Assembly: GCA_902781305.1 (NCBI GenBank)
Contig: CACZIV010000012.1
Coordinates: 1 to 38,839, forward strand
Source of the DNA: Pseudoselenomonas ruminantium
GTDB taxonomy: Bacteria > Bacillota > Negativicutes > Selenomonadales > Selenomonadaceae
Direction: 5' to 3'
DNA length: 38,839 nt
In this document: positions 1-38,839 of the stretch, in pieces
Layout: each line of letters begins with the position of its first letter
How positions within the stretch are numbered: position 1 is the stretch's first letter
Made by a program: the position numbers and the translations under genes
The notes under the pieces: model-generated
The model's input: the letters and a program-made list of their open reading frames with translations, nothing else
What the model was told of the DNA's origin: nothing
Database searches by the model: none

Positions 1-110
1 GTCTGCGTGCACAGAAGTGTGCGTGAATGGCTTTCGACATTCAGTTCAAGCTGATTTATCAAGGCATACGGGATGTTTTCCGTGTGCGAAGTTTGAGTAT
101 ATAACGATAA
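1..110. other. left edge, no recognisable gene
   Basis: No recognisable gene lies in this stretch. The only plus-strand reading of note is a 25-codon frame (about 27-104) that ends just before the hairpin at 111-155; it has no clear ribosome binding site and no recognisable similarity. It could be host DNA or the end of the prophage. I saw no sequence here that is repeated at the right edge of the window, so no attachment site can be called. Confidence 0.3.
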
Positions 111-155
111 AAGCCCCGGAACTCAACGACAATTTGTCATCGAGTTCCGGGGCTT
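111..155 (-). terminator. strong terminator ending the leftward late transcript
   Basis: Two perfect 14-bp arms (111-124 and 142-155, beginning AAGCCCCGG) enclose a 17-nt loop with its own small GAC/GTC pairing. On the minus strand the stem is followed by TTTTATCG, a usable U-run. It lies 190 bp beyond the endolysin stop and is the last element of the leftward unit, so it is the natural end of late transcription. On the plus strand the tail is only weakly T-rich. Confidence 0.85.
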
Positions 156-316
156 GCTTGTTTGGCACTCCTGGCAGTCAGCCGAACGCGATAAATTCGA
201 AAGCGCCTATACCTATTATATCACATTTCGGCGGCTGCGGCCTCCAGCAGGGCAATTCCTCCAATCATGTTTACCCGCAGAAAATATTCCACAAATCCGG
301 TAAAAAATATTCCTCC

Positions 317-344
317 AATCGTTTGAAATCGTTCGACAATCGTT
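317..344. repeat. three helically phased AATCGTT repeats
   Basis: AATCGTT occurs at 317-323, 327-333 and 338-344, so starts are 10 and 11 bp apart, about one helical turn. The repeats sit directly beyond the endolysin stop. A longer direct repeat, ATTCCTCCAATC, also occurs near 264 and 308. Phased short repeats can bind a protein on one DNA face (for example integrase arm sites or regulators), but no function is shown. The rest of 156-346 holds no gene. Confidence 0.35.
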
Positions 345-346
345 TG

Positions 347-1060
347 TTAATACAGCCCTGCTCGGTCATTGACGACGAAAATCCGCAGCATGTCCAGAGA
401 CAGGTCGAGGCTTTCGCCGGTCCCATTGAGCAGGCCTTTGTTAATCATCTTTTGGATTGTCGGTTTTGCCCAGTCCGGCAGGGCGCCGATGGTATTGAAC
501 CGCTCGGTACCACGGCCGCCCTGATTACCTCCGTCCTGCTCTGCTGGCGTGGCGGCCTCATCCTCGATACCATGTGCCTGATTATAGTAAAATACTGCTT
601 TACCGGTAATCGTGCCGTCATCGAGGAGCGCCTGCAGGTTTACGCCCGGGCACGATGTCGCCATAAGTTCGCCGTGGCCAACAACGTGATTCCGGTCAAT
701 GGGGATACCGTACCGCTCGCAAATATCCGCCACCAACGCGCCGCAGCGGTCAAGCTGTTCGTCGGTAGGCTCGGCCTGTTCAAAATCGCCCGATAAATGG
801 ATACCGATGGTATGCGAGTTTTCGCCATAAGCGTGACTACCGATAGCCCATTCCGGGCGGCCGCGCTCAATAGTGCCGTCCTTGCGGATAACATAGTGGT
901 AACCGATACCCGCCCATCCGTTATTCAAATGCCACCCGTGGATTTCTTCGGCTGAAGCGTCGATATCATTACCGCCCGTGTGGTGAATCACAATCTGGTC
1001 TGTGTAGCTACGTTCCGACAGACTGTTAAAGCTGAGATTCGTTTCTTTGATGTCAACCAT
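347..1060 (-). CDS. endolysin, N-acetylmuramoyl-L-alanine amidase (Amidase_2/PGRP fold)
   Basis: A 237-residue phage lysin that should cut the bond between N-acetylmuramic acid and L-alanine in peptidoglycan at the end of infection. Residues 20-150 are a T7-lysozyme-like amidase domain: His26-His27 (HHTGG), Tyr54, and His129 with Cys137 (SCPG), the last two spaced 8 residues apart like the zinc ligands of T7 lysozyme. An Ala/Gly/Gln linker follows. The C-terminal 50 residues (DWAKPTIQKM...DMLRIF) resemble a short repeat common at the end of Bacillota phage amidases and may bind the wall. There is no signal peptide, so release needs a holin. The start at 1060 follows AAGGAGG at good spacing. 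It is the last gene of the leftward late region, beyond a terminator at 1085-1112. Confidence 0.92.
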   Translation of the reverse strand: MVDIKETNLSFNSLSERSYTDQIVIHHTGGNDIDASAEEIHGWHLNNGWAGIGYHYVIRKDGTIERGRPEWAIGSHAYGENSHTIGIHLSGDFEQAEPTDEQLDRCGALVADICERYGIPIDRNHVVGHGELMATSCPGVNLQALLDDGTITGKAVFYYNQAHGIEDEAATPAEQDGGNQGGRGTERFNTIGALPDWAKPTIQKMINKGLLNGTGESLDLSLDMLRIFVVNDRAGLY

Positions 1061-1084
1061 TGTTAGCCCTCCTTATCATTGCAC

Positions 1085-1112
1085 TAAAAAAAGCACCCAT
1101 TACTGAGTGCTT
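1085..1112 (-). terminator. terminator after the two small membrane genes
   Basis: Arms 1091-1098 and 1105-1112 pair over 8 bp (one G-U) around a 7-nt loop. On the minus strand the hairpin is followed by seven T residues. It lies 6 bp past the stop of the 1118-1336 gene and before the endolysin, so the endolysin needs read-through, antitermination or an unseen promoter. Its loop region (CCCATTACTGA on the plus strand) closely resembles that of the terminator at 23589-23611 (CCCATAACAGA). Confidence 0.8.
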
Positions 1113-1117
1113 AAAGT

Positions 1118-1336
1118 TTATTTAACTCTTACAGTTTTGCTGTCTTTCAAAGTATACTCTTTACGAGCTTTCTTCACAGTTTCGATAATTTTGTTTAGAT
1201 ACCAACCTACAACAAAGCTACCTATCATGCGTGGTATTGTAGCATATTGCCCCATATAGACCATCATAACGAGCCATACTAATAATATGGCCATCATAGA
1301 TAAATAACATATCCATAAAAATTTCTTGCCATTCAT
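1118..1336 (-). CDS. small two-helix membrane protein
   Basis: I do not recognise this 72-residue protein. Two hydrophobic segments are visible (about residues 5-25 and 30-48), with a lysine/arginine-rich C-terminal tail of about 20 residues, so it is probably an inner-membrane protein with a basic cytoplasmic end. The start at 1336 follows TAGGAGGAAG with 7 nt spacing; a longer reading up to 1363 has no such site. It lies 23 bp downstream of the 1360-1533 gene, and the pair is bracketed by a promoter (1564-1592) and a terminator (1085-1112). A holin-like or pinholin role is possible from its place beside the endolysin, but a superinfection-exclusion protein fits as well. Confidence 0.7.
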   Translation of the reverse strand: MNGKKFLWICYLSMMAILLVWLVMMVYMGQYATIPRMIGSFVVGWYLNKIIETVKKARKEYTLKDSKTVRVK

Positions 1337-1359
1337 TGTTCTTCCTCCTAGTCTGTGTA

Positions 1360-1533
1360 TCACTTACGCCGCTTCCGTTTACTGGACTTCTGCTTACTGG
1401 ACTTGCTTTTTGGCTTTTTCTTTTGTTGCTCATTAGATAACGCCTCATTTGCCAGCTTTACAATCTTGTCTAATAATTTCGTAACTACCCAGCCTATAAT
1501 CAGAAGAAGTATGTCCTTGGGTTCTATGCCCAT
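1360..1533 (-). CDS. single-helix membrane peptide with strongly cationic tail
   Basis: An unrecognised peptide of 57 residues: a hydrophobic N-terminal helix (about residues 6-28), then a tail of almost only Lys, Ser, Arg and Gln ending KRKRRK. The start at 1533 has AAGGATGG upstream; an in-frame ATG at 1545 sits directly on that site and is less likely. It is the first gene after the promoter at 1564-1592. The layout (short helix plus basic tail, followed by a two-helix protein, then a terminator) is matched by the cassette at 23.1-23.5 kb. The tail could bind nucleic acid, phospholipid or a partner protein. A type I toxin-like or holin-like role is conceivable but unsupported. Confidence 0.65.
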   Translation of the reverse strand: MGIEPKDILLLIIGWVVTKLLDKIVKLANEALSNEQQKKKPKSKSSKQKSSKRKRRK

Positions 1534-1563
1534 CCACACAACCATCCTTACAGTTTTTCTTTA

Positions 1564-1592
1564 TGTATAATATTATACTACATTATCGTCAA
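1564..1592 (-). promoter_or_regulatory. probable sigma-70 promoter for the 1.1-1.5 kb cassette
   Basis: On the minus strand TTGACG (1587-1592) and TATACA (1564-1569) are separated by 17 bp. The -35 matches 5 of 6 and the -10 4 of 6 consensus bases; the spacer is AT-rich and also holds TATAAT in poorer register. It lies 31 bp upstream of the 1533 start. The strength is a guess. Confidence 0.5.
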
Positions 1593-1628
1593 GAAATCCT
1601 GCAAACTTTAGATTTTTTTTCATCTTGT

Positions 1629-1663
1629 GGGGTATCATGAGGTGCGTCATGGTGTGTTACCCC
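1629..1663. other. bulged hairpin downstream of the holin-like gene
   Basis: GGGGTA (1629-1634) pairs with TACCCC (1658-1663), and inside this CATGA (1636-1640) pairs with TCATG (1647-1651), leaving an asymmetric bulge of one versus six bases. Neither strand has a T-run directly after it, so it is not a standard terminator. It lies in the 160-bp stretch (1593-1751) between the 1752-2039 gene and the promoter at 1564-1592, a stretch with no supported gene. Confidence 0.4.
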
Positions 1664-1751
1664 CCATGACACAATACAATCATCATCGTCATTCCACCAC
1701 AGCGTCCAGTCAGTAGACGTTGCGCCGGAATGGAAACCTTGCGCTATCAGT

Positions 1752-2039
1752 TCACTTTTTGATAATGTCTTTGATGGATTCAATAGATTCAACAATTTTC
1801 TGCGCCTCCCCTGCGGTGCTTGCCACCTTGCCCAGAGTTTCAGCCGCCTTGCTCTGCTGTGCCCTCTCTGCCATGCCTTTACCTGTGAGTACACCGACAA
1901 GGCCGCTAATAATGCCGATGGGGATTTCCGTGCCTGTTGACGTGCCTGTTTTCCATGAGATAGCCAGCCAGCCGCACACAGAGATTACGCCCATCACGAC
2001 AAGCCCAAGGCTTATGATTCGGTTAGTGTCCCACGTCAT
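1752..2039 (-). CDS. putative holin-like membrane protein
   Basis: A 95-residue protein with two hydrophobic stretches (about residues 7-28, and a weaker Gly/Ile-rich one at 38-54), then an Ala/Lys/Glu-rich helical tail. This shape, with its place in the lysis region, fits a class II holin or a related phage membrane protein, but I see no family motif. The start at 2039 follows GGGGGGTG and overlaps the stop of the 22-codon gene before it as ATGA; upstream in-frame codons to 2114 would overlap that gene completely. Translation is probably coupled to it. Confidence 0.65.
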   Translation of the reverse strand: MTWDTNRIISLGLVVMGVISVCGWLAISWKTGTSTGTEIPIGIISGLVGVLTGKGMAERAQQSKAAETLGKVASTAGEAQKIVESIESIKDIIKK

Positions 2040-2104
2040 TTCAGCACCCCCCAGAGCGCAATGGCCAGCCCGCCTACCGCAACCAAATCTGTCGTTATCT
2101 TCAC
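2036..2104 (-). CDS. 22-residue hydrophobic peptide in the lysis cassette
   Basis: A tiny gene starting with GTG at 2104, nine bases after AGGAGG. The peptide is hydrophobic, about MKITTDLVAVGG followed by LAIALWGVLK, and could form one short membrane helix. The start overlaps the stop of the preceding gene as GTGA and its own stop overlaps the next start as ATGA, so it sits in an unbroken coupled chain with its neighbours. That arrangement and the strong ribosome site are the evidence that it is translated. The function is unknown; holin partner or antiholin would be guesses. Confidence 0.65.
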   Translation of the reverse strand: MKITTDLVAVGGLAIALWGVLK

Positions 2105-2364
2105 TGGTGCACACCTCCTAAAATATCATCAATCCGATCAAGTCTGTGATGAGCACTTGCCGCACTTGCTTCAACTTTAGCAACACGCTCCTGCAGTTCG
2201 TGCCTGCGCTGTTCGCTGTACCGCAATTCGTCTTTGAGTTCCTGCACAATTGTTCGTAGCCCTTCGATTGATTTGTTCAATGGGGTTAAGACGATATACG
2301 AAAAAGCCCCTGTCAGGAATCCGGCTATTACAACGGACTGCGCTACCGTATTTATGATTTCCAT
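2101..2364 (-). CDS. membrane-anchored coiled-coil protein (XhlA- or i-spanin-like)
   Basis: An 87-residue protein with one N-terminal membrane helix (about residues 7-29) followed by a charged coiled coil (about 33-82, rich in Glu, Leu, Arg and Ala). The same plan occurs in haemolysin XhlA-type lysis proteins of Bacillota phages and in inner-membrane spanins. If the host is a diderm Negativicute, a spanin-like role in outer-membrane disruption would make sense, but no matching outer-membrane lipoprotein with a clear lipobox was found. The start at 2364 follows AAAGGTGG; the stop overlaps the next GTG start. Confidence 0.7.
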   Translation of the reverse strand: MEIINTVAQSVVIAGFLTGAFSYIVLTPLNKSIEGLRTIVQELKDELRYSEQRRHELQERVAKVEASAASAHHRLDRIDDILGGVHQ

Positions 2365-2391
2365 GTTGACCACCACCTTTTTGCGAGGTTT

Positions 2392-2447
2392 GACAACGAA
2401 ATCGCTAAAAAAGCCCCAAAATGCGCTGAAATAGCAATTTCGTTGTC
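2392..2447. repeat. 16-bp inverted repeat (long hairpin)
   Basis: Arms 2392-2407 and 2432-2447 (beginning GACAACGAAAT) pair at 15 of 16 positions around a 24-nt loop. There is no T-run directly after the stem on either strand. It lies between the 2460-2768 gene and the ribosome site of the 2101-2364 gene. It may act as a transcript-stabilising or processing hairpin, or a weak terminator. Confidence 0.6.
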
Positions 2448-2459
2448 GTATTTTGATAG

Positions 2460-2768
2460 TTAAAATTCTTTATGCACAATCCAAATACAACCCTCGCTTA
2501 TTGCCACGCCGCCTATATCCGCCACAATATCGCCAAAATGACCGTGTGTAGCATTGCGTTTGTTGTGGTCATAGATTTCTTTGCCGATAAAGATTGTTCC
2601 GAGGATTGTGTAGCGGGTTGATTTTTTTACGCCCATTGCTTCCATTGCTAAGTTCATGCCCGCCGCCACGCCGATGTGCTTTTGCTTGTCTGGTGCGATA
2701 CCTCCTGCATGGCAATGGGAAGTCAGCAGGAGAAGGGCGAGAAGTATGGTCGGAAGTCGGATTTTCAT
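2460..2768 (-). CDS. exported protein with DKQKH motif (YfiM/DUF2279-like)
   Basis: A 102-residue protein with a classic signal peptide: Lys/Arg, then a Leu-rich core, then SHCHAGG near residue 22. The Cys at about 19 is not a convincing lipobox. After cleavage comes PDKQKHIGV, as in YfiM/DUF2279-type small envelope proteins, then a glycine-rich hydrophobic stretch with HGHFGDIVADIGG. It probably acts outside the inner membrane, and its place among lysis genes suggests a role in lysis or envelope change. It follows the terminator at 2789-2826, so it depends on read-through or an unrecognised promoter. The start follows GAGGTAACACAA. Confidence 0.65.
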   Translation of the reverse strand: MKIRLPTILLALLLLTSHCHAGGIAPDKQKHIGVAAGMNLAMEAMGVKKSTRYTILGTIFIGKEIYDHNKRNATHGHFGDIVADIGGVAISEGCIWIVHKEF

Positions 2769-2788
2769 TTGTGTTACCTCATTAAAGC

Positions 2789-2826
2789 AAAAAACGACTT
2801 CCCCTATTTTTAAGAAGTCGTTTTTT
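2789..2826. terminator. bidirectional terminator after the tail fibre genes
   Basis: Perfect 13-bp arms (2789-2801 and 2814-2826) of the form AAAAAACGACTTC surround a 12-nt loop, giving a T6 run after the stem on both strands. It separates the tail fibre genes from the lysis genes within what is otherwise one leftward unit, so it either limits lysis gene expression or is passed by an antitermination system. Confidence 0.85.
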
Positions 2827-2868
2827 GTTTTATTATTTCACATGGCATCAATCAAAAAGATTTGACTG

Positions 2869-3558
2869 TTATGAGAAATTACCTAAAATTTTAATTCCAC
2901 CAGCAATACTGTTACTAAATGCAAGTGTTACTAAACCACCGGCATTTACATCGATTGAAGCTGTGCAAGTAGTCTCAGAGAATCCGCCTATTTTTATTAT
3001 TTCCGCTGTAGCTGTATACGCATCTGAGCTGCGAAGTTTCAATAAAAAAGCATCCGATGATGTAAGAATAATAAATGTCTGCCACCGAACAGGTTTACTA
3101 ACTTTAAATGTAAATACTGCGTCATTTTTTTCAACATTAACAGCTCCGCTAACCGTGTTATGCAACAACCATTTTCCCCAGCCAGCGGGGCTCCCTGTTC
3201 TATATCTTGAAAAAGACATTCCTACTATTGGAAGAAAGATATCTTGTTGAACTGGGCCAGCGCCCTCTACATAAACCTTCATCGAACCCCATTTATTTCC
3301 ATCAGTATAACTGTTCCCATATTCTGCTAATGTTGGCAAACCTGCCGGAACAGAGGTTGTCCAGATGTAGGTTCCTTCTGTGAGTACGTCATCAATATTG
3401 GTAAAAGCATCGAGCTGATGAGATGTTCCCACAATAGCGTTTTTCAAGTCTTCTGTTGTAACTTTCGTTAATCCTCCGGCTGCATCCGATTTCAAAAAAT
3501 TATCTGTAGATGCCGGTGTCCCTCCATTTGCGAGACTGTTGATAGTAAATTCTGCCAT
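2869..3558 (-). CDS. putative tail fibre / receptor-binding protein with knob-like domain
   Basis: A 229-residue protein. The N-terminus (NSLANGGTPAS...FLKSDAAGGLTKV) has the repetitive style of phage fibre attachment regions. Residues about 60-140 contain WTTSVPAGLP and the GSPAGWGKWLLH pattern typical of pyocin-knob-like modules in tail fibres, and the rest is beta-rich. It probably forms the distal receptor-binding part or an accessory of the fibre encoded just upstream. The start at 3558 follows AAGGGGATATTTATC; earlier in-frame codons run into the upstream gene. Both fibre genes look more AT-rich than the tail genes before them, which fits exchange by recombination. Confidence 0.65.
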   Translation of the reverse strand: MAEFTINSLANGGTPASTDNFLKSDAAGGLTKVTTEDLKNAIVGTSHQLDAFTNIDDVLTEGTYIWTTSVPAGLPTLAEYGNSYTDGNKWGSMKVYVEGAGPVQQDIFLPIVGMSFSRYRTGSPAGWGKWLLHNTVSGAVNVEKNDAVFTFKVSKPVRWQTFIILTSSDAFLLKLRSSDAYTATAEIIKIGGFSETTCTASIDVNAGGLVTLAFSNSIAGGIKILGNFS

Positions 3559-3578
3559 GATAAATATCCCCTTTCTTA

Positions 3579-5456
3579 TTAGAGAGTAGTTTTTAACACT
3601 GCGATTTCTGCATCCATGCGAATGCATCGCAGACGATACCAATTAACAATCTGGTCAAAGTTTTTCACAGATGTCATAGGTGTACCAGGCCACCTTAGAC
3701 ATTCATAGTCATAAGCCGATTTAGGAATATCCCCAATGTATTTACCAAACACATAGTACATATTGGACTCACTGAGCACGCTTTCTCGAAGCTCTTCATA
3801 CCTTGAAATTAAGTTTTCTCTAGCATATTGGTATATTATATGCATCAATCTATGTTGGTCGGCACCTTTTTTAAAGGTACTTCCTACTGTGTCGTCAGCA
3901 AATCCAAAACCTTCCCAACCAGGATTTCCATGCGTCAAATCCAGGTCATATGCTGCCATATACCACTTTATTCCATCCCACGTTTGTAAAAGATAGTTTT
4001 TCCCCCACCCGTCTGTATTTCCTATTGCCACGGTTAAGATATAATAATCAATAACACTATTAATATCAATGTAAGGACTAATTGAATCAATATATTCTTG
4101 GGCTGTCGAATGAGATTCCATAGCTGCAGAAATAGCTGCATTAATTGATTCCAATATTTTATCCTCTTTGAACGATTTTGAGTTATATTCTATTTCAAAA
4201 TCGATAAGACCGTTATCATCTTCTTGCATCGTGGCGAGTCCTTTAAAACGACTTGCATTGGTAGAACTGTAATCTGTACTTACAATACACTGTTTGGTAG
4301 AACCATCCATTCTTGCCATCCAATCGTCTTTTGGAATGGTAAAACAATACAGTCCCCAGTACTTATCATTTATAACCACTTGAATAGGAAAACCATCTAT
4401 AGCTCCATAATCCAGTCCGATTGATAGTTGTTTATCAGCGCATCCGATAAGTGTATCTCCGTTTGAATTAGATAGTAAGTCTCTATCACGGTCGATAATT
4501 TTATCCACACAAGCCTCAGATACTCTTGTTTTTCTGATACTGCCCCAAAGTCGGGCATTGCACACATTTCGTGATTGTGAAAAATCATTAAAATTCGACT
4601 TAATGACGTATTTCTTATGATGTCCCCAGCCATCAACTAATTGAATATTTTTATCAAATGTAAGCGTGTAATTTTTCTTGGGAAAATTTACTGATGAGGA
4701 CCCCTGCACCTTCATTTTTTCAAGCGTTCCTGCAATATTAAACTTTGGGAATGAATACGACACATCGGTCAATGTAACACCTTTCCCAGCATTTTCGTTT
4801 GTTAATTCATCAGTAACACCGTTCAAATATAAAACAGGAAACTCCCATTCTCTGTACTTTGTCTTTCCGACAGTATCCAAGAAAGTATTACCGACACGAA
4901 TTTTCAATTTACCTACTTCTGCAGCATCAGCAGGAACATCAGAAGCAGAAAGTGTTTTATCTGTGACAGGCAAATAAACGCCACCAACCAAATAATTATT
5001 TTCATTATTTGCTAGATGATTTTCAGACGAATCAACAAGATATACATCTTTCTTTTCCACGGCAGTCATGATATTACGCATATCTTTGGTCTGTTGCTGA
5101 TTTTCTTCATTAAGTCGCTCGATATCATCCTTTAGCTTAGAAATTCCTGACTTATCGTTTTTTAATCTATCTCCAACCGCCTTAGAATCTGCCGCAGCAC
5201 CACTAACTGTAAGTGTTGGGTCAACCCCTACATCAACAATTTTTGCGGCTGCTTCAGCAGACGTTGCAGCGGCGGCAGCTTGCGCGGCTGCCCTGTCAAC
5301 ATAAATCTGCCCTTCCCTATCAATTTGACTGATTGCATCTGCAGCTTTTGCCACGGCAGCTTCTGCATAAGCCGCATCATATTTATACGCCGCTGGAATG
5401 CCAATAGGAACGGCCCCCTGCGTCATTTCCTTTGCCAAAATTTCCTTCCTAATCAC
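3579..5456 (-). CDS. tail fibre with C-terminal CotH-type kinase domain
   Basis: A 625-residue chimera. Residues 1-75 are an Ala-rich tail attachment-like region, and residues 100-130 form a coiled coil. From about 180 to the end is a domain of the CotH family, atypical protein kinases first known from Bacillus spore coats. Visible family marks are FPKKNYTLTF at 258-267 (candidate ATP-binding lysines), the helical middle, GNTDGWGKNY at 479-488 (catalytic-loop-like Asp482, Asn487) and AAYDLDLTHG at 501-510 (metal-binding Asp504 and Asp506). All key positions seem kept, so activity is possible. The likely start is GTG at 5456 after GAGAGGTG, overlapping the previous stop by 8 bp; TTG at 5438 or ATG at 5426 are alternatives. 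Confidence 0.75.
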   Translation of the reverse strand: MIRKEILAKEMTQGAVPIGIPAAYKYDAAYAEAAVAKAADAISQIDREGQIYVDRAAAQAAAAATSAEAAAKIVDVGVDPTLTVSGAAADSKAVGDRLKNDKSGISKLKDDIERLNEENQQQTKDMRNIMTAVEKKDVYLVDSSENHLANNENNYLVGGVYLPVTDKTLSASDVPADAAEVGKLKIRVGNTFLDTVGKTKYREWEFPVLYLNGVTDELTNENAGKGVTLTDVSYSFPKFNIAGTLEKMKVQGSSSVNFPKKNYTLTFDKNIQLVDGWGHHKKYVIKSNFNDFSQSRNVCNARLWGSIRKTRVSEACVDKIIDRDRDLLSNSNGDTLIGCADKQLSIGLDYGAIDGFPIQVVINDKYWGLYCFTIPKDDWMARMDGSTKQCIVSTDYSSTNASRFKGLATMQEDDNGLIDFEIEYNSKSFKEDKILESINAAISAAMESHSTAQEYIDSISPYIDINSVIDYYILTVAIGNTDGWGKNYLLQTWDGIKWYMAAYDLDLTHGNPGWEGFGFADDTVGSTFKKGADQHRLMHIIYQYARENLISRYEELRESVLSESNMYYVFGKYIGDIPKSAYDYECLRWPGTPMTSVKNFDQIVNWYRLRCIRMDAEIAVLKTTL

Positions 5457-5784
5457 TATGCATCACCTCTCTGACAATAAGCTTAGATGGATATATCAAT
5501 GTCATATGCAACCCGGTTGGTGTATCCATGGTTAGGTCATACCAATAAGTCTTGCCCGCTTCCAATACAGACATCTCGGATTTCGTGGCATAGATGCTGA
5601 TGATATTGTTCAGTCTATCGATACCGCAAGGGATCCTTTTTATAGGAGCAGAACCATCCGGCTCTGCATTTATGTTAAAGTAGATGGTTTCCGTTCCGTC
5701 TAGCAGAGCACCGTATGCCTGAAATAGCGTCATGAAGGTGTCATTCGCGCTGAGCATCAACGTCTTTCCTTTTACCGTAATCAC
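5449..5784 (-). CDS. small tail/baseplate-associated protein, unknown function
   Basis: A 111-residue, beta-rich protein between the J-like tail tip gene and the fibre gene. I do not recognise the family. The text YFNINAEPDGSAPIKRIPCG and the closing TGLHMTLIYPSKLIVREV suggest an Ig-like or baseplate-wedge-type fold similar to small proteins that link fibres to the tail tip. Its stop overlaps the fibre start by 8 bp, so the two are probably translated together. Confidence 0.55.
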   Translation of the reverse strand: MITVKGKTLMLSANDTFMTLFQAYGALLDGTETIYFNINAEPDGSAPIKRIPCGIDRLNNIISIYATKSEMSVLEAGKTYWYDLTMDTPTGLHMTLIYPSKLIVREVMHSD

Positions 5785-5799
5785 TTATCATCACCCCCC

Positions 5800-8700
5800 C
5801 TATGTGATTTGGATTGTTATCTCAGCCGCAATACCGGAGATACCTGCCTTATTTACCGCTGTTACATCGATAACATGTCTCCCTGCGCTTAGCCCGGACA
5901 ACTCGAATGTTGCATTAAGTACCCGGTATTCTGCCGAATCATCGACCAGGATTCGATAATACTGCAGGTTGGTATTGGTAATCTCGCGCCATGTCAGTTT
6001 TACGCTTGTCCCCGATACTGTAGCGGTTAAATCAGCAATTTCCAGTCCGGCAATCATGCTGATCATGTTCGTGATTGTCATACTGACACCTGGGCTTCGC
6101 ATAATGCTGTTGACGGTTATCACTTTGACATAAGCCGTATCTTCCGGCACATCCCCTGTATACTGGGTGCCATCTATGCTGACCAGCATATCCCAGTTCA
6201 CATTATCGTTTGAGGTAAATATCTGGTACGTACCCAGGCTTTCACGTTCCCAGGAAATATCCAGCCGGTAATGGATTGTACCGTCGGCTGCCATATACTG
6301 ATATTTCATCGCAGATAGTCCGCTGACGTTCTTAATCATTGCGCCCTCTGAGCTGTACTGCGGTTCCGGAATGTCATATTCCTCGTTGTAGATTCGCTCA
6401 TCGTATTCAATGCACTCGATGGTACGCGTGAAATCCTGCGCACGGGAAATGCTTTTTACGACAAAAGGTTTGGCACCTACCGTGGCCTGCGCCAAATCGA
6501 AAATATCCTGCTCCTGTGGCGGGTCTGCTTCATTGATTGAAGCCAGCTGTACTTTGCACCAGCCGTCCTCATTTTTGAGGATGGTCACGGCCGAAGTGTA
6601 GATATTATCGTTAAGGGTTCGGTACTGGATACGATAATCGCCCTCCGTGCTGTCCAGTTCTACCGGCAGCAGCAAGGTATTGCCATCTACGCGATGGATA
6701 CGGCCCGACTTCGCCCATCGGGGCACATCATGGGCCACAAGGATAACATCGCCCACAGTACAGGCTATTGCATCGATATTCGCTTCAAAGCTGATGGTGC
6801 GGCGCAAGTACAGATTGCTATACAGCTGATACATACCTTCGCGGTACGCCTGCTCATAGCTGGTGATGCCGTCGAAGGTAGCCTGCGCGGTTTTCTCCTC
6901 TGCATCGGTATCATAGGAATCCGAATAGATGGTGATGGTTTCCCGGTTGTAGTCGTTTGCAGCATCCATATAGGTCAGCTCAACGCAGTTTGCACGGTCT
7001 GAGGTCTGCATAAATTCTTCCTGAAAAGAGCCCGCAATGATATTCCCCATGCCGAACATCTGCACTGGTTGCTGGGCATGGTCATAAATACAGCCGTATC
7101 GGGTACCGAAGCGAATGACCTTTCCATGACCGACAGCAGCGATGTTATTGTTTATGGTGGCCAGCATTTCCCCGACGGTATTCAGTTCAATATTGACCTT
7201 ATAGTTTTTCTCCTGGCAAAAATCCGCCCATGCCTTGAACTGGTCATAAAGCATATACTTAGCAGGAATTCCCCGCACATCATACTCCCATACCCCGGTA
7301 TTGGCGTCCTGCAGGTAACTGCATTGGTGCAGGACATCATAGCAGGCCCATGCCGGATTATCACTGGCCTGTTCTTCATAGGCTTCCGTTGTGGGATTCC
7401 AGACAAGCACATAAGGCCTTGTCTTGAGGAATTTCAGCGTAGGTGTGCCGCTCAGCTGGTCCGTGGCCAACGCCTTGATGCCGATAAGCGCGATATTGGG
7501 ATAGCTGAAATCATCATGGACAATGGAGGTCAACGATGACCACCAGCACCGAACTGCTGCCCGGGAACTATCTACATCATGACTGCGGGCTGTGACCTGC
7601 ATCCGAACCTCATAGGCAGCAGACTCCAGCGGGTCAATGCGGAATTCCTTGCGCAAGGCACTGGATTGATGTGCAGTAATCCTAGCGCCTTTATGAACTA
7701 CGGAGAAGGTTCCCGTCGTTGCACTGGCACTGACCACGAAATCGCCAACCTCAGCCTGTTCTTCGCTTATCCTGATAGTTCCACTCATCTGCGAGCCGTC
7801 CGGATAAGTGATTGTTATCGTCTTGCTAAGCAGTTCCTCCGGGTCATGTTGGTCAACAACGACAACGCTATACTGCCCTACAGACGGCATCCTGCCGTTA
7901 ATAACCGATATTCCCACTGCCCCAGACGATATATCTACGCCATAAACAAATGGTATCCAGTTTTCTGTCCCTGTCTTCCGATACTCGCCCAGTATTTCCA
8001 CCCAGGCATCATCAAGGCCACCGCTGTCATTGGCATAGTACAGGCCATTGGAGAATTCCACCTTGGTGATAATCCCCTCCGAGGCATTGCCGGGAACGGT
8101 ATCCACTCGTTCCTCTGCCAGTAACTGGTAGCCCAGCTGCTTGGTGCTGTAGGTATCGTTGAAGTTGGGAATAACGGTCTGCGTATTCGTGCCCTCGCGG
8201 GTTTCCACCGTCAAATCCTTGTAATAGCTGGCGGCATTGTCATTCAGCTGGATATTGCTGATTGTTAACGGCCCTTCACCGGCAGCCACCAGCCAATTGA
8301 GATATTCCTTGTTATCCAGGACATCCACAAACTTGCCAATGGTTTGCCCACCGCTCTGCACCGTTCCATAGGTCAGGGCAATGGAATTATTCTGCCCCTC
8401 CATGGTTTGAATGCCATCCCAGGAATAGGTGGCATCATTCTTCAAGTCACCGAAATTTCCGGTATCGACCTTCTGACCGAAGACACGATTAATCAGCGTG
8501 CCGCCGATAAACATGACGGCTGCAGATGCCATTACCGCCCCCAAGGCACCTTTGGCAAAGAATGAGCCAGCTTTTGCCCATAAACCACCGGCTATACCAC
8601 CTGAGAATACCGACAGTGCAATCATGGCAATGGTACCCAGTATATTCTTCCCGCTGTCACCGCCCATAACTTTCGGGTAAATGACTACAAAGGCTTCATC

Positions 8701-8874
8701 CGGAATTATCGTCTCCGGCTCTATCGGTTTACTGTTGACCAAAATATCTACATTGGCGCATGCCGGCATATACTGCCGTATCACTTCATCCGCGGTCTTG
8801 CCAGCTTCCACAGTATGCAGTTCCCTTCCGTTCCAAGGCTCGAACGGATTTTTGATTATCACCAGTTTAATCAT
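5800..8874 (-). CDS. tail tip / host specificity protein, gpJ-like
   Basis: A 1024-residue central tail tip protein of the lambda gpJ type, forming the hub that closes the tail and carries host-range determinants. The first 75 residues resemble the small N-terminal domain of J proteins. Residues about 80-130 are strongly hydrophobic and Gly/Ala-rich, as in J-type proteins, and may meet the host membrane. A long beta-rich hub follows, with fibronectin III-like modules at the C-terminus (LDISWERESLGTYQIF, and VKLTWREITNTNLQYYRI). The start at 8874 follows GGTGGTTCTG and overlaps the NlpC/P60 gene by 8 bp. The order L, NlpC/P60, J is the lambda order. Confidence 0.9.
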   Translation of the reverse strand: MIKLVIIKNPFEPWNGRELHTVEAGKTADEVIRQYMPACANVDILVNSKPIEPETIIPDEAFVVIYPKVMGGDSGKNILGTIAMIALSVFSGGIAGGLWAKAGSFFAKGALGAVMASAAVMFIGGTLINRVFGQKVDTGNFGDLKNDATYSWDGIQTMEGQNNSIALTYGTVQSGGQTIGKFVDVLDNKEYLNWLVAAGEGPLTISNIQLNDNAASYYKDLTVETREGTNTQTVIPNFNDTYSTKQLGYQLLAEERVDTVPGNASEGIITKVEFSNGLYYANDSGGLDDAWVEILGEYRKTGTENWIPFVYGVDISSGAVGISVINGRMPSVGQYSVVVVDQHDPEELLSKTITITYPDGSQMSGTIRISEEQAEVGDFVVSASATTGTFSVVHKGARITAHQSSALRKEFRIDPLESAAYEVRMQVTARSHDVDSSRAAVRCWWSSLTSIVHDDFSYPNIALIGIKALATDQLSGTPTLKFLKTRPYVLVWNPTTEAYEEQASDNPAWACYDVLHQCSYLQDANTGVWEYDVRGIPAKYMLYDQFKAWADFCQEKNYKVNIELNTVGEMLATINNNIAAVGHGKVIRFGTRYGCIYDHAQQPVQMFGMGNIIAGSFQEEFMQTSDRANCVELTYMDAANDYNRETITIYSDSYDTDAEEKTAQATFDGITSYEQAYREGMYQLYSNLYLRRTISFEANIDAIACTVGDVILVAHDVPRWAKSGRIHRVDGNTLLLPVELDSTEGDYRIQYRTLNDNIYTSAVTILKNEDGWCKVQLASINEADPPQEQDIFDLAQATVGAKPFVVKSISRAQDFTRTIECIEYDERIYNEEYDIPEPQYSSEGAMIKNVSGLSAMKYQYMAADGTIHYRLDISWERESLGTYQIFTSNDNVNWDMLVSIDGTQYTGDVPEDTAYVKVITVNSIMRSPGVSMTITNMISMIAGLEIADLTATVSGTSVKLTWREITNTNLQYYRILVDDSAEYRVLNATFELSGLSAGRHVIDVTAVNKAGISGIAAEITIQIT

Positions 8875-9289
8875 CAGAACCACCTACATACTCATAAAAC
8901 CCTTCGATTACCAACCGCCATGCCGGCGAATCGATGCGGTCAACACATACGCCGATATTCGAGCGTATATGGATAAACTGACCATTGCCGATATAGCAGC
9001 CGGTATGATTGACAATACCACTGGGCGTACCAAAACGGATGGCCATCAAGCAGGGCACCGGCAGTTCTTCACCTTTCCCGATTCTGCGCCAGTTTGAGGT
9101 AATTGCCGTTTTACTGGTAATCAACGCATTGACCTTTTCGAGGTCATCAAAATCCGCCGTATAGTCCGGAATGGTCATGCCATATCTTCGATATATCTCC
9201 TGCACCAAACCATAGCAGTCAAAACCTTCTTCCATGCTTCTGCCCCGGTTGGTGAACTTAACGCCAATCAGGTCCCTATACTGAATCAA
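8867..9289 (-). CDS. NlpC/P60 tail-tip peptidase, gpK-like
   Basis: A 140-residue cysteine peptidase domain of the NlpC/P60 family, counterpart of the C-terminal half of lambda gpK. It probably cleaves peptidoglycan stem peptides and assists tail tip assembly or entry. Visible catalytic residues are Cys25 (GFDCYGLV), His95 (VNHTGCYI) and His107 as third polar residue. The chosen start is TTG at 9289, eight bases after AGGGGGTG, overlapping the gpL-like stop as TTGA; longer readings to 9436 lie entirely inside the upstream gene. The Mov34/JAB half found in lambda gpK is absent. Confidence 0.85.
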   Translation of the reverse strand: MIQYRDLIGVKFTNRGRSMEEGFDCYGLVQEIYRRYGMTIPDYTADFDDLEKVNALITSKTAITSNWRRIGKGEELPVPCLMAIRFGTPSGIVNHTGCYIGNGQFIHIRSNIGVCVDRIDSPAWRLVIEGFYEYVGGSDD

Positions 9290-9894
9290 TGGACATACAC
9301 CCCCTTCTGATCTATTCCCTGAAAGCCGCCAAAACGGGCGGAATTGTTTCTTGCCCGGCAATCCGTCAGCGTGTGATTGCAGGTACTTTCCGCAGACTGG
9401 CACCCGCAGCGAATGCCCTTGTATTTGAATGGACAATTGTTCTTCATATACCGATTCAGCGGGCGGCGGGTTCTACTGCTGTACTCATTTCCCAGCGTAA
9501 AGGTGATACTCTGCTGATTGACCGTGGTTTTGGTCACCACAAAATACTCCTCCAGCTCCGGTTCCGGTGCGGAAAGATTCTCCGTATTGACCACCCGGAT
9601 GATAACCTGGAAACCATTGGCGCCTTCAGCCTGTTCCACCATATACTGCAAAGCCTGTGAGGTATTGTCGATGGTCAGCGCCACATTCGGGTCACTGTCA
9701 TCCGTCTGTTCGCGAATTTCGCCAAGTTCGAAAGGAAACGCCTGCCAAAGCTCACCATTCCAGATAATGTCTTCCGTGTTGTAACAAATCCTTGCCGAGT
9801 CCTCCGGCAGTTTGATTTCCAGCAGAGGGATAAAACTGGAATCCGTGCTGAGCTTATTTTTCTCCCGCTTGGCTACTGCTGATAACGAAATCAT
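9286..9894 (-). CDS. minor tail protein L-like
   Basis: A 202-residue tail tip protein of the lambda gpL type. The C-terminal third has five cysteines, Cys154, Cys163, Cys165, Cys172 and Cys179 (CPFKYKGIRCGC, then CNHTLTDC), matching the metal-binding region of gpL, which in lambda holds an iron-sulphur cluster. The N-terminal part is beta-rich. It joins the tail tube to the J hub. The start at 9894 lies after GGAGGTATGAG, immediately downstream of the gpM-like gene. Confidence 0.85.
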   Translation of the reverse strand: MISLSAVAKREKNKLSTDSSFIPLLEIKLPEDSARICYNTEDIIWNGELWQAFPFELGEIREQTDDSDPNVALTIDNTSQALQYMVEQAEGANGFQVIIRVVNTENLSAPEPELEEYFVVTKTTVNQQSITFTLGNEYSSRTRRPLNRYMKNNCPFKYKGIRCGCQSAESTCNHTLTDCRARNNSARFGGFQGIDQKGVYVH

Positions 9895-9895
9895 C

Positions 9896-10282
9896 TCATA
9901 CCTCCGTCAGTTCAATCGTGCCATTCCAGTAATTCATGGCATCGTTATTCCATTCGCCCACATTGGTAATCCGCACTTCCACCTGTTCTTCATCAGGGTT
10001 CATGTAGTCATAGGACAGGTCAATGGAGTCCGTATTTGTCCAAATAAAGGAGTTCGCCGCAAACTTCGCCTTATGGACAACAAAGTCCATAATCCGCAAG
10101 TAGGAACGCCGAGAGATATGATTCCACTGTAGCGTCCACTTCCTGCGCGACCGGGTAAATTTCGACCTGGACTGCATAGAGCCATCTTCAAACTTCGATG
10201 TAATGGACGTATTTTCCGGCTCTTCTTTGAATGGCCATGCCGGAGATGGCACATCATCAGGCCAATATAATTTTGTACTCAT
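9896..10282 (-). CDS. minor tail protein M-like
   Basis: A 128-residue protein in the place and style of lambda gpM: an N-terminal WP(D/F)..P motif, a basic middle (SRSKFTRSRRKWTLQW) and a C-terminal region ending in WNGTIELTEV. It should bind the end of the tail tube near the tape measure protein. The ATG overlaps the tape measure stop as ATGA, with GGGGGTGG upstream. Confidence 0.8.
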   Translation of the reverse strand: MSTKLYWPDDVPSPAWPFKEEPENTSITSKFEDGSMQSRSKFTRSRRKWTLQWNHISRRSYLRIMDFVVHKAKFAANSFIWTNTDSIDLSYDYMNPDEEQVEVRITNVGEWNNDAMNYWNGTIELTEV

Positions 10283-13200
10283 GTTGATGCCACCCCCTTA
10301 ATCATGCTACGGATGCCATTTTGATTGGTAGCCACAGCGTTGAGGACAACACCGACCACCCACTGCTCGCCGTCCCATTTTGCTGTGGTCTGCTCCGCAT
10401 CCACCTTGGAGCCGGTATTGTTCGTGATGTTGACCGTCACATTGCCGCCCTTCCCCTTGCCGCCGATAGCCGCAAGGTTTTCGGCATTCAGAGGAATCAC
10501 GGCTTCATTCTCCCCGGCTTCGCCAATCATGGCCATAGTAGGCGCGGTCACAATGCCACCCTTAGCGAACTTGAAACCGGATACTACACTGCCGGTATAG
10601 CCAAAACTTGGGTCAAGGCTTGTGCCGTTACTCAGGGTAAAGCCACTGCTTCCGCCGCCAAAAGCCCCCAGCAGACCAGTCATCCATGATGCAGCCAAAC
10701 GCTGGGCCGCAATCTTGGCCATCATGTTAAGGACACTGTTGCCAAAGTCCAGCAGAACATTTTTAGCTGATTTCGTTCCCCGGATAAAGTCTGCCATTGA
10801 GTCGGACAAATTGCTGTACATTGAGCTGGACACATCCGCGATATAACCTGCCATAGAACCATGCGCCTCTCGCCAAAGTGTCACATATTCTTTTGCCAGC
10901 TTCTTCTGCCCTTCAATATCAATTGAGCGCTGCAGCTTATGCTCACCTTCTTTACTGCTCAAATTGGCAATAATCATGGCAAGATTTCCTTCCTCCTGCA
11001 ACCACTCGATATATTTCTCATGGGCCTCCCGTCTTGCTTCACGTCGCTTATCCTCAGCTTTGCTGACTTCCGCATAATACCAGTTAGATATGGTATGGCG
11101 GGTTTCATAATCGTCCTTATCCTTCATCAGATCTTTTTCCTTGGCCTCACGTTCTTTTTTCAGCTTACGGATAGTAACCTGATATTCAAGTTCAGCCTGG
11201 GCTTCAAAGTCATGCGTAGATTCTGCCATTGCCACCTGAGAAGCATCGCGCATTTCGGCAAAAGCTTCCCGCCACTTCTTTTCCACCTTTTCCGTAATGG
11301 TTTCACCATATTCGGTAAGTTTGGCGCGTAGTTTTTCAGTCTGTTCTGCGGGCACACCAGCTTGGGCCAGCTGATTAATTTTTAGCTGTTTCTGAATGAT
11401 GTCATTTTGGGCCTTGGCCATATCATTCTCGTATTCCGTGCCAGTATTTTCACGGATGGTATTCTGCATACTCTGATACAGTGTCATGGCATCACGTTTA
11501 GCTTGTTCCAGCTTTCTGCGAGCTTCATCGGCCTTGCGAGCTTCTGCAGACTGTTCACTGGTACCCATGACCTGCTCCGTAGTGGTCATACCCCCTGTGG
11601 CTTCACGGATTGAACCGTACCCTGTGATACCAAACTGCCTATCCCATTCGTCAATATCCCACGTAGTCACACAACCACTGGAATCCCGCGACCGGACTTT
11701 CCCGTTTCCCATGTAAATGCCAACATGATGAGCTGAATCCACTAGGTCGCCCGCTTCCGGCGCATAGCCATTATTAACGCTATGATAGGCACCGGCATCA
11801 CGGAACGCAGCGTCATTGATGGCTTGAGAAGATGTATCATGTCCGCCGATATCACCAATACCGGCCTGCGCATAAATATTGGCCGTGAAGGAATCACACT
11901 GGATACGGGAATCACTGGTAAGATTGCCCATCCACTGCTGACCTTCACTGAAATTGTTCATGGCAATCGTGGCCGCCAGTTCACCTATAGGATGAGTTTC
12001 CTCATAGGTAACTGGCTTTGGCGCAGATGCGGATTTAGCACTGCCGCCACCACTAGATGACTTGCTAGGTTTATCAATATTGACAAACGGATTAGCTTCC
12101 AGTAACTGCTGACGCAACTTGGCTGTCTCTTCTTCAGCAGCCTCCTTTTTTAACTGTGCCTGATAATCCTCATCATTTTTATGGCGTTCCCACCATGCGG
12201 ATTGGAAATCTTCTCCATTGACATCATCTTCTACTTCCTTACGACCACCGCCCAAAGAATCTCCCCAATATTGAGTGGTGTCATTTACAGAACTTCTTTC
12301 ACTGGAATAATCCGTATCCTCATAATGATAAAGACGTCCGGTATTTGGATCGTAGTAATGCTCTGTGCCATTATAGGTATAAGTTTCAGCCTTGCGCTGT
12401 TCCATACCCTGTGCCATCTTATAGCCAACATAGGCCATAGCTGCCGCTACTGCCATCCAACCTCCGGCAAGGCCATATACCGTAGCGGTCAAGGCTTGTA
12501 CTTTTGTAGCCGCAGCAACACATCCGGCCTCAATGGTAGCCAACGTACCTGCGGCGGCTACTCCTGTCCCTACATTGGCTGCCGTCAAAGCTCCCTGCGC
12601 TACAGTAGTCTCCGCAATGGCGGCTTTTGCCGCCGTTTCGGCCCCCACCTTTTTCTCGCCAGCAATAACCGCTGCATTACCGCTTGCCGTTTCGGCAACA
12701 GTCTTAGCTTCAATGGCTACGGTCGTTTCAGCAGTAGCAGCTTTAGCCACTGTTTCTGCCGCCACTTTGCGTTCACCGGCAATAGCCGCGGCGTTGCCCT
12801 TAGCCATCTCACTCTCAGCCGCCCGCGTATTGGCCGCCACAATCTCATTACTGGAAGCCGCCGCGCTTGTGTTGGCACCTGCAATACGAGCCGCCGCATC
12901 AGCTGCCGCTGTGGCCTGAATATTATAGGACTCCACTGCCTGTGCAGTAGAGGCTTCACGTTGAGCATTAATCTGCGTGAACATAGCCGTCATAATGGCA
13001 CGCTCGCGCTCCGCTGCCGCTTCAACTGCCGTTGTACGTTTTACCGTAGCTTCGGCAAGCAACGTGCTTTTCTCAGCCTCGGAAATCTCCATCTTGGCAA
13101 CAGTCTTTGCATATGCACGGTCTTCGGCCAAAGCCTGCCTTTCGATGTTTTTTATCCTCTGCGCAATCGCCTTTTCCTGCTGGGCTGTCAGAGCAGCCTC

Positions 13201-14172
13201 TTTCGCTTCATGCGCAGCCCCTTCTTTGGCATTTTGCATGAAACTGCCGGCCAATGAGCCAACCTTTGAGCCTATCGACCGAATAGCCTGCAAGGATTTA
13301 TAAACCGCAATCAATTCAACTACCGTCTTAGTAACATCCTTGATTTCTTCCTTGTTTTGGGCAATGAAACGTGCCGCAGTGCTAAGGCCGCTCAATATTT
13401 CCGGCAGAATTTCTTTAGCCAGGGGAGCCAATGCAGCCCCGCCAGCACTTTTCAGCTGACCGAGCTGCATATTGATGATTTTCATATCCTGGTCAAGCTG
13501 ATGCATTTCTTCCGGATTAATTAGGCCATTACTCTGTATCTTCGCCGCATTCTCCTTAGCTTCAGCATAATCGCGAAGTGTCTGAACAAGGCCAAGGCCG
13601 CGGGCGCCTAGCGTATTCATGACGAATTCCTGACCATACCCCGCCTGCTCGGCCTTCTTATATCCCTCTGACAACTGCTCCAGCTGTTTATTAAGTGGCA
13701 GCAGTTTGCCTTCCTGGTCTTTCATGGTCACGCCCAATGCGTCAAAAATCCGATTGGCTTTCTCTGCAGCCTCTCCGGAACCAGTCAACGTTTTATCCAA
13801 ACGCATAATGGCCGTGCCCGCCATGTCGACATCACCGCCAGTCAGAGCCAGTATCTTTTTGAACTGACCTGCTTCGGCAGTAGTAACGCCTAAGCGCCGC
13901 TGAAGCTGATACAGGCTTTCACCGGCTTCCACTGAACTGGAGATAAGTGAAGTCAAGCCAAAACCGCCCGCCGCCACAGCGGCAAACTTCGTGAATGCCC
14001 CCAGCAGAGCCTCCACCTTCCCCGTGGTGCTTGTCAGTGCCCCCTGCATCTCATTGAGTGGTGACACATCCTTGAATGTCGTATCAATCTGCTGCTTGGT
14101 ATCCCCCAAAGCCTTAGTCAGCCCTGAATTATCCGCGCCAATTTTTATAAGCAGTTCTGATATGGTAGCCAA
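10279..14172 (-). CDS. tape measure protein with embedded NlpC/P60-like domain
   Basis: At 1297 residues this is the longest gene. The first 300 residues are tape measure-like with hydrophobic segments (residues 60-90). An Ala/Glu/Lys-rich helical region follows, with two copies of a 28-residue unit beginning GNAA.IAGE.KV and ending AETTVA at about 460-530. Around residues 730-850 sits an NlpC/P60-like hydrolase module: Cys near 759 (IQCDSF) and His near 814 (HHVGIYMGNG). The C-terminus is charged coiled coil, then a KFAKGGIVTAPTMA-type end typical of lambda-like tape measures. It sets tail length and probably helps DNA cross the envelope. By the usual 0.15 nm per residue it would give a tail somewhat under 200 nm, if the enzyme domain counts. 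Confidence 0.93.
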   Translation of the reverse strand: MATISELLIKIGADNSGLTKALGDTKQQIDTTFKDVSPLNEMQGALTSTTGKVEALLGAFTKFAAVAAGGFGLTSLISSSVEAGESLYQLQRRLGVTTAEAGQFKKILALTGGDVDMAGTAIMRLDKTLTGSGEAAEKANRIFDALGVTMKDQEGKLLPLNKQLEQLSEGYKKAEQAGYGQEFVMNTLGARGLGLVQTLRDYAEAKENAAKIQSNGLINPEEMHQLDQDMKIINMQLGQLKSAGGAALAPLAKEILPEILSGLSTAARFIAQNKEEIKDVTKTVVELIAVYKSLQAIRSIGSKVGSLAGSFMQNAKEGAAHEAKEAALTAQQEKAIAQRIKNIERQALAEDRAYAKTVAKMEISEAEKSTLLAEATVKRTTAVEAAAERERAIMTAMFTQINAQREASTAQAVESYNIQATAAADAAARIAGANTSAAASSNEIVAANTRAAESEMAKGNAAAIAGERKVAAETVAKAATAETTVAIEAKTVAETASGNAAVIAGEKKVGAETAAKAAIAETTVAQGALTAANVGTGVAAAGTLATIEAGCVAAATKVQALTATVYGLAGGWMAVAAAMAYVGYKMAQGMEQRKAETYTYNGTEHYYDPNTGRLYHYEDTDYSSERSSVNDTTQYWGDSLGGGRKEVEDDVNGEDFQSAWWERHKNDEDYQAQLKKEAAEEETAKLRQQLLEANPFVNIDKPSKSSSGGGSAKSASAPKPVTYEETHPIGELAATIAMNNFSEGQQWMGNLTSDSRIQCDSFTANIYAQAGIGDIGGHDTSSQAINDAAFRDAGAYHSVNNGYAPEAGDLVDSAHHVGIYMGNGKVRSRDSSGCVTTWDIDEWDRQFGITGYGSIREATGGMTTTEQVMGTSEQSAEARKADEARRKLEQAKRDAMTLYQSMQNTIRENTGTEYENDMAKAQNDIIQKQLKINQLAQAGVPAEQTEKLRAKLTEYGETITEKVEKKWREAFAEMRDASQVAMAESTHDFEAQAELEYQVTIRKLKKEREAKEKDLMKDKDDYETRHTISNWYYAEVSKAEDKRREARREAHEKYIEWLQEEGNLAMIIANLSSKEGEHKLQRSIDIEGQKKLAKEYVTLWREAHGSMAGYIADVSSSMYSNLSDSMADFIRGTKSAKNVLLDFGNSVLNMMAKIAAQRLAASWMTGLLGAFGGGSSGFTLSNGTSLDPSFGYTGSVVSGFKFAKGGIVTAPTMAMIGEAGENEAVIPLNAENLAAIGGKGKGGNVTVNITNNTGSKVDAEQTTAKWDGEQWVVGVVLNAVATNQNGIRSMIKGVAST

Positions 14173-14176
14173 TATG

Positions 14177-14892
14177 TCACCCTCTTTCCTTCACTGATTG
14201 AAATGATTTGAAGTATTCCAAATCCGACTGAGCTTCCTTTTCCTTCATCGTCTTGATTTCTTCCGGCGTATAATATAGCGGATTGAAAATATCCTGCGGA
14301 TTTACCGGCTCTTTCAGATGTGGATTCATCATCATTGCCGTAAAATATGACCGCCGGAAGTCTTCATCTTTCCTGCGTGCCATATAGGCTTCAAGCATCC
14401 TATAGAATTCGCCCGGCTGCAGCTCATCGAATTCTGCCGGATGAATGCCTATCTTGTACGCTATCGGTTCTGCATAGTCCAGCCATTCAAGGAATGAATT
14501 TACTGGTTTTCCTTCCTTCTCTTTTTGACTGGCGGTCTTTCCTCCGTCGCTTTCATTTCCTGCGGGGCCGGTTTCCCCGCCCATTTGAAAAAAATCCCGG
14601 TATTGAACCAAGCCTCCAGAATTGCCTCGTTGATGTGATCGAGAAGGCCGCCATCATCACAGATTTCATCAATCACATCATATGGGTCTTTCTGCCCCAG
14701 CTCCTGCATGCCGTATTTGATACTTGCCGCCGTTACTTCAATGGTCATATCCCGTATAATGCTGAACTGGTTACCGTTCAAAATTGACAAAATAGAGCGG
14801 CCAATAGACCGCTCCACCATTGCCAGCGAACGATTAGTGAACAGGAAAGTATACTGCTTTCCATTAACTTCAAGAATCGCTGGTTTCTTCAT
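14177..14892 (-). CDS. tail assembly chaperone, -1 frameshift product (G-T-like)
   Basis: The longer chaperone is predicted to be made when ribosomes slip back one base at 14587-14593, late in the 14500-14892 gene. It would be about 238 residues: 102 from the first frame, then 136 from the second frame (QMGGETG...). The second-frame part has a helical domain with PAEFDELQPGEFYRMLEAYM and a charged end. This copies lambda G and G-T, where the T extension recruits tail tube protein to the tape measure. The second frame has no good start of its own, which supports frameshift expression. Confidence 0.85.
14500..14892 (-). CDS. tail assembly chaperone, short form (gpG-like)
   Basis: A 130-residue protein between the major tail protein and the tape measure, the position of lambda gpG. 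It has a beta-rich N-terminus (LEVNGKQYTFLFTNRSL) and helical remainder, ending in a very basic tail (PPVKKRRKENQ). It acts with the frameshifted long form to coat the tape measure during tail assembly. The start at 14892 follows AGGAGGAGAAG. Confidence 0.85.
   Translation of the reverse strand: MKKPAILEVNGKQYTFLFTNRSLAMVERSIGRSILSILNGNQFSIIRDMTIEVTAASIKYGMQELGQKDPYDVIDEICDDGGLLDHINEAILEAWFNTGIFFKWAGKPAPQEMKATEERPPVKKRRKENQ
14562..14593 (-). promoter_or_regulatory. programmed -1 ribosomal frameshift signal
   Basis: On the minus strand the heptamer T TTT TTC (14593-14587) is in the correct frame for slippage (codons 101-102). A 6-nt spacer, AAATGG, leads into a hairpin with stem GCGGGG/CCCCGC and 7-nt loop (14580-14562). 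Slippery site, spacer and stable stem are all in the canonical arrangement. A second, weaker candidate, C AAA AAG, lies further downstream. Confidence 0.85.
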
Positions 14893-14915
14893 GATTTATC
14901 TTCTCCTCCTATAAC

Positions 14916-15398
14916 TCAGGGCGTTGTCGTGGGGGCTGGCGTAACTTCGCTGATTGCCCCCACGCCGGTGAGCGTCACGCTGACCGTAGACACCGCCGTA
15001 TAGTTCGTGTCCTTATTGAACTGCGTAATGGAAGCCCAGCCTTCCTGATAACTGCCGTCTTTATAAACGAACTTGACATGTGCCTGCTTGTCATTGCGGA
15101 AGCAATACTCCAACACCTGCAAGCCCTCATCGCTCATGATGAGAAGACCAGTATAGGTACTCGTCCACGACTTGATGCCAGCCAGGTTGGAAGCCCAGCC
15201 GCCGCTCGTCTTATGGGAAGCATCAATACTGGTTGCACTCTGGTTAATCGGTGAGTTACGCTGGCCGCCCACCAGTTTCCAGTTTGCGGCTTCATCTGTA
15301 CCGCCATCAATATAGAGCAGACTGTCTTTGCCGAGCTCCGCAACACTCTGGTCAGGATTCGTCGGCAGATTCTGCAACTGATTCTCTGTAAGTGCCAT
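14916..15398 (-). CDS. major tail tube protein
   Basis: A 160-residue protein rich in Ser, Thr and Gly, with INQSATSIDASHKTSGGW near residue 50-70, the pattern seen in tail tube proteins of the TP901-1/lambda-like type. The C-terminal third (NYTAVSTVSVTLTGVG) is the usual last strand, followed by a short Thr/Pro tail. Hexamer rings should stack to form the tail tube around the tape measure. It follows the tail terminator gene by 3 bp and has AAGGAGGAATAACAA before the ATG. Confidence 0.88.
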   Translation of the reverse strand: MALTENQLQNLPTNPDQSVAELGKDSLLYIDGGTDEAANWKLVGGQRNSPINQSATSIDASHKTSGGWASNLAGIKSWTSTYTGLLIMSDEGLQVLEYCFRNDKQAHVKFVYKDGSYQEGWASITQFNKDTNYTAVSTVSVTLTGVGAISEVTPAPTTTP

Positions 15399-15401
15399 TT
15401 G

Positions 15402-15812
15402 TTATTCCTCCTTATCGGATAACTGATAGTTAATCTGAATGAGTCCGTGATAGCCGGTGGTCTGCTCCGGGAATGTCTCGATCATGTCAATCTGGGCATC
15501 CAGCACCGCAAATCCATCGACCTGCACTTTCTCCACGCCGTATTTCGATATCAGGTATGTGATATCGGATACAGCCTCATATACGGCCTGTTTTTCTTCC
15601 TCTGTCCCCCACACATTGACCGTCAATGAACAAAACCACTGGATACTGTTTTTTGTGTCCAGTGGTTTTGCCGTGATTGCATCAATTGTGATATAAGGGG
15701 TTATTACCTCTTCGGGAACTTGGCCATATACTTTTTTATCCTGCCCCATGGACAGGAGCTTATAAACGCCCATCTGCAGGGACACCGTGGGAACGTTCTT
15801 AATGACTCTCAC
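15402..15812 (-). CDS. tail terminator / tail completion protein (DUF3168-like)
   Basis: A 136-residue protein of the DUF3168 type that caps the tail tube and joins it to the head (compare lambda gpU and SPP1 gp17). Support comes from the N-terminal helix and PEEVITPYITID strand, a central WFCSLTVNVWGTEE strand, and the last strands HGLIQINYQL. It starts with GTG at 15812 after GGAGGTGCTGAAAG, overlapping the preceding gene by 14 bp. Confidence 0.85.
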   Translation of the reverse strand: MRVIKNVPTVSLQMGVYKLLSMGQDKKVYGQVPEEVITPYITIDAITAKPLDTKNSIQWFCSLTVNVWGTEEEKQAVYEAVSDITYLISKYGVEKVQVDGFAVLDAQIDMIETFPEQTTGYHGLIQINYQLSDKEE

Positions 15813-16263
15813 CTTTCAGCACCTCCTGCATAGCCGCCTCAATCTTGGGCTTATTCTCTTCTGCCGCCGGCTTCATGAAGGGCGCCTTGGGCATCTTGCC
15901 ATTATAGATATCACCTTTTACAAAGCCCGCCCATCCCATCGTGGGGTCGAAGCGGGGGAGTTTCAACGCCACTCGTTTCACTGGGCCGACAATACGGGGG
16001 GCGGTGCCGAACTCCACAAGATGGGAGTGTGGGGATGTTGACCTGACCACACCATAAGATCCACGGACTTCCTTCTTGATGCCCGTCTTGAGGTTCCCGG
16101 TAGTTCCATATGGCGCCAGACGAACGGCAGTCTCATAGGTTGACTGCACACCCTCAGCGATAACACGCTTGATGCCCTCTCTCGTGCTCTCATCATACTT
16201 GTTGATGTCAGCCGTGGCCTGATATGTGGCCTTATCAAGATTCATTTTGATAAAAGTCCCCAT
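15799..16263 (-). CDS. HK97 gp10-like head-tail joining protein
   Basis: A 154-residue protein of the HK97 gp10 family. The family signature is clear: an N-terminal helix, AVRLAPYGTTGNLKTGIKKE, then SHLVEFGTAPR, and finally KAPFMKPAAEENKPKIEAAM. It helps assemble or join the tail at the head interface. Start and preceding stop share one base (TGATG), as usual in this operon. Confidence 0.88.
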   Translation of the reverse strand: MGTFIKMNLDKATYQATADINKYDESTREGIKRVIAEGVQSTYETAVRLAPYGTTGNLKTGIKKEVRGSYGVVRSTSPHSHLVEFGTAPRIVGPVKRVALKLPRFDPTMGWAGFVKGDIYNGKMPKAPFMKPAAEENKPKIEAAMQEVLKGESH

Positions 16264-16589
16264 CAGGTATCAACCTCCACAGGCTTTGTTGTCAGTGTCA
16301 GCTGCGCTGGTTTCGAGGAATCAACATGCAGGATATTATACAGGCGGCCATCCAGCCGGACACGCCAGCCTTTATTAACATCCTCACGTTTCCTTATCGT
16401 GATGCCCTGCGTGATGATAACGGCATCGCCACTTCCCACGGCCGCTACTGCCTGGAACTTCGGAGCGTGAACCTGCGCCCATACCGTGGCCACCTCTGCC
16501 CAGTCCTTCTGCGGACCGAAGCCAACATCCTCGGAAACCACCGTGTACTGCAGCAGGGTGACTCTATGATTCAGTTTCCCGATAATCAT
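16263..16589 (-). CDS. head-tail adaptor / head closure protein (SPP1 gp16-like)
   Basis: A 108-residue protein matching the small head closure family: the opening GKLNHRVTLLQ, the central WAQVHAPKFQAV, and RVRLDGRLYNILHVD near the end are typical. It forms the ring under the connector that plugs the head. It overlaps the upstream connector gene as ATGA. Confidence 0.87.
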   Translation of the reverse strand: MIIGKLNHRVTLLQYTVVSEDVGFGPQKDWAEVATVWAQVHAPKFQAVAAVGSGDAVIITQGITIRKREDVNKGWRVRLDGRLYNILHVDSSKPAQLTLTTKPVEVDT

Positions 16590-16984
16590 CCATCATCACT
16601 CCCAGCTTCTGGCTCTGTCGATTCTGTCTCCCCCGGCTCTATTGGTTCATCGGGCTGTTGTGCATCGATAAGCGCCTGCAGTTCCTCTGCAGTCATATCG
16701 GTCTCATACTGCAACTGGTGCAGCATGGTCTCAACGATACGGCTATAGCTTTGAGGGGTCTCGCCCTCCAGATTGCGATTCTCGTAGAGGTCAGCAATCA
16801 ATGCCAGCTGTGTCATATCGCCCAGCTTCTCGCAGTCAGGCTTCAGCTGTACAATGAGCCGGTAGTTATCTACCGCCCCCGCAACAACAGCATAGGCCGT
16901 TGCCATCAGGCGTTCCAGCAAAGCATCCTCCGCATCGCTGTCAATACGGAGGTAAACCTTGACTTCGTTCAGCGTGATAGCCAT
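16586..16984 (-). CDS. head-tail connector protein (gp6-like)
   Basis: A 132-residue protein of the HK97 gp6/phage_connect family, mainly helical: LNEVKVYLRIDSDAEDALLERLM, then a Leu-rich helix with LALIADLYENRN. It should form a ring on the portal. The C-terminus has an acidic Glu/Pro tail of about 25 residues. It lies 14 bp downstream of the capsid gene. Confidence 0.88.
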   Translation of the reverse strand: MAITLNEVKVYLRIDSDAEDALLERLMATAYAVVAGAVDNYRLIVQLKPDCEKLGDMTQLALIADLYENRNLEGETPQSYSRIVETMLHQLQYETDMTAEELQALIDAQQPDEPIEPGETESTEPEAGSDDG

Positions 16985-16998
16985 GAGCTATCACCACC

Positions 16999-18153
16999 TT
17001 AGGACTTCGTGATGGTGTAAGCCTTGAGAGCGGCAGTATCGCAGGCCGTCAGGCCAAAGCGCTCAATCGCACGGATGAGGACGCTGTTCTTTTCAAAACC
17101 AGCTTCATCAGATGCCATGACCTCAACGCCCTTACGCTCGAAGAATGCCAGGTAATCGGACATGGAGCCGATATACATCGGAATTGTGGTCGTTGCGCTT
17201 GCACCAGAGCCCGTGGTGGTATTGGTCAGCACGCTGTTGGAGACAACAACGACTTCCTTGCCACGGAACCGATAAGTATCAGCGGCAGCAACATCCGGCA
17301 CCAGCAATGGGCGGTTCTGTGCATCTTCCAGTTCAGACATCCACTGGAAGCCGTCCTGATTCGTGAAAATCTTTGCATTGGCGTAGAATGCCGGATCGAG
17401 GTCTACATTGAGCGCCTTCATGAGATTCTTGTAGGTCGATACGCTCGTGGCGGTAAGCGTGCCAAGCTGGGTGACAATCTGCGCATTTTCGGTGTTGATA
17501 GCCATACGAGCGAAACGCTGACCGATAACATCCATGAGGTTGATGTCAGCATCCTGCAGAAGCTCACGGGATACCGGGATGATGTCGCCGTAGGAATCAA
17601 TGGTGTAGTTCAACTGGCCGAAGTTAATATCGCGCTTGTTGAGGCTGTTCAGCTCATCGAAGTTCGTGAGCGTACCAGTCTCAGCGCCAATCGTCGGGAA
17701 CTTGCCGCTGTTGCTATTGGCTGTACGCACAGAGCAATAGTTCTTCAGCTGGGTATAGGCACGGCGGAATTCCATCAGCTGGGAAATCTGCTCTTCCGGT
17801 ACGAGATAGCCGCCCTTTGCCGGCGTAGCTTCAACCTGTCCCGGCGTGCCTGCTGTGTTGAGGAATGCCATTTCCTCTTCATTCAACGTTTTGCCGAATA
17901 CCTGCTTATTGAAGATGCGGTTACGCATAACGGCATCGCTAACCTGCTTTTTATTCGTTGCCGGCGCCGCCTCTTTGATGAAGTTGGTGGCCTCGGCCTC
18001 TTCGATAGCCTTGGCGGTCTTGTAGTCGCGGATAGCGTCCTTCAGTTCATTAGCGACAGCAAACGCCTCGTCATACTGTTCAGCCGCCTGGAGCTGGTCA
18101 GCCTTCGCCTTCAGCTCGTCAACGACTTTCTTGAGTTCGTCAGATTTCTTCAT
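16999..18153 (-). CDS. major capsid protein (HK97 fold)
   Basis: A 384-residue HK97-type capsid protein. Residues 1-70 are a coiled coil acting as internal scaffold (delta domain), probably removed by the protease encoded upstream. The mature part begins in the 90s-100s, with GGYLVPEEQISQLMEF as the usual N-arm region, SGKFPTIG, and the later GDIIPVSRELLQDADINLMD. The start at 18153 follows GGAGAGATTCTCA and overlaps the protease gene by 14 bp. Confidence 0.93.
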   Translation of the reverse strand: MKKSDELKKVVDELKAKADQLQAAEQYDEAFAVANELKDAIRDYKTAKAIEEAEATNFIKEAAPATNKKQVSDAVMRNRIFNKQVFGKTLNEEEMAFLNTAGTPGQVEATPAKGGYLVPEEQISQLMEFRRAYTQLKNYCSVRTANSNSGKFPTIGAETGTLTNFDELNSLNKRDINFGQLNYTIDSYGDIIPVSRELLQDADINLMDVIGQRFARMAINTENAQIVTQLGTLTATSVSTYKNLMKALNVDLDPAFYANAKIFTNQDGFQWMSELEDAQNRPLLVPDVAAADTYRFRGKEVVVVSNSVLTNTTTGSGASATTTIPMYIGSMSDYLAFFERKGVEVMASDEAGFEKNSVLIRAIERFGLTACDTAALKAYTITKS

Positions 18154-18898
18154 TGAGAATCTCTCCTTCCATAATTGCGAGCTGAATAGCAGCCCTTACT
18201 TTGTAATTATCTGCATCCTGCGGCTCAGGCGTCGGCTCCTGTTTCGGAGTTACCGGCTTCCTGTCCGCAAAGTTGATGCCCTTTGGCATGTTCTTGAACT
18301 TGACGAGGCCACTGGCACATGCAGCAGTCTGCGTCGCTTCGAGCAGTTCAATATTGAAAAGCTCTGCAGCATCCGCGCCCGTCAGCCAGGTGGTGTCCTC
18401 CACCATCTGATGAATCTGCTCATCCGTTACCCCCTCACGGGCGGCATTGCGATAAGTAGTTTCTAGCCCCTCCTGCAATACATCCAGCGCATCTACGACC
18501 TTCTGGAAGTCATTGGCATCACCAGCGGCATAGGTGCTGGGCTTATGAATCATCAGATAGGCATTGGATGGAATCTTTCGCTCGTCAGCGGCAAAGAAAA
18601 TCTGCGTCGCAATCGAGCAAGCCCATCCATCCACAACGGCAGTCGTCTTCCCTTTGTGACGAGCAATCATATTGGCGATTGCTACACCAGCAGGTACGCT
18701 CCCACCGTCTGAATTGATATAGATAGTAAGCGGTGCATTATCATCAATGGCATCCAGCTGTTCTTTGACAGCCTTCGGCCACTCATAACCTGTACCATTA
18801 TCCCCCCAGGCTTCAAAATAGCCACCCGTTTCATCATCAACAATGGCACCACTGATATACATCTCCGCACTATCTGCACTATTTTTGATTTTCAGCAT
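18140..18898 (-). CDS. ClpP-type prohead maturation protease
   Basis: A 252-residue serine protease of the ClpP/S14-like group used by HK97-type phages to cleave the capsid scaffold. Visible marks are NSDGGSVPAG (62-71), catalytic Ser95 in GWACSIAT and His118 in YLMIHKP. The C-terminal 60 residues are a Pro/Glu-rich linker and a short helix. ATG at 18898 follows AAGGAGGTGACGACA; an earlier GTG at 18907 lies inside that ribosome site. It overlaps the portal gene by 20 bp. Confidence 0.9.
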   Translation of the reverse strand: MLKIKNSADSAEMYISGAIVDDETGGYFEAWGDNGTGYEWPKAVKEQLDAIDDNAPLTIYINSDGGSVPAGVAIANMIARHKGKTTAVVDGWACSIATQIFFAADERKIPSNAYLMIHKPSTYAAGDANDFQKVVDALDVLQEGLETTYRNAAREGVTDEQIHQMVEDTTWLTGADAAELFNIELLEATQTAACASGLVKFKNMPKGINFADRKPVTPKQEPTPEPQDADNYKVRAAIQLAIMEGEILNEEI

Positions 18899-20135
18899 TG
18901 TCGTCACCTCCTTCCGCTGATTGATTTACTCTTGCCATGTAGGCAAGCCCCACATCCTCCAGCTTCACATAGGAGCCGTTGACGATGTGAACATCGCCGC
19001 CCACCGTAGGCGGCATATCCAGCTTGCTTCGGGCCTCGTTTGGCGAATATATTGCTGACGTGACCATTTTTTGCAGTACATCTGCCTGCTGTGTGGGATC
19101 GCCACGCAGGATTGTCCAAACATTGAACTTGAAGCCCAGGCCCGCCCGCTGTTCCTTGGTTGTCAATAGCTTTCGATTGAATTCCTGCTCATAGAGCGTA
19201 ATGTTATACAAAAGCGTGTTGACATAGAAGCTAAGGCTTTGCGCTGCACTGTTCGCATAGCTTGACTTGCTGTAATCATTGAGCTGGTTCGGCTGGATGC
19301 CAAAAGCCGCAGCTACCTGCAAAGCATTGTACTTCTTCAGTTCATAGAACTGGGAGTCCGTCAACTTAAGGTCAAGCGTCTGAATGTCATATCCGACGGG
19401 CAAAGTGATGAGCCGCCGGCCTTCATCCCGGGCCTGCTTATCAATCTGCTTGAGCATGACTTTCTGCTGCTCCCTCGACAGGTCACCCACATACTTGACC
19501 ACGGCATTGGCTGTGAGGCCCTTCTGGTACAGGTCATTGAGGAAAGCCTGCGATGCCTTGGAACCAGCCATATTGGTGGCAAGGATTTCCCTCACGGACT
19601 TCCCAGCCAGCCCCGAGCGGTCTGTCACCCATGATTTAACGTGAAGCACATCCTCCGGATCCAGCCAGTAGGACTTCCCGCTGCGCTCATCCGTGTAATA
19701 GTAGGTGTACTTGCGCTGAGTGAAGGCATCGGTATTATTTACCCAAATCTGCACCATTCTGGGGTCAAGCGGATAAATGCCCGTGATTTTCCCGTTCATC
19801 CGCTCCACATATGCGTAAGCATTGCCGAAATGGTTCCGGCAAAACTCCATATAAGTGAAAAACTGAATCGGCGTATAGACAGGATTCGGCGATACCGAAA
19901 GGAATTGTGCTGTTTCATGGTCCGTCACCCGCTTTTTATCCTCACTCATAAGGTATATTGGCATCTTTCCCAATGCTTCAGACAAGGTTTTCAAACAGGT
20001 AAAATAGGTGATTTCCGACAAGTCTGGGCCATATTGTGATGCCGAACCACCAAAAAACAGCTCATTGATGTCGGAAAGACTCATTGAGCTGCTCTCATTA
20101 GCAAAGTATGATTTTATTTTCGCGAATAGTTTCAT
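18879..20135 (-). CDS. portal protein (HK97 type)
   Basis: A 418-residue portal protein, the dodecameric ring for DNA entry and exit. Typical stretches are YGPDLSEITYFTCLKTLSEALGK style N-terminal helices, WLDPEDVLHVKSW, FGIQPNQLNDY, and FNVWTILRGDPTQQADVLQKM near the C-terminus. The ATG follows the TerL stop directly (TAAATG), so translation is probably coupled. Confidence 0.92.
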   Translation of the reverse strand: MKLFAKIKSYFANESSSMSLSDINELFFGGSASQYGPDLSEITYFTCLKTLSEALGKMPIYLMSEDKKRVTDHETAQFLSVSPNPVYTPIQFFTYMEFCRNHFGNAYAYVERMNGKITGIYPLDPRMVQIWVNNTDAFTQRKYTYYYTDERSGKSYWLDPEDVLHVKSWVTDRSGLAGKSVREILATNMAGSKASQAFLNDLYQKGLTANAVVKYVGDLSREQQKVMLKQIDKQARDEGRRLITLPVGYDIQTLDLKLTDSQFYELKKYNALQVAAAFGIQPNQLNDYSKSSYANSAAQSLSFYVNTLLYNITLYEQEFNRKLLTTKEQRAGLGFKFNVWTILRGDPTQQADVLQKMVTSAIYSPNEARSKLDMPPTVGGDVHIVNGSYVKLEDVGLAYMARVNQSAEGGDDNAENQK

Positions 20136-21875
20136 TTACTCACCTTCATTCAAGGAATCCAGCCATATCTGGAATGCTTCCTCGCCACTGGGGCTGTTGT
20201 TCTGCTTCGACACAAACCAAACTTTCCAGGCATCCACAATGGCGTCTATGGGGTCGATTCGGTTCGTCTGTGTCATTTTATCTACTTTAATTTCTCCGAA
20301 GCTGTTCGGCTCCGATACGATAGCATTGGCAGCACTCCATGACAAGAGCGCATTGTTTTTGTCGTAGCTGACCTGCCCAGCCTTGACCGACAGTGCAAAG
20401 TCCTTCGTCGGGTCATTGAGTGAACGGGCGGACTGCTTAACCTCGGTAATATCGCAATCCAGCACCTCATCGAGGTCGCCTAAAAACGCTGCGGCATTAT
20501 GCGCATCATATCCACAACCGATAATACGGATATTGTACTGCTCAATGATTCGCTTCAGGTCAGCGATAATGTACTTGTAATCCGTTTTGATGCCATACAT
20601 CCCACTGGTCAGTGTGATAAGCCCCTGATTCTTCCACACACCATACGGCGCGTCATCGGATTTGATATGCTCTGCCAGTCGCAGCTCCGGCATATAACTG
20701 TGGGACCAGATATATACATTGTCATTCGTCAGCGGAAACAACAAAGCAATGCTCGTTAAGTCACCGCCGCTTGACAGGTCAATGCCAAGAAATGCATCGC
20801 GGGCGGTCATATCTGCGATGGTCTTATCACTGCCGCCCAGCTTCCATGCCGCAAGGTCAAGAAGCGCGCCGCCTGTATAAGTTACCCACTCATTTAACGT
20901 TTTGGTCTTGAAATTGACCAATTCCTCGCCCTGTTTCTCCTTGGCGTCAATCGCCTTGGAGGCAACTACCTTGAGCTTTTCTTCATCCAGCGTGACATCA
21001 TCCGGCAGGAACAACTTAAGCGGATTTGATTTTGCCCAATTCTCCCGCTTCCAGATATCATCATCCTCATCCATTTCAGCTATGTATACAAAGAGCGAAT
21101 CCTTCTGAACTACGCCCTCCAATACTTTTTTGCAGAACTGATACTGTTCATAGCATGGTGATTTCAGATTGAATCCGCTCGTTGTAATCGCTATCGTCAA
21201 CGCATTTTTGACCATATCCTGCCCGTCCATCATCAGCTTATACATCTGATTGGTCGGATGGGCATGATATTCATCAACTATTGCCAGGATAGTACGGAAG
21301 CCATCTGCACTTTTGGTATCACGCCCAATGGCTTTGATTGTGGTGCCGGTTACCCGGCTTGTAATGGTCTTATCGTAAGTCTTGATTTTGTAGAGCTCAG
21401 CAAGGTCTTTATCGGATTCGATAAACTTACGAACTTCATCCCAGACGATGTTTGCCTGATCCTGTTTTGTGGCTGTGCAGAATATGCGGCCATACTGGTA
21501 TCCGCCAAAGGTGGCGAAGTCATTGGCAAGAGCACCGGCTAAGAATGATTTGCCATTCTGCCGTCCTACCTGAACATAAGCCTCACGGAATCGGCGAATA
21601 TCTGACCGCTTGCGCCGCCATCCAAAAAGTGAACCAATGATGAAGTTCTGGAAGCCGCGAGTCTTTAGCGCATGAGCTTCGCCTTCGCCGATGGTCAGTG
21701 TGTTGGCAATATCAATATGCCGTTCTGCTTCCGCCACATCAAAAATCCATTCAGATGACTTATTCTTCATGTCATTGATGTGGCGTTCCGCTGCCAACCG
21801 TTCTGACCGACCACAAATCCGCTTACCACTCAGCACCAGCTTGGCATATTCTGTGGTTCTATCCATTCGAACCAT
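20136..21875 (-). CDS. terminase large subunit
   Basis: A 579-residue packaging motor of the Terminase_1 type. Walker A is GRQNGKS at 104-110, and Walker B with catalytic Glu is LAIVDEYHAH (Asp202, Glu203). A coupling motif, TITTSG-like (AITTSGFN), follows. The C-terminal nuclease domain begins near residue 360 with FLGIDLSSGGDLTS, whose Asp residues should bind metal. Two ATGs (21875 and 21866) are possible starts; neither has a strong ribosome site and both overlap the small subunit stop, so coupling is likely. Confidence 0.93.
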   Translation of the reverse strand: MVRMDRTTEYAKLVLSGKRICGRSERLAAERHINDMKNKSSEWIFDVAEAERHIDIANTLTIGEGEAHALKTRGFQNFIIGSLFGWRRKRSDIRRFREAYVQVGRQNGKSFLAGALANDFATFGGYQYGRIFCTATKQDQANIVWDEVRKFIESDKDLAELYKIKTYDKTITSRVTGTTIKAIGRDTKSADGFRTILAIVDEYHAHPTNQMYKLMMDGQDMVKNALTIAITTSGFNLKSPCYEQYQFCKKVLEGVVQKDSLFVYIAEMDEDDDIWKRENWAKSNPLKLFLPDDVTLDEEKLKVVASKAIDAKEKQGEELVNFKTKTLNEWVTYTGGALLDLAAWKLGGSDKTIADMTARDAFLGIDLSSGGDLTSIALLFPLTNDNVYIWSHSYMPELRLAEHIKSDDAPYGVWKNQGLITLTSGMYGIKTDYKYIIADLKRIIEQYNIRIIGCGYDAHNAAAFLGDLDEVLDCDITEVKQSARSLNDPTKDFALSVKAGQVSYDKNNALLSWSAANAIVSEPNSFGEIKVDKMTQTNRIDPIDAIVDAWKVWFVSKQNNSPSGEEAFQIWLDSLNEGE

Positions 21876-22338
21876 CGCCCAGGAACTTGATGAACTTGTT
21901 CACAGTCTTCTCTTCCTTGACTGGCGTGATAAGCTTCAGCCGATCCGTAACGGCCAGCCCCAGCTTTGCTGAGCAAGAGAAGATATTTTTTGCCGACTGA
22001 TTAAGGATTGATACCCACGGCGAAGGCATCGCATATCCCTTATCCGTCGTGATGACATGGCCATGCAAGGATAACTGAGTCGATGCCTCGATATATCGGT
22101 TGTAGTTGTCCGCATAAACGGCCAGTACCGACAAATCCAAATTGTCGAGCATCCCCAGCTCCGCAGCATTCCTGCAAACCCGCTCAAATTCGAGGGCGGC
22201 TTTATCTGGGAGCCAGTCCGGAGCTCTCAACTCATCACGGCTAACCTTCAGAACCTTTTCGCCCTCAGCGCGGGCGGCTTTTTGTGCCTTGCTGATGTTG
22301 CCCGTTGACATTGCAATTACTTTTCTAGGTCGTCCCAT
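21859..22338 (-). CDS. terminase small subunit (P27 family)
   Basis: A 159-residue DNA-recognition subunit. Family marks are the basic N-terminus (GRPRKV), RAPDWLPDKAALEFERVCRN and the YNRYIEAS...G.V.TTDKGY..PSPW sequence of P27-type small subunits. It binds the packaging site and loads the large subunit. The start follows GGGGAGGTTTAAGAA. Confidence 0.92.
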   Translation of the reverse strand: MGRPRKVIAMSTGNISKAQKAARAEGEKVLKVSRDELRAPDWLPDKAALEFERVCRNAAELGMLDNLDLSVLAVYADNYNRYIEASTQLSLHGHVITTDKGYAMPSPWVSILNQSAKNIFSCSAKLGLAVTDRLKLITPVKEEKTVNKFIKFLGDGSNG

Positions 22339-22402
22339 TTCTTAAACCTCCCCTCATGTTTTTTGGCGTTTCTTCGCAAGAAAAGAGGCCATGCGGTTCT
22401 AT

Positions 22403-22441
22403 GTTTTTTGAGTCAAAACTTTTTTGACCACCCCGGGGCCA
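22403..22441. other. candidate packaging (cos) region
   Basis: Between the HNH and small terminase genes is a 100-bp non-coding stretch. It holds a perfect inverted repeat, GTCAAAA (22412-22418) and TTTTGAC (22422-22428) with 3-nt loop, followed directly by the GC palindrome core CCCCGGGG in CACCCCGGGGCC. HK97-type phages with an HNH gene beside a P27 terminase often have cos close by. The position and GC core fit; no cleavage site can be proven from sequence. Confidence 0.35.
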
Positions 22442-22861
22442 TCACTCTTCCAAATTTTCTTCTGCGTCCATCCGAATTCTGTAGAGCCGCATCATCATTT
22501 CACGTTTTTCGCGCTCACCTTTGCCATACTCCGCATGAATCATCTGATGTGTCTTGTCGGATACATAAATGATATTCCTGCCATCCAGGCGAAGGTCGGG
22601 GCGCTCGTCAACCGGCGCAATGTGATGTGCAATTCTCCCCTGCTGAATCCGTCCTTTGTAATATCTAAGATACTCATCCGTATAACCAGCGCGTGAGGCT
22701 ACAGCCTGCTGCAGAAGCTTCCAGCTCTTACTATGATAAAACGATGCTGACTCGCGGTTCCGATGTTCACAATCATATTCACGCTGGCGTTCAGCTTCGC
22801 ATGGACATTGCCCACCCTGCTGAATGACTCGGCCACACCTGCCGCATATCTTTGTCAGCAT
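22442..22861 (-). CDS. HNH endonuclease of the packaging module
   Basis: A 139-residue HNH nuclease. The N-terminal zinc ribbon is CGRCG...CPC (Cys6, Cys9, Cys19, Cys21). The HNH motif is visible as His79-His80, Asn96 and His105 (IAHHIAPV, then GRNIIYVSDKTHQMIH). Such proteins next to terminases are needed for cleavage at cos in HK97-like phages. The start at 22861 follows GGAGGCGTGAAAA. It lies downstream of the terminator at 22891-22914. Confidence 0.9.
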   Translation of the reverse strand: MLTKICGRCGRVIQQGGQCPCEAERQREYDCEHRNRESASFYHSKSWKLLQQAVASRAGYTDEYLRYYKGRIQQGRIAHHIAPVDERPDLRLDGRNIIYVSDKTHQMIHAEYGKGEREKREMMMRLYRIRMDAEENLEE

Positions 22862-22882
22862 TTTTCACGCCTCCATCTGTGT

Positions 22883-22895
22883 TGCATTAGAAAAG
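22883..22895. repeat. 13-bp direct repeat flanking the small cassette (copy 1)
   Basis: TGCATTAGAAAAG occurs here and again at 23578-23590, in the same orientation and 695 bp apart. Each copy forms the 3' edge of a leftward terminator. The two copies bracket the 22.9-23.5 kb small-gene cassette. Confidence 0.6.
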
Positions 22896-22914
22896 GCACT
22901 GCCGAAGCAATGCC
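22891..22914 (-). terminator. terminator with UUCG loop
   Basis: Arms 22895-22902 and 22907-22914 pair over 8 bp (one G-U) with a TTCG tetraloop on the minus strand, followed by TTTTCT. It ends the three-gene cassette before the HNH gene. Confidence 0.85.
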
Positions 22915-22922
22915 CATTCCTG

Positions 22923-23126
22923 TTATTCTTCTAATTTCTCCAAAGCCTTTATGCAGGCTTCTTTGTTGCCATGCTTTACCATCTGCTCAAAGCGTTTGAT
23001 AATCTCCCATTCATCATCATAGGCTCTTAGCTGCCTAGGCTTGCGTGTTCCCTCCGGTTTCGTTGCGCCCTTTGGTCTGCCTGCACCCTCACGTTTTCCA
23101 CCTCTGGTGCTTTTACTCTCTGCCAT
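22923..23126 (-). CDS. small basic protein, unknown function
   Basis: A 67-residue protein with an N-terminus dominated by Lys, Arg and Gly (RGGKREGAGRPKGATK), an AT-hook-like GRPKG, then a helical C-terminus (EWEIIKRFEQMVKHG..EACIKALEKLEE). Such proteins are common in Bacillota phages near terminase and probably bind nucleic acid, but I know no function. The start follows GGAGGGATAAGA and overlaps the previous gene by 14 bp. It is the last gene of the cassette between 23537 and 22891. Confidence 0.75.
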   Translation of the reverse strand: MAESKSTRGGKREGAGRPKGATKPEGTRKPRQLRAYDDEWEIIKRFEQMVKHGNKEACIKALEKLEE

Positions 23127-23304
23127 TCTTATCCCTCCCTACAATCAGATATAATGGCCAATATATGACCATTAACACAATCCATCCACGCTCTAGCCAG
23201 ATGCCTAGTTCTGATGTTGGAGGTCTAAGGATAAGCATTAAGCCCACCATCAATGTAGTAAATAACATTGCTCTCATGTCGTTGTCGTGATAGAATATAG
23301 GCAA
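23113..23304 (-). CDS. small two-helix membrane protein
   Basis: An unrecognised protein of up to 63 residues with two hydrophobic segments (about residues 11-27 and 40-55) and a short basic end. The start is unclear: TTG at 23304 has GGAAG about 10 nt upstream, whereas ATG at 23277 has no ribosome site. It follows the 48-codon gene, mirroring the order in the 1.1-1.5 kb cassette (cationic peptide, then two-helix protein). Confidence 0.55.
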   Translation of the reverse strand: MPIFYHDNDMRAMLFTTLMVGLMLILRPPTSELGIWLERGWIVLMVIYWPLYLIVGRDKNGRE

Positions 23305-23341
23305 GAGAAGGAATCTTCCTTGATTCCCTCCCTCGCTCTGA

Positions 23342-23488
23342 TTACTTCCTAGCGTGTCGACCGCCTTTCAGAAGTTTTCGGAGCTTTTCTTTTGCCCAAA
23401 TCAGTAGTTTTACAATTTTGATTATCGCTTCGCATCCTGCGACGAATAACACAATGTTTTCAACTACTTCTTTCATTTGTTCTACCAC
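23342..23488 (-). CDS. 48-residue amphipathic, cationic peptide
   Basis: A short gene starting at GTG 23488 seven bases after AGGAGG (AGGAGGTGAGATA). The peptide opens MVEQMKEVVENIVLFV, has a hydrophobic helix (about 10-31) with CEAIIKIVKLLIW, and ends in a basic segment (KEKLRKLLKGGRHARK). It is the first gene after a consensus promoter (23509-23537). The shape suggests a membrane-binding peptide; type I toxin-like, holin-like or regulatory roles are all possible. The strong promoter and ribosome site make translation likely. Confidence 0.65.
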   Translation of the reverse strand: MVEQMKEVVENIVLFVAGCEAIIKIVKLLIWAKEKLRKLLKGGRHARK

Positions 23489-23508
23489 TATCTCACCTCC
23501 TTGATTAT

Positions 23509-23537
23509 ATTATACTGTATTATTGATATTTTGTCAA
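23509..23537 (-). promoter_or_regulatory. perfect consensus sigma-70 promoter
   Basis: On the minus strand TTGACA (23537-23532) and TATAAT (23514-23509) are both perfect and exactly 17 bp apart. It lies 20 bp upstream of the 48-codon gene and should be strong and constitutive unless repressed. Terminators at 23585-23611 and 23683-23699 insulate it from the early operon. Confidence 0.85.
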
Positions 23538-23577
23538 TACATTTAATCTAATCAAGGGGGATTTTTTCAATTGCAAC

Positions 23578-23590
23578 TGCATTAGAAAAG
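23578..23590. repeat. 13-bp direct repeat flanking the small cassette (copy 2)
   Basis: This is the second copy of TGCATTAGAAAAG, matching 22883-22895 exactly. It overlaps the 3' edge of the terminator at 23585-23611. Confidence 0.6.
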
Positions 23591-23611
23591 ACCGCCCATA
23601 ACAGACGGTCT
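23585..23611 (-). terminator. second terminator between early genes and cassette
   Basis: Arms 23589-23596 and 23604-23611 pair over 8 bp (one G-U) around a 7-nt loop, followed by TTTTCT on the minus strand. Its loop sequence resembles that of the terminator at 1085-1112. Confidence 0.8.
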
Positions 23612-23682
23612 CTCTGAGAACTGAAATATCTTAGGGGATTTCATAAATTCCACAGTAATAGCATACCACGGTTTTTGTCTAT

Positions 23683-23699
23683 AAAACGGCTGCCGTTTT
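23683..23699 (-). terminator. terminator at the end of the early operon
   Basis: AAAACGG (23683-23689) and CCGTTTT (23693-23699) pair with a 3-nt loop, giving a T4 run on the minus strand. It overlaps the last base of the stop codon of the 23699-24214 gene. The remaining bases to 23584 hold no gene. Confidence 0.65.
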
Positions 23700-24214
23700 T
23701 AAAAAATTTTAGCTTGCAGTCTTAAATGAATCTCAACCACACAATCCAAAATCTGACGCCACATATCCCTAATTCTTCTATCCCCTAACCAGCCATTCGC
23801 ATTGATAAATCTCTTCTCGATTTCCTCCGCATATCTGCGCTGGGTGTAAACTACCCACCCGTGACGCCCACGCCCACCAATATTATGGCGCTCCGCCTCC
23901 TGCCGGCAGCTAATAAAGATTCTCTTGCGCTCCCCGAATGTCCGAAGTGCAATTTCTATAGCTCTAAGCCACAGATATCTAAGATGTTCAATATCATAGT
24001 CGGCTGACTTTATGGCCATATCTTCCACCGGGTGCCCGGGCAGATTCCCTTTACCGCCGCCAACGTTAGTATCCACTGGCGGGCGGCCCTGTTCCAGCCA
24101 TTCCCTTTTTTTGCGCTCATAGTCTTTTTTATGCTTCGTATAGTTCAAGATATAATCTTCCGCCAGTTTGCGGTCCTCACTCATGCCTTTGACAATGTCC
24201 TGCTCATTTTCCAT
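23699..24214 (-). CDS. putative late-gene transcription regulator (RinA/ArpU-like)
   Basis: A 171-residue basic, helical protein at the last position of the early operon, directly before the packaging genes. That is where RinA/ArpU/DUF722-type late activators sit in many Bacillota phages. The middle (HLRYLWLRAIEIALRTFGERKRIFISCR) and the C-terminal pattern YAEEIEKRF...GDRRIRDMWRQI are compatible with a sigma-like DNA-binding fold, but no decisive motif is visible, so the call rests largely on position. The start overlaps the preceding 51-codon gene by 11 bp. Confidence 0.5.
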   Translation of the reverse strand: MENEQDIVKGMSEDRKLAEDYILNYTKHKKDYERKKREWLEQGRPPVDTNVGGGKGNLPGHPVEDMAIKSADYDIEHLRYLWLRAIEIALRTFGERKRIFISCRQEAERHNIGGRGRHGWVVYTQRRYAEEIEKRFINANGWLGDRRIRDMWRQILDCVVEIHLRLQAKIF

Positions 24215-24359
24215 GCTGGATTTCCTCCTCTGGCGGATGCCCCATCAATTCCCGCGCTTTGCTTATCTGCCTATGCCTTTCATAATAGGTGTATTCCCAT
24301 TCGCCCCATACCTGGGAAGTTCTAACAATTTTATGATGCTGCTTGTCGACTTTAATCAT
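24204..24359 (-). CDS. 51-residue protein, unknown function
   Basis: A short gene starting ATG at 24359 with AAGGAG about 14 nt upstream (longer than ideal). The peptide begins MIKVDKQHHKIVRTSQVW and has an aromatic/charged centre (WGEWEYTYYERHRQ), then ELMGHPPEEE. No family is recognised. It overlaps the next gene by 11 bp in another frame, and its sensible composition supports it being real. Confidence 0.55.
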   Translation of the reverse strand: MIKVDKQHHKIVRTSQVWGEWEYTYYERHRQISKARELMGHPPEEEIQHGK

Positions 24360-24399
24360 CGTGTAGCTTCATCTCCTTAATCTCCCGCATATTGATAAG

Positions 24400-24624
24400 T
24401 CATTCAAGATACCAGCGAACCTTTTTAAGTAATTCAGACCCGCCCTTTTCCCGATAACGACAAACATACTTAAGTATATTACCCTGATAATAGTATTCCG
24501 AGCCCTCCGGCGTAGCATGTCGTGAATGACACTCGGAAACCATGCTCCCGCGGCGTTCATTTTCCATCTTGCGAACTGGCGTTCCGCCGCTCATATTGAC
24601 CTGCCCTAATGCGTTAATTGCCAT
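24400..24624 (-). CDS. DUF3310-like protein
   Basis: A 74-residue protein whose C-terminal half, GNILKYVCRYREKGG followed by ELLKKVRWYLE, is the DUF3310 signature found in many phages and often next to nucleotide metabolism genes. The N-terminal part has HSRHATPEGSEYYYQ. The biochemical role is unknown. The start is three bases after the stop of the 50-codon gene; the ribosome site is weak, so it is probably translated by coupling. Confidence 0.75.
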   Translation of the reverse strand: MAINALGQVNMSGGTPVRKMENERRGSMVSECHSRHATPEGSEYYYQGNILKYVCRYREKGGSELLKKVRWYLE

Positions 24625-24626
24625 TT

Positions 24627-24779
24627 TTAGCCCTTCTTTCGCTGTTCAGCCAACTTCTTTTTCTCAGACTCCAAAAATTTTCGGAATGCATCCTCACGCT
24701 GCTGCATTTCCCGGTGGCGCTGGTCACGCTTTGCTATATGCCGCATAGGCTGAACCCTCCATAATAGTCTTTTAATCAT
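24627..24779 (-). CDS. 50-residue charged helical protein
   Basis: A short gene with ATG at 24779 (GAGGCGGG upstream) or at 24746 (better GGAGGG upstream). The peptide is almost one charged helix: HIAKRDQRHREMQQRE, then FLESEKKKLAEQRKKG. No family is recognised. The stop is 2 bp before the DUF3310 start. The 84 bp upstream (24780-24863) hold no gene but contain TTTTTAACTCA twice (24793-24803 and 24819-24829). Confidence 0.55.
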   Translation of the reverse strand: MIKRLLWRVQPMRHIAKRDQRHREMQQREDAFRKFLESEKKKLAEQRKKG

Positions 24780-24863
24780 GTTGCCCGCCTCTTTTTTAAC
24801 TCAACAAATCGAATTAAATTTTTAACTCATTTCGTTTAATTACGTTAGCCACTGAGATAAAAA

Positions 24864-25106
24864 TCATTCATCAATCTCAGTCGCCTGCCCCGTCAAAATT
24901 TCTTTTAAAAAACCATCCGTCTGGTACCATTTGTTGCACATTTCGTCGAGATACTCCATACCGTTTTCGGTAAACCGCACACGCTTAGCGACTTTGTGCG
25001 TGCTGGACTCAATCATAAACGGCTCATTTAGCTCTTTTCCTTTAAGTGCTGCGACCCCATCCATGATGTTTACGGATATACTTTTCCAAACTTTATTCTC
25101 TGTCAT
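24864..25106 (-). CDS. small early protein, unknown function
   Basis: An 80-residue protein, moderately charged, with THKVAKRVRFTENGMEYLDEMCNKWYQ near the middle. That string looks like a small winged-helix or DNA-mimic-type fragment but matches no family I can name. The likely start is ATG 25106, ten bases after AAGGAG, overlapping the preceding gene by 14 bp. Confidence 0.6.
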   Translation of the reverse strand: MTENKVWKSISVNIMDGVAALKGKELNEPFMIESSTHKVAKRVRFTENGMEYLDEMCNKWYQTDGFLKEILTGQATEIDE

Positions 25107-25356
25107 CTGAACCACGCTCCTTAACCCATATTTGCGTAACTATCCCTATAGCACCGCAATGTAAGCACCTGTACTTTTGCAGAAACTCTTTTTGCTTTCC
25201 GCTATCAGCCTCTATCGGTTTGCCAATTCTTTCTAGTTCGTGATGGTGGCAATGCTCACAATTCATTACAATCCAATTTGCTATACGTTTTGAGAATCTT
25301 AGTATGCACCAAATGTAATTTAGCTTTTCACGCCACGATAAATCTTTTTTAACCAT
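25093..25356 (-). CDS. zinc-ribbon-like small protein
   Basis: An 87-residue protein with a tryptophan-rich basic N-terminus and two cysteine pairs: CEHCHHH and, about 30 residues later, YRCLHCGAIG. Together they would form a four-cysteine zinc ribbon. The role is unknown; RNA, DNA or protein binding are typical. The start at 25356 lies inside the end of the preceding frameshifted gene; an earlier in-frame start at 25389 is less likely. Confidence 0.6.
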   Translation of the reverse strand: MVKKDLSWREKLNYIWCILRFSKRIANWIVMNCEHCHHHELERIGKPIEADSGKQKEFLQKYRCLHCGAIGIVTQIWVKERGSDDRE

Positions 25357-25539
25357 TGGTTTCTCTGCCTTCTGAATCACGCTCCCCATTTGCTAAAAAC
25401 GTACTTTGATACTGTCTAAATTTTTCTTTTAACAAGAAAACCTCGCCACATCTAGGATTATCAGCTGGAAAATGGCACAATGCTGCATAGATTAAATCAA
25501 GTTCATTCTGTGTGTATATCTATCAACCATTAAATTCAT
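25349..25539 (-). pseudogene. small early gene with apparent frameshift
   Basis: ATG at 25539 overlaps the previous stop as TAATG, and the frame begins MNLMVDRYT but stops after 15 codons. The -1 frame from the same place continues as a sensible protein (TQNELDLIYAALCHF, then CGEVFLLKEKFRQY) to a stop at 25349 overlapping the next gene. The switch lies at a short TGTGTGTATAT tract (25509-25519). The continuing frame has no ATG/GTG/TTG start upstream of the conserved-looking part. A true gene with an indel or sequencing error is the simplest reading; an ATA start is the alternative. Confidence 0.5.
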
Positions 25540-25775
25540 TATTCGCCACACTCCCAAGGCTTTACACTTTTAATTTCAGCATCTTTTTCTGACGTAAGTA
25601 GCGCCGCGCTTAATGCGCATATAAACTGTATTTTAAGTTCATCCGCATCGTTATTTGTTTTTTGTGCAATATTTTCGACAATCTTGCCGAGCACCCATCC
25701 TAATTCTTGGGTATCCAAATCATCATATCTCGCTTTAACGTTTTCCTTGTCCGTAGTGTCAATTATTAATTTCAT
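25539..25775 (-). CDS. small early protein, unknown function
   Basis: A 78-residue acidic protein (MKLIIDTTDKENVKARY, then LGKIVENIAQ and CALSAALLTSEKDAEIKS). No family is recognised. The start at 25775 follows GGAGGACGAGGAA and overlaps the preceding stop as ATGA; upstream in-frame codons to 25856 belong to the neighbour's region. Its stop overlaps the next start. Confidence 0.6.
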   Translation of the reverse strand: MKLIIDTTDKENVKARYDDLDTQELGWVLGKIVENIAQKTNNDADELKIQFICALSAALLTSEKDAEIKSVKPWECGE

Positions 25776-25876
25776 TTCCTCGTCCTCCACGCCCAAATCA
25801 GCAATGTCACACACGCTGGCAGGCAAAACAGAAAACCTGCTAACATTGCTAGCCAATGTTCTGCAATCTCAGTCAT
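25772..25876 (-). CDS. 34-residue single-helix membrane peptide
   Basis: A peptide with one hydrophobic helix (about residues 9-30, LAMLAGFLFCLP...LLIWAW) and a basic end RTRK. The start at 25876 overlaps the stop of the Lar-like gene as ATGA, with GGAGG eleven bases upstream. Its own stop overlaps the next start as ATGA. A longer reading to 26020 covers the Lar-like gene in another frame and is not needed. Confidence 0.55.
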   Translation of the reverse strand: MTEIAEHWLAMLAGFLFCLPACVTLLIWAWRTRK

Positions 25877-26058
25877 CGCCCGTGTATCCTCCGCCATTGT
25901 TCCACACATTCCAGCACAAATTCCCTTGTACATTGGTTTTTCAGCTGACACCCACAGCCGACATACTACCATTCCTGGCTCGCCCTTCTGACACTCGCCT
26001 TGCCGCCACAATAACGGCAAGGTGGAAGTTTTATAGACTCTAACTCTTCATCCGTCAC
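25873..26058 (-). pseudogene. Lar-like zinc-finger gene with in-frame amber codon
   Basis: GTG at 26058 follows GGAGGTAGCTAT and overlaps the previous stop as GTGA. The frame reads MTDEELESIKLPPCRYCGGKAS..., the CxxCGGKA start typical of Lar-type (restriction alleviation) small phage proteins, up to Trp30. Codon 31 is TAG (25966-25968). The same frame then goes on with YVGCGCQLKNQC and EFVLECVEQWRRI, the expected second cysteine pair and closing helix, to TGA overlapping the next ATG. The intact protein would be 61 residues. The amber codon most likely inactivates it, though suppression cannot be excluded. Confidence 0.65.
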
Positions 26059-26657
26059 ATAGCTACCTCCGTCAAAACTCTTTTCTTAGGAATCTTTCTG
26101 GACATCACTTTTACTATGCGGTTTTCCATGTCCGTATAACTTATTTCACCGGCCACCAGCTTATTGTTCAGGTCAAAAGCATAATGGCAGATATTTTCCA
26201 AGCCTTTGCTCTTGATGTTAAATTCATCGAGAAGCGCCATGAGAAAAGCCGCCGATACTTCGCGGATAGCCTGGTCTTCTATCTGTTTCCAACGACTGGC
26301 ATTTTTATCTACTGCGCTGAGTCCGCAGGAGAATTCTACATCATTTCGCAGAAACTGGTCTATTTCCCGCACATGGACATTACCTGCCATAATCGCTTCA
26401 AACTCGCCCCATGTCTTATTGCGTAGTCTGGTCAAGCGCTGTGCTCCAAAGCGGTATCGCTCAATCATGGTATACTGGAAAATTATCCAAAGGTTTGCGA
26501 TAACTTCCTTCCGATGGATTTCTTCTGCCTTCAGCTGTTCAACGTAAGACCGATAAACATTACGATTTATACTGGAGCTTACCTTCTCACCGCGAGCATA
26601 CCCTTTATTTCGTGCTTTTTTCTCCTTGCGTGCTCTCGCCCTGGCCAAACTGCTCAT
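26055..26657 (-). CDS. early protein, unknown function
   Basis: A 200-residue protein with a very basic N-terminus (ARARARKEKKARNKGYARGEK) and a helical body (AEEIHRKEVIANLWIIFQYTMIE...). No family is recognised. The basic N-terminus suggests nucleic acid binding. Start and stop both overlap neighbours (ATGA at 26654-26657, GTGA at 26055-26058). Confidence 0.65.
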   Translation of the reverse strand: MSSLARARARKEKKARNKGYARGEKVSSSINRNVYRSYVEQLKAEEIHRKEVIANLWIIFQYTMIERYRFGAQRLTRLRNKTWGEFEAIMAGNVHVREIDQFLRNDVEFSCGLSAVDKNASRWKQIEDQAIREVSAAFLMALLDEFNIKSKGLENICHYAFDLNNKLVAGEISYTDMENRIVKVMSRKIPKKRVLTEVAM

Positions 26658-26989
26658 CTTGCTTCAGCTCCTTCAAGAATATTTGAGGTTCTCTCAGATG
26701 CTGCGCCTATGTCATAGTCATCCGGCGTCATCAAGTACCCGCGGACATAGTTCTTGCAGTTCACGACATTAATCCCCGCGTCAATCTCGGCCCGGCTGAA
26801 AATCATAAAGATGAATGTCCACAAACAGGTGATGCAGTCCAGCGCTTCAAAAAGCACTTCGGCACGATGTTTCTGTGTTGGTTCATTACGATAGATAGCC
26901 AGCGCCTGTATAAGTTCCTCAAATTCTTTACCACAATGGTCCAGCTGAGCTTCAAAAGTCTTTTCCGGTTTACACACTTCAAGTTTCAT
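26654..26989 (-). CDS. MazG-like helical protein (tentative)
   Basis: A 111-residue protein whose helices GKEFEELIQALAIYR and AEVLFEALDCITCLW have the spacing of acidic residues seen in all-alpha NTP pyrophosphohydrolases (MazG/dUTPase-like). The match is incomplete, so this is tentative; the enzyme would hydrolyse nucleotide triphosphates in the cytoplasm. The start at 26989 follows AGGAGGAAAAGACT, and a longer reading to 27025 is not supported by a ribosome site. Confidence 0.5.
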   Translation of the reverse strand: MKLEVCKPEKTFEAQLDHCGKEFEELIQALAIYRNEPTQKHRAEVLFEALDCITCLWTFIFMIFSRAEIDAGINVVNCKNYVRGYLMTPDDYDIGAASERTSNILEGAEAR

Positions 26990-27011
26990 AGTCTTTTCCT
27001 CCTGATACTGC

Positions 27012-27386
27012 TTACAGCTTTTCAAGCCTTACATAGATACCCTCATGCGCATCGTAGAACTTTTCCACAATCTCACTGCATACCTGGGCATCATCATGCC
27101 AGTAGCCGAGTCTGGTCATGCAGTCCTTCATCATCTTAATCATGTTGTCGGTATCGGGCTTGGTGGTTTTCCATCCCTGGCCGCCCGCAAAACAAAATTT
27201 GACCATCAGCCGAACAGGGCCATCAAGGGGATTCTCCGGAGCATGGCTGCTCAGGTAACTCATATACTTCTGGCGGGCGGCTTTCACTTCTGCCGGTTCA
27301 TAAAATCTTGGCTTACCATTCACGACGGCAACCTTGTGTTCCTGTTGTGTTGCGGTCGGAATTCGCATTGAAACAAAAAACTCCAC
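27012..27386 (-). CDS. RusA-family Holliday junction resolvase
   Basis: A 124-residue endonuclease that should cut four-way DNA junctions arising in phage recombination and replication. The family core is visible: KPDTDNMIKMMKDCM (Asp78, Asp80, Lys84, Asp88) and LGYWHDDAQV (Asp98, Asp99). Lengths match the family. GTG at 27386 with GGAGATAGTAA upstream is preferred; ATG seven codons in is possible. It follows the primase gene across a large hairpin. Confidence 0.9.
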   Translation of the reverse strand: MEFFVSMRIPTATQQEHKVAVVNGKPRFYEPAEVKAARQKYMSYLSSHAPENPLDGPVRLMVKFCFAGGQGWKTTKPDTDNMIKMMKDCMTRLGYWHDDAQVCSEIVEKFYDAHEGIYVRLEKL

Positions 27387-27423
27387 TTACTATCTCCACA
27401 CCTCTCCACTTTTGTTGGCTTTT

Positions 27424-27514
27424 GCTTAAAAAAGTTCTTGAAATCCGGATAGGTATGGGGGCGCATTTTAAGCCCCCTACCGTATATCCGGTTTCAAAAC
27501 TCTCTTTTTTAAGC
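27424..27514. terminator. very large imperfect hairpin between primase and RusA
   Basis: Nested inverted repeats span 91 bp. The outer pair GCTTAAAAAAG (27424-27434) and CTTTTTTAAGC (27504-27514) is perfect over 11 bp. The inner pair, 27439-27462 with 27472-27496, is a long stem of about 22 paired bases with three bulges and a GC-rich tip (GGGGGC/GCCCCC). On either strand the stem is followed by a T6 run from the outer arm. It could act as a bidirectional terminator, a processed RNA element or a replication-related structure. The rest of 27387-27579 holds no gene and has an AT-rich TATATATA tract near 27540. Confidence 0.65.
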
Positions 27515-27579
27515 CTGAAACCAAATAACTAAAACCTATATGTATATATATACAAAAAAGTAACAGTTTCTCTTAGGTA

Positions 27580-29928
27580 TTAGTCAGAATCTTCTACACA
27601 ATTATTATCATCATTTTCAGATTCATCATCCTCGTCATGGAATGGGATGACGGTTCCTCGCTCAACAGTGAAATCACCAAACTTGTTAAGTTTCTTGCGA
27701 ATACCAGGTTTAGTTATTTCTTTGCCGAATAGTTCTTCCGAACGTTCAACAAAATCTCCAAGTTTCACCCGAACAACTCCGTCATCATCCGGTTCCTTGC
27801 CTGCGGCAATGAGCGTATACGCATCAATAACCTGCTGGCGCTCCTTCGCGAGCTTCTCAGCCTTGTGGCTGCCATCGGGTACATCCCGCTGATGAATGGT
27901 CTTGCCGTTGATTTCGATATCCGGACGGATTTTAGATAACATCCCCGATTCATCAACACGATGTATGGGCCAGCTGAAGAATATATCCTTGTTATCTGCC
28001 TTCTCGAATTCGCGGAGCGTACAGCTTACACGCCATGCCGTCGTATGTTCAACGTGGCGGTCAGACTCGGCAATCTGGGTGAACAGTTCATCCTTGGCAT
28101 TCTCATAAAGATTATGCTTACAATACTCGCTCAGCCGGAAAGCATCGCTCAGATGTTCGTCCGGCAGGCGATTACGCCAGCCGCTCACATGTGTATCAAG
28201 ATATTGCGTGATAATCTCCCGCTGCTTGTCGGCTTTCATGTTTTCGTACTGCTCCTCTTTGAGCGGAAGCTCGATAATATCAATCAGCGCATCTGGGTCA
28301 CGGGCAAATACGCCTGAACCGCTTGCACGGTCCATGGCTTTCTTGGAGCCTTGCGCACCTTTACTGTGGTGATGGCAGTAAATCACGCTGCAGCCAACCT
28401 CTGTACATACCTTGTCAAACTGATTACAGAACCGTGCCATCTGGTCGGCGCTGTTTTCATCACCGGTAATGACCTTGTATATCGGGTCAAGGATAATGGC
28501 TATCGGGTTTTCCTTCCGTGCCCGGCGTATAAGCTTGGGGGCCAACTGGTCCATCGGCAGGCTCTTGCCGCGCAGGTTCCAGATATCAATGTTACGCAGA
28601 TTCTTCGGCTCTATACCCAAAGATTCATACACATCCTTGAAACGATGCAGACAGCTTGCCCGGTCCAGCTCGAAGTTTACATAAATGACTGTCCCCTGTG
28701 CGCAGTTCCATCCGAGCCAAGGCAGCCCCTCTGCTAGAGCTATAGCCATTTCAATCTGCAGGAAAGACTTTCCCGCCTTGGACGGCCCCGAAAGCAGCAT
28801 CTTATGTCCCTGCCGGAGAATGCCATCAATAAGCGGTTGTGCAAGTTCGGGGAGGTTCTCCCATTCATCTGCCAGATTCTCAAAATCCGGCAAATCGTCA
28901 TTTTGTTCGGCGTACCACTCCTGCCATTTTTCCCAACTCTCTTTGCCGATATTGGTTTCCACGAGGAATTGCTTCTTGCCCGCCCGCATAACACCGGGCA
29001 TACGGGACAGTCTCGATGGATTGCGGTTCGCCGGGTCAAGCTCAAGGCCATTCTCCTGACAAATCTTATAGAGCGCATCAACCCGCTTCCGATATTCGGT
29101 GTAACTGCCGGCATCCACATGGACAATCGCATGCAGGGATTTATTGCCTGACGTGACCAGTGCCGCTACCGGAAGCTCCAGCTTGTGGATGATTTCATTC
29201 TGCTTCTCAATGGACAGCTTGTCTGATTCAATGAGCGCATAGCGGAAATCCGTTACATTGGCGTTCTTTACGCCCTCGCCATTGAGCGGGTTGAACCGAA
29301 TCCATGCGCCGCATTCCTGATTGTAATCACCAAGCGCTTTGCCAATAACCGCGCTGTCTCCACGATAGAGCTTCAATTTGGCGATAATCTCCCCGGCAGT
29401 ACGGACATACACACCGGAGCCTGCCGGTGTCCAACGCTCATCGTTATGGCGCTGATAGGATTCACAACAATAGCCGACGATTTCTTCCGGTTGGAACAGC
29501 ACCTCAAGGTATTTGATGAGGTCATCGGCAGGATTCCATTCTGAATCCTGCGGCTCGATAACCTCGCGGCCTTCCAGCCAGTTCCTGTCGATAATACCTG
29601 TGCGCTTCTCCGTATCCGTCACCAATACCGCTTCATTCCATCCCATAGCATGGTCATCAACCTGTGGTGGTACCCATCCATGCGTATAAGCAATCTTGAC
29701 CAAGGTCCCTGCCGTAACCGGCTTGTCGACCTGCTCGCGAAAACTGGCCCATTTCTTCTCACATTCTCCATTGTGGAATCGTGATGAATCCTGTGCACTC
29801 CAATCCGTCCATACCGCACACGGGAAACCCTCATGTTTAAGCGCCATACCTACCTGGCACCATTCCTCATAGGAAACGGCGCTGGGATTGATATGATTCA
29901 TTGCGTCAATTAAATCTTGTTTATTCAT
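27580..29928 (-). CDS. primase/helicase replication protein (PriCT_2 + RecA-like ATPase)
   Basis: A 782-residue replication protein. Residues 1-90 form a PriCT_2-type domain (SYEEWCQVGMALKHEG..., FREQVDKPVTAGTLVKIA). The middle (about 150-330) looks primase-like (WIRFNPLNGEG, YALIESDKLS, LHAIVHVDA). From about 360 a RepA/AAA_25-type ATPase follows, with Walker A GPSKAGKS near 381-388, Walker B-like PIAIILDPIYK and the IYCHHHSKG motif. The C-terminus is acidic and rich in Asp, Glu and Asn. It probably primes and unwinds phage DNA at the origin. The start overlaps the helicase stop as ATGA. Confidence 0.9.
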   Translation of the reverse strand: MNKQDLIDAMNHINPSAVSYEEWCQVGMALKHEGFPCAVWTDWSAQDSSRFHNGECEKKWASFREQVDKPVTAGTLVKIAYTHGWVPPQVDDHAMGWNEAVLVTDTEKRTGIIDRNWLEGREVIEPQDSEWNPADDLIKYLEVLFQPEEIVGYCCESYQRHNDERWTPAGSGVYVRTAGEIIAKLKLYRGDSAVIGKALGDYNQECGAWIRFNPLNGEGVKNANVTDFRYALIESDKLSIEKQNEIIHKLELPVAALVTSGNKSLHAIVHVDAGSYTEYRKRVDALYKICQENGLELDPANRNPSRLSRMPGVMRAGKKQFLVETNIGKESWEKWQEWYAEQNDDLPDFENLADEWENLPELAQPLIDGILRQGHKMLLSGPSKAGKSFLQIEMAIALAEGLPWLGWNCAQGTVIYVNFELDRASCLHRFKDVYESLGIEPKNLRNIDIWNLRGKSLPMDQLAPKLIRRARKENPIAIILDPIYKVITGDENSADQMARFCNQFDKVCTEVGCSVIYCHHHSKGAQGSKKAMDRASGSGVFARDPDALIDIIELPLKEEQYENMKADKQREIITQYLDTHVSGWRNRLPDEHLSDAFRLSEYCKHNLYENAKDELFTQIAESDRHVEHTTAWRVSCTLREFEKADNKDIFFSWPIHRVDESGMLSKIRPDIEINGKTIHQRDVPDGSHKAEKLAKERQQVIDAYTLIAAGKEPDDDGVVRVKLGDFVERSEELFGKEITKPGIRKKLNKFGDFTVERGTVIPFHDEDDESENDDNNCVEDSD

Positions 29929-31523
29929 TCTGCACTCCTAACCTCAACCGGTTTATACGTCAGGGGATTAATGCCCCGTGGAATCCTCCAATTACTGGTT
30001 GCAATCCGTGTAATCATGCCGTTAGCTTCCTTAAAGCTCCATGTCCCCACATGCTGAAATCCCTTCTTTTCGAGGAAGCGAATCTGTTTTGGTGTGGAAA
30101 GCCCCAAGTCTACACGTTTCATGATCCGCTTTAAGATAACCGCCGCTTTGCCTGCGCTTTCGATTTCATCCGGGAAAATACCGAATTTCTCCAGCTTGGT
30201 TTTCTGCTTGTCCGTGACCGGCTCAACTTCCCAACCGAACGCCGGAACATAGCTGCTCAAATCTTCAGCGCCAATCGACAGTTCAAACTGTAACGGATCA
30301 ACCAGCTTGCGCTTGCGTTTCTTCATCTGCTCCAGTTCCTGAGCCAGTGCGTTTTCGCGTTCCCGGACGATGTCCTGTTCTGCTTCCTGTTCAACTTCGC
30401 CAAGCTCCTGCGGTTCATCCGATTCGGCAATTTTGGCGGTCATCTTGTCTGCTACCTGCTTGGATTTTGCAATGAGATGTGCCGGGCGGCAAAGCTCATG
30501 CCGTTCCGTCATCCACAAGAAATCCAGTAACAACAGGTCTTTCTTGCCTGCAAACAGACGGGTACCACGCCCGACCATCTGGCTGTACAGCGCGCGGCTT
30601 TTGGTCGGACGCAGTACAATCACGCAGTCAACACTGGGACAGTCCCACCCTTCGGTCAACAGCATGGAATTGCAGAGCACATCGTATTGGTCCTTGTCAA
30701 AGTCCTCCAGTATCTGCTGGCGGTCAGCGGATTCACCATTGACCTCGGCCGCCCGGAACCCATGCTGATTGAGAATGTCGCGGAACTTTTGCGAGGTCTT
30801 GACCAGTGGCAAAAACACAACCGTTTTACGCCCCTTGCAATAATGCCGCATTTCTTCGGCTATCTGCTCCAGATATGGCTCCAAAGCGTCATCCACATCC
30901 GATGCCTTGAAATCCCCGGCTGACATAGTTACCTTGCTGATATCGAGCTGCAACGGAATTGTCTGCGCTTTTATCGGTACCAGGTAGCCATCGCGGATAG
31001 CTTGTGGTAAACTATACTCATAAGCTAGTGAATCAAAGAAACTGCCCAAATCCTTCATATCTGCGCGGTCCGGTGTCGCAGTGACACCCAAGACCTCTGC
31101 ATTACTGAAATACTGAAGGACATTCTGGTATGATTTACTGATGGCGTGATGTGCCTCATCAATGATGATGGTGTCAAAATAATTTTCACTGAACCGCTCC
31201 AACCGTTTCTCCCTGCCCAAAGTTTGGACAGAGCCCGCGGTTACACGGAGCAATGAATTAAGACAACTGGACTCGGCTTTTTCTACAGCTGCATTGAGTC
31301 CGGTTGTCTTTTTCAATTTTTCTGCAGCCTGGTCAAGAAGCTCTCCGCGATGTGCCATAATCAGCACCCGCTTGCCGTCTTTTACACAATCATCTGTAAT
31401 TTTGCTGAATACTACGGTTTTGCCTGTGCCCGTAGGCAAGACGAGCAGGGTTTTCTTATGCCCCTGCTCCCATTCCTGCTCTACTGATGCACGGGCTTCT
31501 TCCTGATATGGTCGAAGCTCCAT
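29925..31523 (-). CDS. DEAD/DEAH-box superfamily II helicase
   Basis: A 532-residue ATP-driven helicase. Motifs seen: Q-like LRPYQEEA (3-10), Walker A PTGTGKT (30-36), DEAH (122-125), GVTATP (146-151), the C-terminal helicase domain with VVFLPLVKTSQKF, and GRGTRLF as motif VI near 318. A C-terminal region of about 150 residues has coiled-coil and FLEKKGFQHVGTW, seen in phage versions. It probably unwinds DNA during phage replication or recombination with its neighbours Sak4-like and DUF669. Confidence 0.92.
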   Translation of the reverse strand: MELRPYQEEARASVEQEWEQGHKKTLLVLPTGTGKTVVFSKITDDCVKDGKRVLIMAHRGELLDQAAEKLKKTTGLNAAVEKAESSCLNSLLRVTAGSVQTLGREKRLERFSENYFDTIIIDEAHHAISKSYQNVLQYFSNAEVLGVTATPDRADMKDLGSFFDSLAYEYSLPQAIRDGYLVPIKAQTIPLQLDISKVTMSAGDFKASDVDDALEPYLEQIAEEMRHYCKGRKTVVFLPLVKTSQKFRDILNQHGFRAAEVNGESADRQQILEDFDKDQYDVLCNSMLLTEGWDCPSVDCVIVLRPTKSRALYSQMVGRGTRLFAGKKDLLLLDFLWMTERHELCRPAHLIAKSKQVADKMTAKIAESDEPQELGEVEQEAEQDIVRERENALAQELEQMKKRKRKLVDPLQFELSIGAEDLSSYVPAFGWEVEPVTDKQKTKLEKFGIFPDEIESAGKAAVILKRIMKRVDLGLSTPKQIRFLEKKGFQHVGTWSFKEANGMITRIATSNWRIPRGINPLTYKPVEVRSAE

Positions 31524-31527
31524 TCGA

Positions 31528-31986
31528 TTAACCTCTCTTTACGTAACGGTCTACATCGTTGTATGTGTTGTTGTTGTACTCGCGGGTCTTGGTCTTCACA
31601 CGGCCCGTGCAGCCGATTGCTTTATCCCAGTCCGGCACAAAGCTTTCACCGGTCTTGGCCATGCCAATGCACTGGAAGAACGAGCCGATTTTCCACGCCA
31701 TATTGGCTTTGAGGAAGAACGAATCATTAACGATTGCCGTCCCCTCATCCGTGACGATTTCGAGCTTCACCTTGGCAACATTGCACGGCTCTTTCTTCTT
31801 GCCGTCCTTGCTGGTGCCGCCGTTATAGAACGAACGCTCGAAGCTTTTGACCGTGAATTCGTATTCACCCGGTTTAAGCGTGATGTATTCCGGCGCTTCC
31901 TCGCAGACAATCGCCTGCCCCCACTCCAGCGCATCTGCGCTTACGGTCTTATTGTCGTTGTAGTTTTCCGAAGTTGTAAAAGCCAT
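31528..31986 (-). CDS. DUF669 protein, probable single-strand DNA-binding role
   Basis: A 152-residue protein of the DUF669 family. Marks are ITLKPGEYEFTVKSFERSFYNGG, the Lys-rich loop, NDSFFLKANMAWKIGSFFQCIG, and CTGRVKTKTREYNNNTYNDVDRY. The fold and constant pairing with Sak4-like ATPases suggest it replaces SSB in phage recombination; this is inference from context. The start follows AAAGAGGAGATTTTATC. Confidence 0.87.
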   Translation of the reverse strand: MAFTTSENYNDNKTVSADALEWGQAIVCEEAPEYITLKPGEYEFTVKSFERSFYNGGTSKDGKKKEPCNVAKVKLEIVTDEGTAIVNDSFFLKANMAWKIGSFFQCIGMAKTGESFVPDWDKAIGCTGRVKTKTREYNNNTYNDVDRYVKRG

Positions 31987-32025
31987 GATAAAATCTCCTC
32001 TTTAAAAAAAATCATCAAATCAAAC

Positions 32026-33099
32026 TTAGAACGGTACCGGACAATGCTTGTAGATATCGTCCTTCACATCATCAAATTGGCGGATTAAATCCTTTACCAG
32101 TCCTGCCGGGAAATCTTTTGCCGGTGTCGGCCTGCTGAGGATTCCATTCCTTGTAACGAAATCTTCAAGGTCACATAGGTGGATATTATTCTCCTCGCAG
32201 AGGTTAAACAGTTCAGGATTAACTCCAACGCCGTAGCCATCCTTGGGCGCTTCTGTATTTGCCGTTTTTTCGGGCTTTTCAGCGCTCTTTTTCTTCCTGG
32301 TGTCACTCGTGGTAGCCTTTGCCTTTTTCGGCTCTCCTGCAGGCTCCTGTGTAGTCTCAGCGGTATCTGGAATAAACTGCGCTATCTGCTCATACTCAAA
32401 AGGCAATTCCTCTTTGAGCCCAAAGCGATTTTTTGCATCCCATGTCGGCGCATGGGTGGTATACATCACACGCCGCCCGCTCTGGACTTTGTTCTTGCCA
32501 TTGACTTCCGTCACGATTTCTTTGTAGTTGGCGAATAATACGCAGTCAGCCCATTCCTTGAGAAGTGCAGCGCAGTGATTGCCCGCCTTATTTCCGAGCT
32601 TCAGCTCGTAGCGGTCATAGGCACCCATTTCGTCCGGACGCTCAAACTTGCGGATAATGCAATGCGCCGTAACCACAATATTAAATCCTGCCTCATTGGC
32701 TTTGCTGAGCTTGTCCAGCACCCGCCCGAATTCCTCCTTGGCGTATGTATAGCCCTTGCCATACCCGAAGTCCTCGATACCATCCTTGCCGCCCTTCCTG
32801 CAGACGTAAGCTTCACAAAGGCGCTCTGCCCAATCCCCGGTATCAATGACCAGTGTTTTACAGCAGGTCGGATTCTGAATAACTGCCTCGACCTCCGTCA
32901 GAAGCTGTTCCCATTGTTCCGGACGAGGGAAACGCATTACATCCATCAAATCCGTAGAACCTTCTGTATCAATAAAAAGCGGATTCGGAAACTGTGCGGC
33001 AAAGGTTGATTTCCCGATGCCTTCCGGTCCATAGATAACTGCCTTGATGGGCTTGTTAGCCTTGGGACCGCGCTCAATCTTGATATCAAATCCCGTCAT
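32026..33099 (-). CDS. Sak4-like RecA-fold ATPase (AAA_24), recombination
   Basis: A 357-residue ATPase with Walker A GPEGIGKS (24-31), FIDTEGSTDLMDV just after it, and Walker B-like KTLVIDTGDWAE near 83-94, the layout of phage Sak4/AAA_24 recombination ATPases. The core is about 240 residues; a Lys/Ala/Pro-rich linker (about 245-290) and a C-terminal domain follow. Works with the DUF669 protein, helicase and RusA. The start at 33099 follows AAGGGGGTGATAAAA; the longer reading to 33168 runs into the Gp157 gene. Confidence 0.88.
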   Translation of the reverse strand: MTGFDIKIERGPKANKPIKAVIYGPEGIGKSTFAAQFPNPLFIDTEGSTDLMDVMRFPRPEQWEQLLTEVEAVIQNPTCCKTLVIDTGDWAERLCEAYVCRKGGKDGIEDFGYGKGYTYAKEEFGRVLDKLSKANEAGFNIVVTAHCIIRKFERPDEMGAYDRYELKLGNKAGNHCAALLKEWADCVLFANYKEIVTEVNGKNKVQSGRRVMYTTHAPTWDAKNRFGLKEELPFEYEQIAQFIPDTAETTQEPAGEPKKAKATTSDTRKKKSAEKPEKTANTEAPKDGYGVGVNPELFNLCEENNIHLCDLEDFVTRNGILSRPTPAKDFPAGLVKDLIRQFDDVKDDIYKHCPVPF

Positions 33100-33112
33100 T
33101 TTTATCACCCCC

Positions 33113-33577
33113 TTAACGGATAACAAGGTGGCGACTTTCGACAATGTGAATGCCATCCAATTCGACACCCAGCTTCAAATCGTGCAAAAGCCCCTTGCGG
33201 TCAACCTGCGGTTCCGCGTATTTCAGATACTGCACCGGAACCTTTGTATTATCATCAATCGATACCGATTGAGACGCGCCATAATAGATGCTTACCGTTT
33301 CGTCCTTGAATTTCTTGCCGCCCAGCTCATCCATGATGATGGCCTTCAGGCGGTCCTGTTTATTTTCAGCGGATTTCTTCCGAGCCGTAAGACGTACGAT
33401 TTTCTCTTTGAGAGCCTCCGACTCAACGCGCAAATCCTTTACCCAACGTGCCATACTGGCAATCTTTTCCTTTTTCTCCATCTGGAGATTGCGCAGTTTT
33501 TCTTCATCAAGGATTTCCCCGGTTTCCGTGTCTACGCAATCAAGAATTTCCTGATTGATATCGTAAAACGATTTCAT
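33113..33577 (-). CDS. siphovirus Gp157 family protein
   Basis: A 154-residue protein with the Gp157 plan: ETGEILDEEKL near the N-terminus, a long coiled coil (about 30-90), then a beta-rich end with YGASQSVSIDD and KVPVQYLKYAEPQVDRKGL. Gp157 proteins are common in early regions next to the Sak4-like ATPase; in Streptococcus thermophilus phages they are linked to phage resistance. The start follows GGAGGTTATCAAATA. Confidence 0.9.
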   Translation of the reverse strand: MKSFYDINQEILDCVDTETGEILDEEKLRNLQMEKKEKIASMARWVKDLRVESEALKEKIVRLTARKKSAENKQDRLKAIIMDELGGKKFKDETVSIYYGASQSVSIDDNTKVPVQYLKYAEPQVDRKGLLHDLKLGVELDGIHIVESRHLVIR

Positions 33578-33640
33578 TATTTGATAACCTCCTAATCAAT
33601 GTGATAAAATCAGACTATAAAATCCTTTTAGCCAAGGTTT

Positions 33641-33841
33641 TTATTTTCGGACCGATTCTGCTGGAACAGAATCGGTCTTTTTGTTTTTGCCACGGATTCG
33701 ATGACTAAAGCCCGCGGCAATTAGCATTTGACGCTCATCTGTTGTGACAATAGGCGGGGCACCTTTGCAGTAGCTGGCGGGCAGCCGACATGACAAGCAC
33801 CCGTACCCCGGATGACATGTAACTGCTTGCGTCTTAATCAC
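33641..33841 (-). CDS. small cysteine-rich protein
   Basis: A 66-residue protein with CHPGYGCLSCRLPASYC, four cysteines in 17 residues, so it may bind a metal. The C-terminus is basic. No family is recognised. The start is GTG at 33841, overlapping the end of the preceding frame by 8 bp; AAGAAGGAG lies very close to it, so coupling is likely. Its last codons lie within an inverted repeat that forms a plus-strand terminator. Confidence 0.5.
   Translation of the reverse strand: MIKTQAVTCHPGYGCLSCRLPASYCKGAPPIVTTDERQMLIAAGFSHRIRGKNKKTDSVPAESVRK
33650..33687 (+). terminator. rightward terminator inside the early operon
   Basis: Perfect 11-bp arms (33650-33660 and 33667-33677, GACCGATTCTG) with a 6-nt loop are followed on the plus strand by TTTTTGTTTTT. 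On the minus strand there is no T-run after the stem, so it should not stop the early operon but would stop rightward antisense transcription. It overlaps the 3' end of the 33641-33841 gene. The bases 33578-33640 hold no gene. Confidence 0.7.
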
Positions 33842-34002
33842 GCTCCTTCTTAATCCAATAGGAAATACGGATTTTATCCCCGGCGTGAATCACATAGTCA
33901 TTTTCCTTGACCCACGGATTGAGCTCTTTGATACCTTCCACAAACTCCGGCAGATAACGCCGCCCGCCAGATAAGCTCGTCCCATTCCCTATCTATAATC
34001 AT
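33834..34002 (-). pseudogene. small LysM-like gene with apparent frameshift
   Basis: ATG at 34002 overlaps the previous stop as ATGA, and the frame opens MIIDREWDELIW before going astray. The +1 frame carries a convincing protein, GGRRYLPEFVEGIKELNPWV then NDYVIHAGDKIRISYWIKKE, to a stop at 33834 overlapping the next start. This second part resembles a small LysM-like domain (LNPWV..ND.VIHAGDKIRI). The switch falls in the G-rich TGGCGGGCGGCG tract near 33955-33970. The second frame has no usual start of its own. One-base indel or sequencing error is the simplest reading. Confidence 0.5.
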
Positions 34003-34226
34003 TCGGTAACCTCCTCTCTGTTTAATGCTTCTAAAATCTCCGGCTTGGTAAGCCCTGTCAGGTTAGCAAATGCTTTTATCCAGCAACAACCTCTACGTGG
34101 CGGGACTTTGCCCTGCTTTACGGTATAAGCATTAGCCATTGCCACCATCCCGCTGGCCTTGGTTCGCTTATATCCTGTGAGCGTCATGACATCCGTTATA
34201 CTTAACCAAAGTTTGCTTTTGAACAT
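33999..34226 (-). CDS. small helix-turn-helix/excisionase-like protein (tentative)
   Basis: A 75-residue protein with LSITDVMTLTGYKRTKASG at residues 8-26, a plausible winged-helix or excisionase-like recognition start, then VKQGKVPPRRGCCW and a final helix (TKPEILEALNREE). The pattern slightly recalls DUF3173-type xis-like proteins. It could be a small regulator or recombination directionality factor. The start has a Shine-Dalgarno-like GGAGGGAGG upstream. Confidence 0.5.
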   Translation of the reverse strand: MFKSKLWLSITDVMTLTGYKRTKASGMVAMANAYTVKQGKVPPRRGCCWIKAFANLTGLTKPEILEALNREEVTE

Positions 34227-34247
34227 ACTGCCTCCCTCCTTCCATAG

Positions 34248-34523
34248 CTACTTATCCTCAAGTTCCTGACACCTGCTGCCCACCGGACACATCTCCCGGC
34301 AGTAAGCCTTCAGCAATTCCGGTGCCTCATATTCCTTGGCCATGATGAGTAATTCATCGCGATGCGGTTGGCGAAGACCTCGCTCAATCTGATAAAGCCG
34401 TGTGGAGCTTATCCCCACAATGTTTTCTGCGCTGGCCCGTGATTCAAAATCTGTGTCACGGGCGGCTGCCCGCATCCTGGCTTGGTAAAAAATGTTTTCG
34501 GAATCTCCGACAATTCTTGGCAC
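34248..34523 (-). CDS. XRE-family DNA-binding protein
   Basis: A 91-residue protein with a helix-turn-helix of the XRE type: ASAENIVGISSTRLYQIERGLRQP, then a short helix and LLIMAKEYEAPEL. The C-terminus has a cysteine group (YCREMCPVGSRC). Likely an early regulator of the lytic genes. The start is GTG at 34523 after AAGGAGGTTTTTCAATC. A perfect hairpin (34544-34567) lies just before the ribosome site. Confidence 0.75.
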   Translation of the reverse strand: MPRIVGDSENIFYQARMRAAARDTDFESRASAENIVGISSTRLYQIERGLRQPHRDELLIMAKEYEAPELLKAYCREMCPVGSRCQELEDK

Positions 34524-34543
34524 GATTGAAAAACCTCCTTATA

Positions 34544-34567
34544 ATTCCTGCGTATCGGCGCAGGAAT
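34544..34567. other. leader hairpin ahead of the XRE gene
   Basis: Perfect 9-bp arms (34544-34552 and 34559-34567, ATTCCTGCG) with a 6-nt loop. On the minus strand it ends only 5 bases before AAGGAGG and is preceded by a T7 tract. It may modulate translation of the XRE gene; on the plus strand it is followed by A-rich DNA and is no terminator. Confidence 0.5.
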
Positions 34568-34604
34568 AAAAAAACTTCTTTATGTTAAGATAACAGCAGG
34601 GACA

Positions 34605-35366
34605 TCACCGCAAATGTTCCACTACCTCCGGGCACCATTGAATCTGATATCCGCTATGGCCGTTGCGGGTGTAGGGTATCGACTCCCCAAACTCTTTGCC
34701 CTTGGTGGTAAGCATCCAGCCTTTGCCGGATTTTTCTTGCAGACCTAAATCCATCAGCATAATATTGACGTCCTTTGCACGAATCCCGCCCAGCATCTCA
34801 CCAATAGCCGTCGGTGTCAGATAGCTGGGCTTTTCTTCACTTGGAAGAAGCTGCCGCAAAGGCTCCGGGTCAATGCCATAGGCACTCCCTACCATGGTCA
34901 TAGCCGCTGACCTAGCCATTCCCGGCTTTACCCCAAAGTACTGAGCGATAACATCCGCTGTTTCCGAAATATCCTTCACCGCGGTCTTAATCATGCGTGT
35001 ACGGTAATGGGGATTGGGCGAGAGCTTCGGCGTCTTCAGCTGCTTTTCCATGGCATTGAAGGCTTCGATGTACTTGATTTTCCATTCCAGTGCCTTTTTG
35101 CCAGTGAAGCCCATAACCAACAAGCTGAATCCGTCACGGTTCATTAGGTAGCAAGGATATTGCTTACCACGGTTCTCGTAGGTGATTTCGTGGAAGAATC
35201 TCGCTGCTGAATTTTCAGCAGCCAAAATTTCTCTTATAGTTGCTGTCACATTCCGATGTTCCTTTTCAAACACCTCTGCAACTCTGCGGCTATCCGTAAC
35301 TACCTGCTCATCATTAACTTGTACTAACTCATCAAGATTGCTATTTGCTACTGTCATAACTTTCAT
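34605..35366 (-). CDS. Rha-family antirepressor/regulator
   Basis: A 253-residue phage regulator. Residues 10-110 are the Rha domain: VVTDSRRVAEVFEKEHRNVTATIRE, then FFHEITYENRGKQYPCYLMNRDGFSLLVMGFTGKKALEWKIKYIEAFN. The C-terminal part (about 175-253) is a second conserved region (YLTPTAIGEMLGGIRAKDVNIMLMDLGLQ...) of ANT/KilAC-like type. Such proteins antagonise or tune phage repression. It lies right after the Cro-like gene and has a doubled operator-like TTAAGTTAAGTT just upstream (35387-35401). Confidence 0.85.
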   Translation of the reverse strand: MKVMTVANSNLDELVQVNDEQVVTDSRRVAEVFEKEHRNVTATIREILAAENSAARFFHEITYENRGKQYPCYLMNRDGFSLLVMGFTGKKALEWKIKYIEAFNAMEKQLKTPKLSPNPHYRTRMIKTAVKDISETADVIAQYFGVKPGMARSAAMTMVGSAYGIDPEPLRQLLPSEEKPSYLTPTAIGEMLGGIRAKDVNIMLMDLGLQEKSGKGWMLTTKGKEFGESIPYTRNGHSGYQIQWCPEVVEHLR

Positions 35367-35386
35367 TTGTTAAACCTCACTTTCCA

Positions 35387-35401
35387 TTTAAGTTAAGTTA
35401 G
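35387..35401. promoter_or_regulatory. operator copy ahead of the Rha gene
   Basis: TTTAAGTTAAGTTAG contains AGTTAAGT, the motif repeated in the main switch, in doubled form. It overlaps the 3' end of the Cro-like gene and lies 20 bp upstream of the Rha start, so the repressor or Cro could also control Rha. Confidence 0.5.
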
Positions 35402-35607
35402 TTCGCAAAAAAAATTTGCTTTATTTCGGTGTCGGTTAATCCCATATTTTTTCTGAGTGTGTCTACCTCGGCTAGAGAAAACTTTCCCGCACCAGTTTCC
35501 TTACGGCTGTAAACACCAGGGACGATTCCTAACATATCTGCTATATCTGCTTGACGTAGGTTTCTCCTGTTTCTCGCCGCTTTCATCTCATAACGATTAT
35601 AAGCCAT
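35398..35607 (-). CDS. Cro-like XRE-family regulator
   Basis: A 69-residue helix-turn-helix protein: RNRRNLRQADIADMLGI (turn), then VYSRKETGAGKFSLAEVDTL, almost the whole length of an XRE domain. It is the first gene of the leftward early operon, divergent from the repressor, the Cro position. The ATG at 35607 follows AAGGAGGTGAGTTGC; the GTG at 35616 lies within that site. Confidence 0.85.
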   Translation of the reverse strand: MAYNRYEMKAARNRRNLRQADIADMLGIVPGVYSRKETGAGKFSLAEVDTLRKNMGLTDTEIKQIFFAN

Positions 35608-35652
35608 GCAACTCACCTCCTTATCGTTTCGGTTAAGTTATCTCATGAGGCT

Positions 35653-35681
35653 ATAATATACTATTTGAGTTAAGTTGTCAA
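35653..35681 (-). promoter_or_regulatory. leftward early promoter (PR-like)
   Basis: On the minus strand TTGACA (35681-35676) and TATTAT (35658-35653) are 17 bp apart, with 6/6 and 5/6 consensus matches. It drives the Cro-like and early genes. An operator lies in the spacer, so repressor binding should block it. Confidence 0.85.
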
Positions 35682-35736
35682 CCGCTTTTATGAAAAACTT
35701 AACTTTTTCGGTATTCTTTTTGAGTTTAGTAGACTT

Positions 35737-35742
35737 TATACT
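35737..35742 (+). promoter_or_regulatory. -10 of the rightward repressor promoter (PRM-like)
   Basis: TATACT (35737-35742) is a fair -10 about 30 bp upstream of the repressor start. The matching -35 near 35714 (TTCTTT) is poor, as in many repressor-maintenance promoters that rely on activation. An operator overlaps the downstream edge. Confidence 0.5.
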
Positions 35743-35771
35743 TTTAGTTAAGTAGAAAGGGAGGGTTTCTA

Positions 35772-36176
35772 ATGATTAAACTTAAAGAGCTCCGAAAAAA
35801 CAAGCAACTTACCCAAGAAGAACTGATAAGCCAATTCAATATTAGATATGGTCGTAAGTATACAGCTGCAGCTATTTCTCAATTTGAAAATGGAAAACGT
35901 ATTCCTGAGACTCAAGCCCTTATGGACTTTGCCGACTTCTTCAACGTCTCAGTAGACTACCTCCTCGGCCGCACCGACGAGCCGCAGGGCACAGGCTTCC
36001 AGAAGGGCCTGCTGGGGGACACTACTCAAGATAGTCATATCGTAATGACCAGTAATACATTAGGAGATTCCGACACGGACGATATTCAGCGACGCTATTC
36101 TCAACTGGATGAGGCTGGAAAAGCTGCTGTCAAAAATTTAATGAGCATTTTTGAAAATGCCAAGAAAACAAATTAA
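35772..36176 (+). CDS. CI-type repressor, XRE family, no protease domain
   Basis: A 134-residue regulator. Residues 4-65 are an XRE helix-turn-helix (LRKNKQLTQEELISQFN...AAAISQFENGKRIPETQALMDFADFFNVSVDYLLG). The rest is short and helical (RRYSQLDEAGKAAVKNLMSIF), probably for dimerisation. There is no S24 peptidase domain, so the usual RecA-driven self-cleavage is not expected and induction may use the Rha protein or another antirepressor. It follows GGGAGGG at good spacing and heads the rightward operon. Confidence 0.9.
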   Translation: MIKLKELRKNKQLTQEELISQFNIRYGRKYTAAAISQFENGKRIPETQALMDFADFFNVSVDYLLGRTDEPQGTGFQKGLLGDTTQDSHIVMTSNTLGDSDTDDIQRRYSQLDEAGKAAVKNLMSIFENAKKTN

Positions 36177-36190
36177 AAGGAAGATACATC

Positions 36191-37045
36191 ATGGAAGATT
36201 TTACAGAGGTAGACATACTTGATTCGCTTCAACTGAATACTCTACTTTTAACAGAAATCAGCGAAGCTGAAACGCCCAAGCAAGGAACAGGCTTCTTTTT
36301 TATGTATCGTGATGATGATAATCCTGAGATTGGTTATCCGGTCATTGTCAGTAACCGCCATGTCCTTGAAGGAATGGACATGCTCCGTTTTTCTTGGACG
36401 ACCACTGACAAAGATGGACACCCACAACTTGGGAAGATGGCACATCAAATTTTTATGAATGTTCATGACTACTTATTGATACATCCAACAGAAGATTTAG
36501 CTATTTTATCCATTGGTTCTATCATTAATCAGATAGGCGGTATGGTAGCCATGCGAGCTTGGGATGAGAATCACATCCTATCAAAGAAACATCTTAATAC
36601 AATCAACGTGGCTCATCGGATTCTCATGATTGGGTATCCATTGAATATTATGGATAGAAAAAACTATGTACCAATATTTCGGCAGGGAATCACAGCTACC
36701 AATCCCGCCTTGGATTTCAATGGCCGACAAGAATTTGCTATAGATATCGCTTGTTTTCCTGGCTCAAGTGGCTCTCCCATATTCGCCTATGATGACGGAT
36801 TAATTGATGTTGACGAAAATAGAAATCAAATTTATGGCAAATCTATTGCCTTTATTGGTATTCAGCGTTCGACTTACACGCATACTACAAAAGGTGAAAT
36901 AGAACTACTTGATAAGCAAGTTTGGCCAATTACAGTACAGGAGTCAGCACATTTAGGTATGGCTATAAATGCTCGTGCATTAAAAGACTTAAAACCGGCT
37001 TTAATAAAATTGGTACGAAACATAGAAAAGGAGAAAACAGTATAA
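36191..37045 (+). CDS. trypsin-like serine protease (prophage cargo)
   Basis: A 284-residue trypsin-fold protease. The catalytic triad is readable as His57 (VSNRHVLEG), Asp102 (HPTEDLAILS) and Ser193 (CFPGSSGSPIF), in normal order and context. There is no signal peptide or membrane helix, so it should act in the cytoplasm, unlike secreted trypsins. Residues 1-30 and the last 70 do not match the family. It lies 14 bp past the repressor and overlaps the next start as TAATG, so the two are coupled. Cytoplasmic trypsin-like proteases occur as sensors or activators in some anti-phage systems; that role is inferred here from position. Confidence 0.85.
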   Translation: MEDFTEVDILDSLQLNTLLLTEISEAETPKQGTGFFFMYRDDDNPEIGYPVIVSNRHVLEGMDMLRFSWTTTDKDGHPQLGKMAHQIFMNVHDYLLIHPTEDLAILSIGSIINQIGGMVAMRAWDENHILSKKHLNTINVAHRILMIGYPLNIMDRKNYVPIFRQGITATNPALDFNGRQEFAIDIACFPGSSGSPIFAYDDGLIDVDENRNQIYGKSIAFIGIQRSTYTHTTKGEIELLDKQVWPITVQESAHLGMAINARALKDLKPALIKLVRNIEKEKTV

Positions 37046-38010
37046 TGGGTACGAAGAAAATTAAATTTAACTATTTCAGACCTTGTTTAAGCAATAATCC
37101 CGAAGAAAGTGTAGATTTATCACCTTACTTCGAAAAGCTATCATCTATGCAAAACCTATATGAATTAGAAATTGAATCTAACAATTCATCAGTGTTAACC
37201 CCCACTTTCCTAAAGAAAGAAAACAACTACACAATCAACTCTGGTGCTACACTTCAGTATCCCCTGTGGCGTTTTGACTTAAGCAAATATCGTTTGGACT
37301 TACCATCTGTTTATGACAAAAGACAAAGAAAACTTACAAAGTTTGAATTATCAAGAGATAAATTTATATCAGAAGAAACGGTATGCCTTTATGATAATGA
37401 CTTAAATATAGTAGTTATACAATCAAATCAGAATGGGCCATCAGCTATTCAAGTGCAGGGTTTTATCAACAATTTCATCGATGATGACATCAATAAAGTT
37501 GTATTTGTTCCTTTAATATATAAGCAGGCATTTGAACGTTCTTTAAGACAAAGCAAAAGCCACAGTATACATGTTAGATTAATTAATACGGGAACCGAAG
37601 AATTTAAAAATTATACCAGCAATACCGAAGACGAAACTGTACGTCATGCAGCAGAAATGGCATCAACTTTACGAGGAGACGAGGAATACGATGTAAAACT
37701 AGACTTTACTATATCTATAAACGAACGCAAACCAAAACAAGGATTTATAAAAGAAAAAATAACCAGCGCTATATCATCATTCTTCCCTATGATTGATTTG
37801 AACATGGTTGACCAGTTTTCAGTAAAAGGTTATAATGAAAACGAAACGAAAATTTCAACTATTAATTTGATTAAAGATGTTATATTTGATGAATGTAATT
37901 TTAATTTTGACGAAGAGCATCGAACTATTCCAACCATAAGTATTTTCAATCAAATCGCTATTTTGTATAATTGCAGAAGGGGAAATTTGATTATCGATAA
38001 CAAAGGATAG
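37045..38010 (+). CDS. unrecognised cytosolic protein in the cargo operon (RexA position)
   Basis: A 321-residue soluble protein with no signal peptide or membrane helix and no family I recognise. It opens GTKKIKFNYFRPCLSNN, has a charged centre (KRQRKLTKFELSRDKFISEE), a strand-rich part (VVIQSNQNGPSAIQVQGF) and a Lys/Glu-rich segment (ERKPKQGFIKEKITS) before the C-terminus. Coupled to the protease by TAATG; an upstream in-frame start at 36922 would lie inside the protease gene. It is AT-rich unlike the phage core. Repressor, soluble protein, then a four-helix membrane protein is the order of lambda cI-rexA-rexB; I see no sequence similarity to RexA itself. Confidence 0.75.
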   Translation: MGTKKIKFNYFRPCLSNNPEESVDLSPYFEKLSSMQNLYELEIESNNSSVLTPTFLKKENNYTINSGATLQYPLWRFDLSKYRLDLPSVYDKRQRKLTKFELSRDKFISEETVCLYDNDLNIVVIQSNQNGPSAIQVQGFINNFIDDDINKVVFVPLIYKQAFERSLRQSKSHSIHVRLINTGTEEFKNYTSNTEDETVRHAAEMASTLRGDEEYDVKLDFTISINERKPKQGFIKEKITSAISSFFPMIDLNMVDQFSVKGYNENETKISTINLIKDVIFDECNFNFDEEHRTIPTISIFNQIAILYNCRRGNLIIDNKG

Positions 38011-38019
38011 TGTTTAAAT

Positions 38020-38526
38020 ATGCGTAGATGGTTTGAACGTTTATATCCATTGATAACGTCTATATGTATCTTAATTGGATATATTTTTTTCCTAGAGGAT
38101 TGCCACGCCAGTTCTTTATCAAGCAACAGTAATAATATCATAACAATAACAATAACATTAGCTAGTATTTTTCTAGGGTTCATAGGTGTAATGCTTGGCG
38201 CTATTATATCTATAAGGTTTACTTCTATGATGGATGTTTTAGTGCAACGAAATGCTATATTAGATTTAATATCATACGTTAAACATTCCTTTGCTTCTGA
38301 ATGTATATCTTTAGCAATAGCGGTAGGCACATTATTAATTAACACACCTAATGCCCCACTCCCTCAATGGGAAATATACTTACTTATCTTCTGTATATCT
38401 TATATGATATTATCAACCATAAGAATCATATTAATACTGTTTGCTTTGACTAACGTCCCAAACGATACATATCATGGAAGCAAAAATCTAGCCGGAAAGA
38501 AGCCGCAAGTTCCCAAGAATTTATAA
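38020..38526 (+). CDS. four-helix membrane protein in the cargo operon (RexB position)
   Basis: A 168-residue membrane protein with about four helices (near residues 8-25, 38-64, 92-108 and 116-142), a basic segment between helices 2 and 3 (IRFTSMMDVLVQRN) and a basic C-terminal tail. Size and helix number resemble lambda RexB (144 residues, four helices), the pore-forming partner of RexA, but this is similarity of shape only. It lies 9 bp after the previous stop with AAGGAT upstream. A pore or channel that depolarises the cell on superinfection would be the Rex-like prediction. Confidence 0.75.
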   Translation: MRRWFERLYPLITSICILIGYIFFLEDCHASSLSSNSNNIITITITLASIFLGFIGVMLGAIISIRFTSMMDVLVQRNAILDLISYVKHSFASECISLAIAVGTLLINTPNAPLPQWEIYLLIFCISYMILSTIRIILILFALTNVPNDTYHGSKNLAGKKPQVPKNL

Positions 38527-38539
38527 GTATTTATTAGCT

Positions 38540-38766
38540 ATACATGAAAGGGAATTACCAGATGAATATATAATAATTTACAACACCGACGATGGCCAAG
38601 CCAACGTCAAGCTGTACACCAATGATAGTACGGTCTGGGCCACACAAAAGCGATGGCAGAGATTTGCTGTTAAGCCCCTGCCATCAACAAAAACACAGGA
38701 AAAGGGACTGCTGCACGTTCACATTACGTGTGAACTGCTTCCCGTCAAGAGGACAATAAAAAAATA
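38540..38766 (+). pseudogene. decayed RhuM-family gene fragment
   Basis: The frame has a recognisable N-terminus, PDEYIIIYNTDDGQANVKLY then STVWATQ, typical of RhuM-type proteins (the virulence protein RhuM family). The expected next words appear in other frames: TQ.AMAEI one base off, then PAINKN further on. At least two frameshifts and no good start (ATA at 38540 or a short ATG frame at 38562 that stops at once) show it is a remnant. The protein text runs into the terminator at 38779. Confidence 0.6.
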
Positions 38767-38778
38767 TAAGATTTCTTT

Positions 38779-38808
38779 GGTCGACAGATTTGTCTGTCGG
38801 CCTTTTTT
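38779..38808 (+). terminator. terminator closing the rightward operon
   Basis: Arms 38779-38788 and 38793-38802 pair over 10 bp (one G-T) with a TTTG loop, and TTTTTT follows on the plus strand. It ends the repressor-cargo transcript. The last 31 bases of the window show no feature. Confidence 0.85.
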
Positions 38809-38839
38809 ATGCGGCTAAATACAAGGTGTGTTTCTCTAT

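Follow-up and report, generated by a model that had tools for sequence, protein, structure and literature searches.

The DNA analyzed here, referred to as the window (38,839 nt, Pseudoselenomonas ruminantium), is an entire contig of a 2.79-Mb genome in 121 contigs. Ten large ORFs of its minus strand were compared with PHROGs; nine were matched and one had no match, and the names obtained included terminase large subunit, portal, head maturation protease, major head protein, tape measure, tail fibre J, primase, helicase and a Sak4-like protein. An amidase was also present in the window (Pfam, PHROGs) and, because of this gene and the structural and replication matches, the window was considered to be a near-complete prophage. 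A 625-aa protein with a CotH-kinase domain (3579–5456, minus strand; Pfam 5.1e-21) was also found among the prophage late genes.

The left side of the immunity region is formed by a gene for a Rha-type antirepressor (34605–35366, minus strand; Pfam Phage_pRha 4.5e-29, phrog_518), and the ORF list contained a small divergent gene of 72 aa (35398–35616, minus strand), with a Cro-like helix-turn-helix recognized by eye. The repressor (134 aa; 35772–36176, plus strand) matched only helix-turn-helix models of Pfam (HTH_3 2.1e-8, HTH_19 2.6e-8), and no autocleavage domain was found in it with Pfam. Three plus-strand genes follow the repressor, at the right end of the window, and encode a trypsin-like serine protease of 284 aa (36191–37045), a protein of 321 aa (37045–38010) and a membrane protein of 168 aa (38020–38526). 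The layout that a previous sequence-only reading had described for these genes, with regard to coordinates, spacing and low GC content, was confirmed with the ORFs and the sequence. The protease gene starts 14 nt after the repressor gene, its stop codon shares one base with the start of the next gene (TAATG) and the membrane protein gene follows after 9 nt. The GC content was 39.5% in positions 36001–37000 and 31.3% in 37001–38000, compared with 36.4–53.6% in the other 36 one-kb intervals. A terminator consensus scan yielded three sites (shuffle mean 1.9), the strongest being a hairpin with a 10-pair stem followed by TTTTTT, located 3' of the trio (38779–38802, plus strand), which is possibly the end of the operon; the remaining two were a 5-pair site within the protease gene and another on the opposite strand. 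Promoter-like sites were no more numerous than expected by chance (13 against a mean of 14.0), so that it is the layout only that points to a co-transcription of the trio with the repressor. An open frame (38525–38812, plus strand) begins where the membrane protein gene ends, extends into the terminator and is possibly a gene remnant; a likeness to RhuM was discarded, as Pfam gave no match at E≤10.

The protease matched the PADLOC model PDC-S45 (2.4e-71, residues 7–275), phrog_7688 (2.1e-49) and Pfam Trypsin_2 (1.4e-7). The catalytic triad previously proposed for it was conserved in the aligned family: H57 and D102 were present in 93/93 sequences and S193 in 92/93, with one gap, the constancy of H57 being partly built in because this residue lay within the pattern used to search for relatives. 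One hydrophobic stretch was obtained with a crude hydropathy count, and the enzyme is likely cytosolic. Relatives came from varied bacterial groups in the genome scan (the best 80 of 183 were taken), from the viral scan (10) and from a plasmid search (13 records), and the gene was present in 5 of 150 genomes of host relatives, its own included. The family profile gave no match at 0.001 among the sequences of solved structures. Two of these relatives deserve mention on their own. The record of an Exiguobacterium plasmid was matched in two places, and two annotated serine protease genes are adjacent at the PDC-S45 match (L028:4965–6668). A relative with a longer N-terminus lies near type I restriction-like genes (L015:5873–10673, minus strand), and two proteins near it are, we presume, caspase-like.

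The surroundings of this family were analyzed in 83 proteases, which were those of the 90 scan loci that passed an ORF and motif rule (seven failed). Close neighbors, defined as ORFs of at least 60 aa on the same strand within 100 nt, were found downstream in 27 cases and upstream in 35; all of the downstream ones and 34 of the upstream ones were scanned, L115 being left out since it is the same contig as L055. The Pfam families of these neighbors were scattered, none occurring in more than two among the matches listed, and included the defence families AbiGi, AbiJ, type I specificity, Mrr, nSTAND and Fic. In the literature, the accessible text of one article reports a PADLOC match to PDC-S45 in a Sinorhizobium prophage (PMC12429752). 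The genomic context of the PDC-S45 relatives was mostly stand-alone and PDC-S45 is the label of a single-gene candidate; most likely, the protease is an independent exclusion gene, a defence of its own.

The second gene had been read as unrecognized, and this did not hold. Its 321-aa product belongs to Pfam DUF6731 (PF20505; E 6e-21, 75.7 bits against a cut-off of 27, residues 1–308), a family of unknown function, and also matched phrog_10865 (8.1e-25). DUF6731 was not mentioned by name in the open-access literature searched. Relatives were found only by using alignments and by querying with L011, a distant relative: the trio proteins P0001 and P0002 and the L011 protein, each scanned singly, yielded none, and tblastn likewise found none for P0002 in phages and plasmids or for P0003 in phages. 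The DUF6731 profile gave only a weak, unrelated match among solved-structure sequences (0.035).

A kinship of this protein with RexA of phage lambda was supported by two computations, the predicted fold and a profile alignment. In a Foldseek search of 350,542 chains with the AlphaFold model, which is of moderate confidence (pLDDT 72, pTM 0.70), E≤0.001 was reached by a single solved fold, lambda RexA, through two chains of one entry (8twq_B, 3.6e-5; 8twq_A, 3.9e-5). The next ranks were RdgC and CENP-N, both of which are named as RexA relatives in the accessible part of the RexA paper (PMC11077077). Global superposition of the model on RexA was poor (TM 0.34/0.39, rmsd 18.6). With hhalign, an alignment of 13 DUF6731 sequences scored 42.3 (probability 74%) against four RexA sequences, one of 15 sequences scored 46.9 (85.7%), and the score was 42.6 after removal of the window protein. 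The controls were clearly lower: 200 column shuffles, which keep the depth of the profile, reached at most 23.5, the reversed alignment 13.1 and 250 unrelated ORFs at most 25.5, these last being single sequences and hence weaker rivals than profiles. Lambda RexA alone scored 23.5 against the DUF6731 profile (best unrelated ORF, 21.5). Identity was about 12% in the aligned part. No match to RexA was obtained with a smaller DUF6731 alignment (A6, 16.2) or with 15 single DUF6731 sequences, whose scores (11.9–18.8) fell inside the range of the unrelated ORFs, and the Pfam RexA model did not match the window protein at E≤1. At the level of sequence, the relationship is likely to be one of remote homology.

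The same hydropathy count gave four hydrophobic stretches in the third gene product, and its model (pLDDT 78.1) shows four long helices, both in agreement with the four-helix membrane protein predicted earlier. It matched phrog_17119 (4.2e-4), as did the corresponding partners in L010 (1.2e-9) and L011 (7e-7). When 28 other DUF6731 loci were inspected, the gene directly behind DUF6731 in 27 of them was a same-strand ORF with three to five hydrophobic stretches. In the remaining locus (L010:5559–6490, minus strand) the DUF6731 gene is split in two (155 and 112 aa), and the membrane protein gene behind the second ORF is intact. These loci correspond to 15 distinct proteins, distinctness being judged by the last 150 residues; several of the repeats are contigs that entered the set twice, and L167 and L170 are as long as phage AP45. 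Loci L162–L185 came from the scans with alignments. The tblastn search with the L011 query located DUF6731 in Pseudomonas phage AUS531phi, where a divergent antirepressor, CI, DUF6731 and a small membrane protein gene succeed each other and the pair thus stands directly behind CI, and in Aeribacillus phage AP45, where the pair lies just before the terminase genes. The exclusion genes of phage Fc02 were considered as counterparts of the AUS531phi pair and rejected, since olg1/olg2 are described in the accessible text as upstream of the repressor and encoding proteins of 7.9 and 20.7 kDa (PMC9936078).

Among viral proteins, the membrane protein model and the DUF6731 model both had their best match in phage ctylc9; the third match of the membrane protein model was a 165-aa protein of Mycobacterium phage Sbash (E 0.31), presumably gp31, which is also of 165 aa. 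The membrane protein gave no Pfam RexB match and scored only 12.4 and 15.3 against RexB with hhalign, no profile match to Sbash gp31 was found, and its family profile matched solved-structure sequences only at 0.5 or above. For the AUS531phi partner, the alignment with RexB covered 29 columns and scored 21.6, compared with 19.6 for the highest-scoring of 22 control membrane ORFs. The likeness to a Rex pair in order and size, as the sequence-only reading had put it, is now backed by the predicted RexA fold, the profile alignment, the adjacent membrane protein gene in 27/28 loci and the position behind CI in AUS531phi, an unrelated phage.

The stretch behind the repressor was then compared with related loci. 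To the right of position 35385, the DNA of the window matched L013 and L014 over only 77–79 nt, inside the repressor gene (blastn), and 77 nt of this gene (35943–36019, plus strand) were 100% identical to L014. The closest relative of the repressor, in L152, shows 88% identity over residues 1–86, and the DNA match to this locus ends at 36008, again inside the repressor gene. Because the DNA matches stop within the repressor gene, the repressor tails and the genes behind them appear to have been exchanged together, with two modules in one slot in the window. Other occupants were found in the same place. In L014, and in a viral contig with the same arrangement (L120), the protease is followed by a soluble/membrane pair of 318/211 aa without a family match. 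In L013 (3384–6562, minus strand) the PDC-S45 protease lies between the repressor and an AAA ATPase of 634 aa whose start matches IF2_N; among L012–L015, an ATPase of this kind follows the protease only in this locus. A Peptidase_M78 gene (ImmA/IrrE-type) starts 2 nt behind the repressor in L152 (2667–3910) and 4 nt behind a related repressor in L159 (2392–3256). In L157 (2871–5662, minus strand) SLATT, ThsB-type TIR and Fic genes, possibly a defence set, come after an ORF that overlaps the repressor match in another frame. The other repressor relatives had yet other contexts, and L153–L155 were not obviously prophage. In this genus, the region behind the repressor looks like a site where exclusion genes are swapped.

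A second type of soluble plus four-helix pair, without a family match, was observed in L014 (10303–11891) and L189 (2964–5640, minus strand); the latter has no protease in the 10 kb read, and a gene for an NA37 nucleoid-associated protein follows. The 318-aa protein of L014 was tried as kin of DUF6731 or RexA and rejected (scores 14.5, 11.5 and 19.5).

The three genes had been proposed to form one system, and the survey of loci did not support this. The 94 protease loci, of which the two scans supplied 90 and the same genus or family four, contained no DUF6731, membrane-partner or RexA match, and no protease occurred in the 28 DUF6731 loci; these counts hold within the span of the loci, which reach up to 6 kb on each side. 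In the loci examined, co-occurrence was thus found for the DUF6731 and membrane protein genes and not for the three genes together, an absence that the sequence-only reading had itself named as grounds for refuting its proposal.

A broader role of the protease was also weighed, in which PDC-S45 would be a general switch behind the repressors of this genus, placed in the slot that belongs to ImmA-type metallopeptidases in sister prophages, coupled to interchangeable effectors such as a RexAB-like pair, a different soluble and membrane pair or an AAA ATPase, and cleaving either the effector or the repressor; this we consider rather unlikely. The alternative in which the three genes of the window are one system and the protease cleaves or activates the RexA-like or the membrane protein upon infection is judged improbable. 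The base shared by the protease and DUF6731 genes is in line with it, and so is the fact that the protease is directly behind the repressor in the window, L014 and L013 and leads each time to a close same-strand gene. There is also a precedent in bacterial immunity, where systems such as LypABC use trypsin-like proteases as switches, according to the available portion of the paper concerned (PMC13236601). Nevertheless, those three cases come from phage operons, whose genes usually lie close together, and prove little; L012 has no close same-strand gene after the protease, only 27 of the 83 proteases have one within 100 nt, and the co-occurrence counts of zero speak against it. No domain of an NLR-like or other ATPase partner, as in the CARD-NLR-type protease-ATPase systems, was found with Pfam in the three window proteins.

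The protease could instead be an anti-repressor that cuts the preceding repressor in the way that ImmA cuts ImmR and induces the prophage, with no part in exclusion. The Peptidase_M78 genes that occupy the slot in L152 and L159 argue for this function, as does the repressor itself, which in its length and in having an HTH match only resembles the 127-residue ImmR cut by ImmA (accessible text of PMC8960796). The short repressor followed directly by a protease is in fact the arrangement of ImmR-ImmA in ICEBs1; ImmA, however, is a metallopeptidase, whereas the window gene behind the repressor encodes a serine protease, with a Trypsin_2 match and no M78 domain in Pfam. Moreover, the family is mostly found away from repressors (no helix-turn-helix family appeared for the 34 close upstream neighbors among the 25 of 48 Pfam matches listed), many of the protease neighbors are defence genes, and the prophage already has a Rha-type antirepressor. 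This function is regarded as quite unlikely.

As for the other two genes, the DUF6731 pair might serve not exclusion but the life cycle of the phage itself, in recombination or in the lytic switch; RdgC-like proteins, for comparison, are DNA-binding. The rank of the RdgC folds directly after RexA and the place of the AP45 pair before the terminase genes would fit such a role, and RexA on its own, in the absence of RexB, is able to tilt the lambda switch to the lytic side, according to the text available (PMC11077077). The constancy of the membrane partner is an argument against it, and so are the weak match of the DUF6731 protein to the defence candidate PDC-M67A (PADLOC, 3.1e-6) and the patchy occurrence expected of cargo: DUF6731 is rare, with 3 of 299 genomes of the phylum and the own genome alone among 250 of the class. 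A further search in the classes of two other carriers, G177 (2/59 genomes) and G209 (1/13), gave a sole new match, below the family cut-off. This alternative is regarded as unlikely.

The pair was compared with the systems already described. Like lambda RexA-RexB, it stands behind a repressor, consists of a soluble and then a four-helix membrane protein of similar sizes (279 and 144 aa in lambda) and has a soluble protein that matches RexA by predicted fold and profile; unlike it, there are no Pfam RexA or RexB matches, no profile match between the membrane protein and RexB, and an extra protease gene in front. RexABpp (PP_5643–5644) of the Pseudomonas putida prophage P1 is a close parallel in the portion of its description available: RexA was recognized there by HHpred and AlphaFold only, the four-helix partner has no detectable homologue and the pair lies downstream of a CI-like repressor (PMC12894663). 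It differs in that two genes separate the repressor from the pair and in that its protection was shown by experiment, whereas the role of the window pair is a predicted one. Sbash gp30-gp31 and CarolAnn gp44-gp43 are also soluble plus four-helix membrane pairs made by a prophage, the latter co-transcribed with the repressor according to the accessible text (PMC6426606); Sbash gp30 showed no profile match with DUF6731 (11.7). Among the candidate labels, PDC-S45 fits the window protease, as stated above, and PDC-M67 fits the pair in the DUF6731 protein, unlike in the membrane protein, which had no PADLOC match at E≤1, PDC-M67B included; one partner elsewhere matched PDC-M67B weakly (0.026).

Taken together, the second and third genes are probably a divergent exclusion pair of the RexAB type, stacked with an independent PDC-S45 protease in one cargo slot. 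Judging from the layout, repressor and pair are probably produced together in the lysogen. On the model of lambda and RexABpp, the RexA-like DUF6731 protein would be a sensor for DNA or DNA-protein intermediates from an infecting phage and would trigger the four-helix membrane protein as effector. The order of sensor, membrane partner and arrest is supported for lambda and P. putida in the part of the RexABpp paper available (PMC12894663). In the window, the damaged membrane would then stop growth and the infection would be aborted. The protease would be a separate PDC-S45 member that shares the slot and remains outside the pair.

To our knowledge, the trigger of RexAB is still unsettled 70 years after the system became known. 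Only five RexAB-like systems had been described, according to the count in the accessible text of a 2026 paper (PMC12894663). The 15 distinct DUF6731 proteins come from bacterial genomes, viral contigs and the Pseudomonas and Aeribacillus phages and, if they are RexA relatives, they would offer many divergent pairs whose common sensor surface and membrane partner could be put to the test. A DUF6731 soluble protein that looks like a very distant relative of RexA, together with its four-helix partner, suggests that RexAB exclusion is part of a wider family in phages.
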